A DNA stretch of 64,000 nt from positions 23,925-87,924 of the forward strand of contig JAMCXB010000061.1 in NCBI GenBank assembly GCA_023480735.1. The letters are read 5' to 3'. The position numbers and the translations under genes are program-made. Below the pieces are notes generated by a model. That model saw nothing but the letters and a program-made list of their open reading frames with translations, had not been told where the DNA came from and made no database searches. Of the stretch, positions 1-64,000 are shown one piece after another; position 1 is the first letter of the stretch; every line of letters begins with the position of its first letter. This DNA is from Bacteroidota bacterium. Its GTDB lineage: Bacteria > Bacteroidota > Ignavibacteria > Kryptoniales > JAKASW01.

Positions 1-645
1 TTCCCGCTCGATCCCCTCTCTGGTGCGGAAGACAATCTTAATCACTCTCGAGTTTACTTTCGGCCTCGGACGAAAGCAGCTTGGGCTAACGAGGAATAGT
101 TTTGTAACGTCTGCGACCAGGTTGAGCCGTACGGAAATTGAACCGTAATCCTTTGTCCCCGCGCCGGCAGCAAGCCTCACCGCGACCTCATCCTGTACCA
201 TCAAGACGGCAGAATCAACGTACTGCCGTTCATCCACAATCTTCGAAACTATCCTGCTCGTCAGATTGTATGGAATGTTCCCCAATATTTTTACGAGGGA
301 ATGCCCGGCTGGAAACTCGTAATCCAGAAAGTCGCCGTTCACGAAAGATAATCTTTCTGATTCAGTGAAGTCCTCCCTCAGAAGCCGGAACAGGGCAGTA
401 TCCTTCTCAATCGCTTCTATTCTCGCACCCGTGGGCAGAAGAAATCGAGTCAGCGCACCTTTGCCGGGTCCGATTTCGACTACAAAATCATCCTTTTCAA
501 TACACGCCGAACGGACGATCTTCCGGGCAATATTGTCATCGACCAGAAAATTCTGGCCTAAGGATTTTTTTGCCACTACGGATCGGCGTAAGCCTTCCCC
601 TGAATATGGTGCTGCGCTGCGGAAGTGTTTATTCTCCCCGGTCAC
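1..645 (-). CDS. rsmA: 16S rRNA dimethyladenosine transferase RsmA/KsgA, 3' end truncated by window edge, GTG start
   Basis: Manual minus-strand translation gives ...LGQNFLVDDNIARKIV...VVEIGPGKGALTRFLL...ILGNIPYNLTSRIV...VQDEVAVRLAAGAGTKDYGSISV...FRPRPKVNSRVI, typical KsgA motifs. Missing from the ORF track because it runs off the left edge; the two + ORFs here are antisense artefacts. Confidence 0.93.
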   Translation of the reverse strand, partial: MTGENKHFRSAAPYSGEGLRRSVVAKKSLGQNFLVDDNIARKIVRSACIEKDDFVVEIGPGKGALTRFLLPTGARIEAIEKDTALFRLLREDFTESERLSFVNGDFLDYEFPAGHSLVKILGNIPYNLTSRIVSKIVDERQYVDSAVLMVQDEVAVRLAAGAGTKDYGSISVRLNLVADVTKLFLVSPSCFRPRPKVNSRVIKIVFRTREGIERE

Positions 646-3017
646 TTTAGAGAAAACAATTCATTTGAAACATGGTCATGATTTTCTGCAATTGTAGCAT
701 TGAAGGATACGATTGTGAAACGCGCATCGCTGGTCGTACCTCCGGCAACCAATCCCAAGGCCAGAGTACCCTTCTGTCCGAGGCTCAGATCGGGATAAGA
801 TGACCTCAAGTGGTTCATTATTCGCAAGCTCATCGGGGGATAAACCATCAAGGCGAGTTTGTAATCCAATGTGCCATCAAATCCATGCCACCCTTCCAGC
901 CTGAAATCGAACGGCGTCCCGTACGCAATGAGCTTGTTGAAGTATACTCTCCCGTCGGTAATATCAACTGAAAGGGAAGCATTTGATACTTCCACTGAAT
1001 CCTTACCTGAATCCCCGAGAAAATCGTAAAGTCTATCGAGAACCGAATAGTGTCTTACGGAAGCCCCCTTTATCTTCAATTGACCCCGGCCTCCGAGTGT
1101 CGCAAGGTCTACTTTGCCCGAATCATCGTAGACACCATTTAGTGCAAGCGTGCCGCTTCCGCTTCCTCCGACTATATCCACTTTTCCAAGATACCTGTCG
1201 GCCAGTCTGCCGAAGTTATTTGTAGCTATCCTGGTCTTTATGCTGAAAGTCGTTCTGCCTTCCTGACTGTAGTCCGTCCATCCTGAAACAAGAAAACTTC
1301 CCGCCGACGAGGTATAACTAAGCTTGTTCAATTTAACGAAGTAGTCAAGCAGCTTTAGATTACCTGTCACCTTCGTAAGTGTGTCTGTCGGCAGAATACA
1401 TTTAGCGATATTGAAGTCCAGCGCCACGTTAGCTGACGGCAGCCAGGCGAGAGACTGCCTGCCCAGGTTAAGGTTCAGGTGCGGGAGTAATCCGATGGTA
1501 CTGAAAGTCTTCGAAAGCACATTGATTCTCAATGACGGCATCAATCCCTTGTCTCCAAGGAGAATCCCCTGATAATTGGTGAAGGCTCCTGTCAGCACCA
1601 TATCGGAGGCACCCAGCCTGACGAGCAAATTCTTGAAGGATGCGCGGTTGTTCACTATAGAGACTCTCCCGTTGAATTCACCTGTGTAGAGAGTATCAAT
1701 TCCGATGGGTAGCTGTACGAGTGCGTTGTCAAAAGTCACGAGTCCGTCTGCTCTGACGCTGTTGATGGAAGGACTGTAGTTAAAATCATATTTAGCCTGA
1801 ATTGTGCCTGAAAACCTGTCTATGTCCGGAATCTGCAAACTGTGAGCAAGTTTCTTCAAGTTAAGGTCGACCAATACCTTAGCCGTGGCAAATTTCGGGG
1901 GGACAAGACCGAATTTGAATGAAGCAACGTTATCCCCGAGAACCACCCTTGGTACCGATACATCTAATTCAGACGAACCATCTTTCAGTTTGTAGCTGCC
2001 CGAGAGATCTTTCACAAGCAGAGAATCGCCGGACTTCAGTTTAGCCTTGAAATTCGTCAAGCGAACTTGTGCGTCAACACTTGTGCTTTGGCCGCGTCGT
2101 TGATACTGAAACATGAGTGCAAACTTTCCCTGTACCGACTTCTCTGGAATCACATTCTGCAAGAATGCGGGAAGCAGGTTGTAGACTCCTTGGGCGGACG
2201 AATCGACGTTCACAGCGTAGATGCTTACCTCAGACCTCGGATAGAACAGAAGGGAGACCGAGGTTTTGACTTTGATCCCAAAAACGGAAGCATGGTCCGA
2301 TTCGATATGAACGAAGTCGTGACGCTTATCGTAGTCAAGCTTAGCTGCCAGGTCAACTGTGCTTCCGTGGAAAAGCTCCGAATTATCCTTCCACAGTTCT
2401 AAGCTGCCTATTCTGAGCTGTGAATTGAGAAGGAGCTTATCTTCTTCTACGACAGTTTTTATTCTCGAAGTGAAGTCCACATTCAAGAATTTCACAGACA
2501 CCCCGGTCTTGCTGTTGTACCATATGATATTTCCGTTCGACACTTCAAAATTAGAGAGAAGCAGGCTGGAGAGGGAACCTCTCACGTTTTTCCCATCGGC
2601 GTAAAAAGAATCACTGAAGAGCTGGTCCGTGTTCAGCTTCCCCTTCGCGTTTTGTTCGATGTATAATACCGGTGAGTAGAAGATGACATTATTTATTTCG
2701 AGACGATTTTTAAGGAGGGGTAGGATTTTCGCGTCGATCATCACGGCTTTCGCATCGAGGAGGTACGGACTGTCGTATTTCCCCAGGTCGGGGTTCGAGA
2801 CACGCAGGCCGGTAATCCTGATACCGATGGTTGGAAAGAATGATAGCTCAACCTGCTCAGCCGACACGTCCCTGTTCAGAAGCTGGCTGATCTTTGGAAG
2901 TACAAGGGCAGTCAGCCTGTCGCTACTGAATATCACTTTCGAGAGAATTATTGCCAAAATGATAATTACCCCTACAACCGACGCAACGGCCTTAATCAGT
3001 CTCGTACTCTTTCTCAT
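642..3017 (-). CDS. AsmA-like family membrane-anchored protein
   Basis: ORF with N-terminal TM (MRKSTRLIKAVASVVGVIIILAIILSKVIF) and AsmA-type repeats (LLNRDVSAEQVELSFFPTIGIRITGLRVSNPDLG; C-terminal GYLDYKLALMVYP-like region). Start moved from 3242 to ATG at 3017. Overlaps the rsmA start by 4 bp. Confidence 0.75.
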   Translation of the reverse strand: MRKSTRLIKAVASVVGVIIILAIILSKVIFSSDRLTALVLPKISQLLNRDVSAEQVELSFFPTIGIRITGLRVSNPDLGKYDSPYLLDAKAVMIDAKILPLLKNRLEINNVIFYSPVLYIEQNAKGKLNTDQLFSDSFYADGKNVRGSLSSLLLSNFEVSNGNIIWYNSKTGVSVKFLNVDFTSRIKTVVEEDKLLLNSQLRIGSLELWKDNSELFHGSTVDLAAKLDYDKRHDFVHIESDHASVFGIKVKTSVSLLFYPRSEVSIYAVNVDSSAQGVYNLLPAFLQNVIPEKSVQGKFALMFQYQRRGQSTSVDAQVRLTNFKAKLKSGDSLLVKDLSGSYKLKDGSSELDVSVPRVVLGDNVASFKFGLVPPKFATAKVLVDLNLKKLAHSLQIPDIDRFSGTIQAKYDFNYSPSINSVRADGLVTFDNALVQLPIGIDTLYTGEFNGRVSIVNNRASFKNLLVRLGASDMVLTGAFTNYQGILLGDKGLMPSLRINVLSKTFSTIGLLPHLNLNLGRQSLAWLPSANVALDFNIAKCILPTDTLTKVTGNLKLLDYFVKLNKLSYTSSAGSFLVSGWTDYSQEGRTTFSIKTRIATNNFGRLADRYLGKVDIVGGSGSGTLALNGVYDDSGKVDLATLGGRGQLKIKGASVRHYSVLDRLYDFLGDSGKDSVEVSNASLSVDITDGRVYFNKLIAYGTPFDFRLEGWHGFDGTLDYKLALMVYPPMSLRIMNHLRSSYPDLSLGQKGTLALGLVAGGTTSDARFTIVSFNATIAENHDHVSNELFSLK

Positions 3018-3069
3018 CGTTGAAAATATAGGTTTTATAGCGCCTATTTTCAATTTGTGAATAAATGAA

Positions 3070-3762
3070 GTGCACGGTATTGGTGATTGGAAAAATTTGC
3101 GTTCGACCTTATTTTTAGGTGTGTTAATTGCATTTGAAGGAATTGATGGAAGCGGCAAGACAACCCAGGCAGAACTTCTCTCTAAAAGACTCGCCGGGGA
3201 GGGAATTGATAATGAAGTCCTGCGAGAGCCCGGAGGCACCAAACTTGGTGAAGGGGTGCGAGAACTATTGCTTCACAGGACAGACCTCAAGATCAACCCA
3301 GCCACGGAATTCCTCCTCTTTAGTGCAAGCAGAGCCCAGCTTGTCCGAGAGAAGATAATTCCTCTTTTGGAGCAGGATAAGATTGTAATCCTGGATCGAT
3401 ATTTTTACTCTTCGATAGCATATCAGGGATTCGGAAGAGGGATTCCGATTGAGGAGATCGAGACCGTGAGCAAGTTTGCCACACAGAATGTCGTTCCGGA
3501 TATTGTCTTTCTAGTGGATCTGAATATCGAGACCGCCTTGCAGAGAAGAATGGCGGCTGGTCGTGGCGCAGACCGGATGGAGAATTCCGAAGTAAGATTT
3601 TTCGAAAGCGCGATCGGCGGCTTCTCCTATTGTGCCAAAAAGGAACCATCTCGCTTTGTAATCGTCGATGGAAGAGAGCCTGCCCAAAGAATCTCAGACA
3701 AGGTTTTTGATGTTGTTATGTGTAGAATAAAAAAGGTAGCGGAGGAAGGAAATGCGCCGTAA
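3070..3762 (+). CDS. tmk: thymidylate kinase (start may be GTG 3121)
   Basis: P-loop LIAFEGIDGSGKTTQAELL, LREPGGTKLGEGVRELLL, DRYFYSSIAYQGFGRG. Confidence 0.93.
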   Translation: MHGIGDWKNLRSTLFLGVLIAFEGIDGSGKTTQAELLSKRLAGEGIDNEVLREPGGTKLGEGVRELLLHRTDLKINPATEFLLFSASRAQLVREKIIPLLEQDKIVILDRYFYSSIAYQGFGRGIPIEEIETVSKFATQNVVPDIVFLVDLNIETALQRRMAAGRGADRMENSEVRFFESAIGGFSYCAKKEPSRFVIVDGREPAQRISDKVFDVVMCRIKKVAEEGNAP

Positions 3763-5401
3763 AGTTTTCATAGTTTTGACAGTTTTGCTGATAGGAACGA
3801 GTATAGGATTCATCGCCATACAGAATACCGACAGTTTCTACCAGGTCAGACGTAGTGTAGATATTTTTGGCACTGTTTTTAAGGATGTTGTTCAGGATTA
3901 TGTCGACCCCGTTCCCCCGGAGCAGCTGGTAAGGAAGGGGATCAATGCAATGCTTGCTTCGCTCGACCCCTACACTGTCTACATGGACAGAGAGAACAGC
4001 GGTGAGATCGATCTGTTGACGACGGGGAAATATGGCGGAATAGGCGTTTCCATAGGAGTCGCCGACGGAAAAGTGATCATTACCGGTGTCTTTGACGGAT
4101 ACAGTGCCCAAAGGCAAGGGTTGAGAATTGGGGACCAGATCCTAAAAATAGACACGACCGACGTTTCAAATATGAAGATTGATGACATTAGCAACATGGT
4201 ACGGGGAGAACCCGGTTCTCAGGTGACGCTTACTATCAAACGCGAGGGAGAAGAAAAGCCGTTCAAGGTTGTCCTTGTCCGCGCCGAGGTAAGGCTGAAA
4301 GCGGTATCCTACTACGGAATAGTTGATTCGAACATCGGTTTTATCAAGCTCGACCAGTTCTCGAGAGGTTCGGACCAGGAAGTCAAGGACGCTTTGATGG
4401 ACCTGATGTCGCGCACCGATTTGAAGGGAATAATACTTGATCTCCGAAATAATCCCGGCGGCCTGCTCGAGTCCGCCGTGGGCATCGCCGAGCTCTTCGT
4501 GCCGAAAGGAAGCTTGATCGTCATGACAAAGGGGCGTGATCCGTCTTCAGACAGGAAGTACATATCCGATCAGGGCCCAATCGCTCCCAATATTCCGATG
4601 GCGGTACTGGTAAACGGAAACAGCGCGAGTGCAAGCGAAATCGTCACGGGTGCCTTGCAGGACTTAGACAGGGCAATTGTGGTAGGCACGACTACTTTCG
4701 GAAAGGGACTCGTTCAGACAATACTCCCGATCGACCAGAACGCGCAGCTCAAAATCACGACGGCAAAGTATTATACACCCAGCGGCAGATGCATTCAGAA
4801 GATAAGTTACTCGCGACTCCGTGAGGGAGAAAACGACATCACGCCCGATAGTCTGCGCAAGGAATTCCACACACTCGACGGGCGTCCTGTCTTCGAAGCC
4901 GGGGGAATCACACCTGACTCAACCGTAAGGTCGGAGAAGTTTTCCAATTATGTAATCCAGCTGATGCGGGGTGGATACTTCTTCAATTTTGCAACTCAAT
5001 TCCGCTCGGAGAACGATTCGATACCTGCTCATTTTACTGCCGGATCGAAGGCCCTGGAGAAGTTTAAGAGTTTCATCGATAAGAATAATTTCACTTACAT
5101 GTCTCGTCTGGCCCAAGTACTCGGCGATGCACATAATCTAGCCTCATCTTCGAATTACGATGAGTCCATTGACAAGGAAATAGTCTCTGTAGCAGATCAA
5201 GTGAGAACTTACGAAAGAGGGCTGTTTGAAAAGGACTCAAAACAGATTTCAGAATTGTTGACGAGCGAGATCATAGGAAGATTTGGAGGGAACTCAGCAC
5301 AGGTAAGATCCTCCCTTCGATACGATGAGCAAACCCAAGTCGCCGAGTCAATTCTCCACGACCGTCCTCTCTACATGCGGATTCTCGGGTTGATTCATTG
5401 A
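3752..5401 (+). CDS. S41 family carboxy-terminal processing peptidase (PDZ domain)
   Basis: Signal/TM N-terminus, PDZ (GVSIGVADGKVIITGVFDGYSAQRQGLRIGDQILKID), catalytic NGNSASASEIVTGALQD and TFGKGLVQT. Confidence 0.93.
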   Translation: MRRKVFIVLTVLLIGTSIGFIAIQNTDSFYQVRRSVDIFGTVFKDVVQDYVDPVPPEQLVRKGINAMLASLDPYTVYMDRENSGEIDLLTTGKYGGIGVSIGVADGKVIITGVFDGYSAQRQGLRIGDQILKIDTTDVSNMKIDDISNMVRGEPGSQVTLTIKREGEEKPFKVVLVRAEVRLKAVSYYGIVDSNIGFIKLDQFSRGSDQEVKDALMDLMSRTDLKGIILDLRNNPGGLLESAVGIAELFVPKGSLIVMTKGRDPSSDRKYISDQGPIAPNIPMAVLVNGNSASASEIVTGALQDLDRAIVVGTTTFGKGLVQTILPIDQNAQLKITTAKYYTPSGRCIQKISYSRLREGENDITPDSLRKEFHTLDGRPVFEAGGITPDSTVRSEKFSNYVIQLMRGGYFFNFATQFRSENDSIPAHFTAGSKALEKFKSFIDKNNFTYMSRLAQVLGDAHNLASSSNYDESIDKEIVSVADQVRTYERGLFEKDSKQISELLTSEIIGRFGGNSAQVRSSLRYDEQTQVAESILHDRPLYMRILGLIH

Positions 5402-5456
5402 TTGTGCCGTGTGTAAGGCTTAAATTTTACGAAAATTACGAAGGAAATATCATAAA

Positions 5457-6608
5457 ATGTCTGACCCTAATCCTGCAATAACCGAAACCTCTTCGTTTTC
5501 AAGAGGCTTGGAAGGTATCGTAGCCGGACAGTCTTCAATATGTTACATAGATGGCCGGAAGGGCCAGCTTGTTTACCGCGGAATAAGCATAGATGAGCTT
5601 GCTACCGAAGCAACATTTGAGGAGATCGTATACTTGCTGTGGCACGGTTTGCTGCCTAAGAAGGACGAACTCGCAAAGCTTCAGAAGGAACTCTCTGTGA
5701 ACCGCGGGCTTCCCGACCAGTTAATATCACTCATGAAATCTGTCCCGAAAAATTCAAGTCCAATGGATATTCTCAGAACGGCAGTTTCGTTTCTCGGCAT
5801 CTACGACGAAGAAGCTAAGGACAATTCCATAGAGGCGAACTGGAGAAAATCTATCAGACTGGTTGCAAAGCTTCCCACAATCGTGGCCAATTTCCATACT
5901 CTGCGCCAGAACGGCGATTATATCAAGCCCGATTCTTCACTCGGTCAGGCGGCAAATTTCCTGTACATGATAAACGGCGTTGAACCGGGAGAGACAGCTT
6001 CGAGAACTTTCGATTGCGCACTGGTACTCCATGCCGACCACGAGTTTAATGCCTCAACCTTCTCGGCAAGGGTTACTGCCGCAACGTTGTCGGATATCTA
6101 TTCGGCGATGACCTCTGCGGTCGGCACTCTGAAGGGACCCCTGCACGGAGGGGCAAACGAGGAAGTCATGGATATGCTCCTCAAGATCAAGACTCTCAAT
6201 AACATCGAAGCATATCTGCAGAAGTTGTTTTCCCAGAAGAAGAAGGTGCCCGGCTTCGGTCACCGGGTCTATAAGGTCGAAGATCCGAGGGCAAAGCACC
6301 TTAGGAACTTTTCCAAGAAGCTCGGCGAAACGATAGGGAATCTCAAGTGGTACCAAATGTCTGAAAAGATTGCGGAATATGTGAAGAAAGAAAAGAGCCT
6401 GGTACCTAACGTGGACTTCTATTCAGCGTCTACTTACTACTATCTGGGAATACCCATCGACCTCTTCACGCCGATATTCGCCATGAGCAGGGTAGCAGGT
6501 TGGACCGCTCATGTCATGGAACAGTATTCCGACAATCGTCTCATTAGGCCGGTTTCGGAGTACATAGGCCCGCGCGAAGTACATTTCGTACCCATTGAGA
6601 ATAGATAG
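5457..6608 (+). CDS. citrate synthase
   Basis: GQLVYRGISIDELA, LHADHEFNASTFSARV, GPLHGGANEEVM, PGFGHRVYKVEDPRA, YYYLGIPIDLFTPIFAMSRVAGWTAHVMEQ. Confidence 0.95.
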   Translation: MSDPNPAITETSSFSRGLEGIVAGQSSICYIDGRKGQLVYRGISIDELATEATFEEIVYLLWHGLLPKKDELAKLQKELSVNRGLPDQLISLMKSVPKNSSPMDILRTAVSFLGIYDEEAKDNSIEANWRKSIRLVAKLPTIVANFHTLRQNGDYIKPDSSLGQAANFLYMINGVEPGETASRTFDCALVLHADHEFNASTFSARVTAATLSDIYSAMTSAVGTLKGPLHGGANEEVMDMLLKIKTLNNIEAYLQKLFSQKKKVPGFGHRVYKVEDPRAKHLRNFSKKLGETIGNLKWYQMSEKIAEYVKKEKSLVPNVDFYSASTYYYLGIPIDLFTPIFAMSRVAGWTAHVMEQYSDNRLIRPVSEYIGPREVHFVPIENR

Positions 6609-6738
6609 TTGTAAAACAACACTTCGACCCTTATCCGGGTCATTATCCAATGTGATTGGGTTGGTGTGCAGATAAAAATGTGATTGCTGTTGTTCAATCA
6701 ACGTGTAAATTCTCGCTTTTGAGAAGAAAAAGAATCAG

Positions 6739-7197
6739 ATGCACCGGGAGTCTTGTCCGTTTTGCAGGATAATAGAGGGCTATGCGGATGCCGAGATCTT
6801 ATTTGAAGGTCCGGATAGTGTCGCGTTCCTTGACATCAATCCCATCAACTTCGGGCATGCGCTCGTGGTGTCCAGAGAGCACTATAGCAATTTTCTGGAG
6901 CTTCCGGACATGGTTTTGAACGATCTTACAAATACTTTGAGAATAGTCTCCAGAGCAATTATCGATTCGGTACGGCCGGCCGGTTTTAACATTTTCAACA
7001 ACAATGGCTTAGCAGCGGGTCAATCGGTCTTTCATTTCCATTTTCACATAGCGCCGAGATATGACGGAGACGGCTTGAAGATTAGACCTCACGTGAAAGT
7101 TTATGAATCCCCTGAGCACATGGCAGAGTACGCGAAAAAGATTCGCGATAAAATAAAAGTTAACTACAAATCAGGAGAACAGAATGAATCCTTATGA
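6739..7197 (+). CDS. HIT family nucleotide hydrolase/transferase
   Basis: [32 protein letters not shown] motif [13 protein letters not shown]. Confidence 0.93.
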
Positions 7198-8440
7198 AAG
7201 GCTGTCGCCGCCTGCGAAAGGTGAGAAGATCAGGGCGGTAAACGGGAAAATTGAAGTGCCGGACAATCCTATCATTCCATTTATTGAGGGAGACGGTACC
7301 GGTCCAGATATCTGGCGTGCGAGCAAAATGGTATTCGATGCAGCAGTCAAAAAGGTTTACGGCGGCAAGAAGAACATCGAGTGGTTCGAAGTATACGCGG
7401 GTGAGAAGGCTAACAAAGTCTATGGGAGAGAAGTCTGGCTGCCGGACGATACGATCAAGGCAATCAATGAATACATTGTCGCAATCAAGGGACCGCTTAC
7501 CACGCCTGTCGGCGGAGGCATTAGGTCGCTCAATGTCGCCTTGCGTCAAATGCTTGATCTATATGTCTGTCTCCGTCCGGTCAGATATTTTGAAGGCGTT
7601 CCGTCGCCCGTGAAAAAGCCGGAGCTGATCGACATGGTCATCTTCCGCGAGAATACGGAAGACATTTATGCCGGGATTGAGTGGCGAGCAGGAACACCCG
7701 AAGCAAAGAAGATAGTAAGCTGGCTGATTGCTGAAATGGGAGTTAAGAAAATAAGGTTCCCGGAGTCTTCCAGTATCGGGATCAAGCCTGTGTCGGAAGA
7801 GGGAACGAAGCGATTGGTTCGTGCCGCAATCAGCTATGCTCTAGCCAACAAGCGCAAGAGCGTGACCTTTGTTCACAAGGGCAACATCATGAAGTATACT
7901 GAAGGTGGATTCCGCGATTGGGGTTATGAGCTGGCAAAGAGCGAGTTTCGTGACAAAATAGTCACGTGGGACGAAGTCCAGCAAGGCTCCAGCGCCGAAG
8001 GCAAACTGTTGATAAAGGATGCAATAGCAGACAACTTCCTCCAACAGATCCTGACGAGACCTGCAGAATACGACACCATAGCCACGTTGAACCTGAACGG
8101 CGATTACATTTCCGACGCACTTGCCGCACAGGTCGGTGGAATTGGAATAGCACCGGGCGCAAACATCAACTACGTGAATGGTTACGCAATCTTCGAAGCA
8201 ACACATGGCACGGCACCGAAGTACACGAACCTCGACAAGGTAAATCCCGGTTCGGTTATACTGAGCGGCGTTCTCATGTTCCAGTACCTCGGCTGGAACG
8301 AAGTGGCTGACGTTATCGTAAAGGGTATGGAAAAGACAATCAAGTCGAAGGTGGTTACTTATGACTTTGCCCGTCTGATGGACGGCGCCAAGGAAGTGAA
8401 GACATCTGAATTCGGAAAGGCAATAATAGAGAACATGTAG
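7184..8440 (+). CDS. icd: NADP-dependent isocitrate dehydrogenase
   Basis: [79 protein letters not shown]. Confidence 0.95.
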
Positions 8441-8476
8441 TTCCGAGTTCCCTTCTTTAAAATTGAATCTTCAACT

Positions 8477-8503
8477 AAGGCCGCCTGATGGCGGCCTTTT
8501 TTT
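8477..8503 (+). terminator. Rho-independent terminator downstream of icd
   Basis: AAGGCCGCC-TGAT-GGCGGCCTT followed by a T run. Confidence 0.9.
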
Positions 8504-8833
8504 ACCCGACATTTTATATGTAGTCAGCCTGCTCAGGCGGAACGCCGTCGAGATTCGGCCCGACCGCACGTCAAATGTCACGCGTTTAGCACAGCCGCGA
8601 AGCACGGCCCATGCTTCGTGGCTCAAGGTTAACTTCAGTCCGTGGCTCAACTCAATCACAGTCAACCATTAGACTCAAAAACAAACAGAGTACAGTCGAT
8701 TGGCTCCCACAAGTTGAAAGGGAAGTGCAACTCATAGGGTCCACATGCGACATTTTTGGGCTTGACAACGTACATTTAGTATTTTAACTTACATGCATCA
8801 ATTAACTTAATTAGTTAGACGATTGGTTCTGAT

Positions 8834-9310
8834 ATGTTAACAACAGGCGACAAAAAACTCGACCCTATTGACCACAGGCTGCTTGAAATTCTCCAGAAGA
8901 ATGCCAGGACGAGACTGAATGAAATGGCACAGCAGCTTGGGTTGACAATTCCCACTATTTCCGAACGGATCCAGAAGCTTGAGGAACGAGGCTACATCAG
9001 GGGATATACAACAATCCTCGATGCAAAGCGACTCGGTAAGGACATAACCGCCTTCATTACTGTTTCCATAGACTCAAGCAAACATTATCAGATGTTCATG
9101 GAGCGAGCCAGAGAAACAGAAGAGATTCTTGAGTGCCACTCGGTGACCGGCGAGGGCTCACATCTCCTGAAAATCCGGGCTGAGAACACGAACGCCTTAG
9201 AAAAACTTCTATCGCGAATACAATCATGGCCGGGAGTACTCAGCACAAAGACGAGCGTTGTACTCTCTACCATTAAAGAGTCAACAGTACTAAAAACACA
9301 AAACACCTAA
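8834..9310 (+). CDS. Lrp/AsnC family transcriptional regulator
   Basis: [51 protein letters not shown] (HTH) plus RAM-like domain ([19 protein letters not shown]). Confidence 0.92.
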
Positions 9311-9324
9311 TACAGGAGGAACAA

Positions 9325-10761
9325 ATGGCGAAAGTTGCCAGGACAGCCAGCAGCGTGGACAAGCTCTTGAAATTCGTTAAGGACACCAACGTCGAGATAG
9401 TCGATCTGAGATTCACCGACATACCAGGCCAATGGCAGCACTTTTCAATTCTCCCGTCGGAGCTGACCGAGAATTCGTTTGAAGAAGGGGTAGGGTTTGA
9501 CGGTTCCAGCATTCGCGGATTCCAGAGCATCCAAGAAAGTGACATGGTATTGATCCCCGACGCAGATAGATTCTTTATGGATCCTTTCACCACTCATAAG
9601 ACTATTAACATCGTTTGCGATGTGAAGGATCCTATCACGGGGGAACCTTATCGACGAGATCCGCGATTTATTGCACACAAAGCCGAAGCCTACGTCAAAT
9701 CCACCGGGCTTGCGGATACAGCCTACTTTGGTCCGGAGGCGGAGTTCTTTATTTTTGACAACATAAGGTTCGATCAATCGATAAACACCGGCTTCTATGA
9801 AATAGACTCCGACGAAGGATTCTGGAACAGCGGATCAAACGGCAAACAGAATCTCGGTTATCGTCCGAAGACAAAAGAGGGGTATTTCCCGGTCGCGCCG
9901 ACGGACAGTTTGCAAGACATACGATCAGAAATGGTTTTGACAATGAAACAGGTGGGCATAAATGTCGAGGTGCACCACCACGAGGTTGCCACTGCAGGTC
10001 AAACGGAAATTGACATGAGGTTTTCACCATTGACTCAGATGGCGGATAACCTCATGACGTACAAGTACATCACAAAGAATGTGGCAGCAAAGCACAGCAA
10101 GACCGTTACATTCATGCCCAAGCCGCTCTTCGGTGACAATGGTTCCGGAATGCATGTGCACCAGAGCCTTTGGAAAGCGGGGAAACCTTTGTTCTACGGT
10201 AATGGATACGCCAACCTGAGCGAGATGGCGCTTTACTATATCGGCGGTTTGCTGAAACATGCGGCTGCTCTCTGCGCTATAGTCAACCCGACTACCAATT
10301 CATACCGCAGACTGGTACCGGGGTATGAAGCGCCGGTCAATCTGGCTTACAGCCAGCGGAACCGGTCAGCCGCAGTCAGAATTCCGATGTACTCAAAGAA
10401 CCCCAAGGCAAAGCGCGTAGAATTCCGCGTACCCGATCCTTCCACTAATCCTTACCTTGCATTTCCGGCACTTCTCATGGCTGGTATCGATGGAATCCTG
10501 AACAAAATAGATCCGGGCGAACCGCTTGACAAAGACATCTACGATCTGTCTCCTGAAGAACTTCGCAATGTTCCTTCGACTCCGGGATCGCTTGAGGATG
10601 CTCTCAAGGCTCTCGAACGCGATCACGAATTCCTGCTGCGCGGCGATGTATTCACCGAAGATCTCGTTAATCTCTGGATTAAATACAAGATGGCAAATGA
10701 AGTTAAGCAGGTTGCACTCAGGCCGCATCCGTATGAATTCATGATGTATTACGATATTTGA
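9325..10761 (+). CDS. glnA: glutamine synthetase type I
   Basis: [90 protein letters not shown]. Confidence 0.96.
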
Positions 10762-10795
10762 GTTCGGGAAAAAGTCACTCCTTTTCTCAACCTGT

Positions 10796-10822
10796 GGGCT
10801 GCCGTTTGGCGGCCCTTTTTGA
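10796..10822 (+). terminator. Rho-independent terminator downstream of glnA
   Basis: GGGCTGCC-GTTT-GGCGGCCC-TTTTT. Confidence 0.85.
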
Positions 10823-10840
10823 TTTCATTGAAACAGGAAG

Positions 10841-10880
10841 AGTTTCTCTTTAAATTTCTCACGAAATTTAAAGAGAAACT
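10841..10880 (+). promoter_or_regulatory. Perfect 18-bp inverted repeat/hairpin in the 5' leader of the aconitase gene
   Basis: AGTTTCTCTTTAAATTTC-TCAC-GAAATTTAAAGAGAAACT, directly followed by AAGGGAG (SD) and ATG at 10896. Confidence 0.85.
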
Positions 10881-10895
10881 AAGGGAGTGATTCCA

Positions 10896-13611
10896 ATGGC
10901 TGTTAAGTCTAATTCGTTTTCCACTAAAAGAGATCTTTCTGTTAAGAATTTAACCTACAAGATTTTTCATCTTCCGACTCTTGAGACGCAGGGTTACAAT
11001 GTGTCCAAGCTTCCTTATTCAATCAGAATACTGCTTGAGAATCTGCTTAGACATGAGGACGGGAGAATCGTAACGACTTCAGATATAGAGACCCTCTCGA
11101 AGTGGGACGGCAAGCACACATCCGAGAAAGAAATTGCCTATATGCCTGCCCGCGTGCTTCTTCAGGATTTTACAGGCGTTCCTGCAGTTGTGGACCTTGC
11201 GGCAATGAGAGGCGCAGTAAAGCGCATGAAAGGAAATACCGAAAAAATAAATCCTCTTATACCGTCAGAACTGGTCATAGATCACTCCGTACAGGTGGAT
11301 CAATTCGGTACAGATTCCGCGTTCATGTTCAACGCTGAAATGGAGTTCAAAAGGAACGTAGAAAGATACAAGCTTTTGCGTTGGGGACAGAAGGCGTTTA
11401 GAAATTTCAGCGTAGTGCCCCCGGACACAGGAATCTGCCATCAGGTAAATCTCGAGTATCTCGCCCGAGTGGTTGAGACCAGGGAGCAAAACGGTGAGGT
11501 AACCGCATTTCCGGACTCCTTGCTCGGAACGGACTCACACACTACCATGGTAAACGGCCTGGGAGTGTTCGGATGGGGAGTCGGCGGGATTGAAGCAGAG
11601 GCGGTCATGCTGGGACAGCCATATTTCATGCTTACACCAGAAGTGATAGGAGTTAAGCTGACCGGCGAACTCGCAGAAGGGGCCACAGCAACCGATCTGG
11701 TATTGACGGTGACTCAGATTCTGCGGAAGAAGGGCGTAGTAGGAAAGATTGTGGAATACTTCGGCGAAGGTATTGCCAAACTGGCGCTTGCCGACCGCGC
11801 AACCATAAGCAATATGTCGCCGGAATATGGTGCAACTATGGGATTCTTCCCGGTCGATGAGGAGACTCTCAAATATCTCAGGCTGACCGGACGGACCGAT
11901 GATTTCGTAAGGGTAGTCGAGACATACTGCAAGGAACAGGGACTATTCTGGAGCGAAGATCAACCTGAACCTCTGTATAGTGACACACTCGAAGTTAACA
12001 TGAGCACCATTGAGCCCTGCATCGCCGGACCTAAGAGACCGCAGGACAGAGTGCTGCTGAAAAACATCAAAGATTCCTTCCGGAAGTCCCTTACAGCTGC
12101 TCCTGCAGAACGAGGATTCGGATTGAAGGAAGACGACCTACTCAAGAATATCCATGTCCGACAGGATGGAACATCTTTCGATATACATAACGGATCTGTC
12201 GCTATTGCAGCGATAACTAGCTGCACTAACACATCAAACCCAAGCGTACTGATTGCCGCCGGGCTTCTTGCCAAGAAGGCAGTCGAGAAATACGGTTTGA
12301 AGTCAAAGCCGTGGGTGAAGACGAGCCTCGCCCCCGGTTCGCAAGCTGTTATGGACTACCTGAAGGAGGCAGGAGTGATCGAGCCACTCGAAAAGCTGAA
12401 GTTCAATCTGGTTGGATTCGGGTGTACGACGTGCATCGGAAACAGCGGACCCCTGGGACGAGAACATTTCGTCGGCAATAGAGAAGGAGAATCTGGTCGC
12501 GGCTGCAGTACTAAGCGGCAACAGGAACTTCGAAGGACGAATCAACCCACATGCTAAAGCAAGCTACCTTGCCTCGCCGCCCTTAGTTGTGGCCTATGCA
12601 CTTGCCGGAAGAATAGATTTCGATCCACTGACCGAGCCGCTCGATTACACGGAAGACGGCAGGCCAGTTTACCTCAAAGATGTGTGGCCATCCCAGTCTG
12701 AAATCAGCGAAGCAATTCAGAAATCGGTGAAGCCCAACATGTACCGCGAGCGATATGCCCGAGTCTTTGACGGCGACGAGAGATGGAAAGGACTGGAAGT
12801 CCCGGAAGGGAGCAGCTATAACTGGAGTCACGACTCAACGTACATCCAGGAGCCGCCATTCTTCACTGACCTGCCGATCGAAGTCCCGCCCGGGAAAGAC
12901 ATCAATGGAGCGCGAGTCCTCGCTCTCCTCGGCGATTCCGTTACCACCGACCATATATCTCCTGCGGGATCAATTCCCGCCAACAGTCCGGCCGGGAAGT
13001 ACCTCATAGAACACGGGGTTCAGCCGAAGGACTTCAACTCATACGGTTCACGGCGTGGAAACCACGAGGTGATGATGCGGGGAACGTTTGCAAATATCCG
13101 GTTGAAGAACCTTCTGGTTCCCGGTACAGAGGGGGGATGGAGTATTCATCTCCCCGATGGAGAGAAGATGTCGTTGTATGACGCTTCAATGAAATACCAG
13201 TCTGAAAACGTGCCTCTTCTCGTAATCGCAGGGAAGGAGTATGGCAGCGGCAGTTCGCGGGATTGGGCCGCAAAGGGAACATTGCTGCTGGGAATAAAGG
13301 CAGTAATAGCAGAAAGCTATGAGAGGATTCACCGGAGCAATCTGGTTGGACTCGGAGTCCTTCCGCTTCAGTTCAAAGAAGGTGAGAACGCGGCATCGCT
13401 GGGTTTGACCGGAAGAGAGTCATATTCGATAAGTGGAATCAAAGAGGATCTAACGCCGCATAAGAAATTGACTATCACCGCTGCCGGTGAGAACGGTAAA
13501 ACGGTGAAGTTCGAAGCGATAGCGCGTCTGGACAGTCATGTCGATGTCGAGTACTATCTTAACGGGGGCATCTTACAGACTGTCCTGCGGCAGATGTTGA
13601 AAAATGCGTAA
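10896..13611 (+). CDS. acnA: aconitate hydratase AcnA-type, with a single frameshift near 12455-12457
   Basis: ORF 10887..12557 carries DSHTTMVNGLGVFGWGVGGIEAEAVMLGQ, ITSCTNTSNPSVL, GFGCTTCIGNSGPL. ORF 12412..13611 continues at DENISSAIEKENLVAAAVLSGNRNFEGRINPHAKASYLASPPLVV...YGSGSSRDWAAKG. Removing one G from GGG at 12455-12457 restores one frame. Confidence 0.93.
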
Positions 13612-13697
13612 TTTGGACCGGCGGCGCACCGGAACGAGTCGGTTAATTTGCAACTTATGCGCTATTTTAATAGATTTAACGGTAAATAGGAGAAAAA

Positions 13698-13922
13698 ATG
13701 AGAAGCGGCATTCACCCGAAATATCATAATGTGACGGTAACTTGCGTTTGTGGAAATACATTCCAGACTCGATCAACTGAACCCGGTCAATTCCTGAAGG
13801 TTGAAATATGCTCGAGCTGCCATCCGTTCTTCACCGGGAAGCAAAAACTAATTGACTCTGCGGGGCGCGTGGAGAAGTTTATGCAGAAGTACGGCAGAAA
13901 AACGAAAGCCGAAGCACAGTAA
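13698..13922 (+). CDS. rpmE: 50S ribosomal protein L31 (cysteine-containing, zinc-type)
   Basis: [27 protein letters not shown]...[27 protein letters not shown]. Confidence 0.95.
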
Positions 13923-13943
13923 ACGAACGACGCTTTTCTTCGA

Positions 13944-13978
13944 TGTGGCAGCAGTAATGATCAAGTTTGTCTGCCACA
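13944..13978. repeat. Short inverted repeat TGTGGCAG...CTGCCACA downstream of rpmE
   Basis: 8-bp perfect arms with a ~19-nt spacer, no T run. Confidence 0.5.
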
Positions 13979-14138
13979 GTCTTTACACGGAAATTTGTTC
14001 TTTAAAGATAAGAGCTTAGTTCAAAATTCGTCACAGTTAACCTTGGACGAGAGTTGTCGGGGCCTAAATTTTCAACCAGGGCATGCAATAGCCTCGGCAA
14101 TACAGACCGCAGCAAACCAAAAAGCAGGGGATGCAGAA

Positions 14139-15527
14139 ATGGAACAGTCAAAGAGGTACAATAGTTACCCGCGAGAGGAAAATGACGTTGTGATCTACGA
14201 GACGGCTCGTGAGGTTGCAGTAAAGATCTTGAATAGAATTGAGCGAACGGACTCGTACCTTGATAAGCTTCTTGATTTTGAGTTAAGAAACTCGGAGTTG
14301 AGCAAGCTTGATAAGTCGTTCCTGACTGAGTTGGTGAACGGGACCATTCGGTGGAAGGTTCGGATTGATTACGTCATTTCGCAGTTCTACAGGGGAGATT
14401 ATTCGAAGCTCGATATTAACATCAAGAACGCTATCCGTCTTGCAATGTACCAGATTATGTTCCTCGAGCGCGTGCCGCAATCGGCAGCGGTAAATGAGGC
14501 TGTCGAGTTCGTGAAGAAGCTGCGCGGACAGTATCTTGGGAACCTTGTCAACGCAATTCTTCGAACGGCAATCCGGAAGCTCAACCTCGTCGAGTATCCG
14601 TCAATCGAGGATGACGCCGTCAAGGCGCTTTCTACGGTACATTCGTTTCCATCCTGGCTGGTGAGAAGGTTTATAAACAGGTTCGGTGTCTATGAGACCG
14701 AGCAGCTCCTCACGGCACTGAACGAACGGCCGCGTTTGTCCATACGAGTTAACACAAGCAGAATTTCCACGGACGAACTGGCGGCACAATTTGAAGCAAA
14801 AGGCCTGAAGGTTTCGCGAGGAAGTTTCATACATAATTTCCTCTACGTTGAAGGCTTATCCAGAATAGGCGAACTCGAATCCTTCAAGGCTGGTCAGTTC
14901 ACTGTGCAGGACGAGAGCGCCGGCGTAGTCACCCAGCTCCTCGGCCCTCAGCGAGGAGAGAGAATCCTGGACGTTTGTGCCGCCCCGGGAGGGAAGACAA
15001 CCCACATACTGGAAATGACTTCGGGAGAAGTTGATCTGACCTCCATTGAAAAGTACGAAAACAGGGCACGCTTAATTCAAAACTCACTCGATAGAATGGG
15101 CTACACCAGGACCAAAGTATTGGTGGCTGACGGAGCAATTTACACCGACACGGTGCTGTTCGACAGGATACTCGTCGACGCACCATGTACCGGATTCGGC
15201 GTGATAAGAAAGAAGCCCGATTCGAAGTGGAAGCGCGAGCCGGAAGATATTCAGAAGTTGAATGAGATTCAGAATCAGATTCTTGAAAATGTTTCAAAGC
15301 TATTGAAGCCGGATGGAGTACTGGTATACAGTACCTGCACGATCGAATCTGAGGAGAACCAGGATGTTGTGCAGGGATTTCTGAATCGTCATCCCGAATT
15401 CAAGCTTGAACAGGCGGGGGATTTTGTGGACAAGGCGCTCGTAGGACGTGAGGGCTATGTTGAGACTTTTCCGCACAGACATGACATGGATGGGGGGTTT
15501 GCGGCACGCATCCGAAAATCGGCTTAA
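14139..15527 (+). CDS. rsmB: 16S rRNA (cytosine-C5) methyltransferase RsmB (annotated ORF opens at 13995)
   Basis: NusB-like N-terminus, FTVQDESAGVVTQLLGPQRGERILDVCAAPGGKTTHI, DAPCTGFGVIRKKPDSKW, YSTCTIESEENQDVV. Confidence 0.92.
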   Translation: MEQSKRYNSYPREENDVVIYETAREVAVKILNRIERTDSYLDKLLDFELRNSELSKLDKSFLTELVNGTIRWKVRIDYVISQFYRGDYSKLDINIKNAIRLAMYQIMFLERVPQSAAVNEAVEFVKKLRGQYLGNLVNAILRTAIRKLNLVEYPSIEDDAVKALSTVHSFPSWLVRRFINRFGVYETEQLLTALNERPRLSIRVNTSRISTDELAAQFEAKGLKVSRGSFIHNFLYVEGLSRIGELESFKAGQFTVQDESAGVVTQLLGPQRGERILDVCAAPGGKTTHILEMTSGEVDLTSIEKYENRARLIQNSLDRMGYTRTKVLVADGAIYTDTVLFDRILVDAPCTGFGVIRKKPDSKWKREPEDIQKLNEIQNQILENVSKLLKPDGVLVYSTCTIESEENQDVVQGFLNRHPEFKLEQAGDFVDKALVGREGYVETFPHRHDMDGGFAARIRKSA

Positions 15528-15587
15528 GTACATTGTAAGAAAAAATAATATCTAATAACTTTTTATAGAACATTCTTGGAGGTGTAA

Positions 15588-16937
15588 ATGATTAAGAACA
15601 TCGACGAACTGAAGACTACTCTGAAGGGTATAGTTGAGGTTGATGGCTGGAAAACGGTAAACGTATCTAACTCTGAGAAACTTCGCAGTTCCACGATCGA
15701 TACACTCGTCTACGAATCGGTTTTCAATCCGGATGAAGAGGTAAAGACCAAATTGCGCTGGTTAATCCGCGAACTTGCCAGGAATCTCGGTTCCGGCTCT
15801 GCTTCGATCCAGAATCTCTACTCGGCTTTCGGAAGAGGAGAAGTCTCAGGCTTCACAGTCCCGGCAGTTAACATCCGCGGAATCACTTACGACTTCGCAC
15901 GCGCCATGTTCAGAGTTGCGAAGAAAAATAACATCGGACCTTTTGTTTTCGAGATTGCCAAATCCGAAATGGGATATACGAATCAGCGCCCCGCCGAATA
16001 TTCCGCCTGCGTGCTTGCGGCAGCTGTCAAGGAAAATTATTCCGGACCTGTCTTCATCCAGGGAGACCATTTCCAATTCAATGCAAAGAAGTTCGCCCAG
16101 GATCCTCAAAAAGAGACAGAAGGGATTAAGTCACTCATCAAAGAGGCTATCGAGGCACAATTCTACAACATCGACATAGACTCTTCCACACTCGTTGACC
16201 TCAGCAAGGCGACGACCGATGAGCAGCAGCGCAACAATTATGAGCTCGCGGCTGAAATGACCGCTCTGATTCGCGAACTGGAACCGAAGGATGTCACGGT
16301 TTCAGTCGGCGGTGAAATCGGCGAAGTCGGCGGCAAGAACTCCACTCCCGAGGAATTCCGCGCATACATGCAGGGATATGTAAAGGCTCTGAACGCGAGA
16401 AAGCACGGAGCTAAAACCATCAGCAAGATCAGCGTTCAAACCGGTTCCAGTCACGGCGGAGTTCCGCTTCCCGACGGGACAGTAGCCCAGGTCAAGATAG
16501 ATTTCAACGTCCTGGAATCGATCTCTAAAATCTCGCGAGCCGAATACGGTATGGCGGGAGCGGTTCAACATGGAGCCTCGACTCTACCGGAAGAGTTGTT
16601 CGACAAATTCCCCGGAGTAGGAACCGCGGAGATTCATTTGGCCACCGGATTTCAGAACCTGCTCTACGATATCTTCCCGAAGGAGTTCAAGGAGACGATT
16701 TACGATTACCTCAGGAAGAACTTCGCCGACGAAAAGAAGCCGGATATGACCGACGAACAATTCATCTACAAGACCAGGAAGAAAGGATTCGGACCATTCA
16801 AGCAGGAAATGTGGAATCTCGGAAAGGACTGGTCTAGCAAGGCGAATGAAGAACTCGAGAAGAGATTCGAGTTTCTCTTCCGCAAGCTCAACGTGCAGAA
16901 CACAAAAGATACCGTCAACAAGTATATTAAAGTGTAA
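15588..16937 (+). CDS. class II fructose-bisphosphate aldolase family protein
   Basis: VPAVNIRG, GPVFIQGDHFQFNAKKF, NIDIDSSTLVDLSK, VGGEIGEVGGKNS, VQTGSSHGGVPLPDG. Confidence 0.85.
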   Translation: MIKNIDELKTTLKGIVEVDGWKTVNVSNSEKLRSSTIDTLVYESVFNPDEEVKTKLRWLIRELARNLGSGSASIQNLYSAFGRGEVSGFTVPAVNIRGITYDFARAMFRVAKKNNIGPFVFEIAKSEMGYTNQRPAEYSACVLAAAVKENYSGPVFIQGDHFQFNAKKFAQDPQKETEGIKSLIKEAIEAQFYNIDIDSSTLVDLSKATTDEQQRNNYELAAEMTALIRELEPKDVTVSVGGEIGEVGGKNSTPEEFRAYMQGYVKALNARKHGAKTISKISVQTGSSHGGVPLPDGTVAQVKIDFNVLESISKISRAEYGMAGAVQHGASTLPEELFDKFPGVGTAEIHLATGFQNLLYDIFPKEFKETIYDYLRKNFADEKKPDMTDEQFIYKTRKKGFGPFKQEMWNLGKDWSSKANEELEKRFEFLFRKLNVQNTKDTVNKYIKV

Positions 16938-18323
16938 TTGACGAACTCCCCGTCTCGCGAGAAAATAGGGGCGGCATTGAGTTCCGTCATTGCCGCCATT
17001 TTTCTCACCATTTTCAAGCTCATAGTTGGAATTACAACGGGCAGTCTCGGAATTCTAAGCGAGGCTGCCCATTCGGGTTTAGACCTAATGGCTGCAGGGA
17101 TGACCCTGTTCGCCGTTCGAGCAGCCGACAAGCCCGCCGATTCGGAGCATCATTACGGACACGGGAAATTCGAAAACATTTCGGCTCTCTTTGAGACACT
17201 TCTTCTCCTCGTGACTTGCTTCCTCATCGCAAGGGAGGCTATCAACAGGCTCCTCTTCAAAAGCGTTGAGATAGATGTTACCACATGGAGCTTCGTAGTG
17301 ATGTTTACTTCAATCGCAATTGATTTCACCAGGGCCAGGATTCTTTCCAGGGCGGCAAAGAAATATCACAGCCAGGCCCTCGAAGCAGATGCACTCCATT
17401 TTTCTACCGATATACTCAGTTCCAGCGTTGTAATATTCGGATTGATAGGGGCAAGATTTGGCTTCTCCTTCGCCGATCCTGTCTCTGCGCTCGGTGTGTC
17501 CATTATCGTCGTCGTGATCAGCCTCAGACTCGGAAAGAGGAGCATAGACGTCCTCGTGGACCGAAGTCCAGACAAGAATTTGGTAGAGAAGATCCGCCAG
17601 GCTGCGCTGCAGTCCAAAGAGGTGGAGAAACTGAAGAGCCTCCGCGTCAGGGATTCCGGGGGAAGGGTATTTGTAGACATGGTCGTAGGACTTCCGCGAT
17701 TACTTCCTTTCGAGCAGGCACATTCCCTGGTTGATGAGATTGAAAGGCGCGTACGAGCAGTTCGGGATGGAATCGACGTAGTGGTACACGCCGAGCCGGT
17801 CGCGACAAACGACGAGACTGCAATCGACAAGGTCAGATTAGCAGCCAACCAGACTGAGAACAAGATTCACGAAGTAGAGGTCTTCTCCACTGAAAAGGGA
17901 CTGGTGGTAGATTTGCACCTTGAGGTTGAAGACGCGGAAACGATTGAGGCCGCTCATGAAAAGGCCGATGAATTGGAGGGCGCGATAAGAAGTCATTTGA
18001 AGAGTGTGGATCATATCTTCATCCATATCGATAAGTCCACCCAGGCTCCCATGCGCGCAACTTCCGTCAGCCTGCTGGGAAGCGATCTTCCAGAAGCGAT
18101 CGAAAACTATGTCAGATCAATGCGCGGAGTAGTCAGCTGCAGCGACCTACACTTCACCGAGAGCGATTCTGGATTACGGGCCGCGATGACTTGTCAATTT
18201 GATGAAACTTTTTCACTCGCAGAAACAGTTAGGATTGTAAACGAGTTAGAAGAAAACATCACAAAGGAATTCCCTCAGATATTCAGAGCAGTAATTCATC
18301 AGGAACCAGCATCCCACCAATGA
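16938..18323 (+). CDS. cation diffusion facilitator (CDF) family transporter, TTG start
   Basis: GILSEAAHSGLDLMAAGMTLFAVRAADKPADSEHHYGHGKFENISALFE; HFSTDILSS. Confidence 0.92.
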   Translation: MTNSPSREKIGAALSSVIAAIFLTIFKLIVGITTGSLGILSEAAHSGLDLMAAGMTLFAVRAADKPADSEHHYGHGKFENISALFETLLLLVTCFLIAREAINRLLFKSVEIDVTTWSFVVMFTSIAIDFTRARILSRAAKKYHSQALEADALHFSTDILSSSVVIFGLIGARFGFSFADPVSALGVSIIVVVISLRLGKRSIDVLVDRSPDKNLVEKIRQAALQSKEVEKLKSLRVRDSGGRVFVDMVVGLPRLLPFEQAHSLVDEIERRVRAVRDGIDVVVHAEPVATNDETAIDKVRLAANQTENKIHEVEVFSTEKGLVVDLHLEVEDAETIEAAHEKADELEGAIRSHLKSVDHIFIHIDKSTQAPMRATSVSLLGSDLPEAIENYVRSMRGVVSCSDLHFTESDSGLRAAMTCQFDETFSLAETVRIVNELEENITKEFPQIFRAVIHQEPASHQ

Positions 18324-19510
18324 CAATGAGGCCTTATTACACCGATCCCTACACCGTAGTATTCGATGCGAACGTTATCGAATTGAAAGAAAGCGAAGGG
18401 AAACACGCCGCCATCCTCGACAGTACCTACTTTTATCCGACTTCCGGAGGACAGGAACATGATACCGGCTTCATAAATGGCATCCCTGTTGTCGATGTGT
18501 TGGAGGAGAACGATAACATAGTCCATATTCTGGCGGAGAAGGCTGAAAAGGGAAAGGCTCATTGCAATATTGACTGGAGCCGCCGATTCTCGAACATGCA
18601 GCAACATACGGGTCAGCACATCCTTTCCGCGGCATTCGAAAATCTATTCAATATTTCGACCGTCTCGTCCAGACTTGGAGAAAATGCGGGGACTATAGAC
18701 CTCTCCAGACAGCCGTCGGAAGAAGAAATACAAAAAGCGGTTGCCGAGGCCAACAGAATCGTAAGGGAGGACAGGGAAGTCGCTGTTCACTTTGCGGACC
18801 AGCAGAACATAGGCTCTTTCAACCTGCGGAAACCCCCAAAGGTAGAAGGGACAGTCAGGATAATCGATGTAAAGGATTTTGATCTCTCACCGTGCGGTGG
18901 AACGCATTGCACGCATGCATCGGAAGTCGGCTTCATCCTGACGGGCGACACAGAGAAAGTAAAAGGCTCGTTGACAAGGATCGGGTTCTATTGCGGCGAT
19001 AGAGCGATCTCACATTACTACAGATTGCATAATTCCGCACGAGACAGCGCGCGCGGACTGTCCACGTTTGTCGATGAAATGCCGACAGCTATAGAGAAAC
19101 TCAAGAGTCAGCTGCAGGAAAAAGACACGAGAATAAAATCCCTTTCCGAAAGGGTACTGAATTCAAAATGCGATGAGCTCAAACCTCAAATTGAGAAAGC
19201 GTCTGGTTCTCTTACAGTAGTGGACCTGACTGACGACACCGTTGATGCGAACGAACTCAGATTCGTCGCCAGCTGCATCTCACGGGTCGTGAGGAAGTCA
19301 TTTGCATTTCACCGGATCGATTCAAATATTTGTCAAATGAATTTGAACCTTCTGATGAGTGAAGAAGATGCAAATGCCGTATTGAATGATCTCAGGAACA
19401 AATGTGGCGTCAAAGGCGGCGGAAGGAACGGCTTTTACTCGATTAATTTTGAGAGAGCTCGCTTCGATGAAGTTATGGAGGCGTTGAGAGGTCGCCTTAC
19501 GAATGAATGA
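18320..19510 (+). CDS. AlaX-like alanyl-tRNA editing protein with C-terminal DHHA1-like region
   Basis: [49 protein letters not shown]-terminal [13 protein letters not shown]. Confidence 0.88.
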
Positions 19511-19778
19511 CTCAAGAGTCCATTTGCATATCAGCGGAATGGTCCAGGGCGTAGGTTACAGATTCTACGCTGCGCGAAAAGCCGCGGTGTACGGCCTGAA
19601 GGGTTTTGTCAAGAACCTGGTAGACGGGAGGGTTGAAGTCATTGCCGAAGGTGATAGGGGCTTGGTGGAGGAATTCATAAAGGATTTGAAGAGGGGTCCA
19701 ATATCCGCCCATGTAACGGATGTGAGAATTGAATGGGAGAAGCCCACTTTTGAATTCGACGGGTTTCATACACTATGA
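19503..19778 (+). CDS. acylphosphatase
   Basis: [46 protein letters not shown]. Confidence 0.94.
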
Positions 19779-20242
19779 GGATCGGGTTCGGGTTTGATGC
19801 ACATGTGCTTGTGGAAGGTAAAGTCCTGAAGCTGGGCGGAGAGGTGATCGACTTTCCGAGAGGTCTTCGGGGACATTCTGATGGTGACATCGTGCTTCAT
19901 TCGCTGAGCGACGCGATACTCGGAGCTTGTGCCCAGGGGGATATCGGTATGTACTTCCGCGACGATGACAAGAAAATCGAAGGGATCGACAGCAAACGGA
20001 TTCTGGCATTTGCCCTAGAAGCCGCTTCAAAAAGCAGGATGAAGATAGTCAACATTGATATCGTTATTGTCGCAGACGAGCCGAAGCTCAGCGGCCTATA
20101 CAACAGGATACAGACTTCCATTTCTCAGCAATGCAATGTACCTGCAGCTGCGGTTTCCGTCAAAGCTAAGACTACGGAAGGAACCCTGGTAGGCAACGAT
20201 TCCATGGCATGTTTTGCGGTAGTCCTGATGGAACAATCGTGA
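19775..20242 (+). CDS. ispF: 2-C-methyl-D-erythritol 2,4-cyclodiphosphate synthase
   Basis: [50 protein letters not shown]. Confidence 0.95.
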
Positions 20243-20850
20243 CACAAATTGACGGCCTCATTGCGGCTCTCAATAACACCGATCCGCTTTATCTTTATTT
20301 ATCGATATTCTTCTTCGCCTTCATAGAAAATCTATTTCCGCCGTCTCCAAGTGATCTGGTGATAGCATTCGGGGGCTCGCTCGTCGGAGTTGGAAAGCTA
20401 GATCCTGTCTTAACGGTTTTTTGGGCTACTTTAGGCGGCACGCTGGGATTTGCAGTAGTCTACTTCATAGGATTCTTTTTCGGCAAAGAGATACTTAATG
20501 CTGGCAAGTTTCGATTCCTGCCGTTGGATAAGGTGACGAAGGTTGAACACTGGTTTACGAAATACGGATATGGTTTGGTCGTAGCAAACAGGTTCCTTTC
20601 GGGGACGAGGGCCGTAATTTCTTTTTTCGCCGGCATCTCGAAATTGCCGTTCTCGATTACACTTCCTTTGTGTGCCGTGAGTGCGTTGCTCTGGGACAGC
20701 TTGCTCGTTTTCGGAGGAGCTATGCTCGGCCGGAACTGGAGACTCCTTGAGCATTACCTTGACATTTACGGTCTCATCGTTGTAATACTGATAATCGCTG
20801 TATCTGCATTCTTTCTTTTGCGATACTTATACAAACGCACTCATGATTAG
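20239..20850 (+). CDS. DedA family membrane protein, GTG start overlapping ispF stop
   Basis: FIENLFPPSPSDLVIAFGGSLVG, FFGKEIL, VVANRFLSGTRAVISFFAGISKLPF. Confidence 0.9.
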   Translation: MTQIDGLIAALNNTDPLYLYLSIFFFAFIENLFPPSPSDLVIAFGGSLVGVGKLDPVLTVFWATLGGTLGFAVVYFIGFFFGKEILNAGKFRFLPLDKVTKVEHWFTKYGYGLVVANRFLSGTRAVISFFAGISKLPFSITLPLCAVSALLWDSLLVFGGAMLGRNWRLLEHYLDIYGLIVVILIIAVSAFFLLRYLYKRTHD

Positions 20851-22036
20851 AAAAGCACTCTCCTGGATCGCCTTCATTGTGATAGCAATCATCACGGTAT
20901 CGATTGCCAACAACCTGCTTACTTACAGAGTGTCGCGTGAAGCCGGAGTCCAATTCGGTCCGTACTCGGAATACTCCGGTGTTATAGGTATTCGAACAGA
21001 GTACTCTGACGGAAGCGGCACGTACAGGGGAATCGGGAAAACCTGCGACTCTCTCGGTCTTGACTTTGCAATAATTACCGACAGAAACACCGTTCATCCG
21101 ATGAAAGCCAATCTTGCGCACAGGTTCGGCATCACCCTCATAATTCCTGCAGTGGAGATTTCGTCTCCGGAACAGTCCGGGCATTTCTTTGTGATAGGCG
21201 ACAGCGTTCCGCTTCTCCCCGGTAGTGGAATTACCGTCGACTCCGTCCGTCACAATGCCTTGAGCAAAGGCGACATGGTGATACTGACCCGGGGTAACGT
21301 ATATGCAAATGGCCTCAACAGGAACACATCCGAGTTCACTGGAATGGAAATCTACAACTTCGCAAACGGATGGAGGAGCGATCTCAACTTTTTAGGTATT
21401 AACAAGCTGATCGCAACATATTGTGTGTATGGCTTCCAATCAAAGGCGTTGAACTACTTGCTTCAATACCCGGGCAGGGAGATGAAGGAGTTCGACGATC
21501 TAACTCGGGTGCGAAAGGTGGTAGGAATCGGCTCACTCAATGCCATTGCGAACGTAGGACTTGGAAAGAAAACCAGCTTGCATATTCCTTCGTATGCAAG
21601 CCAATTCAACCTGGTGCACAATATCATCGTCACCAAGGTCCAGTTCAACGGGCGGTACGAACACGACAGGGAAGTGCTTCTTGCCGCACTTCGCAACGGG
21701 AACTGCTTTGTGGCGTTCAGCGGCCTTGAGCACGCGAGAGGATTCCTGTTCACGGCGGCATCGGATACGACTGTAGTCATGATGGGCGACAGCATCAGGT
21801 TGAACGGCAATGTGAGACTAAATATTGAAATGCCTGACAGCAATCAGGTTGAGACACAGGTTGTGCGGAACGGAGCCGTAATTAAGACTTATAACGATGT
21901 CGGCAGTATATCCTTCACGGTCTCCAGCCCTGGAGCGTACCGAGTGCAGGCGTTTCAAAAACGGACTATGCTCCCATTTTTCACAAAAAGATCTTTCCCA
22001 TGGATCCTTTCCAACCCCATATACGTCTATAGGTAA
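20843..22036 (+). CDS. Membrane-anchored PHP-like domain protein with degenerate metal-binding motifs
   Basis: N-terminal TM; RTEYSDGSGTYRGIGKTCDSLGLDFAIITDRNTV aligns in pattern to the PHP start (HxHTxYSDG...DFxAITDHNT); later PAVEISSPEQSGHFFVIG and GSLNAIAN. Confidence 0.65.
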   Translation: MIRKALSWIAFIVIAIITVSIANNLLTYRVSREAGVQFGPYSEYSGVIGIRTEYSDGSGTYRGIGKTCDSLGLDFAIITDRNTVHPMKANLAHRFGITLIIPAVEISSPEQSGHFFVIGDSVPLLPGSGITVDSVRHNALSKGDMVILTRGNVYANGLNRNTSEFTGMEIYNFANGWRSDLNFLGINKLIATYCVYGFQSKALNYLLQYPGREMKEFDDLTRVRKVVGIGSLNAIANVGLGKKTSLHIPSYASQFNLVHNIIVTKVQFNGRYEHDREVLLAALRNGNCFVAFSGLEHARGFLFTAASDTTVVMMGDSIRLNGNVRLNIEMPDSNQVETQVVRNGAVIKTYNDVGSISFTVSSPGAYRVQAFQKRTMLPFFTKRSFPWILSNPIYVYR

Positions 22037-22048
22037 AGCGAACCTCAG

Positions 22049-23668
22049 ATGAAAAAAACCGGTAAGTTCCTCACGTCAAAACTAGCACTGGGCGTCGTCT
22101 CAGGACTGCTGTTGGGTTTCTCTTTCCCGCCGTTCCACTTCGAGTGGCTGGCCTTTGTGGGGCTCGTCCCGTTTCTCATTGCAATCGACGACGCACCGAA
22201 CTACAAAGAGGTCTTCAAACTCACTTACTTCTCATTCCTAGTTTTCAATGTCATCACAATATACTGGGTAGGTGGATGGAGCACCGGAGCCGATCCGTTC
22301 TTGTTAATCGGCGGTGCAGCACTTGTAATCGGGCACCCTCTTTTTTTCGCCGTCCCCATGCTTGTCTACCATTTTGTCCAGAAGAGACTGGGAAAGACCA
22401 CTGCTTTGTTTCTATTCCCGTTTCTGTATCTTTCGTTTGAGCATTTGCACTCAATAACACAGGTCGCCTTCCCCTGGTTAACGCTCGGTTATTCGCAATC
22501 GTACAATCTCGCAGATATTCAGTTTGCTTCGTACGCCGGACTTTTCGGAGTGTCTCTCCAGATTTTGATCGTGAACGTATTGTTTGCATACGCTCTAATG
22601 CTGTGGCTGAAAGATCCGAGACAGAACATGAAACGGGCAGGGATCGCGTTCGCAATTGGATTGCTGTTCGTCATAATTCCGGAGATATACGGTTCCGTTG
22701 TTCTTAGAGATGCTAGAAATGTCAAATATCGCAGGACACTGAGAGTTGCCGTGGTTCAGCCGAACATAAACCCGTACGCGAAGTGGGTCGCGGCTCCGGA
22801 CGAAATACTGCATACGTATAAGAATGAAACGAAAGCCGCATTGAGTCACAACCCGGAATTAGTGGTCTGGCCGGAGACGGCGATCCCATTCTACATCCTG
22901 CTCCCACCGTTCTCATATGACAGAGAATCGCTTCAGTCTTTTATCGACACTACAGGCATATCACTCCTGAGTGGAGTCCCTCTCGCGCACTATTTTGCCG
23001 ACAGCACTCAAGCTGGTCCGACGAGCCATTATGATGAATTCATGAATGAGTACTACGATGCATACAACGGGGCAGCGCTGTTCCTCCCGCATTCGGATGA
23101 ATACCAAACCTACAGGAAGATCGTTCTAGTCCCGTTCGGGGAGCGAATTCCATACGCTGAAGCTGTGCCTTTCTTGATCAAGCCGCTGAAGTGGGGGGTT
23201 GGCATAAGCAATTGGTCACGCGGGAAGGACACAACGGTCTTCAGGCTTGAGGATGGACTTAGATTCTCAACGGTTATCTGCTACGAAAGTGTCTTCCCGG
23301 GATTTGTTAGAGAGTTCGTCAAGAAGGGAGCCGACTTTCTGGTAATAATTACGAACGACGGCTGGTATGGTAAATCGTCCGGTCCGTATCAGCATGCTGC
23401 ATATGCAATCTTCCGCGCGATAGAAAACCGCAGGACGGTTGTTCGTTCGGCTAACACGGGTATTTCAGAATTCATATCCCCATACGGCCAATATATTGGA
23501 AAACTTACAAAGCTTGACGAGAGGGCGACTTTGTTCGCAAATATTCCGATAGATAATCAGATGACATTTTATTCCGAGCACGGCAACTGGATCGCTCATC
23601 TTGCCGAATTGATTGCGTCGGCGTCTGTTATTTTGGGACTTTTTCTTAAATTTAGACATAAAGAATAA
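22049..23668 (+). CDS. lnt: apolipoprotein N-acyltransferase
   Basis: GLLLGFSFPPFHFEWLAFVGLVPFL; nitrilase-like domain WPETAIPF, KIVLVPFGERIPYAE, VICYESVFPGFVREFVKKGADFLVIITNDGWYG. Confidence 0.94.
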   Translation: MKKTGKFLTSKLALGVVSGLLLGFSFPPFHFEWLAFVGLVPFLIAIDDAPNYKEVFKLTYFSFLVFNVITIYWVGGWSTGADPFLLIGGAALVIGHPLFFAVPMLVYHFVQKRLGKTTALFLFPFLYLSFEHLHSITQVAFPWLTLGYSQSYNLADIQFASYAGLFGVSLQILIVNVLFAYALMLWLKDPRQNMKRAGIAFAIGLLFVIIPEIYGSVVLRDARNVKYRRTLRVAVVQPNINPYAKWVAAPDEILHTYKNETKAALSHNPELVVWPETAIPFYILLPPFSYDRESLQSFIDTTGISLLSGVPLAHYFADSTQAGPTSHYDEFMNEYYDAYNGAALFLPHSDEYQTYRKIVLVPFGERIPYAEAVPFLIKPLKWGVGISNWSRGKDTTVFRLEDGLRFSTVICYESVFPGFVREFVKKGADFLVIITNDGWYGKSSGPYQHAAYAIFRAIENRRTVVRSANTGISEFISPYGQYIGKLTKLDERATLFANIPIDNQMTFYSEHGNWIAHLAELIASASVILGLFLKFRHKE

Positions 23669-23689
23669 GGAGATGTAGCAACGAACTAC

Positions 23690-24712
23690 GTGGACTTGAG
23701 AAGCGATACGGTTACAAAGCCGAGCGAGGCGATGCGCAAGGCGATGGCCGATGCAGAAGTGGGGGACGACGTCTTCGGTGAAGACCCGACCATAAACCGC
23801 CTGCAGGAAAGGGTGGCGGACCTTCTAGGCAAAGAAGCGGCCATATACGTACCGAGCGGGACGATGTCCAACCAGCTGGCGCTTAAGACTCACACTAATC
23901 CCGGTGACGAAGTGATCGTCGAGAAAGACTCACATATTTTCAATTATGAATTGGCGGCACCGTCGCTCCTGTCCGGGATTCAGCTGAACCCGGTCCCAGG
24001 CAAGCGAGGGTTAATGACCGCGCAGGATGTTGAGGACGCCATTCGCCCGGACGTTTACTACATGATGCCTACGAGACTCGTGTGTGTAGAGAACACTCAT
24101 AATCGCGGCGGCGGATCAATCTATCCGATGAAACTGATCGAAGACATAAAGCAAGTTACGGCCCGTCACAACCTGAAGTACCATCTGGATGGTGCGCGCT
24201 TATGGAACGCCTCAATAGCAACAGGAATCAAGGTTTCTGAATATGCGAAGCACTTCGATTCAGTCTCGGTCTGCTTGTCAAAGGGCTTGGGTGCTCCCGT
24301 GGGTTCCGTCCTTACCGGGACAAGAGAATATGTAAACAGGGTTCGACGGTTCAGAAAAATCTTTGGCGGAGGCATGAGGCAGGCAGGTATACTGGCTGCC
24401 GCAGGGCTTTACGCGCTGGAATACAATTTCCAGAGACTCGCGGAAGATCACGAAAAGGCGAAAGTGTTCGCTCGAATCCTTCATGATTCCCCTCAGTACG
24501 AATTGAACATCGACGACGTCGAGACTAACATCGTGATATTCACGTTGAAACCTCCGATAACTATGGACAAATTTCTAGCCGACGTAAAATCGCTTGGCGT
24601 ACTTTTGTCTGCTGGAACAGCCGGGAAAGTCCGTGCGGTTACGCACCTTGATGTGTCGATCGATAATGTTAAGAAAGCAGCAGAGATTCTGGTGAGATAT
24701 CGTGCCGATTGA
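23690..24712 (+). CDS. low-specificity threonine aldolase-like PLP enzyme, GTG start
   Basis: [85 protein letters not shown]. Confidence 0.93.
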
Positions 24713-25160
24713 CAGAGGTTCAGGGACTTTCAGCTTCAAATATTCGCGGGAAGTCAAGACATACGAGATAGACATCCAGCAAGTTGTCCACAACGTTATA
24801 TACTTCTACTACTTCGAAGAGGCCCGGATCGAGTACCTGAAAAGACTCGGCTTTCAGTTGAAGAAAGAAATCATCATCGACGGGGTTGAGTTCGTGGTCG
24901 CGCACAATGAAGCTGATTACCATGAAGCCGCGCGGCTCGGCGACCAGCTCACAATCTTCGCGCGAATCTCAAAGATCGGCAGAACCAGCTTCACCTTTGA
25001 TTTGAAGATCGTAAGGGAGGACGGAGCCGAAATGTGCTCGGGACGCACCACGGTCGTCGCCGTTGAAAAAGGATCCGGTCGTCCCACTCCCATACCAGAT
25101 CACATGAGAAAAGCAATGGAGGCTTTTGAAGGAGCTAAGGTGAATGCAGCCGCTGATTGA
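24702..25160 (+). CDS. acyl-CoA thioesterase, 4HBT/YbgC-like
   Basis: FSREVKTYEIDIQQVVHNVIYFYYFEEARIEYLKRLG hotdog-fold pattern. Confidence 0.82.
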   Translation: MPIDRGSGTFSFKYSREVKTYEIDIQQVVHNVIYFYYFEEARIEYLKRLGFQLKKEIIIDGVEFVVAHNEADYHEAARLGDQLTIFARISKIGRTSFTFDLKIVREDGAEMCSGRTTVVAVEKGSGRPTPIPDHMRKAMEAFEGAKVNAAAD

Positions 25161-26643
25161 ACGGGTACCAAGCCAACAGGAACTCGAGAGTGCAATGGCG
25201 GGAGGGTACACCCATTATCCCATCGTTGTCGAGATTCTGGAGGACATATACACACCCGTTGGCCTATACATGCGTCTGCGCCTCATGGGGAACGACAGCT
25301 TTCTGCTTGAAAGCGCTGAGGGCGGGGAACATATCGGGCGTTATTCCTTCATGGGAGTCAATCCTTTCGCTACTTTCATGGTTGAGGATGAAACGGTATC
25401 CATCGCCGTCGGCAATCAAAAGAGAAACGTAAACGGCTCCCCAATCGAGGAGTTGAAGGGGTTCATTTCGGGTTTCAGGGTGTTTCCTGTCGAAAACCTC
25501 CCCAGGTTCTCCGGCGGTGCAGTGGGTTACTTCGGCTACGACTTCGTGAGGCACCTTGAAGCAATTCCGATGCGTGAGTCAGCTGAGCAGCTGCCCGAAG
25601 TACTCTTGAATTTCTACGATACGATTTTGGCGGTAGACAACCTGAAAAGGAGAGTGCAGTTAATTAGTCTGGTCACGTTGAGTGACAAACCGCGCGAAAC
25701 AATGAATTCTCTTGAACGACAATTGCACCACTTACGAAAGATATCATCGTACCTGGAAACCAAGGAAGAACCGGTCGAGAAGCCAAAATGTAAGGTCGGA
25801 GAGGCACGGTTCAACATTACAAAAGCACATTTCGAAGAGATCATCAAACGTGCCAAGGAATACATTATCGAGGGAGATATTTTCCAGGTTGTTCTTTCCC
25901 AACGCGCAGAGTTTGAGTTGAAAGGAGATCCGTTTCTCCTTTATCGCGGGGTCCGTGCACTGAATCCATCCCCATATATGTTCTACCTTGAATCAAACCA
26001 GGGAGACAAGCGTTTGGCGGTCATCGGGTCATCGCCTGAAATGTTCGTGAGGAAAGATGGCAACACGATCGAGATGAGACCTATTGCCGGCACAAAACCG
26101 CGCGGGGCCAATCAGGAAGAAGACGATAGGCTTACGCGCGAACTGCTCACGGACGACAAGGAGAAGGCAGAGCACGTTATGCTGGTCGATCTGGGCCGGA
26201 ACGACATCGGAAGAGTGGCATCCACGGGAAGCGTACGTGTCAACAACTTCATGCACGTGGAGAAATTCTCACATGTAATGCACATCGTATCCGATGTGGT
26301 CGGGACTATAGATAAAGGAAGAGACGCAATAGAGACTCTTGCCGCTTGCTTCCCGGCGGGAACGCTGAGCGGGGCCCCAAAGGTGCGTGCAATGGAAATC
26401 ATAACAGAATTGGAGGAAACGCGAAGGCAGATTTACGGCGGTGCCGTAGGTTACATAGACTTCAATTCCAATATGGACACCTGCATAGCAATAAGGACAT
26501 TCGTCGTTGCCGGAGAGACGGCTTACTTGCAGGCCGGAGCAGGAATTGTTTACGATTCCGATCCTGAACGTGAGTACATTGAGTCTATCAATAAGATGAA
26601 GGCAAACCTGGAGGCGGTGAAACTGTTGGACAAATTCCAATGA
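25144..26643 (+). CDS. trpE: anthranilate synthase component I
   Basis: LLESAEGGEHIGRYSFMG, IIKRAKEYIIEGDIFQVVLSQR, PIAGTKPRG, EHVMLVDLGRNDIGRV, FPAGTLSGAPKVRAMEII. Confidence 0.93.
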   Translation: MQPLIERVPSQQELESAMAGGYTHYPIVVEILEDIYTPVGLYMRLRLMGNDSFLLESAEGGEHIGRYSFMGVNPFATFMVEDETVSIAVGNQKRNVNGSPIEELKGFISGFRVFPVENLPRFSGGAVGYFGYDFVRHLEAIPMRESAEQLPEVLLNFYDTILAVDNLKRRVQLISLVTLSDKPRETMNSLERQLHHLRKISSYLETKEEPVEKPKCKVGEARFNITKAHFEEIIKRAKEYIIEGDIFQVVLSQRAEFELKGDPFLLYRGVRALNPSPYMFYLESNQGDKRLAVIGSSPEMFVRKDGNTIEMRPIAGTKPRGANQEEDDRLTRELLTDDKEKAEHVMLVDLGRNDIGRVASTGSVRVNNFMHVEKFSHVMHIVSDVVGTIDKGRDAIETLAACFPAGTLSGAPKVRAMEIITELEETRRQIYGGAVGYIDFNSNMDTCIAIRTFVVAGETAYLQAGAGIVYDSDPEREYIESINKMKANLEAVKLLDKFQ

Positions 26644-27209
26644 TACTGCTGATCGACAATTACGATTCGTTTACTTACAACCTCTATCAATACCTCACCG
26701 AACTGGGAGCTTCGGTCAGTGTTGCACGGAACGACAAGATAACCGTGGACGACATCCGCTCGACGCGGCCTGATGCCATTGTCATATCTCCCGGGCCTAA
26801 GACGCCCAGCGAGGCCGGAGTATCCGAAAGCGTCATAAAGGAATTTTACAAGTCTGTCCCGATTCTTGGCGTTTGTCTCGGACACCAGGCGATCGGGGAA
26901 GTGTTCGGGGGAAAGGTAACAAAAGCACCAATCCCCATGCACGGAAAGACATCTCAAATAATTCACAACGGGAAGTCTATTTTCACATCCCTACCAATTC
27001 CGTTCCCGGCGACAAGGTATCACTCTCTCGTTGTCTCAAACAAGGAAGTCCCTGAAGAGCTCGAGGTGATAGCATGGACCGAAGACGATCTCATCATGGG
27101 TCTCAAGCACAGGAACTACCCCACCGTCGGAGTGCAATTTCATCCGGAGTCCGTGATGACGGAGAACGGAAAAATCTTGTTACAAAATTTTCTTGATGGA
27201 AGAATCTGA
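26640..27209 (+). CDS. trpG: anthranilate/aminodeoxychorismate synthase component II (glutamine amidotransferase)
   Basis: MILLIDNYDSFTYNLYQYL, ISPGPKTPSEAGVS, ILGVCLGHQAIGEVFGG, GVQFHPESVMT. Confidence 0.93.
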   Translation: MILLIDNYDSFTYNLYQYLTELGASVSVARNDKITVDDIRSTRPDAIVISPGPKTPSEAGVSESVIKEFYKSVPILGVCLGHQAIGEVFGGKVTKAPIPMHGKTSQIIHNGKSIFTSLPIPFPATRYHSLVVSNKEVPEELEVIAWTEDDLIMGLKHRNYPTVGVQFHPESVMTENGKILLQNFLDGRI

Positions 27210-27211
27210 AT

Positions 27212-27916
27212 ATGAGCACAATTATCAACCATGGGCTGAATAGCGACCGTCTCTCAATCATAGAAGCACAACAAAGAGACATTTGGAGGATCTTCCAGAT
27301 TATGGCGGAGTTTGTCGACGGCTTTGATCTATTGAGCAGATCGGCGCCGGCGGTCTCAATATTCGGTTCCGCGAGGATGAAACCCGGCAGCAAGTATTAT
27401 GAGCTCACCAGGGAAGTGGCTTTTGAATTGGCAAAGACCGGGTATGCCATCGTCAGCGGGGGAGGTGGTGGTCTGATGGAAGCGGCCAATCGCGGCGCGA
27501 AAGAGGCGGGCGGGGAGTCAATTGGATTAAACATACAGCTTCCTTTCGAGCAGAGGCCTAACGAGTATATCGATCCCGACAAAGTGATGACTTTTCAACA
27601 CTTCTTCGTCCGTAAGGTCATGTTCGTGAAGTATGCGCAGGGTTTCGTAGTGATGCCGGGCGGGTACGGCACTGTGGATGAATTTTCAGAAGCCATAACT
27701 CTTATACAAACCAACAAGACAAAGACCTTTCCGGTTGTTCTGATGGGAAGCAGTTATTGGAAAAAACTGCTCGAATGGATGAAGGAAACTGCCTTGCAGG
27801 AGGGCTGCATTACAGAGAAAGACCTGGAGATATTTCATGTGTGCGATGAACCGATCGACGCTGTGAAAATAATTAAGGACTTTGGGATTCGTCATGGTTA
27901 TGTCACGAACTTTTAA
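27212..27916 (+). CDS. LOG family / TIGR00730-type Rossmann-fold protein
   Basis: VSIFGSARMKPGSKYY, IVSGGGGGLMEAANRGAKEAGG, VVMPGGYGTVDEFSEAITLIQT. Confidence 0.92.
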   Translation: MSTIINHGLNSDRLSIIEAQQRDIWRIFQIMAEFVDGFDLLSRSAPAVSIFGSARMKPGSKYYELTREVAFELAKTGYAIVSGGGGGLMEAANRGAKEAGGESIGLNIQLPFEQRPNEYIDPDKVMTFQHFFVRKVMFVKYAQGFVVMPGGYGTVDEFSEAITLIQTNKTKTFPVVLMGSSYWKKLLEWMKETALQEGCITEKDLEIFHVCDEPIDAVKIIKDFGIRHGYVTNF

Positions 27917-29072
27917 GGGAACTCTTGCTATTGCATTACCTATTGGATTGTCATTCATTGCAATACTGGGATTCGTTACTCATGGCTTTATTTTCGGCGC
28001 GACTCAACGCCCGCTCAAAACAGAGCCCATCCAAGACTTTCAGAACGTAAGCCGACTTTCGCTTTACCGAATTCCCGACACTCTGAGTTTCTGTGGTGAG
28101 CGGATGCCTTTGGAGATTCCCGACGTGCGACAGAGAATGGAACAAACCTTCTATGTGGAACTCTCCGACGCTCAGATCATTCTTGACCTGAAGAGAAGTA
28201 CGGAATATTTTCCGTACATCGATCAGAAGCTCCGCGATATGAATCTCCCGAGGGACTTGAGGTATCTTCCGGTTGCCGAGAGCGCGCTGCGGAATCTCGT
28301 CTCCTATAGGGGCGCAGCGGGAATATGGCAGTTCACTCCCGAAACTGCCCGACATTATGGTCTGATAGTAAACAGTTACGTTGATGAGAGATATAATTTT
28401 CGCAAGGCCACCGATGCCGCCCTCACATATCTCACTGATTTAGACAGTACTTTCGGAAGTTGGTCGCTCGCTGTAGCCGCATATAACATGGGAAGCGCAG
28501 GAATCAAATCCAGCCTGAACTACCAGATGGTCAAGAGCTACTACAGCCTGTATCTCAATGATGAAACGGCGCACTTTGTCTTCAGGATTGTTGCCTTGAA
28601 ACAGATCATGTCGCATTACAAGAAGTACGGATTTGAACTGCAACCCTCAGATTTCTATCATCCCCCGGAGACAAAGCTCGTGGTCATTACTCACATTTAC
28701 AACATCGCGGCTTGGGCGAAACAACAGGGATCGAGTTACAAGGAGCTGCGGGAACTTAACCCCTGGCTCATAAATAGATCTCTTCCGGAAGGTACCTGGG
28801 CAATCCAACTCCCAAAGTATGCCCAACCCGCCGTCTTCACAGAGTCATCTCCTGTTATCGAGGATACGACCGACAGCCTCACTTCAAACGAGATCACGAA
28901 GAGTCCGCTCATATACAGAGTCAAGACGGGGGACTCTCTAACCAGAATCGCCGACGCGTATGGTGTTACCGTGAGTGATCTCGTCGGGTGGAACGACCTT
29001 GGCGTAAGAAGATACCTGAAGATTGGGGAGAGATTGAAGATATTCCTAGATAATCGGGACATCGAAAAGTAA
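27894..29072 (+). CDS. lytic transglycosylase (MltD-like) with C-terminal LysM
   Basis: LRYLPVAESALRNLVSYRGAAGIWQFTPETARHYGL...WSLAVAAYNMGSAGI; LysM YRVKTGDSLTRIADAYGVTVSDLVGWND. Confidence 0.9.
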   Translation: MVMSRTFKGTLAIALPIGLSFIAILGFVTHGFIFGATQRPLKTEPIQDFQNVSRLSLYRIPDTLSFCGERMPLEIPDVRQRMEQTFYVELSDAQIILDLKRSTEYFPYIDQKLRDMNLPRDLRYLPVAESALRNLVSYRGAAGIWQFTPETARHYGLIVNSYVDERYNFRKATDAALTYLTDLDSTFGSWSLAVAAYNMGSAGIKSSLNYQMVKSYYSLYLNDETAHFVFRIVALKQIMSHYKKYGFELQPSDFYHPPETKLVVITHIYNIAAWAKQQGSSYKELRELNPWLINRSLPEGTWAIQLPKYAQPAVFTESSPVIEDTTDSLTSNEITKSPLIYRVKTGDSLTRIADAYGVTVSDLVGWNDLGVRRYLKIGERLKIFLDNRDIEK

Positions 29073-29310
29073 TTGGTATCCGGCAGGTCCAATGCCGACA
29101 ACAAGCCCGATGGATTGTCACGACACCGGCAGTTTCTATAAACCTGCTACGTTATTCGGATTCACATTGCAGAATAAACCGCCACAACACCTAAAAGAGA
29201 GTCCGTAACTCCAGCATCCATTTGCCGTTGAAGCTCCGGCCTGTGACAGCAGTTATTTCATCATCTTCATATGCAGTTATACGCTGTCTTCTAAACATTC
29301 ATGGAACCCT

Positions 29311-29721
29311 ATGGAGCAGCGAGAGATATTGAAAGCACAATTTACTACAACCATTCCACGTATCGACGACACCCACACCACTTACAAAATCTTCTTCACT
29401 ATTCCTTCCAAGAGATCCCTGACCGTCGGTAAACTCGGCACATTTGAATTTCCTGCCGGAGACTACGCATATACAGGCAGTGCAAAAAAGAATATGAAAC
29501 ACAGACTCACAAGACACGTCACAAAACAAAAAAGGCTAAGATGGCACATAGATTATCTTTTGGCACTTAAGGATGTGACCGTCAATCGGATTGAACTATT
29601 TTCTCAACCTGAATGTACGATCAATGCATCAACGCCCGGTACCATACCGGTCCGGCGTTTCGGAGCTTCAGATTGCAAATCTCATTGCGTCAGCCATCTG
29701 AAGCTCTTACGAAAGCTTTGA
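29311..29721 (+). CDS. DUF123 / GIY-YIG-related protein
   Basis: VGKLGTFEFPAGDYAYTGSAKKNMKHRLTRHV...RWHIDYLLA...FGASDCKSHCVSHL. Confidence 0.8.
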   Translation: MEQREILKAQFTTTIPRIDDTHTTYKIFFTIPSKRSLTVGKLGTFEFPAGDYAYTGSAKKNMKHRLTRHVTKQKRLRWHIDYLLALKDVTVNRIELFSQPECTINASTPGTIPVRRFGASDCKSHCVSHLKLLRKL

Positions 29722-29827
29722 TTCTAACACATTGTGGCAAGCACGAACACACTTTCCCGGTAGTGGCTTCCGAAATGCTCAAGCTGCTAGCTGGGCAGTT
29801 GCAATCAACTCAAGAAAGGAGAACGAA

Positions 29828-32800
29828 ATGATTACGAGACCAACAGACTCGAATCACTTGAAAAGCCTAATTCGGAATGTTCTTCTCCTGTCGCTGGGAG
29901 CGGTAATATTCTGTCTTGGAAACATATCAGCTTCACAGGCCGCTCAAAGCAATGACACTACCGACATTATGCACAACATAAAGTTCCGAAACATTGGACC
30001 TGCTGCCGCAGGCGGCAGAGTGACCTCCGTACTCGGCATACCGGGTCAGCCGAACATTTACTATGTGGGCAGCGCAGGCGGTGGCGTCTTCAAGACCACG
30101 GACGGTGGAATCTCGTGGAAGAACATCTTCAAGAACGAACCGTCGCTGTCGATCGGCGCAATGGCTATCGCTCCTTCCAATTCTAACTACATCTGGATTG
30201 GAACCGGGGAGGCAAATCTCCGAAATGACATAATAACGGGGAAGGGCATTTTCTTTTCTCCGGACGCGGGGAAGACGTGGCAATATATGGGCCTGAAGGA
30301 TGTCGGGCAGATATCTCGAATCGCCATCAATCCTTCCGATCCGAACAACGTCTTCGTTGCCGCAATAGGACATGCATGGGCACCGAATCCGGAGCGCGGC
30401 ATATTTCGTACGACCGATGGCGGCAAGACCTGGGAGAAGGTTCTTTTCGTCAATGATACGACAGGAGCGTCCGACCTGGTAATGGATCCTGGAAATCCCA
30501 AGGTTCTCTTTGCCGCTATGTGGCAGGCAGTCCGTCATCCGTGGGCTCTTGACGACGGTGGACCGGGAAGCGGCATATACCGAACGACCGACGGTGGAAC
30601 AACCTGGAAGAAACTCACCAAGGGTCTGCCGAAAGGCCCGCTGGGACGCATCGCTCTGGCCGCCGCACCCAGCAACCCGAATCGTATTTACGCACTCATA
30701 GAATCTAAAACAGGCATGCTCTGGGATTCCGATGACCTCGGCGACCACTGGACTATGGTGACCAACAATCACGAGCTGGACGTTAGGCCCTTTTATTTTT
30801 CAAGGGTCGTTGTCTCTCCGGACAACCAGGATGAACTCTACTTCATGTCTTTTCTCATAACGAAATCCACCGATGGCGGCAAGACCGTCAAGAGTATTAA
30901 CGGAGGCGTTCATGTCGACCACCACGATCTCTGGATAGATCCAAAGGATCCCGACCGGATGATAGACGGGAATGACGGCGGCGCTTACGTAACTGTTGAC
31001 GGTGGGAAGACGTGGCGTTTCCTGAATAATCTCCCGGTCGAGGAGTTCTACCAGGTTGCGGTCGATGACAGTCATCCGTTCAATATCGGCGGCGGACTGC
31101 AGGACAATAACGCCTGGTACGGTGTATCAACGAACTTATACGGATCCGGAGTCACCGGCCAGGACTGGTTCCCGGTTGCGGGCGGCGACGGGCAGTACGT
31201 TGTGCCCGCTCCCAGCGATCCGGACATCGTTTATGCCGAAGCGCAGAACGGTTGGATGAAGAGACTCAATCTCAAAACAGGGCTCTGGCAATATGTACGT
31301 CCCTACATGTGGGATGCTCCTGATATGCCTCCCTCGAAGCTTAAATACAGGTTTAATTGGACGACACCTATAGCGGTGTCCTACACCAATCCAAACGAGG
31401 TTTTCGTCGGGGCAAACGTTCTGTTCAAGACATTTGACGGCGGAATGCACTGGACGGTGATCAGTCCGGATCTGACCAGGAACGACAAGTCAAAACAGCG
31501 TCCAAGCGGCGGCGACATAAATCTCGATATAAGCGGCGCAGAGAACTTCGACACGATACTTTCCATAGGAATTTCATCGCTTGATTCCAACGTGATATGG
31601 GTCGGAACGGACGACGGACTCGTACAGGTAACACGGGACGGCGGCAAGCACTGGGAAGATGCAGCAAGAAACATCCCGCACCTTCCGGAATGGGGACGTA
31701 TCTACCAAATTGAACCTTCTCCATTTAACCCCGGTTCCTGCTACATCTCCGTCGGCTTCCATGAACTCGACGACAACAAGCCATACGTCTTCAAGACGGA
31801 TAATTACGGTAAATCATGGACTTCTATTACCGGCAATCTGCCCGAGGGGTACCCAGTTCATGTAGTCAGGGAAGACCCGAACATGCGCGGTTTCCTGGTG
31901 GCTGGGACGGATAACGGGTTGTTCTTCTCTCGAAACGACGGAAGGGACTGGGAAAGGCTGAAAAGTAATTTCCCGACTGTTTGCGTGTACGATCTCAAGT
32001 TCGTGAAATCGAACCACGATCTCGTCGTCGCAACACACGGACGCGGTATCTTCGTACTTGATAACATCACGCCGCTCGAAGAATTCAACAACGGCATAAG
32101 AGACCAACAATTCCATTTGTTCAGCACTTTGCCTGCGTACATGTACCACATTTGGAATCGTGACGCTTTCAACGACCTCAGCACTTATTCCGCCCCAAAC
32201 GCCCCAATGGGAGCGATGGTCGACTACTATCTCAAAGATACTGTGAGCACAACTCCAGAAGAAAAGAAGGAGCACGAGACTCCTGTGAAGATTGTGATAA
32301 CCGACCAGGCAGGAAATCAAGTAGCCACTGTGTATGGACCCGCTAAAAAGGGGTTCAACAGATACGTATGGAACATGCGGTACCAGAGCCCGGGAATCCT
32401 GAAAATAGACAAGAAAAAAGCCGCGAAGAAAAATCCGTATTCTACTGGCGGACCGATGGTTACGCCGGGGACCTACGATATAGCTGTAATATTTGACGGC
32501 CATACTGCGGACACGCATGTAAAATTAAGTCCGGATCCCAGACTCAAGGTCCCCTCGGATTATTTCACATCTAATTTGAAAGCTGGTCTGGCTGCGAGGA
32601 ATGGCTCTACCGCACTGAACGAGATGATGAACCGGATCCAAAATATCGAGAATCAGATGACTACCATCAAGCAATCTCTGGCCACCGACAAACAAGGAAT
32701 GAAAGACGGAAAGTACAAGCCAGTTCTCGACGGCATGTCGGCTCTCGGCAAGAAACTGACATCGCTCAAAGACACGCTTTACACCAAGTCCGTGCAGCAC

Positions 32801-33064
32801 GATGTCGGTGAGGATAATATACATGATTTCACTCATTTTCACTCACGCCTCACCGGTTTGTTGTACAACTTCATGGCTCCGTACGACGGAGTACCCACTG
32901 AAGTCGTCATCCACCACACAAACCAGCTCGAGCAGCTACTTGGAGTGTATCTTGGCCAGTTCAACGATATCTTGACCAGCGACATTCCTGCGTTCAACAG
33001 TGTCGCGCAGAAAGCCGGGACGCCCACGATCTTTGGCGGGCCGACGATAGAAGTGGGAAAATAA
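29828..33064 (+). CDS. Secreted BNR/sortilin-like beta-propeller glycosyl-hydrolase-like protein
   Basis: Signal peptide; repeats FKTTDGGISWKNI, FRTTDGGKTWEKV, YRTTDGGTTWKKL, VTVDGGKTWRFL, VTRDGGKHWEDA, FKTDNYGKSWTSI; ATHGRGIFVLD; C-terminal helical region. Start moved to ATG 29828. Confidence 0.88.
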   Translation: MITRPTDSNHLKSLIRNVLLLSLGAVIFCLGNISASQAAQSNDTTDIMHNIKFRNIGPAAAGGRVTSVLGIPGQPNIYYVGSAGGGVFKTTDGGISWKNIFKNEPSLSIGAMAIAPSNSNYIWIGTGEANLRNDIITGKGIFFSPDAGKTWQYMGLKDVGQISRIAINPSDPNNVFVAAIGHAWAPNPERGIFRTTDGGKTWEKVLFVNDTTGASDLVMDPGNPKVLFAAMWQAVRHPWALDDGGPGSGIYRTTDGGTTWKKLTKGLPKGPLGRIALAAAPSNPNRIYALIESKTGMLWDSDDLGDHWTMVTNNHELDVRPFYFSRVVVSPDNQDELYFMSFLITKSTDGGKTVKSINGGVHVDHHDLWIDPKDPDRMIDGNDGGAYVTVDGGKTWRFLNNLPVEEFYQVAVDDSHPFNIGGGLQDNNAWYGVSTNLYGSGVTGQDWFPVAGGDGQYVVPAPSDPDIVYAEAQNGWMKRLNLKTGLWQYVRPYMWDAPDMPPSKLKYRFNWTTPIAVSYTNPNEVFVGANVLFKTFDGGMHWTVISPDLTRNDKSKQRPSGGDINLDISGAENFDTILSIGISSLDSNVIWVGTDDGLVQVTRDGGKHWEDAARNIPHLPEWGRIYQIEPSPFNPGSCYISVGFHELDDNKPYVFKTDNYGKSWTSITGNLPEGYPVHVVREDPNMRGFLVAGTDNGLFFSRNDGRDWERLKSNFPTVCVYDLKFVKSNHDLVVATHGRGIFVLDNITPLEEFNNGIRDQQFHLFSTLPAYMYHIWNRDAFNDLSTYSAPNAPMGAMVDYYLKDTVSTTPEEKKEHETPVKIVITDQAGNQVATVYGPAKKGFNRYVWNMRYQSPGILKIDKKKAAKKNPYSTGGPMVTPGTYDIAVIFDGHTADTHVKLSPDPRLKVPSDYFTSNLKAGLAARNGSTALNEMMNRIQNIENQMTTIKQSLATDKQGMKDGKYKPVLDGMSALGKKLTSLKDTLYTKSVQHDVGEDNIHDFTHFHSRLTGLLYNFMAPYDGVPTEVVIHHTNQLEQLLGVYLGQFNDILTSDIPAFNSVAQKAGTPTIFGGPTIEVGK

Positions 33065-33401
33065 GACTGTCAGCGTTCAGTGTATTAGGAAGTGGCGGAG
33101 GAAAGAGCGAAGCTCCGCCACTCAACTATCCATCAACACTTTCGCGGCAGATGATTCCGTTACAGAATCTATGTTATGTTACCTTGTGATTCCTTTCCTT
33201 TTCCCCATCCGACCGACACGAGACAGACATAAACAACGTGGATGCACGACAGCATGAGCTTTAAGTTAACAATGTGTCCAATAACGGTTCGTGAACTACA
33301 ATAGGAAGAACCTTCTGGAAACTCTTGTATGAGCTTGCGATAAACTGCAGCAGCAGAATCGATTTGCATTAGCCTCTCGAAGTATATAAATTCTTTTGTC
33401 C

Positions 33402-33486
33402 GTTAGGGGTGCTGCTCCGGGACGATCGGAGCGGCTGAGAAAAAACCCTACGAACCTGATCTGGGTAATACCAGCGTGTGTGCTTT
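33402..33486 (+). ncRNA. TPP (THI-box) riboswitch
   Basis: TTAGGGGTGC-[GCTCCGGGACGATCGGAGC hairpin]-GGCTGAGA-AAAAACCCTAC-GAACCTGATCTGGGTAATACCAGCG, the canonical THI-box core. Confidence 0.95.
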
Positions 33487-33495
33487 TGGCGCGCA

Positions 33496-33528
33496 TCCCG
33501 CGGTTCTCTTTGAGATAGTTCCGCGGGA
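33496..33528 (+). promoter_or_regulatory. Candidate riboswitch expression-platform hairpin
   Basis: TCCCGCGG-T-TCTC-TTT-GAGA-TAGTT-CCGCGGGA; its 3' arm abuts GGGAGAGG and ATG 33536. Confidence 0.55.
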
Positions 33529-33633
33529 GAGGAAAATGGACGAGGCTTCTTCATTTTGCCGTTTCTATTTCTGACTGCTGGGTACTTGGATGCAGTTGGA
33601 ATCCGAAACGGTTTATTTTTTTATGGAGAAGCT

Positions 33634-36144
33634 ATGAAGACTAAAGTTACTATGATCGCTCTTTTCCTTTGTTTTCTCGGTACTACTTGGGCCCAACAGA
33701 AATTCACGTTAAGGGGTGTCGTCCTCGATTCCACAGAGAATTCAAGGATATCTTACGTCGAAATACATTTAGATGAGGCAAAAATCACGGCAGAAACTGA
33801 TGCTGATGGCAAATTTGAAATTTCAGGACTAGACAGAGGGACCTACGTACTGAGGGTGAATGCTTCTGGTTACGACCCCGAAAGCGTAAGCGTTCAGGTC
33901 CCGAGCCAAGAACTGACTATCTATTTGAACAGAAAGACCTACAGGCTCCAACCAATATTGGTAACTGCGCAAATCGCCCAGAGCCGTAAGACGCCCGTGA
34001 CATTCAGCAATCTTTCTCAAAAGACAATACATGAACAATACGCAATTCAGGACGTTCCCGTGATATTGTCGCAGTTGCCGTCGATAACTGAATACTCCGA
34101 GAACGGCGAAGGAATAGGCTATTCTTACATCACGATGCGCGGCTTCGACCAGCGGAGAATCTCAATCATGGTCGACGGAATCCCTCAGAACGATCCAGAG
34201 GATCACAACGTTTACTGGATCGATATGCCCGATTTGCAGGCAAGTACCGGAACGATCCAGGTACAGCGCGGAGCCGGTACGGAGTTCTACGGTCCGCCGG
34301 CAATCGGTGGTTCAATCAACATCGAGACCACAAATCTGGCAAACCAGAGAAAGTTGAACGTTACGTTTGGTGCCGGATCAACCGGTTCACCCAACGGGAT
34401 TGCGCAGAGATACTCGACGACGTTCAGTTCAGGACTGGTCGGCGGCAAGTACTCTTTCTATGCTCATATGGCAAAAAGCCTGACAACGGGCTACAGACAG
34501 GATTCCTGGGTTAACCTTAACAGCTACTTCCTAAGCGCTACCAGGTATGATGAAAAGGCAACTACTGAGATTGACATATATGGAGGGCCCATCTCGGACG
34601 GACTATCATACTTAGGTCTGCCAAAATTCGCGGCACTAGATAAGAACCTCCGGACCTTGAACTGGGACGACTGGAACAGCGATAGCAACATGGTGAACTA
34701 CTCGCCCCACATGACAAGGTTCATCTCTAGCAACGGACTCGACACCGTGTACGCGGTTCCGAGAAGAAATACTGAGATTGAAAACTTTTCGCAGCCTCAT
34801 TTTTCCGTTATGAACGAATGGGAGGTATCTCCCGTCGTTACACTGAATAATTCAGTCTTTGCCATCTACGGCTCTGGCTTCTATAATTACGACGGCTCCT
34901 GGGCCGACACCAGCTATTTCAGGATAACTTCTCAATACGGATTCAACCCGACACAAAATCCCAGCGATGCTCTCATCCACGCTTATGTCGGCCTTCAACA
35001 GTACGGCTGGCTTCCCCGCGTCACGATCCGCCATCAGAATGGCACACTGGTTCTAGGAGCCGAGTTGGATCGCAACTACTCCGACCACTGGGCCACCATC
35101 GACTGGGCCAACAATCTCCCGGCAGGCGTTTCCTCGGATTACCGATACAATCAGTGGCACGCGAGGACAGATGTCGCCACCGCTTACGGTCACGAGTTGT
35201 ACAGCATAAATCCGCGTACTACTCTTATGCTCGATCTCGAATACGAGTTCAAGCAGTACAAATTCTACGGCGAGAAATTTGTCGGGACGCAGTTCATTGT
35301 TCCCTATCATTTTCTCAATCCGAGAATCGGGATCAACTATAACTTTTCCCATACTTCGAACGCGTACCTTAGTGTAAGCCAGACTTCCCGCGAACCTCAA
35401 CTTGCTAGCATATACAATGCCGACGAGTCGAGCGGAGGAGAGACTCCGAACTTCGCCTTGAACGCAAACGGCACGTACAACTTCGGAGAGCCTCTCATCA
35501 AGCCGGAGACTCTCGACGATTATGAATTCGGTTACCATTACAACAACGGCCGGCTAACCTTCGGCCTTACGGCTTATTGGATGGAATTTTACAATGAGCT
35601 GGTTTCGAACGGCCTCCTGGATCAGTACGGGCAGCCGATCACTGGAAACGCAAAGCGGACCCGTCATGTTGGACTAGAGTTGGAAGCCAATGCAATCATC
35701 ACAAATAACTTTGCCCTCTACGGTAACATATCAGTCAGCAGGAACAAGCTTATCGAGTATACGAGTTACATCGATACGACCGGAAACACGATTGCCAATG
35801 GTATATCGCTAGATGGTAACACATTGGGCGGCTTCCCTGAACTGCTCGGCAACATACGGGCAACATACGCAACGGACAATTTCTCCGCCGTACTGCTCGG
35901 CCAGTATGTCGGGTCCCAGTACACAGACAACTTCCAGTTGGCTTCCCGTGAGATCAGCCCGTATTTTATCGTGAACGGCTGGCTCTCCTACCGGATCCGT
36001 GATTTCCTTTCGCTCTCATCGGTCGACTTTAAGCTGTACGTTAATAACCTATTGAACCGGCTTTACATTGCACACGGCGAAGGTATTTACTTCTACCCCG
36101 CGGCGACCAGGAATTTCTTCATCACCTGCTCAGTTGACCTCTGA
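33634..36144 (+). CDS. TonB-dependent outer-membrane receptor (predicted thiamin/TPP uptake)
   Basis: Signal peptide MKTKVTMIALFLCFLGTTWAQ; CarboxypepD_reg-like domain (TLRGVVLDSTENSRISYVEI); plug (DVPVILSQLPSITEYSENGEGIGYSYITMRGFDQRRISIMVDGIPQNDPEDHNVYW); beta-barrel C-terminus. Downstream of the TPP riboswitch. Confidence 0.92.
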   Translation: MKTKVTMIALFLCFLGTTWAQQKFTLRGVVLDSTENSRISYVEIHLDEAKITAETDADGKFEISGLDRGTYVLRVNASGYDPESVSVQVPSQELTIYLNRKTYRLQPILVTAQIAQSRKTPVTFSNLSQKTIHEQYAIQDVPVILSQLPSITEYSENGEGIGYSYITMRGFDQRRISIMVDGIPQNDPEDHNVYWIDMPDLQASTGTIQVQRGAGTEFYGPPAIGGSINIETTNLANQRKLNVTFGAGSTGSPNGIAQRYSTTFSSGLVGGKYSFYAHMAKSLTTGYRQDSWVNLNSYFLSATRYDEKATTEIDIYGGPISDGLSYLGLPKFAALDKNLRTLNWDDWNSDSNMVNYSPHMTRFISSNGLDTVYAVPRRNTEIENFSQPHFSVMNEWEVSPVVTLNNSVFAIYGSGFYNYDGSWADTSYFRITSQYGFNPTQNPSDALIHAYVGLQQYGWLPRVTIRHQNGTLVLGAELDRNYSDHWATIDWANNLPAGVSSDYRYNQWHARTDVATAYGHELYSINPRTTLMLDLEYEFKQYKFYGEKFVGTQFIVPYHFLNPRIGINYNFSHTSNAYLSVSQTSREPQLASIYNADESSGGETPNFALNANGTYNFGEPLIKPETLDDYEFGYHYNNGRLTFGLTAYWMEFYNELVSNGLLDQYGQPITGNAKRTRHVGLELEANAIITNNFALYGNISVSRNKLIEYTSYIDTTGNTIANGISLDGNTLGGFPELLGNIRATYATDNFSAVLLGQYVGSQYTDNFQLASREISPYFIVNGWLSYRIRDFLSLSSVDFKLYVNNLLNRLYIAHGEGIYFYPAATRNFFITCSVDL

Positions 36145-36148
36145 TAGT

Positions 36149-36775
36149 ATGAAATTTGAAAACGCCGTTTTGCTTATTTGTAACGGAGTCCCTCCTTCGC
36201 GCGAGAGACTCCGTACCCTGCTGCCGAACCCTGCCAAGGTTGTGTGTGCGGACGGCGGTGCAAACAAAGCCAGGTCGATCGGCCTGGAACCTGATTTGAT
36301 TGTCGGCGACCTGGATTCATTGGACCAATCAGACGGCGGTTTCCGGAAAGCAGAAATCGTGAGAATACCTTCACAGGATAATACTGACTTCGAGAAGACA
36401 TTGGACCTCCTCCTTGAAAGAGGTGTGAATGATTTGCTCATAACCTCGTTTTCAGGCGGCAGAATTGATCAAACGCTTGCGAACATTCAGATAGCCTACG
36501 AATACTCAAAGAGATGCAATCTGGCGCTCGCAGACGATGAGTACCTGATCATTCCGGTTACAAACAAACTTGTAGAACATGTCCGAACTGGGACGCTGAT
36601 ATCTTTGCTGCCAATGGAGGATGCAACGCTCGTGAGCACGAAAGGATTGGCTTACGAGTTGAATCACAGCAAGATTCCTAAAGGTGGCCACGGAATCAGC
36701 AATCGTGCAGTTACAGAAGAGATGGAGATCAACGTGCACCGCGGCGGCGTACTGGTCTTCGTGAAAGACATATGA
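36149..36775 (+). CDS. thiamine pyrophosphokinase
   Basis: VVCADGGANKARSIGLEPDLIVGDLDSLDQ, IPSQDNTDFEKTLDLLLERG, SGGRIDQTLANIQ. Start moved to ATG 36149. Confidence 0.93.
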   Translation: MKFENAVLLICNGVPPSRERLRTLLPNPAKVVCADGGANKARSIGLEPDLIVGDLDSLDQSDGGFRKAEIVRIPSQDNTDFEKTLDLLLERGVNDLLITSFSGGRIDQTLANIQIAYEYSKRCNLALADDEYLIIPVTNKLVEHVRTGTLISLLPMEDATLVSTKGLAYELNHSKIPKGGHGISNRAVTEEMEINVHRGGVLVFVKDI

Positions 36776-38232
36776 CCGTTACATTTTCTCCGGCCGATTG
36801 GGCCATCGTAATTGTGTACTTTGCTTCCGTGGTTTTCGTGGGTTTCCGTGCAGCACGCCGGGCTCGCGGTCCCATAGACGAATACCTGGTCGCCGGAAGG
36901 ACGTTGACACTGCCGATATTCGTGGCCACCCTGGTGTCGACATGGTACGGTGGGATACTTGGTGTCGGTGAATTCTCATACAAGTATGGCATTTCCAACT
37001 GGTTTATTTTCGGCGTGCCGTACTACATCTTCGCAGTCATCTTTGCAATCTTCCTTGCACCGCGAGTTCACAAAACCAAATTGCATACCATTCCCGACAA
37101 ACTCAGGGAGACTTACGGCGAAGCAACTGCTAGAATGGGCTCGTTCATAACGCTCCTCATTGTTACTCCTGCACCCTACGTCCTAATGGTAGGTATACTC
37201 GTGCAGATGTTGTCCGGATGGAGTCTCACCGTATCTGTCATCTTTACAACCCTCGTATCGATAGCGTACCTGTACGCTGGAGGACTGCACTCCGACGTTC
37301 GGACAAACAGCCTAGAATTCATTTTGATGTACATCGGTTTCGGCGTGATGCTCCCCTATTGCTACATTCACTACGGTGGTTTGTCATTCATCGAATCTCA
37401 CGTGCCGGCAGGTCACCTGACAATTACAGGCGGCAATTCGTGGCAGTATATCATCGCATGGTTTTTCATCGCGAGTCTCACGCTCATCGATCCCGCTTTC
37501 CATCAGAGATGCTATGCGGCGAAATCGGGAGCGGTTGCAAGATATGGCATTCTGGTCTCAACTATCTTCTGGCTGTTCTTTGATTTCATGACTTCTACCA
37601 CAGGCCTGTATGCACGCGCTATTCTGCCTCATCTCAGCAACCCAACAATGTCTTATCCCGCCCTCGCTGAGGTCGTGCTGCCGAGCTTCCTGAAGGGATT
37701 ATTCTATGTCGGCATGCTTGCCAGCATCATGGCTAGCCTTGAGAGTCTTACTTTCATCTCTGCGGTCACTATAGGGAAAGATATACTCTTTAGTTTCTTC
37801 CACAGGAACGATTCCGCTGCAGACGCGAAATCGAGAATCCTGAGATATTCACATGTCGGCATACTTGTGACCGCCGGAATCTCCGTTGCAATTGCGTTGC
37901 TTATACCTTCGGTAATCCAAATCTGGTATGATCTCGGGGCTGTCTTCATACCCGGATTGTTAATTCCGCTTATTTCCAGCTATTACCCAAAACTACAGGT
38001 GTCGCCTCGGTATGTTTTCCTTTCCATGACTTCAGGCTGGGTCACTTCCCTGCTGTGGCTTTTGTCGGGATTGGTCGGACATGGGACATCGAATTCGACT
38101 TATCTCTTCAACATCCAACCCATGTATCCAGGACTGTTTCTTTCCGCGGTCTTCTACACGGTTGGATTTGCAAAAAAGCCGAGAGAGGTGTCTGAAGTCA
38201 GTAGTGCTTCAAGCGTTGCCGGGGAAAAGTAA
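36772..38232 (+). CDS. sodium:solute symporter (SSS) family transporter, candidate thiamin or precursor transporter
   Basis: Multi-TM; FRAARRARGPIDEYLVAGRTLTLPIFVATLVSTWYGGILGVGEFSYKYG; LPSFLKGLFYVGMLASIMASLESL. 4-bp overlap with thiamine pyrophosphokinase. Confidence 0.87.
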   Translation: MTVTFSPADWAIVIVYFASVVFVGFRAARRARGPIDEYLVAGRTLTLPIFVATLVSTWYGGILGVGEFSYKYGISNWFIFGVPYYIFAVIFAIFLAPRVHKTKLHTIPDKLRETYGEATARMGSFITLLIVTPAPYVLMVGILVQMLSGWSLTVSVIFTTLVSIAYLYAGGLHSDVRTNSLEFILMYIGFGVMLPYCYIHYGGLSFIESHVPAGHLTITGGNSWQYIIAWFFIASLTLIDPAFHQRCYAAKSGAVARYGILVSTIFWLFFDFMTSTTGLYARAILPHLSNPTMSYPALAEVVLPSFLKGLFYVGMLASIMASLESLTFISAVTIGKDILFSFFHRNDSAADAKSRILRYSHVGILVTAGISVAIALLIPSVIQIWYDLGAVFIPGLLIPLISSYYPKLQVSPRYVFLSMTSGWVTSLLWLLSGLVGHGTSNSTYLFNIQPMYPGLFLSAVFYTVGFAKKPREVSEVSSASSVAGEK

Positions 38233-38248
38233 ACCTCTCCAGGGAAAC

Positions 38249-38878
38249 TCAGAACTTGACCCGGAGGTTCAATGCGACGGCGGTGCCGGCAGGCGTCGAG
38301 CTCAGATTAGGTGAGACTTCAAAACCGGAAAGTTCAGCATCGACATAGGCATCCACCATGGATAGCAAATACACTCCTGCCATGTACCACGCATAAGAGT
38401 CCCGTTGGTCTCTGTATGAATCCCGAAGACCCATCAAATTCAAATTACCATATGGAGAAGAAGAGCTAATCGAATTCGAATACTGTGTGCGATAGTACTC
38501 ATAGCTTTTGTTGTTGGAGAGCCATTGTGAAACGAAGAATGCCTGTGCCCCGATAATGATCGGTACCTTCCAGTAACTGCCGTTATAGATCTGACCGCCC
38601 CCTGGAATTGCAGCAGACAGCAAGACTGCTATAAGCGGTGACTTAAGCTTCGACCTGACCGCCTCCGTATCAACAGCTTGACCAATTGCACTTTTGCTCG
38701 AATCAACGAGGTGACTTTGAAATCCCAACCCTTGTCTGAGAGTCATTAGAGCAAAATCTGCTTTCGGTTGTGATGACGTCTGGGCTTGGATTCCAAGCGG
38801 GGTCAGCAACGTGACAAGAATAAAAACCGCTACCTTCCTTCCCACGGCATGTCGTTCACTTGTATGCAATAATATCAA
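38249..38878 (-). CDS. DUF5683-like membrane protein
   Basis: PLIAVLLSAAIPGGGQIYNGSYWKVPIIIGAQAFFVSQW and SYAWYMAGVYLLSMVDAYVDAEL pattern. Confidence 0.75.
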   Translation of the reverse strand: MILLHTSERHAVGRKVAVFILVTLLTPLGIQAQTSSQPKADFALMTLRQGLGFQSHLVDSSKSAIGQAVDTEAVRSKLKSPLIAVLLSAAIPGGGQIYNGSYWKVPIIIGAQAFFVSQWLSNNKSYEYYRTQYSNSISSSSPYGNLNLMGLRDSYRDQRDSYAWYMAGVYLLSMVDAYVDAELSGFEVSPNLSSTPAGTAVALNLRVKF

Positions 38879-39227
38879 CTTCTACCAATGCATTGCGTGG
38901 GAGCGAGGACACTTCTATGGTAGTCCGGGCGGGAGGATTTTCTTTAAAGTACTCGGCGTATATCTTATTGAATTCGGCAAAGTCGCTCATGTTCTTCAAG
39001 TAAATGGTAGACTTGATAACATTTGAAAGAGTACACCCTCCGGCTTCCAGGACAGCAGCAATATTTCTCAGAACCTGATGTGTTTGCTCGACCAATCCTT
39101 CAGCTAGTTCACCCGTCTCGGGGCCGAGGCCAATCTGTCCGGAAAGAAACAATAAACCGTCTATCTCTACGCCCTGTGAGTATGGTCCGATCGGCTGTGG
39201 TGCGCTCTTCGTGTTCAGAATCCCCAT
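38856..39227 (-). CDS. RidA family reactive intermediate/imine deaminase
   Basis: MGILNTKSAPQPIGPYSQGVEIDGLLFLSGQIGLGPETGEL...NPPARTTIEVSSLPRNALVEVDIIAYK. Confidence 0.95.
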   Translation of the reverse strand: MGILNTKSAPQPIGPYSQGVEIDGLLFLSGQIGLGPETGELAEGLVEQTHQVLRNIAAVLEAGGCTLSNVIKSTIYLKNMSDFAEFNKIYAEYFKENPPARTTIEVSSLPRNALVEVDIIAYK

Positions 39228-39239
39228 GATGCGTTCACT

Positions 39240-40166
39240 TCACTCCTTTCGATCTGATAGAATCAACTCGATGATCCTTTCCAGGTCACCGTCAGCGTAG
39301 AACTCAATTCTTATTTCGCCCGCGTGATTATCACTATAGTTTATCTTCACCTTAGTCGCCAAGTGTCTGCGCAGCCTGTCGGTTAAGTCAAGTATTGTCG
39401 CATCTTGCGCAGAAGAAGTAGAGGAGCCGTCTCTGGGAGGATGCAATACTGCCTGTTTACTACTCTTGCCGAGTAGATGTCTGACTTCCCTCTCTACCTG
39501 TCGAACGCTGAGGTTGTTTTGAACAACCTTCTTGAACAGACGAAGCATCTCTTCCTGGTCGCTTATGGCTAAAAGGGCTCTTGCGTGTCCTGCCGAAATA
39601 GCCCCAGAGATGAGACTCTTCTGTATTTCTGCAGGCAACCTGAGCAATCTCAGGAAGTTCGCGACGGTTGCACGGTCTTTCCCGACCCTCCCGGCAACCT
39701 GTTCCTGCGTAAGAGAGCATTCGTCGATGAGTCGCTGATACCCTGTAGCAACTTCTATTGCATTCAAGTCTTCGCGCTGCAAATTCTCCGTCAATGCTAA
39801 TTCGAGCATCTTTGTGTCGGAGGTAATTTCAAGCACATAGGATGCAATTTCTTCTAACCCCAGCTCCGTAACAGCGCGGAGACGCCGTTCACCGGATATA
39901 AGCTCAAACATCCCGTTTTCGACCCTGCGAACTGTAATCGGCTGAATCAACCCGTTTTCCCTGATCGAGCTTTTCAATTCCTCAAGGCCCTCTCTCGCAA
40001 ATTCCTTCCTGGGCTGAAACTTATTCGCCCGGATCTTGCGGACCCCTATCTTAGATATTGAACTAGCCTCGGGTTGACTTGTACCTTCCGACGGGCCGAT
40101 GATCGCAACAGATTCCCTCTTGATTAAAGCGTCTAAGCCTCTGCCAAGTCTAACGTTAGATTTCAT
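39240..40166 (-). CDS. parB: ParB/Spo0J chromosome partitioning protein
   Basis: LGRGLDALI, IRANKFQPRKEFAREGLEELKSSIRENGLIQPITVRR, ISGERRLRAVTELG, LTENLQREDLNAIEVA, GRVGKDRATVANFLRLLRLP. Confidence 0.95.
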   Translation of the reverse strand: MKSNVRLGRGLDALIKRESVAIIGPSEGTSQPEASSISKIGVRKIRANKFQPRKEFAREGLEELKSSIRENGLIQPITVRRVENGMFELISGERRLRAVTELGLEEIASYVLEITSDTKMLELALTENLQREDLNAIEVATGYQRLIDECSLTQEQVAGRVGKDRATVANFLRLLRLPAEIQKSLISGAISAGHARALLAISDQEEMLRLFKKVVQNNLSVRQVEREVRHLLGKSSKQAVLHPPRDGSSTSSAQDATILDLTDRLRRHLATKVKINYSDNHAGEIRIEFYADGDLERIIELILSDRKE

Positions 40167-41008
40167 GTTTTCGGCTTTTCTCTATCTTCAATCGAACTAT
40201 CTGAAACAGGTCTTACCTCCTCCAACGGCTTCTGCACAGGCACTGGAGTGTTGCGTTCCAAAAACTCTTTTGTCAGTTCCATATAGTGCTTTGCCCCAAG
40301 GGAACCAGCATCGTAAAGTATGATCGGTTTCCCAAAGCTCTGCGCCTCACTAAGCCGAACGTTCCTGGCAATTACAGTGTGAAACACCCTGTCCTCAAAA
40401 TAGCGCCGTACCTCTCCCACCACCTGGTTAGAGAGTTTAAGACGCGAATCAAACATCGTAAGGAGTACACCTTCAAGCTCTAGATTCGGATTTAGGCTAC
40501 GCTTTACAATTGAGATCGTATTTAGCAGCTGTCCCAGACCTTCGAGCGCGAAATACTCGGTTTGGACAGGAACGAGAACACTGTCGGCCGCCACGAGGGC
40601 ATTCACAGTAAGAAGGCCGAGCGAAGGGGGGCAGTCTATAAAAACATACTCAAAGTTCTCTTTGACATGTGCCAGGGCATTTCTTAGAAGAGATTCTCTA
40701 TTCTCGATTTCAACCAGCTCGATCTCCGCCCCTACCAAATCTATATCAGAGGGCATAAGCTTAAGGAAGGAAAGTGAGGTGTCCTTCACGGCATTATCGG
40801 AATCGGAGGAGCCTATCAGAATGTCATATGTGCTTGTATGGGGCTGCTCCTTGTCAAATCCGAGGGCACTTGTAGCATTTGATTGTGGATCCACATCCAC
40901 GAGGAGAACCTTGTGCTCCAATGCTGCTATGCATGCAGATATGTTTACGGTGGTGGTCGTCTTACCTACGCCGCCCTTCTGGTTTGCAACAGCTATTATT
41001 TTACCCAT
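40163..41008 (-). CDS. parA: ParA/Soj ATPase
   Basis: KIIAVANQKGGVGKTTTTVNISA, LLVDVDPQSNATSALG, YVFIDCPPSLGLLTVNAL. Confidence 0.95.
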   Translation of the reverse strand: MGKIIAVANQKGGVGKTTTTVNISACIAALEHKVLLVDVDPQSNATSALGFDKEQPHTSTYDILIGSSDSDNAVKDTSLSFLKLMPSDIDLVGAEIELVEIENRESLLRNALAHVKENFEYVFIDCPPSLGLLTVNALVAADSVLVPVQTEYFALEGLGQLLNTISIVKRSLNPNLELEGVLLTMFDSRLKLSNQVVGEVRRYFEDRVFHTVIARNVRLSEAQSFGKPIILYDAGSLGAKHYMELTKEFLERNTPVPVQKPLEEVRPVSDSSIEDREKPKT

Positions 41009-41230
41009 TTTGCATCTCTCTCGCTAGGCTCAGAAGATAAGAATGAGGCTCGGACGCCCACTCTTTTGCATTCAAAGCAGGGCTGCCCCTTTTCGCCGTC
41101 AATTTCTGTGACGTAGGGGACATACTTGCGTTCAGTAAGTTCATTTGCACTGAATATAAATTTAGTAGCTCTAAATTTCAATTATTTGCCCCCGTTTCAA
41201 CGCAGGGCTTTCAAGAGACGTAAAATCGAC

Positions 41231-41935
41231 CTAACGAATCTGAATCCGTGTGCCGGTAACAAGCCTTGACTCATCAGATGCCAGAAATACGAACGGATCG
41301 GTGATTTCGACCGGAAGCTTATAAGTCGAAGGGTCAACCTCCGGAAAGGCCTTGCGTATCATGTCTGTGCTTGTACGGCCGGGATCTATCAGGTTTACTC
41401 TAACTCCAGTGTCCCGGAGCTCTTCAGAAAGCATCATGGTCATGCCTTCAACAGCAAATTTGGAAGGAAGGTATGCCCCCCACTTGGGATATGGTCGGCG
41501 AACCACGCCGGAAGTAATATTGATAATGGACCCCGAACTCCGCTTCAACATTTCAGTCGCCGCGAGCTTGGACAAGACAAAGACCGCCTCAACGTTTACC
41601 TCAAACACTTTCTTCCAATCGCTCAAATCGAGTAATGTCATCTCCACCCTTTTGCCCAGCATCCCGGCATTGTTCACCAAAACGTCAATTTTCCCGTTCA
41701 GCTCCAGTGCCCTCTCGACAACCTTGATGCACTGCACCTCTGAGGAAACGTCTGCTGCAAGCGTCGTGCAGCCGAGCCCATTCTTGTCAAGCTCCTCAGA
41801 CAGCAAACGGAGATTCCCTTCGTTCCGCGCTACAGCGATTACTTGCGCTCCCTCCTCTGCGTACTTCAGCACCACGGCTCTCCCAATACCGCGGGACGCG
41901 CCGGTGACGATGGCTGTCTTATCTTTTAGCCTCAT
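41231..41935 (-). CDS. SDR family oxidoreductase
   Basis: AIVTGASRGIGRAVVLKYAEEGAQVIAVAR, VLVNNAGMLG, GAYLPSKFAVEGMTMML. Confidence 0.93.
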   Translation of the reverse strand: MRLKDKTAIVTGASRGIGRAVVLKYAEEGAQVIAVARNEGNLRLLSEELDKNGLGCTTLAADVSSEVQCIKVVERALELNGKIDVLVNNAGMLGKRVEMTLLDLSDWKKVFEVNVEAVFVLSKLAATEMLKRSSGSIINITSGVVRRPYPKWGAYLPSKFAVEGMTMMLSEELRDTGVRVNLIDPGRTSTDMIRKAFPEVDPSTYKLPVEITDPFVFLASDESRLVTGTRIQIR

Positions 41936-42020
41936 GCAACCAAGATAACTCTGCCGCCAAAACTCTTCAATTGATTGTAAGCGTGTATCACGATATATTT
42001 TTAAAAATCAGGTGGTGATA

Positions 42021-44015
42021 ATGAGAACCGTTGTTTTCCTTGTCGTCGTACTTGCGGCAATCGTGTTCTTCTCCTTCAATGTAAAGCGCCTCACCGGCTA
42101 TCTGAAGGTTGGGAAGCCGGACAAGAGATCAGGTAACCCGGGCAAACGAATCAAGAACGTACTATCCATCGCCTTCGGACAAAGGAAACTATTGCGCGAA
42201 CCGGTAGCAGGATGGATGCACTTCTTCATCTTTTGGGGCTTTGTAATTCTATTGACCGCCATCCTGGAGACTTTCCTTCAAGGGTTCGGAAGGAACCTAT
42301 CGTTCGGTTTTCTCGGCCTGTTTTACGGGCCGCTGGTCTTCTTGCAAGACACACTCGGTTTACTCGTAATCATATCGGTACTCGTCGGCCTTTACAGAAG
42401 AAACGTTGCACACATCAAGAGGCTGCAGTTCTCCAGACATTCATATTGGGACGCGAACCTGATTCTGATCATGATACTGTTCATAATGATCACGATGTTC
42501 CTGCAGAACGCCGCTCATATTGCGGTTGAAGCGTCTTTGCCGGGCAGACCCGATACACTTGACGCCGGTGCAAGATTCTTCTCTTCGACGCTCGCTTCTC
42601 TCTTCATACCAGCATCGATTCATACAAAAGAGATCCTCTTCGACTTCTTCTGGTGGGCGCATGTCTCGCTCGTCCTGGGCTTCCTCAACTATCTCCCGTA
42701 CTCAAAGCATTTGCACATCGGTTCCTCGTTCTTCAACGTCTATTTTTCGAACATAGGCCCTAGAGGAGAGTTGAAGCCGCTCAACCTCGAGGCTGAGGAT
42801 ATAACGAAGTTTGGCGCCGGGGACATCGAAGATTTGACATGGAAACAGCTGTTGGATGGGTACACTTGTACCGAGTGCGGCCGGTGCGACTCGGTGTGTC
42901 CGGCAAACCTTACGGGCAAACCACTCTCACCCAGAAAAGTGATTACCGATATCCGGCATCGGACAATGGAAAAGGCACCATTCCTGTCCGATAAGAAGGC
43001 CGCGGACGAAAGACATCTCGTCGACGACTACATAACCGAAGACGAACTCTGGGCCTGTACGACCTGCGGTGCATGTATGGAAGAGTGCCCGGTAATGATA
43101 GAGCATGTCAACTCAATTGTCGATGTGCGGCGATATCTCGTCCTGAACGAATCGCGCTTTCCTGCCGAGCTTGCCGCCGCCTACAGAAATCTCGAGAATA
43201 ATTACACAGTCTGGGCGTTCAACTGGAGGGACCGCGCGAAGTGGGCAGAAGGATACAATGTCCCGATTGCCGCGGACGTAAAAGACGACTTCGATGTTTT
43301 ATATTGGGTTGGATGCGCAGGCAGTTATGACATGCGATATCAGAAGGTAGCGCGCGCGTTCTCACAATTGATGAACAAGGCGGGCATAAAGTTCGCCATC
43401 CTTGGCAACGAAGAAAAATGCACCGGCGACCCGGCACGCAGGAGTGGAAACGAATATTTGTCGCAGACGCTCATAAAAGAGAATGTAGAGATACTGAATA
43501 AACATAAGGTGAAGAAAATCGTCACGACATGTCCTCACTGTTTTAACTCACTTAAAAATGAATATCCGGACTTTGGGGGAAAATATGAAGTGATTCACCA
43601 TACCGAGTTTATAACAGGACTCATAGACTCCGGAAAGCTAAAGTTGACCGATTCCCGGAAATCCAGAATCACTTATCATGATTCATGCTACATAGGAAGG
43701 TACAACGGCATTTACGACGCTCCCAGAAAGGCACTGGCCGGCATAGACGGAGTGGAGCTATCGGAGATGAAGAGATCGAAAGATAAAGGCCTTTGTTGCG
43801 GTGCCGGCGGTGCAAGGATGTGGATGGAAGAAAGAACTGGAAAAAGGATAAACATTGAAAGAACCGAGGAGGCGCTTGCCACCGACCCGGATGTTATTGC
43901 TTCGGCGTGCCCCTTTTGCATGACTATGCTGACAGACGGCGTCAAAGCAAAAGAGGCTCAGGGTGTGGAGGTCAAGGATCTTGCGGAGCTCGTCTTGGAA
44001 GCTTCCGGTGATTAG
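42021..44015 (+). CDS. membrane (Fe-S) oxidoreductase: NarI-like TM domain, two 4Fe-4S motifs, two CCG domains (EMO/HdrD-like)
   Basis: N-terminal TM helices; CTECGRCDSVCPANLTGKPLSP; CTTCGACMEECPVMIEH; CCG-type CPHCFNSLKNEYPDF...CCGAGGARMWMEE. Confidence 0.87.
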   Translation: MRTVVFLVVVLAAIVFFSFNVKRLTGYLKVGKPDKRSGNPGKRIKNVLSIAFGQRKLLREPVAGWMHFFIFWGFVILLTAILETFLQGFGRNLSFGFLGLFYGPLVFLQDTLGLLVIISVLVGLYRRNVAHIKRLQFSRHSYWDANLILIMILFIMITMFLQNAAHIAVEASLPGRPDTLDAGARFFSSTLASLFIPASIHTKEILFDFFWWAHVSLVLGFLNYLPYSKHLHIGSSFFNVYFSNIGPRGELKPLNLEAEDITKFGAGDIEDLTWKQLLDGYTCTECGRCDSVCPANLTGKPLSPRKVITDIRHRTMEKAPFLSDKKAADERHLVDDYITEDELWACTTCGACMEECPVMIEHVNSIVDVRRYLVLNESRFPAELAAAYRNLENNYTVWAFNWRDRAKWAEGYNVPIAADVKDDFDVLYWVGCAGSYDMRYQKVARAFSQLMNKAGIKFAILGNEEKCTGDPARRSGNEYLSQTLIKENVEILNKHKVKKIVTTCPHCFNSLKNEYPDFGGKYEVIHHTEFITGLIDSGKLKLTDSRKSRITYHDSCYIGRYNGIYDAPRKALAGIDGVELSEMKRSKDKGLCCGAGGARMWMEERTGKRINIERTEEALATDPDVIASACPFCMTMLTDGVKAKEAQGVEVKDLAELVLEASGD

Positions 44016-44100
44016 ATTGTCAACGAGCTGCCCATCAGCATAGGGCATTATCGAGCATCACGCGGAAGTAGAACAAATGTACAAAAAAAATGGAGGTAAA

Positions 44101-44922
44101 TTGAAATCACTTTTTGCGGCAATAGTTGCAGTATTGTTAATGAATGCAAGCGGTTTTTCGCAATACAAACTGGAGTATAAGGCTTCAGGCTCAACGCCGC
44201 TTCATTACAAGGCACATACCACTTTCGAGACAACGCAGTCTATGATGGGGCAGTCAGCCAAAATGAGTGTCGTATCCGACCAGACAATTTCTATGTCCAG
44301 CAAGAAGTCCGGCAGCGAGTTGGTATACTTGATCAAGATTGATTCAAGCGAAAATGTCGCCGTGATGCCGAACGGGGACACCACCAGATCATCTTCCCCT
44401 GCCCTCGGCAAGCTAAAGGAGACACGCATTCGTCCGGACGGAGACGAGATCTCTTCCAAATGGCTCGACACCGCCTTTGCCGATACGCGCGCAGGAGAGA
44501 TGAAAGATTACGGAAGTTTCTTCTTCAAATTGCCCGCCAAGCAAGTTGGCAAAGGCTCGACCTGGAACCAGGAGAAGCTTGATACGGTCGGTACTCCGGG
44601 CGCCGATGGATCAATAGTGATCAATACGAACACGGGTTACAAATTTGTTGACGAGGAAAAATTCGGCGGTACCTCATGTGCAAGGATCGACTTCACAGGA
44701 AAAGTTGAACTTCAGGGAACGACGACTGCGCACGGGATGGCTGTTGCAATAAAGGGCAACGGAACCATCGCAGGCTCAGCGTTATTCGATTACACAAACG
44801 GAAGAGTGATGAAAATTAATGGTTCGTCCAACCAGGATATAACCATGTCTTCCTCCGGCAATAATCCTATCTCGGTGCCGATGAACCAGAAGACTGCTTA
44901 TGATCTTTTATTGGTCAGGTAA
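44101..44922 (+). CDS. secreted protein of unknown function (DUF6263-like), probable TTG start
   Basis: GGAGG 6-9 nt before TTG 44101; signal peptide LKSLFAAIVAVLLMNASGFSQ; beta-rich body. Annotated ORF opens at 44077. Confidence 0.6.
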   Translation: MKSLFAAIVAVLLMNASGFSQYKLEYKASGSTPLHYKAHTTFETTQSMMGQSAKMSVVSDQTISMSSKKSGSELVYLIKIDSSENVAVMPNGDTTRSSSPALGKLKETRIRPDGDEISSKWLDTAFADTRAGEMKDYGSFFFKLPAKQVGKGSTWNQEKLDTVGTPGADGSIVINTNTGYKFVDEEKFGGTSCARIDFTGKVELQGTTTAHGMAVAIKGNGTIAGSALFDYTNGRVMKINGSSNQDITMSSSGNNPISVPMNQKTAYDLLLVR

Positions 44923-45833
44923 TCGCTGTAGATCATTCTGAGCGCCTGCTCAATATCGGCTGGAAGCGTCGAACTGACGGTGTAAACCTGGTGGTTGGCT
45001 GAGTTCAGAAGGCAAATTTGTGGAAAAGACCCTTTGGGCTCAGTCAACTTGAATATCTTGCCCGTTATATGCTCTCGGTTCGAGAGTGTAATTCCGTAAT
45101 CGACTAGAGTTCCGGATTCATCGACCGTGCTGTCGACAAATCCAAGCGCAGTTGTTCCGATCAGGCTCTCTACCACATTCTGAGCCGTCATTTCCGGCAC
45201 GTCCGTCCCATTTACCCGCCACAATGTGTCGCGGTGAAAGAAATGATACAGAGTGTCGCCCAGTGAAAAATCTATCGCCTCTATATCCGACGTACCAAAG
45301 CCGAAGATTTTCTTTTCGCGCCAGTTGGAAAGAGACTGGCCGACAAGCGTCCTGATGTTTGCCGATAATTCCATGATTTTCTTCTTCCCGGCCACCTGTA
45401 TGTAACAGCCGTTGAAGTCCGGACTAACATCTCCGACCCTTATAGAAACGGACTTGCCGCTTGCCTCAGCTAATTTGAGAAGGGGTGACAACGAACCTAG
45501 ACCATAAGCGGAACTGTCAGACAAGTTATCTGCTACGACCGTCGCTGACGGATTGGCTGCGACACGGGAAAGCAGCATATCAACCTGGCTTGCCGCGGCG
45601 GCGAACTGTATCGGGGAGGTAATCTTCCACAAAGCTCCCGCCTTCTCCAGCACTATTTGCCGTCCGAAGTCTATGGAAATTTTGACGACCTTCGCGGTAT
45701 CTATTTCGGCAAACGGTCTGGAACTCTGCGTTGTGGAGGTGGTTGAGGTTATTCGCTGGACTGCGTAGATGATTCCCAGAACAACTAAAACACCGACAAG
45801 GATCTTAGTTGACTTGCTCATTTTCTGCTTCAC
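44898..45833 (-). CDS. DUF4340-containing protein
   Basis: N-terminal TM then FAEIDTAKVVKISIDFGRQIVLEKAGALWKITSPIQFAAAASQVDMLLSRVA; last gene of the ABC operon. Confidence 0.83.
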   Translation of the reverse strand: MKQKMSKSTKILVGVLVVLGIIYAVQRITSTTSTTQSSRPFAEIDTAKVVKISIDFGRQIVLEKAGALWKITSPIQFAAAASQVDMLLSRVAANPSATVVADNLSDSSAYGLGSLSPLLKLAEASGKSVSIRVGDVSPDFNGCYIQVAGKKKIMELSANIRTLVGQSLSNWREKKIFGFGTSDIEAIDFSLGDTLYHFFHRDTLWRVNGTDVPEMTAQNVVESLIGTTALGFVDSTVDESGTLVDYGITLSNREHITGKIFKLTEPKGSFPQICLLNSANHQVYTVSSTLPADIEQALRMIYSDYLTNKRS

Positions 45834-47418
45834 CTTCCCTATTTAAGCTTTCGCGATAAGCCTTCCGCCGTCTACCGGTTTTCCGCCAGTAAACTAGGCC
45901 GAATGCTAGCACAATTAGTGGTGGAAGCACGACAATCATATCCTTGGTTGTTTCACGCGTGCCCTCCGTCACCGGCTTAAGCGGCGGCGGCAGGAACGAT
46001 TTAGAACGGATGGAAATCAGTCCGATGTTATCCGTGAGGTAGTCGACCGTATTGAGGAAGATCGACAGGTTTTCTGGATTGCTCAGAAACATATCTCTGA
46101 CAAAATTTCCGTCACCCATTACGACTATTCTCTCGCTGTCCTCAGTCTTGCGTCCGGGATCGATCTTCGCATATCTGTTCGTGTCCGAAATTGCAGAGTG
46201 TATCCTTCCACTGATGGCCGCGCCGAGAAGCAGATGATGTTGCACAAACATCTCGCGCGTGAAATGGGCGGCAGGATTAAGATCATAAGCCCCGACACCT
46301 CCGTCTACTCCGCTGCGCTCACTCGAGACCGCGAACGGAATTACTTTCAGGTGCATATTATGTGCAGACGCCGTGTCTATTTCGCTGGGAAACGGAAAGA
46401 TTATCTGGTGAAGGTCCTGAGTCACGACGAACGACCTGTCAAGACCGCTGACAATCGGAATATATGGATTAGGAACTTCGGTCTGTATTGTCAGGCCGCC
46501 TTCCTGCTGCATCATCGAGACAGATGCGCAAACCGCGTCCCGAACGAGATTCTTCTTTATCTCGAAGCCATAACTGCTGAAGAGCCGTGAAAGATTGAGG
46601 GACAGGTTCGTCGCAAACTGGCTCTGCATAGACGCATTCACCATGCTCATCAGGAATGCGGCTCGCCCTCTGTTCATCATGTACTCGTCGAGGTTGTAAA
46701 CCTGCGAATCAGCGAGTGCGCTTGTGGGTTGAATCATTATCAGCGCAGAAATCGAGTCGGGCACGGGCATCGACAAGTTTGTCGGATAGATATTGTACCT
46801 TCCGGACAACGCCTGCTGCGCCTTCTGAATATCCTGGAATGACGGCTCGCCGTTACCGACCACGACGGCTATGGTCTTCTTGTTCGGCTGGATCAAGCGT
46901 TCGATCCGCGATGCCATATCGTATTCAAAATTCGAAAGGTTCTCTATGACAGGAATCAACTGTCTCCGGGCCTGGTACTCCATCACGAGCCCCATGAAGG
47001 CCCGTTTTACTTCGAGCTTGTCGTTGTTGATTACCTGCACCTGAACCTGCGGTATCCCTTCGGAAGTTGCCTCGTTGACTTCCTTGTCGGTCGTCGGGTT
47101 CTCTATTCTGTATTCCAATTTGCCGTCGGAGAGACTTCTGAATTCCTGGAGCATATCTATGAGGGCCAGGCGGTTGGCATTGTAGGGAGAAGGCAGGTCG
47201 GAATTGAAGTACACAGTGACGAGCAAATGATCCTTAAGACTTTTCAGGAGTTTCTCCGTCGCGGGAGAAAGCGTGTTGACCTTGTCTCTTGTCAGATCGA
47301 GGCGAAAGAACCACCCGCTGACGACAACATTTACCAGTACGACTACGACGAAATAGAGGATCGCTTGCAGAACCACATCGCGAGTTGACTTCTTCATTTG
47401 AATTTCAGCTCCAGCCAT
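45805..47418 (-). CDS. GldG-like ABC-transporter auxiliary protein
   Basis: LTRDKVNTLSPATEKLLKSLKDHLLVTVYFNSDLPSPYN; ERIVVMGDGNFVRDMFLSNPENLSIFLNTVDYLTDN. Confidence 0.87.
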   Translation of the reverse strand: MAGAEIQMKKSTRDVVLQAILYFVVVVLVNVVVSGWFFRLDLTRDKVNTLSPATEKLLKSLKDHLLVTVYFNSDLPSPYNANRLALIDMLQEFRSLSDGKLEYRIENPTTDKEVNEATSEGIPQVQVQVINNDKLEVKRAFMGLVMEYQARRQLIPVIENLSNFEYDMASRIERLIQPNKKTIAVVVGNGEPSFQDIQKAQQALSGRYNIYPTNLSMPVPDSISALIMIQPTSALADSQVYNLDEYMMNRGRAAFLMSMVNASMQSQFATNLSLNLSRLFSSYGFEIKKNLVRDAVCASVSMMQQEGGLTIQTEVPNPYIPIVSGLDRSFVVTQDLHQIIFPFPSEIDTASAHNMHLKVIPFAVSSERSGVDGGVGAYDLNPAAHFTREMFVQHHLLLGAAISGRIHSAISDTNRYAKIDPGRKTEDSERIVVMGDGNFVRDMFLSNPENLSIFLNTVDYLTDNIGLISIRSKSFLPPPLKPVTEGTRETTKDMIVVLPPLIVLAFGLVYWRKTGRRRKAYRESLNREGEAENEQVN

Positions 47419-48113
47419 TTTGACGTCAGACTCGAAAAGAACGCCATCACGCCGCAGAAGTAAACCACATCACGAAGATCGATGGCGCCCTTGTAAAAAT
47501 TTGCCAGATGGAAATCCGAGCTCGCATACTGAAGGATATAAGCGACATTGCCGGTCGTAAGAGCCGTCACCTTATCAAGAATAAAAAAGATAAAGAGGAT
47601 GAATAGAGCTATGATGAATGCTGCCACCTGGTTCTGTGTCAGGCTCGAAGCGAACACTCCGGCCGAGACATAGCCGGCGGCAAGAAACAGAAGCCCGATG
47701 TATCCGGCAAACGCCGTTCCGCCGTCGATATTGCCCAGGCTTGCGACTACAATGAAATAGAAGATCGTTGGCACAAGCGACGCCACGACAACCACATAGC
47801 CTGACAGCCACTTTGCCAGCACAAGCTTCCCCCGGCTCACCGGATGAGTTACGAGTACCTCCAAAGTTCCGTTCCTGAACTCTTCTGAGAAGGACCTCAT
47901 TGTCAGCGCAGGGATGAAAAACAGAAAAAGGATACTCGTCAGGGAAAAAAAAGGACGAAGGGTGGCAACATTCGAGAGGAATAAGCCATCGGCAAACATG
48001 TAACCGGATATGAGAAGAAATACGATAATCATCACATAAGCGGCAGGAGTCTTTACTGAAATCAATATCTCCTTCTTAAGGAGAACCGTCAGACTATTGT
48101 TGTCCTGTTTCAT
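47394..48113 (-). CDS. ABC-2 type permease (GldF-like)
   Basis: PALTMRSFSEEFRNGTLEVLVTHPVSRGKLVLAKWLSGYVVV, multi-TM. Confidence 0.9.
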   Translation of the reverse strand: MKQDNNSLTVLLKKEILISVKTPAAYVMIIVFLLISGYMFADGLFLSNVATLRPFFSLTSILFLFFIPALTMRSFSEEFRNGTLEVLVTHPVSRGKLVLAKWLSGYVVVVASLVPTIFYFIVVASLGNIDGGTAFAGYIGLLFLAAGYVSAGVFASSLTQNQVAAFIIALFILFIFFILDKVTALTTGNVAYILQYASSDFHLANFYKGAIDLRDVVYFCGVMAFFSSLTSKWLELKFK

Positions 48114-49044
48114 CGGATCCTAAAGTTAATTCTCTGAATACCTTTTCCAAGTCCGACCCTGAACTGCTCAGCCCCAGCATCTTGAAACCGTTAGCGACAC
48201 ATAGGTCGAATATCTTTTCCCTCACATTATTATTGTCTTCAACCACTAGTTGCAGTGAAATCGAATCCTTACCATGGCTGACCGTAACCTTTCGCGGCTG
48301 CAGGGCGCTTTGAAATATGTTCGCAACGGCAACGGCATCGGCTGGCGCCTTGATAGCAACCACGACGTTGCCCATCCCGCTATGCTGAAGCTCATCCGAT
48401 GTTGCGTCAAGAACAAGCTTGCCCTTGTTTATAATCAGGACCCGGCTACATAGGGCCTGGACCTCCGACAGGATATGCGTAGAGAGTACGACAAACTTCT
48501 CAGTTGCTAATTCCGAGATTAGTTGTCTGATTCCGATGACCTGGTTAGGATCCAATCCCGACGAAGGTTCGTCCAGAATCAGGATCTTCGGGTCGTGGAT
48601 AATTGCCTGCGCAAGTCCTACGCGCTGCTTGTACCCCTTTGACAATCTGTAAATCGGCTCGTACAAAACCTCTTTCAGCCCGCAGCGCTCGGCCACGTAC
48701 CCGAGCCGTTCTCTCGTTCGCTTCGCCGACAATCCGGACAACTGCCCTGTAAACTTGAGATACTCGTGGACTTCAAGTTCGGTGTAAAGCGGATTGCTTT
48801 CCGGCAAATAACCAATCTTAGAATGGAGCGCGAAGTTGTTGGCGTCGACGTTCTCACCATCGATCACTACCTTCCCGTCCGTCGGGGCCAGGAAACCCGT
48901 GATGATCCTCATGGTCGTGGTCTTCCCCGCACCATTGGGTCCCAGGAATCCAACCACACTCGGCTTGTCTATCTCAAAAGAGACATTGTCTACGGCTCTT
49001 GCATCACCAAACAATTTGGTGATGCCCTCTACTTTAAGACTCAT
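48094..49044 (-). CDS. ABC transporter ATP-binding protein (GldA-like)
   Basis: GFLGPNGAGKTTTMRIITGFL, LSKGYKQRVGLAQAIIHDPKILILDEPSSGLDPNQ, LSTHILSEVQALC. Start moved from 49227 to ATG 49044. Confidence 0.94.
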   Translation of the reverse strand: MSLKVEGITKLFGDARAVDNVSFEIDKPSVVGFLGPNGAGKTTTMRIITGFLAPTDGKVVIDGENVDANNFALHSKIGYLPESNPLYTELEVHEYLKFTGQLSGLSAKRTRERLGYVAERCGLKEVLYEPIYRLSKGYKQRVGLAQAIIHDPKILILDEPSSGLDPNQVIGIRQLISELATEKFVVLSTHILSEVQALCSRVLIINKGKLVLDATSDELQHSGMGNVVVAIKAPADAVAVANIFQSALQPRKVTVSHGKDSISLQLVVEDNNNVREKIFDLCVANGFKMLGLSSSGSDLEKVFRELTLGSDETGQQ

Positions 49045-49093
49045 AACGTTTGCAAATTTATCTTCGTTAAACAAAATTATCAACACAAAAATA

Positions 49094-49738
49094 ATGATAA
49101 ACAGACTGAACCGCGAGGACTCAGATTCGTCTATTCCACAGAAGTCGAATGATAGACGAGCTGAAGAGAAGGAACTCATTGACCGGGCCCTTAAACAGGA
49201 TGAATCCGCATATTCGGAGATCATCAACCTCTACAAGGGAAAGGTCGCTGCGACTGTCTATTCGATTCTCGGCAGAGACTACGTAGAGGAAATTTCGCAC
49301 GAGACCTTCATCCGGGCGTTTAACTCGATCAGGCAGTACAGGAGAGACTCGTCATTCTATACATATTTGATTCGGATCACCGTCAATCTTTGCCGTGACG
49401 AGATTAGACGAAAGCAGATCAAGCGTATCTTCAACTTCACCGAAGTATTTAACAGGAACGAAGAGAATGATGCTCAGGAACAAATACAGACCGGAGCTTC
49501 CAGCGATCCGATGAATATCTACGACTCAACCGAGACCGTGGAAATAGTGAGAGAAGAGATGGATAATCTTCCACCCATACTCAGGATTGCTGTGACTCTT
49601 CGCGAAATCGACGAGTTGAGTTACGACGAAATAGCCAAACTCCTGAAGATCAGTGTCGGTACCGCCAAGACACGGGTATTTCGTGCAAGACAGATTCTAC
49701 GTGACAAACTAACTGGGAGGCTTAACTATGGACAATAG
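49094..49738 (+). CDS. ECF-type RNA polymerase sigma factor
   Basis: ISHETFIRAFNSIRQYRRDSSFYTYLIRITVNLCRDEIRRKQ; VTLREIDELSYDEIAKLLKISVGTAKTRVFRARQILRDKL. Start moved to ATG 49094. Confidence 0.93.
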   Translation: MINRLNREDSDSSIPQKSNDRRAEEKELIDRALKQDESAYSEIINLYKGKVAATVYSILGRDYVEEISHETFIRAFNSIRQYRRDSSFYTYLIRITVNLCRDEIRRKQIKRIFNFTEVFNRNEENDAQEQIQTGASSDPMNIYDSTETVEIVREEMDNLPPILRIAVTLREIDELSYDEIAKLLKISVGTAKTRVFRARQILRDKLTGRLNYGQ

Positions 49739-50174
49739 TTGCCGTTTTTCAGTTTACGTCGATGACTTCGTTCATGGCGAACTAGAGCAATCGCAACGGA
49801 AATCGTTCGAGGACCATCTGGCTTCGTGCGGCGAATGCAGAAAGGAACTCGAAGCCGCCTTACGGCTGAAGGAATCCCTCACTGCTTCATACCTGGCCGA
49901 CCTGGATGAGACCTTCAACTACAAGGTGATCAATACCCTCCGCACCGACGGGCACTTTGAGCGGGGGAAAGAAATCCGGGTTGCTCTGGAAGACATAGTG
50001 ATTAGTCTTGCGACGCTTGTTGCTGTCGTTCTTCTAGCCATTCAAATGTTCAGGACGCCGAGTGTCACTACGGTCGATATGCTGGGCAGGCTGACAAATA
50101 TCGAAAAGAGCTCCCTGGAACAGCCGGCTCTTTCAAACGATCAGGTACTCGAACTTGTTCTGAGGAGAAAATAA
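49728..50174 (+). CDS. anti-sigma factor with zf-HC2-like motif and one TM
   Basis: RKSFEDHLASCGECRKELEAAL; central TM; 11-bp overlap with the sigma gene. Confidence 0.85.
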   Translation: MDNSCRFSVYVDDFVHGELEQSQRKSFEDHLASCGECRKELEAALRLKESLTASYLADLDETFNYKVINTLRTDGHFERGKEIRVALEDIVISLATLVAVVLLAIQMFRTPSVTTVDMLGRLTNIEKSSLEQPALSNDQVLELVLRRK

Positions 50175-50534
50175 TTGATTACGAAAAAGACTCTCTGGGC
50201 GGCGATAATTATTTCCATGATTATCGGTGGGATTGCAGGTTTCGCAATCGATAGGTTTGATTCGCAACCCGGCTCTTCTCACTTCGGAAAGACGAAGTTT
50301 ATAAACTACATGACCAAGGAGCTGGGCCTTACCGGAACACAACAGAAGCAGCTTGACTCAATAGTCACTTACGTGCATCCGAAATTCCAGGCGATAAGAA
50401 AGGACTTCAGGTCGAAGTTGGAGAATCAAATAGATTCCACACAGGATATGATCAAGTCCATCCTGACGCCTGTTCAGCGAAAGAAAGTAGAAGCCTTGTA
50501 CAATAAAACAAAAACAGGAAGCGATAACAAATAG
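50175..50534 (+). CDS. small membrane-anchored periplasmic protein (Spy/CpxP-like helical pattern), TTG start
   Basis: TM then LTGTQQKQLDSIVTYVHPKFQAIRKDFRSKLENQIDSTQDMIKSILTPVQRKKVEALY. Confidence 0.65.
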   Translation: MITKKTLWAAIIISMIIGGIAGFAIDRFDSQPGSSHFGKTKFINYMTKELGLTGTQQKQLDSIVTYVHPKFQAIRKDFRSKLENQIDSTQDMIKSILTPVQRKKVEALYNKTKTGSDNK

Positions 50535-50542
50535 GTCAATTT

Positions 50543-51658
50543 ATGAGCAAGAACCGAAAGAAGGTTTATTACTACATTACGGGTGTACTAGTTCTCCTTG
50601 CGATATTCGTTTATCTAAGACTGCGTGCCAATGCTGCAGATGCGACAAAAGTGCTCCGCCCTATCCCGACCGTCCAGATCTCGGATCCGCACCGCGGGTC
50701 CATCGAAAGGACCATCTCATTCACGGGAGACATCGATGCCATTCAGGAAGCCACCATATTTCCGAGAGTAAACGGGAACATCGAAGAGGAATACGTAAAC
50801 ATCGGGAGTTACGTCAGAAAGGGTGAAATACTCGCGCTAATCGATACGGCTGTATATTCCGAGAACGTTCGCCAGGCAAGGGGCGTCTATTTGCAGGCCC
50901 GCGCCACACTGGAAAACGATAAACTCACGTATGAAAGGAACAAAAGCCTGCTCAGCCAAAATCTCATTGCAAAACAGGATCTGGACAATTCTGAAGCGGC
51001 CTACAAGGTCGCCCTCGCTCAGGAACAAGCCGCGGCAGCAACAATGAAGAATGCGGAGATCCAGCTCGGTTATTGTCGCGTGCAGGCACCCTTTACCGGA
51101 TACGTCACGCGGCGATTCTTCGATCCTGGGACTTACGTAACCTCGTCGACCAACGCTACAAGCTCGACCCTTTTCTACCTGGCCGACCTGAACAAGGTGA
51201 AGGTTCTGGTAAATGTACTCGAGGAGGACATACCTCTTCTCCCAAAGGTCGAGGATGCCCAGATAAAAGTCGACGCCTATCCGAGCATGGTATTTCACGG
51301 AAAGATAACCCGGGTCAGCCAGCAACTGGACCTCTCGACACGCACCATGCCTGTTGAAGTTGACATAGACAACCCACATGGTCTGCTGAAACCCGGAATG
51401 TTCGCGAACGTCGACCTTATTTTTGACAGGGTTGACAACGCCCTGGTTCTTCCCTCTCAGGTTGTTTTGAAGGATGATTCCGGAAGTTACGTTTACACTC
51501 TGGGCGCCGGCGACATCGTGCACAAGAATTATGTCAAGATTGGCGTCACTCATGATAACGATGACCAGGTTATCTCCGGGTTAAATGATAACGCCCCGGT
51601 AGTCTTTATGGGGTACGACATGGTGCACGACGGAATGAAAGTCAGGGTGGCGAGATAA
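50543..51658 (+). CDS. RND efflux periplasmic adaptor subunit
   Basis: ATIFPRVNGNIEEEYVNIGSYVRKGEILALIDT, helical hairpin, YCRVQAPFTGYVTRRFFDPGTYV. Confidence 0.93.
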   Translation: MSKNRKKVYYYITGVLVLLAIFVYLRLRANAADATKVLRPIPTVQISDPHRGSIERTISFTGDIDAIQEATIFPRVNGNIEEEYVNIGSYVRKGEILALIDTAVYSENVRQARGVYLQARATLENDKLTYERNKSLLSQNLIAKQDLDNSEAAYKVALAQEQAAAATMKNAEIQLGYCRVQAPFTGYVTRRFFDPGTYVTSSTNATSSTLFYLADLNKVKVLVNVLEEDIPLLPKVEDAQIKVDAYPSMVFHGKITRVSQQLDLSTRTMPVEVDIDNPHGLLKPGMFANVDLIFDRVDNALVLPSQVVLKDDSGSYVYTLGAGDIVHKNYVKIGVTHDNDDQVISGLNDNAPVVFMGYDMVHDGMKVRVAR

Positions 51659-51662
51659 TCAC

Positions 51663-54600
51663 ATGTGGTTAACAAGACTTGCACTTAAATACCCCATCTC
51701 GACACTGATGGGGTCCATAGCTATCTTCGTGCTCGGTTTGGTGTCTTTCCTGCAGCTTCCGATAGACATGCTGCCGAACATACAAATACCGGTTGTATCC
51801 GTAATAACTTTCTACAACGGTGCCGCACCGACCGATATGGAGCAATCGGTAACCGTTCCTCTCGAGCGGGCGGTAAGCAGCACGAACGACATAAATTATG
51901 TCCAGTCACGCACGCGCGAAGGCGTATCGCAGCTCTTCGTGTTCTTCAACTGGGGAACCAACACAGACGTCGGCCTGGTTGACATCATTCAAAAAGTAAA
52001 CAGAGCGCTCGAACTCCTGCCTCCTGGTGTTTCTCAGCCGGTGGCATTGCAGTTTGACATCAGCAACATACCTGTCTGCACGGTTGTCCTCAGCAGTAAT
52101 ATGGATCCACGCAACCTGTATGACCTTGCATACAACGTCATCGAGCCTCAGATCGAACACCTTCCGGGCGTCGCGCAGGCGGCCGTTACAGGCGGTGAAA
52201 TAAGGGAAATTCACCTCATTATTGACAGAAGCAAGCTTGAGGCGCTTAACATTCCAATCGAGGCCGTCACTCAGGCCGTGGCGAACTCCAACCTTATCCT
52301 CCCTTCCGGTGATCTGAAGACGGGAATGTATGACTACTCACTGACTACCGAAAGCCAGTTCAGCCTCGTGAAGCCTATGGAGAACATCGTCGTAAAAGTC
52401 GTGAACGGCGACCCGATAAGAATCAGCGACATAGGCAAAGTCGAGGACTCCTTCCAGGAGCAAACAGAGGTTCTCAGAGTAAATGGAAAGAACGGTGTTG
52501 TCCTCAGGATTCAGAAGTCTCCAGACGCCAACACAGTGCAGGTGGTCAAAGAGGTAATGGACGACTTGCCGAAACTTCAGGGGGTCCCCTCATTGGTCAA
52601 GTCTTCCGTAGCATTCGACCAGAGCACGTACATAAAACAATCTATCAGCGGGCTCGAGCAGGAAGCAGCAATGGGAGCGCTCCTTGCAACCATAGTGATC
52701 CTATTGTTCCTGAGAGACTTCAGGAGCGCCCTGGTAATCTTCACAGCAATTCCGTTGTCAATACTCGTGGCGTTCATCTTCTTCAGGTTTAGCGGGAGCT
52801 CTCTGAACATAATGACCCTCGGAGGACTAGCGCTCGGCGTAGGCAGGATGGTCGACGATTCAATAGTAGAACTTGAAAACATAACCAGGCACTTCAACCT
52901 CATGGGGAATACCGGCGTGAGTAAAATGCAGGCAACACTGGACGCCGCTCTCGAGGTTGCCGGACCAATATTCATCTCTACGCTCTCGACGGTAATTGTG
53001 TTCCTGCCTGTAATTTTCCTATCGGGAATAGCACAGCTGTTGTTTATGCCTCTTGTGCTCACGATTACCGTAGCACTCTTCGGCTCGTTCTTTGTCTCGC
53101 GGACAGTTACACCCCTCTTGTGCAATCGCGTCCTTAAACCGGAAGAGGAAATCAATCCCAATTCCACGAGATTCATCGACAGGGCGAAGCTGAGTTCCAA
53201 GAATTTCTTTGATGAACTCGACAATACTTACCAGAGGATCATCAGGACTGCGCTTAGGCATAAGAGAGAAGTAATCCTTGGCGTTGCGGGCTTCGCTGTT
53301 CTTTCGTTCATGCTTTTCAAGTTTGTAGGGACAGAGTTCTTCCCTAATAGCGACGAGAGCCAATTCTCAGTAACGGTTAAAATGCCGGTCGGCACACGCA
53401 TTGAAGAGACACAGAAATATGTCGCGAAGGTGGAGCAACTTATCAGGAAGTATGCCCCGGAAACGACCAAGATTATCTCCGACATCGGCGTTCCCAACGA
53501 GAAGAGCGGAAATTTATTCAGTCAGAACGCCGGGACTTATGCGGCGAACATTCAGGTTCAGCTCACTGACCCGACAAAAAGACAGCGGTCTGAAGATCAG
53601 ATCATGAATGCCCTTCGTCCGAGGTTGATGGCGCTTCCGGGAGCGCGGATATTTCTTGCGCCGGGAGGCTTCCTGCACTTCTTGCTGAACTTCGGCTCGA
53701 ATGCGCCGATCGACGTAGAAATTATGGGATACAATCTTAAAACCGGAATGAACCTTGCACATCAGGTATTAGATGTCATCCGGACAACTCCCGGTGCAAC
53801 CGACGCGCAGATCAGCATGGATCCCAACATGCCGCAGTTGAAAGTTGTCGTCAACCGGGAGAAGGCCGGGGCGCTCGGTGTGAACGTTGCCGATGTCGCA
53901 AACACTGTGGCAACAGCTATCGACGGTGCCGTGGCTTCACAATACACCGACCCACAGACCGGTAACCAATACAATATCTTGGTGCGCCTGGATTCCACAG
54001 ATCGAGACCGAATCGATGACGTCAGCCGGCTGACGATTCCCAGCTCGACGGGCCAGCTCGTGAAATTGGGAAACATCGCCCAGGTCGTGATGGGAAACAC
54101 GCCAGTTGAAATCGACAGAAAGTATCAACAGCGAATCATTGACGTGACCGCCAATGTAACCGGAAGAGATCTTGGAAGCGTATCATCGGACATTCAAACA
54201 AGGTTGAACAAGATTTCAGTGCCGACCGGATTTCAGGTAGTTCAGAGTGGAAACATTGAGCAGCAAAAGAGCACTTTCAAATCACTGTTACTCGCTCTGC
54301 TTCTCGCCATCATAATGGTCTATATGGTAATGGCCTCACAATTCCAATCGCTCGTCGATCCGTTCATCATAATGTTCACCGTACCTCTTGGTGTGGCCGG
54401 AGTCGTCTGGGCATTGTTCTTAACAAACACGACCCTTTCTGTCACATCGTTCGAAGGCGTAATCGTCATGGTGGGCATTGTTGTCTCGAACGGCATATTG
54501 CTCATCGACTATATAAATCGGTTGAGGAAGCAAGGCGTGGAGCTTCACGAGGCAGTGACATTAGGAGGACGAACGAGACTCCGCCCGATATTGATGACCT

Positions 54601-54791
54601 CCCTGGCTACGGTGCTCGGACTGCTTCCAATGGCGTTCGGAATGGGCGGCGACCGATCACAAGCGCCCCTGGCAATTGCGGTCATTGGCGGACTGACGGT
54701 CTCCACTTTCTTGACGCTTATCTTTGTTCCAACATTGTACACAGTATTCGAAGAGAAATTCAAAAGAGAGATAAAAAAAGAAGAGCTGTAG
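51663..54791 (+). CDS. RND efflux transporter permease (AcrB/HAE1 type), copy 1
   Basis: MWLTRLALKYPISTLMGSIAIFVLGLVSFLQLPIDMLPNIQIPVVSVITFYNGAAPTDMEQSV; GGLALGVGRMVDDSIVELENI. Confidence 0.95.
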   Translation: MWLTRLALKYPISTLMGSIAIFVLGLVSFLQLPIDMLPNIQIPVVSVITFYNGAAPTDMEQSVTVPLERAVSSTNDINYVQSRTREGVSQLFVFFNWGTNTDVGLVDIIQKVNRALELLPPGVSQPVALQFDISNIPVCTVVLSSNMDPRNLYDLAYNVIEPQIEHLPGVAQAAVTGGEIREIHLIIDRSKLEALNIPIEAVTQAVANSNLILPSGDLKTGMYDYSLTTESQFSLVKPMENIVVKVVNGDPIRISDIGKVEDSFQEQTEVLRVNGKNGVVLRIQKSPDANTVQVVKEVMDDLPKLQGVPSLVKSSVAFDQSTYIKQSISGLEQEAAMGALLATIVILLFLRDFRSALVIFTAIPLSILVAFIFFRFSGSSLNIMTLGGLALGVGRMVDDSIVELENITRHFNLMGNTGVSKMQATLDAALEVAGPIFISTLSTVIVFLPVIFLSGIAQLLFMPLVLTITVALFGSFFVSRTVTPLLCNRVLKPEEEINPNSTRFIDRAKLSSKNFFDELDNTYQRIIRTALRHKREVILGVAGFAVLSFMLFKFVGTEFFPNSDESQFSVTVKMPVGTRIEETQKYVAKVEQLIRKYAPETTKIISDIGVPNEKSGNLFSQNAGTYAANIQVQLTDPTKRQRSEDQIMNALRPRLMALPGARIFLAPGGFLHFLLNFGSNAPIDVEIMGYNLKTGMNLAHQVLDVIRTTPGATDAQISMDPNMPQLKVVVNREKAGALGVNVADVANTVATAIDGAVASQYTDPQTGNQYNILVRLDSTDRDRIDDVSRLTIPSSTGQLVKLGNIAQVVMGNTPVEIDRKYQQRIIDVTANVTGRDLGSVSSDIQTRLNKISVPTGFQVVQSGNIEQQKSTFKSLLLALLLAIIMVYMVMASQFQSLVDPFIIMFTVPLGVAGVVWALFLTNTTLSVTSFEGVIVMVGIVVSNGILLIDYINRLRKQGVELHEAVTLGGRTRLRPILMTSLATVLGLLPMAFGMGGDRSQAPLAIAVIGGLTVSTFLTLIFVPTLYTVFEEKFKREIKKEEL

Positions 54792-55118
54792 AAATAGCTA
54801 CATCCGGCGATGCAGGTTAACTTGTGAAAAGCGATAATCAATCAATAAAGCCAATCCACAACTTACCCCTGTCTTCTTTTCAAAAGAGATGGAGACGAGG
54901 GGTGAGTTCGAAACGAGTTTGGGTTCCGCATGACTAAGAAAACGGAGATGATACTGAGGAAATAGAGATACGGATATAGTTGCAACACGGGCTTAGGGCG
55001 ACTTCCCCGTGGGGCAAAGAAAGGAAGAGATAAAGGTGAATCATTCATTAAAAGAAGCCGCAGCGAAGTCTGGATTCATGTCGGGGTTTCGGGTGCTTGC
55101 AGAGAACGAGGTGACCAT

Positions 55119-58100
55119 ATGTGGTTAACTCGACTCGCGCTCAAATATCCCATCTCTACGCTGATGGGGTCAATAGCAATCTTTGTTTTGGGTTTGGTGT
55201 CATTCCTGCAGTTACCGATCGACATGCTGCCCAACATACAAATCCCGGTAGTATCCGTCATAACCTTCTACAACGGGGCCGCTCCGACAGACATGGAACA
55301 GTCAGTCACAGTTCCTCTGGAGCGGGCAGTCAGCAGCACCAACGATATAAACTACGTCCAATCGCGGACTCGAGAAGGCGTATCCCAGATTTTCGTCTAC
55401 TTCAACTGGGGAACGAACACAGACGTAGGCCTAGTGGACATCATACAGAAGATCAATCGGGAGTTGGAACTCCTGCCTCCGGGAGTATCGCAGCCCATTG
55501 CACTGCAATTCGATATCTCCAACATACCGGTATGCACGGTAGTCTTAAGCAGCGACATGGGTCAGCGCGCTCTTTATGATTTAGCATATAACGTCATTGA
55601 GCCTCAACTCGAACACTTGCCGGGCGTTGCACAAGCCGCCGTCGTGGGCGGCAGGATCAGGGAGATTCACGTAATCATCGACAGAAGCAAACTTCAAGCA
55701 TTGAATATCCCGATCCAGACCGTCACCCAGGCTGTTGCAAACTCAAATCTTATCCTCCCCTCCGGGGATTTGAAGACGGGTGTGTACGACTACTCGTTGA
55801 CAACTGAAAGCCAGTTTAATCTGGTCAAGCCGATGGACAATATCGTCGTTGAGGACGTCAACGGCGATCCGATAACGATTGGTGACATTGGCAAAGTGGA
55901 AGATTCTTACCAGGAGCAAACGGAAGTCCTGAGGGTGAATGGGAAGAACGGCGTTATATTGCGAGTCCAAAAGTCTCCTGATGCCAACACCGTGCAGGTG
56001 GTTGACGAAGTATTGAGCGAGATACCTAAACTCCAGGGAGTCCCAAAATCAGTCAAGGCTTCCCTTGCATTTAACCAGAGTACATACGTAAAACAGTCTA
56101 TCAGCGGGCTGGAACAAGAAGCTATCCTCGGAGCATTCCTCGCAACCATAGTAATCCTCTTGTTCCTGAGAGACTTCAAGAGTGCAGTCGTAATCTTCAT
56201 CGCAATTCCGTTGTCAATACTCGTAACGTTCATCTTCTTCAGGTTCAGCGGTAACTCGTTGAACATAATGACGCTTGGAGGTTTAGCGCTCGGAGTGGGT
56301 AGAATGGTAGACGACTCTATAGTGGAGCTTGAAAACATAACCCGTCACTTTAACCTGATGGACAAGACGGGCGTAGGCAGGATGCAGGCGACACTGGACG
56401 CTGCTCTGGAAGTCGCCGGCCCGATCTTTATCTCTACTCTGTCCACAGTTATAGTATTCTTGCCTGTGATTTTCCTTTCCGGCATCGCACAGCTTCTCTT
56501 CATGCCTCTGGTGCTTACAATCAGCGTTGCGCTTTTCGCCTCGTTCTTTGTGTCACGAACCGTGACCCCCCTGCTCTGCCTACAGATCCTCAAACCGGAA
56601 AAGGAGATCGGCCCGGGACGCACAACTTATCTGGATAAGTTGAAGCTTTATTCCAAAAATTTCTTCGAGAGTGTCGACGATAATTATCAGAAACTCATCT
56701 CTGCCTCATTGCACCATAAGAAAGCCGTGATATTCGGTGTATTGGGATTTTCGATTTTCTCCTTTATGCTTTTCAAATTCGTGGGCACGGAATTCTTTCC
56801 TAATACCGACGAGAGCCAGTTTGCAATAACTCTAAAACTGCCGGTTGGGACAAGAATAGAGGAAACGCAGAAGTATGTGGAGAAAGTGGAGCAGCTTGTC
56901 AGGAAATACGTTCCTGAGACGAAAACCATAATATCTGATATTGGCGTGCCATCTGAAAAAAGCGGCAACTTATTCAGTCAGAATCCCGGTGAATACGCTG
57001 CAAATATGCAGGTGGAACTCGTATCGCCCACTCATAGAAAGCGCTCGGAGGAACAGATAATGAACGCGCTCCGGCCGAAGTTAATGGCTCTTCCAGGAGC
57101 AAAAATGTATCTGGCCCCAAGCGGCTTTCTCCACTTCCTGCTGAACTTCGGTTCTGCCGCGCCCATCGACGTGGAGATAATGGGGTATAACATCAAGACA
57201 GGGATGAAGTTAGCCAAAGAGGTGGACAATATAGTTAAGACCACCCCCGGCGCTACTGACGCACAGATAAGCATGGATCCGGATATGCCACAGCTGAAAG
57301 TAGTGATCAATCGGGTAGAAGCGGGCGCTCTTGGTGTGAATGTTGCTCAGGTTGCCAACACAGTTGCCACAGGTATTGACGGTTCGGTTGCCTCACAGTT
57401 TACGGATCCGAAGACAGGCAACCAGTATAACATCCTGGTGAGGCTTGACAGGAAGGACCGAGACAATATCAGCGACATAAGCAAGCTGACGGTGGCCGGC
57501 ACGGCCGGTCATCTTGTAGAGCTGGGAAACATCGCTACCGTCAAAATGACCAAGACGCCCGTCGAAATTGACAGGAAGTATCAACAGAGGATTATTGACG
57601 TCACGGCAAACGTCACGGGAAGGGACCTTGGAAGCGTTTCGGCCGACATACAAAACAGGCTCAACAAACTGAATGTACCGACCGGATTTCAGATCAAACA
57701 AAGTGGAAACATTCAGCAGCAGAAGAGCACCTTCAAGTCTCTTCTTCTTGCACTCGTACTCGCCATTGTAATGGTCTACATGGTGATGGCTTCGCAGTTC
57801 CAATCGCTTGTCGATCCATTCATAATAATGTTCTCAGTTCCGCTGGGACTGGCTGGTGTTCTATGGGCGCTATTCCTGACCAACACCGATCTATCGGTCA
57901 CATCCTTCGAAGGAGTAATCGTGATGGTCGGGATTGTCGTGTCTAACGGGATTCTGCTGGTCGACTACATTAACCGCTTGCGGAAGAGAGGCGTAGAGCT
58001 TCACGAGGCAGTCACTCTTGGGGGGAGGACAAGGCTCCGGCCGATTCTGATGACCTCCCTCGCAACGGTAATCGGGCTGCTCCCGATGGCATTAGGAATT

Positions 58101-58241
58101 GGAGGCGAGCGTTCACAGGCACCGTTGGCAATTGCAGTCATTGGCGGGCTGACAGTATCTACATTCCTGACATTGATCTTCATACCGACACTCTACACGA
58201 TATTTGAAGAGAGGTTCAAGAGAGAAATGAAAGAGGAGTAA
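55119..58241 (+). CDS. RND efflux transporter permease, copy 2 (tandem paralogue)
   Basis: Near-identical N-terminus and strong similarity along the whole length to 51663..54791. Confidence 0.95.
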   Translation: MWLTRLALKYPISTLMGSIAIFVLGLVSFLQLPIDMLPNIQIPVVSVITFYNGAAPTDMEQSVTVPLERAVSSTNDINYVQSRTREGVSQIFVYFNWGTNTDVGLVDIIQKINRELELLPPGVSQPIALQFDISNIPVCTVVLSSDMGQRALYDLAYNVIEPQLEHLPGVAQAAVVGGRIREIHVIIDRSKLQALNIPIQTVTQAVANSNLILPSGDLKTGVYDYSLTTESQFNLVKPMDNIVVEDVNGDPITIGDIGKVEDSYQEQTEVLRVNGKNGVILRVQKSPDANTVQVVDEVLSEIPKLQGVPKSVKASLAFNQSTYVKQSISGLEQEAILGAFLATIVILLFLRDFKSAVVIFIAIPLSILVTFIFFRFSGNSLNIMTLGGLALGVGRMVDDSIVELENITRHFNLMDKTGVGRMQATLDAALEVAGPIFISTLSTVIVFLPVIFLSGIAQLLFMPLVLTISVALFASFFVSRTVTPLLCLQILKPEKEIGPGRTTYLDKLKLYSKNFFESVDDNYQKLISASLHHKKAVIFGVLGFSIFSFMLFKFVGTEFFPNTDESQFAITLKLPVGTRIEETQKYVEKVEQLVRKYVPETKTIISDIGVPSEKSGNLFSQNPGEYAANMQVELVSPTHRKRSEEQIMNALRPKLMALPGAKMYLAPSGFLHFLLNFGSAAPIDVEIMGYNIKTGMKLAKEVDNIVKTTPGATDAQISMDPDMPQLKVVINRVEAGALGVNVAQVANTVATGIDGSVASQFTDPKTGNQYNILVRLDRKDRDNISDISKLTVAGTAGHLVELGNIATVKMTKTPVEIDRKYQQRIIDVTANVTGRDLGSVSADIQNRLNKLNVPTGFQIKQSGNIQQQKSTFKSLLLALVLAIVMVYMVMASQFQSLVDPFIIMFSVPLGLAGVLWALFLTNTDLSVTSFEGVIVMVGIVVSNGILLVDYINRLRKRGVELHEAVTLGGRTRLRPILMTSLATVIGLLPMALGIGGERSQAPLAIAVIGGLTVSTFLTLIFIPTLYTIFEERFKREMKEE

Positions 58242-58504
58242 TGAGACCTCGCGACAAACGGTGCATGCTTTGGCGTGCGCTCGTTCTCATCATGTGTCAG
58301 TGTTTTACCCATCTGCGGAATGGTACGCATTAGTTGTTTGATTTTTCGACCGTGGCTGGCTAACATATCAAACCGTTAGTAACAAGCCGATGGAATTCCT
58401 GCAAGTCGGAAAAATGCCACAAGCGATATTCGTGAGCATGCATTTCGCGACCCAAAAGGATGAAATTGCCGTTGAAATCTGCCCACAATTCTTAGGAGAA
58501 AATC

Positions 58505-59698
58505 ATGTACGGGAAATTTCAGGAACATCTCAAACAGCAAATCAATTCAATTCGAGAAGGCGGTCTGTACAAGGAAGAGCGAGTCATTGCGTCTCCACAG
58601 GGAGCGTCCATAAAACTCACAAATGGAAAGACAGTCTTAAACTTCTGCGCAAACAACTACCTCGGACTGTCGAGTCACCCGAAGGTAATCGAAGCCGCAA
58701 AGCGCGGCCTTGACGAGCGCGGATACGGGCTGTCCTCAGTAAGATTCATATGTGGTACACAGGACATGCACAAGGAGCTCGAAGCGAAAATATCAAAGTT
58801 TCTTCACACCGACGATACGATCTTGTACGTTGCGTGCTTCGATGCAAACGGCGGGGTGTTTGAGCCGCTGCTTACGGAGGAAGATGCCATAATATCGGAC
58901 GAACTGAACCACGCCAGCATTATCGACGGGATACGCGGGAGCAAGGCTGCAAGATACCGATACAAACATGCGGATATGAGGGACCTTGAGGACATGTTGA
59001 AGACCTCTTCTGCCGCACGCTTCAGAATGATCGCCACCGACGGCGTATTCTCGATGGACGGGGATATTGCAAAGCTTGATGAGATATGTAATCTCGCGGA
59101 GAAATATAACGCCCTCGTCATGGTTGACGACTCACACGCGACCGGATTCGTCGGAAAAACGGGGAGAGGAAGCGTGGAATACAGAAATGTCATGGGCCGG
59201 GTCGACATTATTACTAGTACACTCGGCAAGGCAGCTGGCGGAGCCTCGGGGGGCTTCACAAGCGGGAGAAAAGAGATCATCGAGTTCCTGAGACAGAGGT
59301 CGAGGCCCTACCTGTTTTCAAACACGCTTCCACCTTCGATTGCCAGCGCCGCCATCGCCGTGTTCGATCTTCTGGGATCGACCACCGAGCTGCGCGACAA
59401 ACTGGAGCGAAATACGAATTACTTCCGGTCGGAAATGACAAAACGTGGATTCGAAATCAGACCCGGCGGGCATCCGATCGTTCCGATAATGCTCTACGAC
59501 GCAAAGCTCGCGACCGAATTTGCATCCCAACTGCTCGATGAAGGAATCTACGTGATAGGCTTTTCTTTCCCGGTCGTACCCAAGGGTCAGGCACGAATCA
59601 GGGTTCAGATCTCTGCCGCACATGAAAAGGAGCATCTCGACAAAGCCATAAATGCATTCGAAAAAATCGGAAAGAAACTCGGAGTCTTGAAAACCTGA
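58505..59698 (+). CDS. kbl: glycine C-acetyltransferase (2-amino-3-ketobutyrate CoA ligase)
   Basis: [66 protein letters not shown]. Confidence 0.94.
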
Positions 59699-59776
59699 CA
59701 ACTTTACCAGGAGGCTATGATAACGGCTAGAGACGCGCATTCGGAGCAGACTCCGACGTGTCCCTGGCTTTCCTGA

Positions 59777-60658
59777 TCAGCGTTTCCCAACCAGTGAGCG
59801 GAGCAGTTCCAGATTTACTATGTCCATTGAATATCCATCGTCACCCTTGGGCGTTTCAAGGATTTTCGGCACCGATGAAATTCTGTCATCGTTCATGATC
59901 AGGCGGAATCCTGTTTTCCCAATTTGACCTTTGTCGATATGCTCGTGTCTGTCTACCCGCGAACCCAACGGCTTCTTGGCGTCGTTGAGATGAATTGTGT
60001 GAAGTAAGCCGAATCCGATGGTCCGTTCGAACTCATTCATCGTAGCTTTGTACGTTTCATCCGTTCGAATATCATATCCTGCGGCAAAAATATGGCAGGT
60101 ATCCATGCAGACTCCGACGCGTTTCTTGTCCTTGACCAGCGAAATCATCTCGGCTATCTCACCGAAACTGCTCCCGACCGTCGTCCCCTGACCCGCGGTC
60201 GTTTCTATCAAAGTCACTACGTCGAGCCCGTCTGTAGATGAATGCGCATAATTCAGAGAATCCGCAACGAGCTTCACCGCTTCCCTCCTGTCCATTACGG
60301 TATGTGCGCCCGGATGGAAAATCATGTACTTTATACCGAGAATGGCACAACGCTCTATCTCTTTGGCAAATGCTTTCCTCGATTTATCCAGGAGTATATC
60401 GGTGGCGCTGCAAAGATTAATAAGATAGGAATCATGAGAAACGACTATCTCGACTTTTGATTTATTCTCTGCCTCTCGGTATTTTGAAACGTCATCGGAG
60501 GAGATCGCCGGGTCGTTCCACTGATTCGAATTCTTAGTAAAAATCTGGACTGCATTGCACCCGACGCGCTGCGCTCTTTCAAAGGCGGTATACAAGCCGC
60601 CGGCGACAGACATGTGCGCACCGAGGAGGACTCTCGGCTCCGAACTTGATTTCTTCAT
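59777..60658 (-). CDS. nfo: deoxyribonuclease IV
   Basis: LLGAHMSVAGGLYTAFERAQRVGCNAVQIFTKNSNQW, FHPGAHT, VGVCMDTCHIFAAGYDIRT, HLNDAKKPLGSRVDRHEHIDKGQIG. Confidence 0.95.
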   Translation of the reverse strand: MKKSSSEPRVLLGAHMSVAGGLYTAFERAQRVGCNAVQIFTKNSNQWNDPAISSDDVSKYREAENKSKVEIVVSHDSYLINLCSATDILLDKSRKAFAKEIERCAILGIKYMIFHPGAHTVMDRREAVKLVADSLNYAHSSTDGLDVVTLIETTAGQGTTVGSSFGEIAEMISLVKDKKRVGVCMDTCHIFAAGYDIRTDETYKATMNEFERTIGFGLLHTIHLNDAKKPLGSRVDRHEHIDKGQIGKTGFRLIMNDDRISSVPKILETPKGDDGYSMDIVNLELLRSLVGKR

Positions 60659-60687
60659 TTTTGAATTTACTTGAGCGGGAGCTTAAA

Positions 60688-61887
60688 ATGAAACAACTCT
60701 TTGAGTTATCACAGAAACCAAAGAAGCTCGTTATCGGGCTAATGAGCGGAACGAGTGTCGATGGAATCGATGCGGTCCTGGTTGAAATTGAAGGAAGCGG
60801 TACCGACACCAGGATTCTCCAACTCGATTTCATAACGGTTCCCTTCCCTGCGGGATTTAAAGCATTCGTCCTGCGGAATTCACAGACGGACACAAGCGAT
60901 GTTTCCGACATAACCAGACTGAATTTCCTATTGGCGCAGCTTTATGCGAAGGCCGTTAAAGCACTATGTAAACATGCGAATGTTGCCCCCGACGAGGTCG
61001 ACCTAATCGGTTCACACGGGCAGACAATTCATCATCTCCCTGATAAGGTTGAACTCTACAACGAACGAATTGCCGCGACACTTCAGATCGGAGATCCATC
61101 TGTATTGGCCAAGCTGACGGGCATCGTTACAATAGGGGACTTCAGAGTAGCTGATATGGCCTTCGGAGGACAAGGGGCGCCGCTCGTTCCTTACTTCGAT
61201 TATCTTCTATTTCGTTCCGACAAGGCCTCACGCGCCCTTCTGAACATCGGAGGAATAGCGAACATAACTTATTTGCCCGACCGCTGTGAAGCGAGCGAAG
61301 TATTGGCGTTCGACACGGGGCCGGGAAACATGGTCGTCGATCAAATCATGAAAATTGTCTACGACAAAGAATATGATGAGGACGGACAGATAGCTTTCTC
61401 CGGACAAGTTCAGGAAGACATGACAGACTACCTGATGAAGGATGAGTACGTCACAGCCGCTCCCCCAAAGTCGACAGGGCGCGAGCGCTATGGAAGCAGC
61501 TATGTTTCCGACATTCTCTCGAAATTCTCAAAGCTTCGCAAGGAGGACATAGTTGCTACGGTAACCGATTTTACTGCAAGGGCAGTCTACGAAAACTTTA
61601 ACCGTTTCCTCTCCCCGACGGCTCTCCAAAAAGGACGAAGTCAACTGGCGGAACTGTTCGTAAGCGGAGGCGGAGCGCAGAACAAGTTTCTATTACATTC
61701 CCTCGGCCGTTATTTTGCCGGCACCAGGGTTGCAGTGGCCGAGAACCTTGGAATATCTTCGGATGCCAAAGAGGCGATCTGTTTCGCGGTGCTCGCGAAC
61801 GAAACAATCTCGGGCAACCCAGCCAACTTGCCCCAGGTCACCGGCGCTTCAAAGAGAACGGTTCTTGGGAAAATTTGCCTACCTTGA
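60688..61887 (+). CDS. anmK: anhydro-N-acetylmuramic acid kinase
   Basis: VIGLMSGTSVDGIDAVLVEIEG, GSHGQTIHH, LNIGGIANITYLP, FDTGPGNMVVDQIM, FVSGGGAQN. Start moved to ATG 60688. Confidence 0.93.
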   Translation: MKQLFELSQKPKKLVIGLMSGTSVDGIDAVLVEIEGSGTDTRILQLDFITVPFPAGFKAFVLRNSQTDTSDVSDITRLNFLLAQLYAKAVKALCKHANVAPDEVDLIGSHGQTIHHLPDKVELYNERIAATLQIGDPSVLAKLTGIVTIGDFRVADMAFGGQGAPLVPYFDYLLFRSDKASRALLNIGGIANITYLPDRCEASEVLAFDTGPGNMVVDQIMKIVYDKEYDEDGQIAFSGQVQEDMTDYLMKDEYVTAAPPKSTGRERYGSSYVSDILSKFSKLRKEDIVATVTDFTARAVYENFNRFLSPTALQKGRSQLAELFVSGGGAQNKFLLHSLGRYFAGTRVAVAENLGISSDAKEAICFAVLANETISGNPANLPQVTGASKRTVLGKICLP

Positions 61888-61977
61888 GAACGTTTAATAA
61901 TCTCGTACGGCAATCTATCGCGGGGTGAACGAAAATATGATTTCAGGATACATGATTTTTCCTGAGGTACCTCAAAC

Positions 61978-62740
61978 CTATTGATCCCCTCGTGCCTGAA
62001 GAACGTCTCGCACCTTTCTTGCGAGTGTTCGTGGAGTGAAAGGCTTCTGGATAAAATGAATACCTTCATCCAATATTCCTCGATGAGCTATTACGTTTGC
62101 CGTATATCCCGACATGAAAAATGTCTTTATATGCGGTTTCACTCTTGCAATAGTGTCTCTCAGTTCCTTCTCGACCAATGACCTATGCCTCTTCCATTTC
62201 TCAGCCGACAGCCCCGGGTCGATGTCGAAAACATTCATTGCAAGCAATTCCTCCCGCGTGTAACCGAGGCTCTTGCAAGCATGCCCGTTTACACTATTGA
62301 TGCTTCCATCCGGTCCGATAACAAATATACCGACCGTGGCACGGTCGACGATTGCCTCAGCCAGCTTAATCCCCTCTTCGGCACGCTTTTGTTCAGTGAT
62401 GTCTTTAAGTGTGCCGTCGTAGTACAATGGTTTGCCTGTATGGTCACGCACGACCGAGGCGCTTTCACGGACTTTGATCTTATCCATGTGCTTTCCAGTC
62501 CGACCACGATGCCATCGCGGTCCAGTCTGTCGCAGAATTCTTTCCTGCTGTATGTCGGTCCGACCTTGGTTGTCTCAAGGTCAATCTCGGTTAACTCCTT
62601 CAATGAATCATAGCCCAGCATCCTCACTCCGGCGGCATTGCACGCGAGGATCCGCCCCTCGCGCTTCTCAAAAGACAGCCCGGCTCTTAAGAATTCTAAC
62701 GCAAAAGTTAAGTCGCCCTCTCTCCTAAAACAAATTGTGA
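61978..62740 (-). pseudogene. Decayed PAS/hybrid sensor kinase: PAS + frameshift + PAS fused to the C-terminal end of a receiver domain
   Basis: Fragment 1 EGRILACNAAGVRMLGYDSLKELTEIDLETTK...GLESTW; frame changes near 62487; fragment 2 VRESASVVRDHTGKPLYYDGTLKDITEQKRAEEG...PAS...KWKRHRSLVE|KELRDTIARVKPHIKTFFMSGYTANVIAHRGILDEGIHFIQKPFTPRTLARKVRDVL. Kinase core and receiver N-terminus absent. Confidence 0.82.
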
Positions 62741-62903
62741 GGAAGATGGCTCTTCTATATTTATATCGGTTTTTCTCTCCGTTATCTTAAGTAATCTTGA
62801 TATGACGGCCGCCTGGAATATTCAAAAAGTAATCATTGAAAAAAAAGCGGGGATAATGCATATTATGTCGCTGGCGCGACAGGAAGTCGCGGAGTTTTTT
62901 AAC

Positions 62904-62975
<72 letters not shown>

Positions 62976-62985
62976 CACTGGTTCA

Positions 62986-63015
62986 GTTGCGACCACTTCT
63001 CAAGTGAGTCGCAAC
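62986..63015. repeat. Inverted repeat between the two tRNA genes
   Basis: GTTGCGACCACTT-CTC-AAGTG(A)GTCGCAAC, 13 paired bases with one bulge. Confidence 0.75.
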
Positions 63016-63025
63016 TTCTTATCCC

Positions 63026-63100
63026 GGGCAGTTAGCTCAGCTGGTTCAGAGCACATGCCTTACACGCATGGGGTCGGGGGTTCGAATCCCTCACTGCCCA
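63026..63100 (+). tRNA. tRNA-Val (anticodon TAC)
   Basis: GGGCAGT...ACTGCCC acceptor stem, CATGC-CTTACAC-GCATG anticodon arm, GGGTTCGAATCCC-type T arm. Confidence 0.94.
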
Positions 63101-63145
63101 CTGTAGTTTTGTGTTCCCGCCCCTTCTTGGACGAAATGGCCACAC

Positions 63146-64000
63146 TCAACCAAAGGTCAGGGGTTCTCCCGATATGAACCCGTCCACCTGCAACTGTTCC
63201 ATTCTCTCTGTCTCTTCAGGTTGCATGTATCCACTTGCAAGAATCACCTTGACGTCAGGATTGTTTTCTTTGATGATTCTCAGCACCTCGATTCCATCCA
63301 GTTCCGGGAGGCCGAGGTCGGAAAGGACCAAAGCAACGGCTCCATTTTCGGAAAGAACAGACAGTGCCTCTCTGCCGTTCTTCGCGGTCAGGACTCTATA
63401 CCCCTTATCGATAAGGGCATCCTTCAGGAGTTCCTTCAACGTCTCTTCGTCTTCTGCCACCAGAACTGTCTCTTCTCCTCGATTGCTGTTAAAGACCCGC
63501 TGCACATCGGAAGGCGTTTCGGCATTTTCTTTAGATCTTGCCGGAAAACAAATCACGAATGTTGTCCCGATCCCCACCTCGCTCCTGAGATCTACGAAAC
63601 CGCCGTGCTTCTTCATCACCCCGAATACTGTCGCAAGCCCTATTCCGGTTCCCCTCCCCTTCTCTTTCGTGGTGAAGAAAGGTTCAAATATTCTTGCGCG
63701 GGTCGGCTTGTCCATTCCAATCCCGGTGTCGCTAACCGTTACGGCGACGTAGGTCTTGCCGTAAGAGTTGTTCACAAATTTGCTGACGAGCCTTGGCTCC
63801 GCAATGCCCGTAGAGACTCTAAGCGTTCCTCCTGACCGTTTACCGTCCACCCGGTCCATCATCGCGTCCCTACTGATGACTTCGTATTGGATTCTTTCCA
63901 TCTTCAGAAGGCCGCTCATCAAAAGGATACTACCTTCGGTATCTTCCGACTTTGGAGCATCGAACGACTTCGATGGAGCCATTGGATTGTCGTTCCTTCT
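63146..64000 (-). CDS. Hybrid histidine kinase HATPase + receiver fragment, truncated C-terminus; may extend past the right window edge
   Basis: VAVTVSDTGIGMDKPTRARIFEPFFTTKEKGRGTGIGLATVFGVMKKHGGFV; receiver TVLVAEDEETLKELLKDAL...LVLSDLGLPELDGIEVL...VILASGYMQPEETERMEQLQVDGFI then SGEPLTFG*. The reading frame is open through 64000. Confidence 0.75.
   Translation of the reverse strand, partial: RRNDNPMAPSKSFDAPKSEDTEGSILLMSGLLKMERIQYEVISRDAMMDRVDGKRSGGTLRVSTGIAEPRLVSKFVNNSYGKTYVAVTVSDTGIGMDKPTRARIFEPFFTTKEKGRGTGIGLATVFGVMKKHGGFVDLRSEVGIGTTFVICFPARSKENAETPSDVQRVFNSNRGEETVLVAEDEETLKELLKDALIDKGYRVLTAKNGREALSVLSENGAVALVLSDLGLPELDGIEVLRIIKENNPDVKVILASGYMQPEETERMEQLQVDGFISGEPLTFG

Follow-up and report, generated by a model that had tools for sequence, protein, structure and literature searches.

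Organization of the locus

On the forward strand of the window, by which the whole analysed stretch of 64,000 nucleotides is meant, a TPP riboswitch, a TonB receptor, a thiamine pyrophosphokinase and a sodium:solute symporter follow one another as an apparent single operon. The TonB-dependent outer-membrane receptor (33634..36144, +, 836 aa; PF00593, PF07715, PF13715) has a carboxypeptidase-regulatory-like domain at its N-terminus, and both the Plug (PF07715) and the beta-barrel (PF00593) domain exceed the cut-off. Its reading frame starts at TTG 33556; ATG 33634 is the likely start codon, since it is served by the Shine–Dalgarno sequence GGAGAAG and a stretch that looks hydrophobic and signal-peptide-like begins there. 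Receptor identity was 66–89% among congeners and 38–42% to Ignavibacteria and Calditrichota.

The thiamine pyrophosphokinase (36149..36775, +, 208 aa) scored 154 bits against the TIGR01378 equivalog model (cut-off 76.4), with both kinase Pfam domains present (PF04263, PF04265) and 2omk as the nearest solved chain (E 1.1e-15). The third gene (36772..38232, +) encodes a 486-aa sodium:solute symporter (SSS/SSF; PF00474), ThiV-like by context. The spacing described in an earlier note on this DNA was reproduced: the kinase ATG (36149) is placed 4 bp past the receptor stop codon (TGA, 36142–36144), and the symporter ATG (36772) shares 4 bp (ATGA) with the kinase stop. Directly 5′ of the operon, a sortilin/Vps10-type BNR-repeat gene (window 29831–33064) is found in much of the genus and is missing beside the operon loci of the outgroups; on the 3′ side, convergent genes for a DUF5683 protein and RidA (window 38249–39227) are kept across the genus.

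The TPP aptamer

The whole aptamer was placed at 33398..33541 (+) using the RF00059 match, our own model R1 and an alignment with uninserted relatives. The Rfam match proper, at 33405–33480 (+), reached 43.7 bits (E 1.5e-7; E 3e-7 when searched genome-wide), which is below the RF00059 gathering score of 54.3 bits, so that a default Rfam scan shows no match at this leader. A search with model R1 gave 56.3 bits, the match beginning at 33398. A chance match is excluded, since congeners without the insert described below score 64–71 bits with RF00059 at the equivalent position, 5′ of the same receptor.

The core motifs GGGGTG (33406–33411), GGCTGAGA (33433–33440), CCTGATCTGG (33455–33464) and CCAGCG (33471–33476) are the same as those of the congeners. 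P1 is formed by GTCCGTT (33398–33404) with AATGGAC (33535–33541) and closes only beyond the insert; the P4 3′ strand falls inside 33530–33541. The element thus shares its core motifs and P1, P2, P3 and P5 with the RF00059 aptamer and differs from it by two hairpins that follow the P5/P4 junction and precede the P4 3′ strand, whereas the optional stem of the class named in the consulted part of PMC2258182 is P3a, which lies elsewhere. The earlier note had called the element a canonical THI-box; the THI-box stands, and "canonical" applies to the core motifs alone, two hairpins being inserted. Judged by motifs and helices, the RNA is a TPP riboswitch aptamer, for which binding of TPP is predicted.

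A two-hairpin insert in the aptamer

The insert (33477..33529, +; 53 nt) lies between CCAGCG and the P4 3′ strand and consists of hairpin A (33477–33495, +), which has a triloop, and the variable hairpin B (33496–33528, +). It is present in four species (that of the window, G027, G022 and G026) and missing in nine congeners, where the aptamer reads CCAGCG-(T/G)AGGAAAATGGAC, with P1 likewise formed by GTCCGTT and AATGGAC; in the insert-bearing species, 35–53 nt separate CCAGCG from AGGAAAATGGAC. These four score only 41–45 bits with RF00059, which is unique to them within the order and is accounted for by the inserted hairpins. Degeneration of the aptamer was considered as the cause of the low score and rejected, as the alignment with relatives shows an insertion instead.

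Compared with dinucleotide shuffles, the insert of the four species folds with z-scores of −4.3, −2.7, −3.1 and −2.9. In the three diverged sequences, hairpin A is closed by TGTGTGCT/GGCGCGCA, TGGCGCA/TGCGCTA and GACACT/GGTGTC, and hairpin B by TCCCGCGG/CCGCGGGA, CCCGA/TCGGG and TCCGCC/GGCGGA; pairing is retained although the majority of the helix letters have changed, and every pair stands save one across the four species. With four species and helices matched by structure, this appears to be good but not strong covariation. Outside P3, the aptamer core of the four is nearly letter-identical.

It is unlikely that the hairpins broke the aptamer and left the operon constitutive in this clade. 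The low Rfam scores confined to the four, together with the loss of a clear expression platform in two of them, would fit such a reading; however, P1 and the core motifs do not vary among the four, in contrast to the diverging insert sequence, and the inserted helices remain paired despite the sequence change, whereas a dead aptamer would be expected to decay. The CG preceding the insert is presumably part of the pyrophosphate-binding junction known from structures of the class, which would put the insert at the edge of the pocket. Most likely, the hairpins stack outside the ligand pocket and are an addition that the aptamer tolerates. In the consulted part of PMC2258182, variable insertions in riboswitches mostly form stem-loops and leave the core intact, and the present site is not listed as optional. 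It is highly improbable that, in one clade of a genus dependent on salvage, the insert makes a composite riboswitch, which would bind a second ligand or a protein, or whose specificity would have moved towards thiamin or TMP.

The same element was sought in 1.39 Mb of a genome with a low-scoring TPP match (G458) and not found there. Low-scoring TPP matches occur in several families of the class, among them f9 and f49, which include several genomes with systematically weak matches (E 1e-8 to 1e-5); these riboswitches score like the inserted aptamers and may carry insertions too. A literature search, which left subscription journals mostly outside its reach, returned no account of this insert.

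Expression platform

The expression platform (33544..33633, +) comprises an anti-Shine–Dalgarno strand and an inner hairpin. The former (33544–33554) follows immediately past P1 and pairs with 33623–33633, which contains GGAGAAG, the ribosome site of ATG 33634; the duplex has −14.7 kcal/mol, equalled by none of 500 shuffles. The inner hairpin spans about 33558–33612 (CCGTTTC...GAAACGG) and is followed by TTTATTTTTTT; the leader as a whole folds with z −5.65. Among 13 congeners, the anti-Shine–Dalgarno pairing beats shuffles at p < 0.06 in nine, the exceptions being G022, G026, G031 and G032; significant pairing is thus lacking in two of the four insert-bearing species (p 0.44 and 0.37).

In the sister family (f2) and in Melioribacter, the aptamer is followed by a plain intrinsic terminator (GCCGTTTTTCC...GGAAAAACGGCTTTTTT), the 5′ arm of which can alternatively pair with the 3′ half of the aptamer (CAGCG-AGGGAAACGG), with none of 300 shuffles as good. 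In the window, the corresponding antiterminator pairing is marginal over shuffles (fraction 0.06), and the hairpin of its genus, related to that terminator, lies inside the anti-Shine–Dalgarno/Shine–Dalgarno pairing. A terminator scan of the window returned none at the leader, the hairpin being missed because of the scan's loop limit of 8. These arrangements suggest that the window's genus uses translational control derived from transcription termination; by the logic of P1 closure, TPP would switch expression off.

The symporter and its predicted substrate site

PF00474 matched the symporter with 94 bits (cut-off 22.8; E 1e-26). By sequence profile, its nearest solved relatives are the choline transporters sfCHT (E 6e-26) and CHT1 (E 2e-21), at about 18% identity (8j74, 9rws), and the AlphaFold model (pLDDT 88) has the SSS fold, with TM scores of 0.71–0.80 to CHT1, 0.75 to SiaT and 0.7–0.8 over SGLT, CHT1 and SiaT.

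Choline in CHT1 is surrounded by W62, Y67, Y91, W141, W254 and W406 (PMC11589582). Three of these six cage aromatics are common to the symporter: W62 aligns with W58 (20 of 21 sequences), Y91 with Y84 and W406 with W385 (both 21 of 21). Unlike in CHT1 and sfCHT, two cage tryptophans are replaced, one of them by an invariantly acidic residue, as the position of W254 is D240 here and D or E in all 21 sequences. Thiamin is positively charged and contains an aminopyrimidine, which makes it plausible that the retained cage residues and the acidic group would suit a cationic aromatic substrate of this kind.

The symporter agrees with the description of ThiV as an SSS symporter in a TPP-riboswitch operon. 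Of the ThiV binding-site signature Tyr78, Asp139 and Phe254 (SiaT numbering), its invariant Tyr84 (TM2) and its Phe243, followed by His, Tyr or Phe (TM6), may be counterparts, but TM3 shows no conserved Asp. Thiamin is the predicted substrate, as opposed to HMP or a phosphate ester.

Conservation among relatives

With the symporter as query, 23 loci were retrieved. The order receptor–kinase–symporter is found in Kryptoniota-like, Ignavibacteria and Melioribacter loci and in one Calditrichota locus; four loci, three of them from Zixibacteria, have receptor and symporter without the kinase. A TPP riboswitch lies immediately 5′ in all loci covering that region except L016 and L022. The former, from Ignavibacteria, is a tight run of riboswitch, thiM, thiE, thiL, TonB receptor, kinase and symporter (1452–6958). 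The Caldithrix locus L022, with no receptor or riboswitch nearby, was rejected as an operon member and treated as a paralogue. The comparison suggested by the earlier note thus shows the three genes staying together across several phyla, with the riboswitch nearly always ahead.

Within the order, riboswitch and symporter orthologue are present in 19 of 20 genomes (the exception is 71% complete); the orthologue is 51–91% identical and lies 3.3–3.5 kb 3′ of the riboswitch throughout, with paralogues below 30%. Across the class, a TPP match was obtained in 283 of 294 genomes. No description of a receptor–kinase–SSS operon, including from Kryptonia and Ignavibacteria, came up in the literature search (subscription journals mostly outside it).

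Thiamin metabolism in relatives and in this genome

PF04973 (PnuC/PnuT) was found in none of the 20 genomes of the order. Exactly one thiamine pyrophosphokinase, the operon copy, is present in 24 of 28 genomes checked; it is missing from the Caldithrix-type genome and from the three of Zixibacteria type. ThiC is missing in 19 of 21 genomes checked and present only in this genome and G006/G030, from which most members are predicted to be thiamin auxotrophs. ThiE, too, is missing in nearly all relatives. ThiL is retained in congeners without ThiE (280–307 bits) and also in relatives without ThiC; Zixibacteria have ThiL and no thiamine pyrophosphokinase, for which uptake of TMP or an unseen thiamin kinase are options.

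The question of auxotrophy raised in the earlier note received a divided answer, as most relatives lack ThiC and this genome is not an obvious auxotroph. Its contig C23 carries a TPP riboswitch–thiS-thiC-thiD-thiE-thiG-thiH operon (L027, 3194–8819), whose riboswitch, the second of this genome, scores 76 bits. The genes thiS, thiC, thiE and thiH are above their family cut-offs, thiD is below its own, and thiG was called from position and sequence only; ThiL was also found in this genome. A TenI/ThiE-like gene lies on the opposite strand at this operon.

The ThiC of C23 has its nearest relatives (78%) in another class of the phylum, and the tetranucleotide correlation of the contig (0.60) lies near the bottom of the range seen within the genome itself (0.47–0.88). 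In the sister species G027, sequences matching the two ends of C23 (99%) occur in the same order at a single locus, separated there by just some 2.3 kb that include an integron integrase. This integrase (L065, 5221–6111) scored 408 bits with TIGR02249, and a stretch of C23 (L027, 9841–10334) is about 66% identical to it and may be a remnant. A repeat of 113 bp whose ends are inverted (CCTCACT...AGTGAGG; L027, 9554–9666) recurs at more than 10 further places in this genome and at many in G027, with 91–100% identity. Contamination was considered for C23; the shared repeat and the matching of both ends to the G027 locus count against it. The contig, which may be mis-binned, was treated as belonging to the lineage. 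As hardly any congener has ThiC, thiSCDEGH is probably acquired biosynthesis in a salvage-dependent genus.

Proposed function and alternatives

The operon very probably serves TPP-repressed uptake and activation of thiamin. The earlier note had proposed a complete salvage route from the outer membrane to TPP with the usual permease replaced; the kept gene order, the riboswitch, the sole kinase, the lack of PF04973 and the ThiC-poor relatives agree with it and support it well, with the reservations that SSS carriers of this type are already known (ThiV, DUR31) and that the substrate is a predicted one. At low cytoplasmic TPP, the leader would leave the receptor's ribosome site open or, in the sister lineages, prevent the intrinsic terminator. 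The TonB receptor would then bring thiamin, possibly its phosphates too, over the outer membrane, the SSS symporter would carry thiamin over the inner membrane with sodium, in the place of PnuT, and the pyrophosphokinase would convert it to TPP in one step and so trap it. TPP on the aptamer would close P1, the anti-Shine–Dalgarno strand would pair with the ribosome site, and expression would drop.

The operon would be compatible with uptake of HMP or TMP too, because ThiL is retained without ThiE and Zixibacteria have receptor and symporter without the pyrophosphokinase. We consider it quite unlikely that thiamin phosphates (TMP/TPP) are imported via the receptor, that a further step, in the periplasm or the cytoplasm, precedes or follows passage through the symporter, and that ThiL completes TPP. 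The ThiL of ThiE-less congeners and the Zixibacteria set of receptor, symporter and ThiL would suit this route, but it would make the operon kinase superfluous in most lineages, an undetected thiamin kinase explains the Zixibacteria just as well, and we know of no SSS carrier of phosphate esters. Import chiefly of the precursor HMP rather than intact thiamin is very unlikely; it has been proposed for the SAR11 protein ThiV, which is an SSS symporter with a TPP riboswitch and the likely HMP carrier there (PMC11452348). One Ignavibacteria relative (L016), with thiM and thiE in the operon and ThiC absent, would fit it; against it, the operon kinase acts on intact thiamin, HMP alone is useless to relatives nearly all of which lack ThiE, and the CHT1-like cage residues indicate a cation, which HMP is not.

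Among the closest known systems is the TPP riboswitch-controlled OMthi-pnuT-tnr3 of Bacteroides, a single operon in most gut Bacteroidetes (PMC5613172). Both follow one logic, in which a TPP riboswitch goes with a TonB receptor, a carrier in the inner membrane and an enzyme of the thiamine pyrophosphokinase type; the carrier there is PnuT of the PnuC family, and here it is an SSS symporter. In Bacteroides thetaiotaomicron, pnuT and OMthi transcripts beside TPP riboswitches were little altered by thiamine (PMC5613172), so that a riboswitch need not imply strong control.

ThiV, found under TPP riboswitches in SAR11 and others, resembles the symporter in family (SSS, PanF-like) and context (TPP riboswitch 5′); unlike here, no TonB receptor and kinase appear alongside in the descriptions consulted (PMC11452348, PMC2211319, PMC6593275), and it is assigned to HMP in SAR11, whereas the window symporter would carry thiamin. 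DUR31 of Candida, an SSS thiamin transporter supported by gene deletion, with a TPP riboswitch in an intron (PMC5997356), is likewise an SSS-family thiamin carrier (putatively so in the window) under TPP control, but belongs to a eukaryote with splicing control and no outer membrane.

Implications

TPP-controlled operons of TonB receptor, PnuT and kinase (Bacteroides) and SSS carriers with TPP riboswitches (ThiV, DUR31) are already known; the receptor–kinase–SSS operon is real and well conserved. TPP riboswitches can bear additional helices at a position where the consulted account of the class names no optional stem, and the standard cut-off overlooks such riboswitches because the extra helices lower the score. 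The gene order receptor–kinase–symporter provides annotators with a recognition mark. For Kryptoniota, Ignavibacteria, Calditrichota and Zixibacteria, in which thiamin synthesis is mostly missing and PnuT is missing where checked, the operon predicts a widespread carrier that would couple thiamin uptake to sodium.
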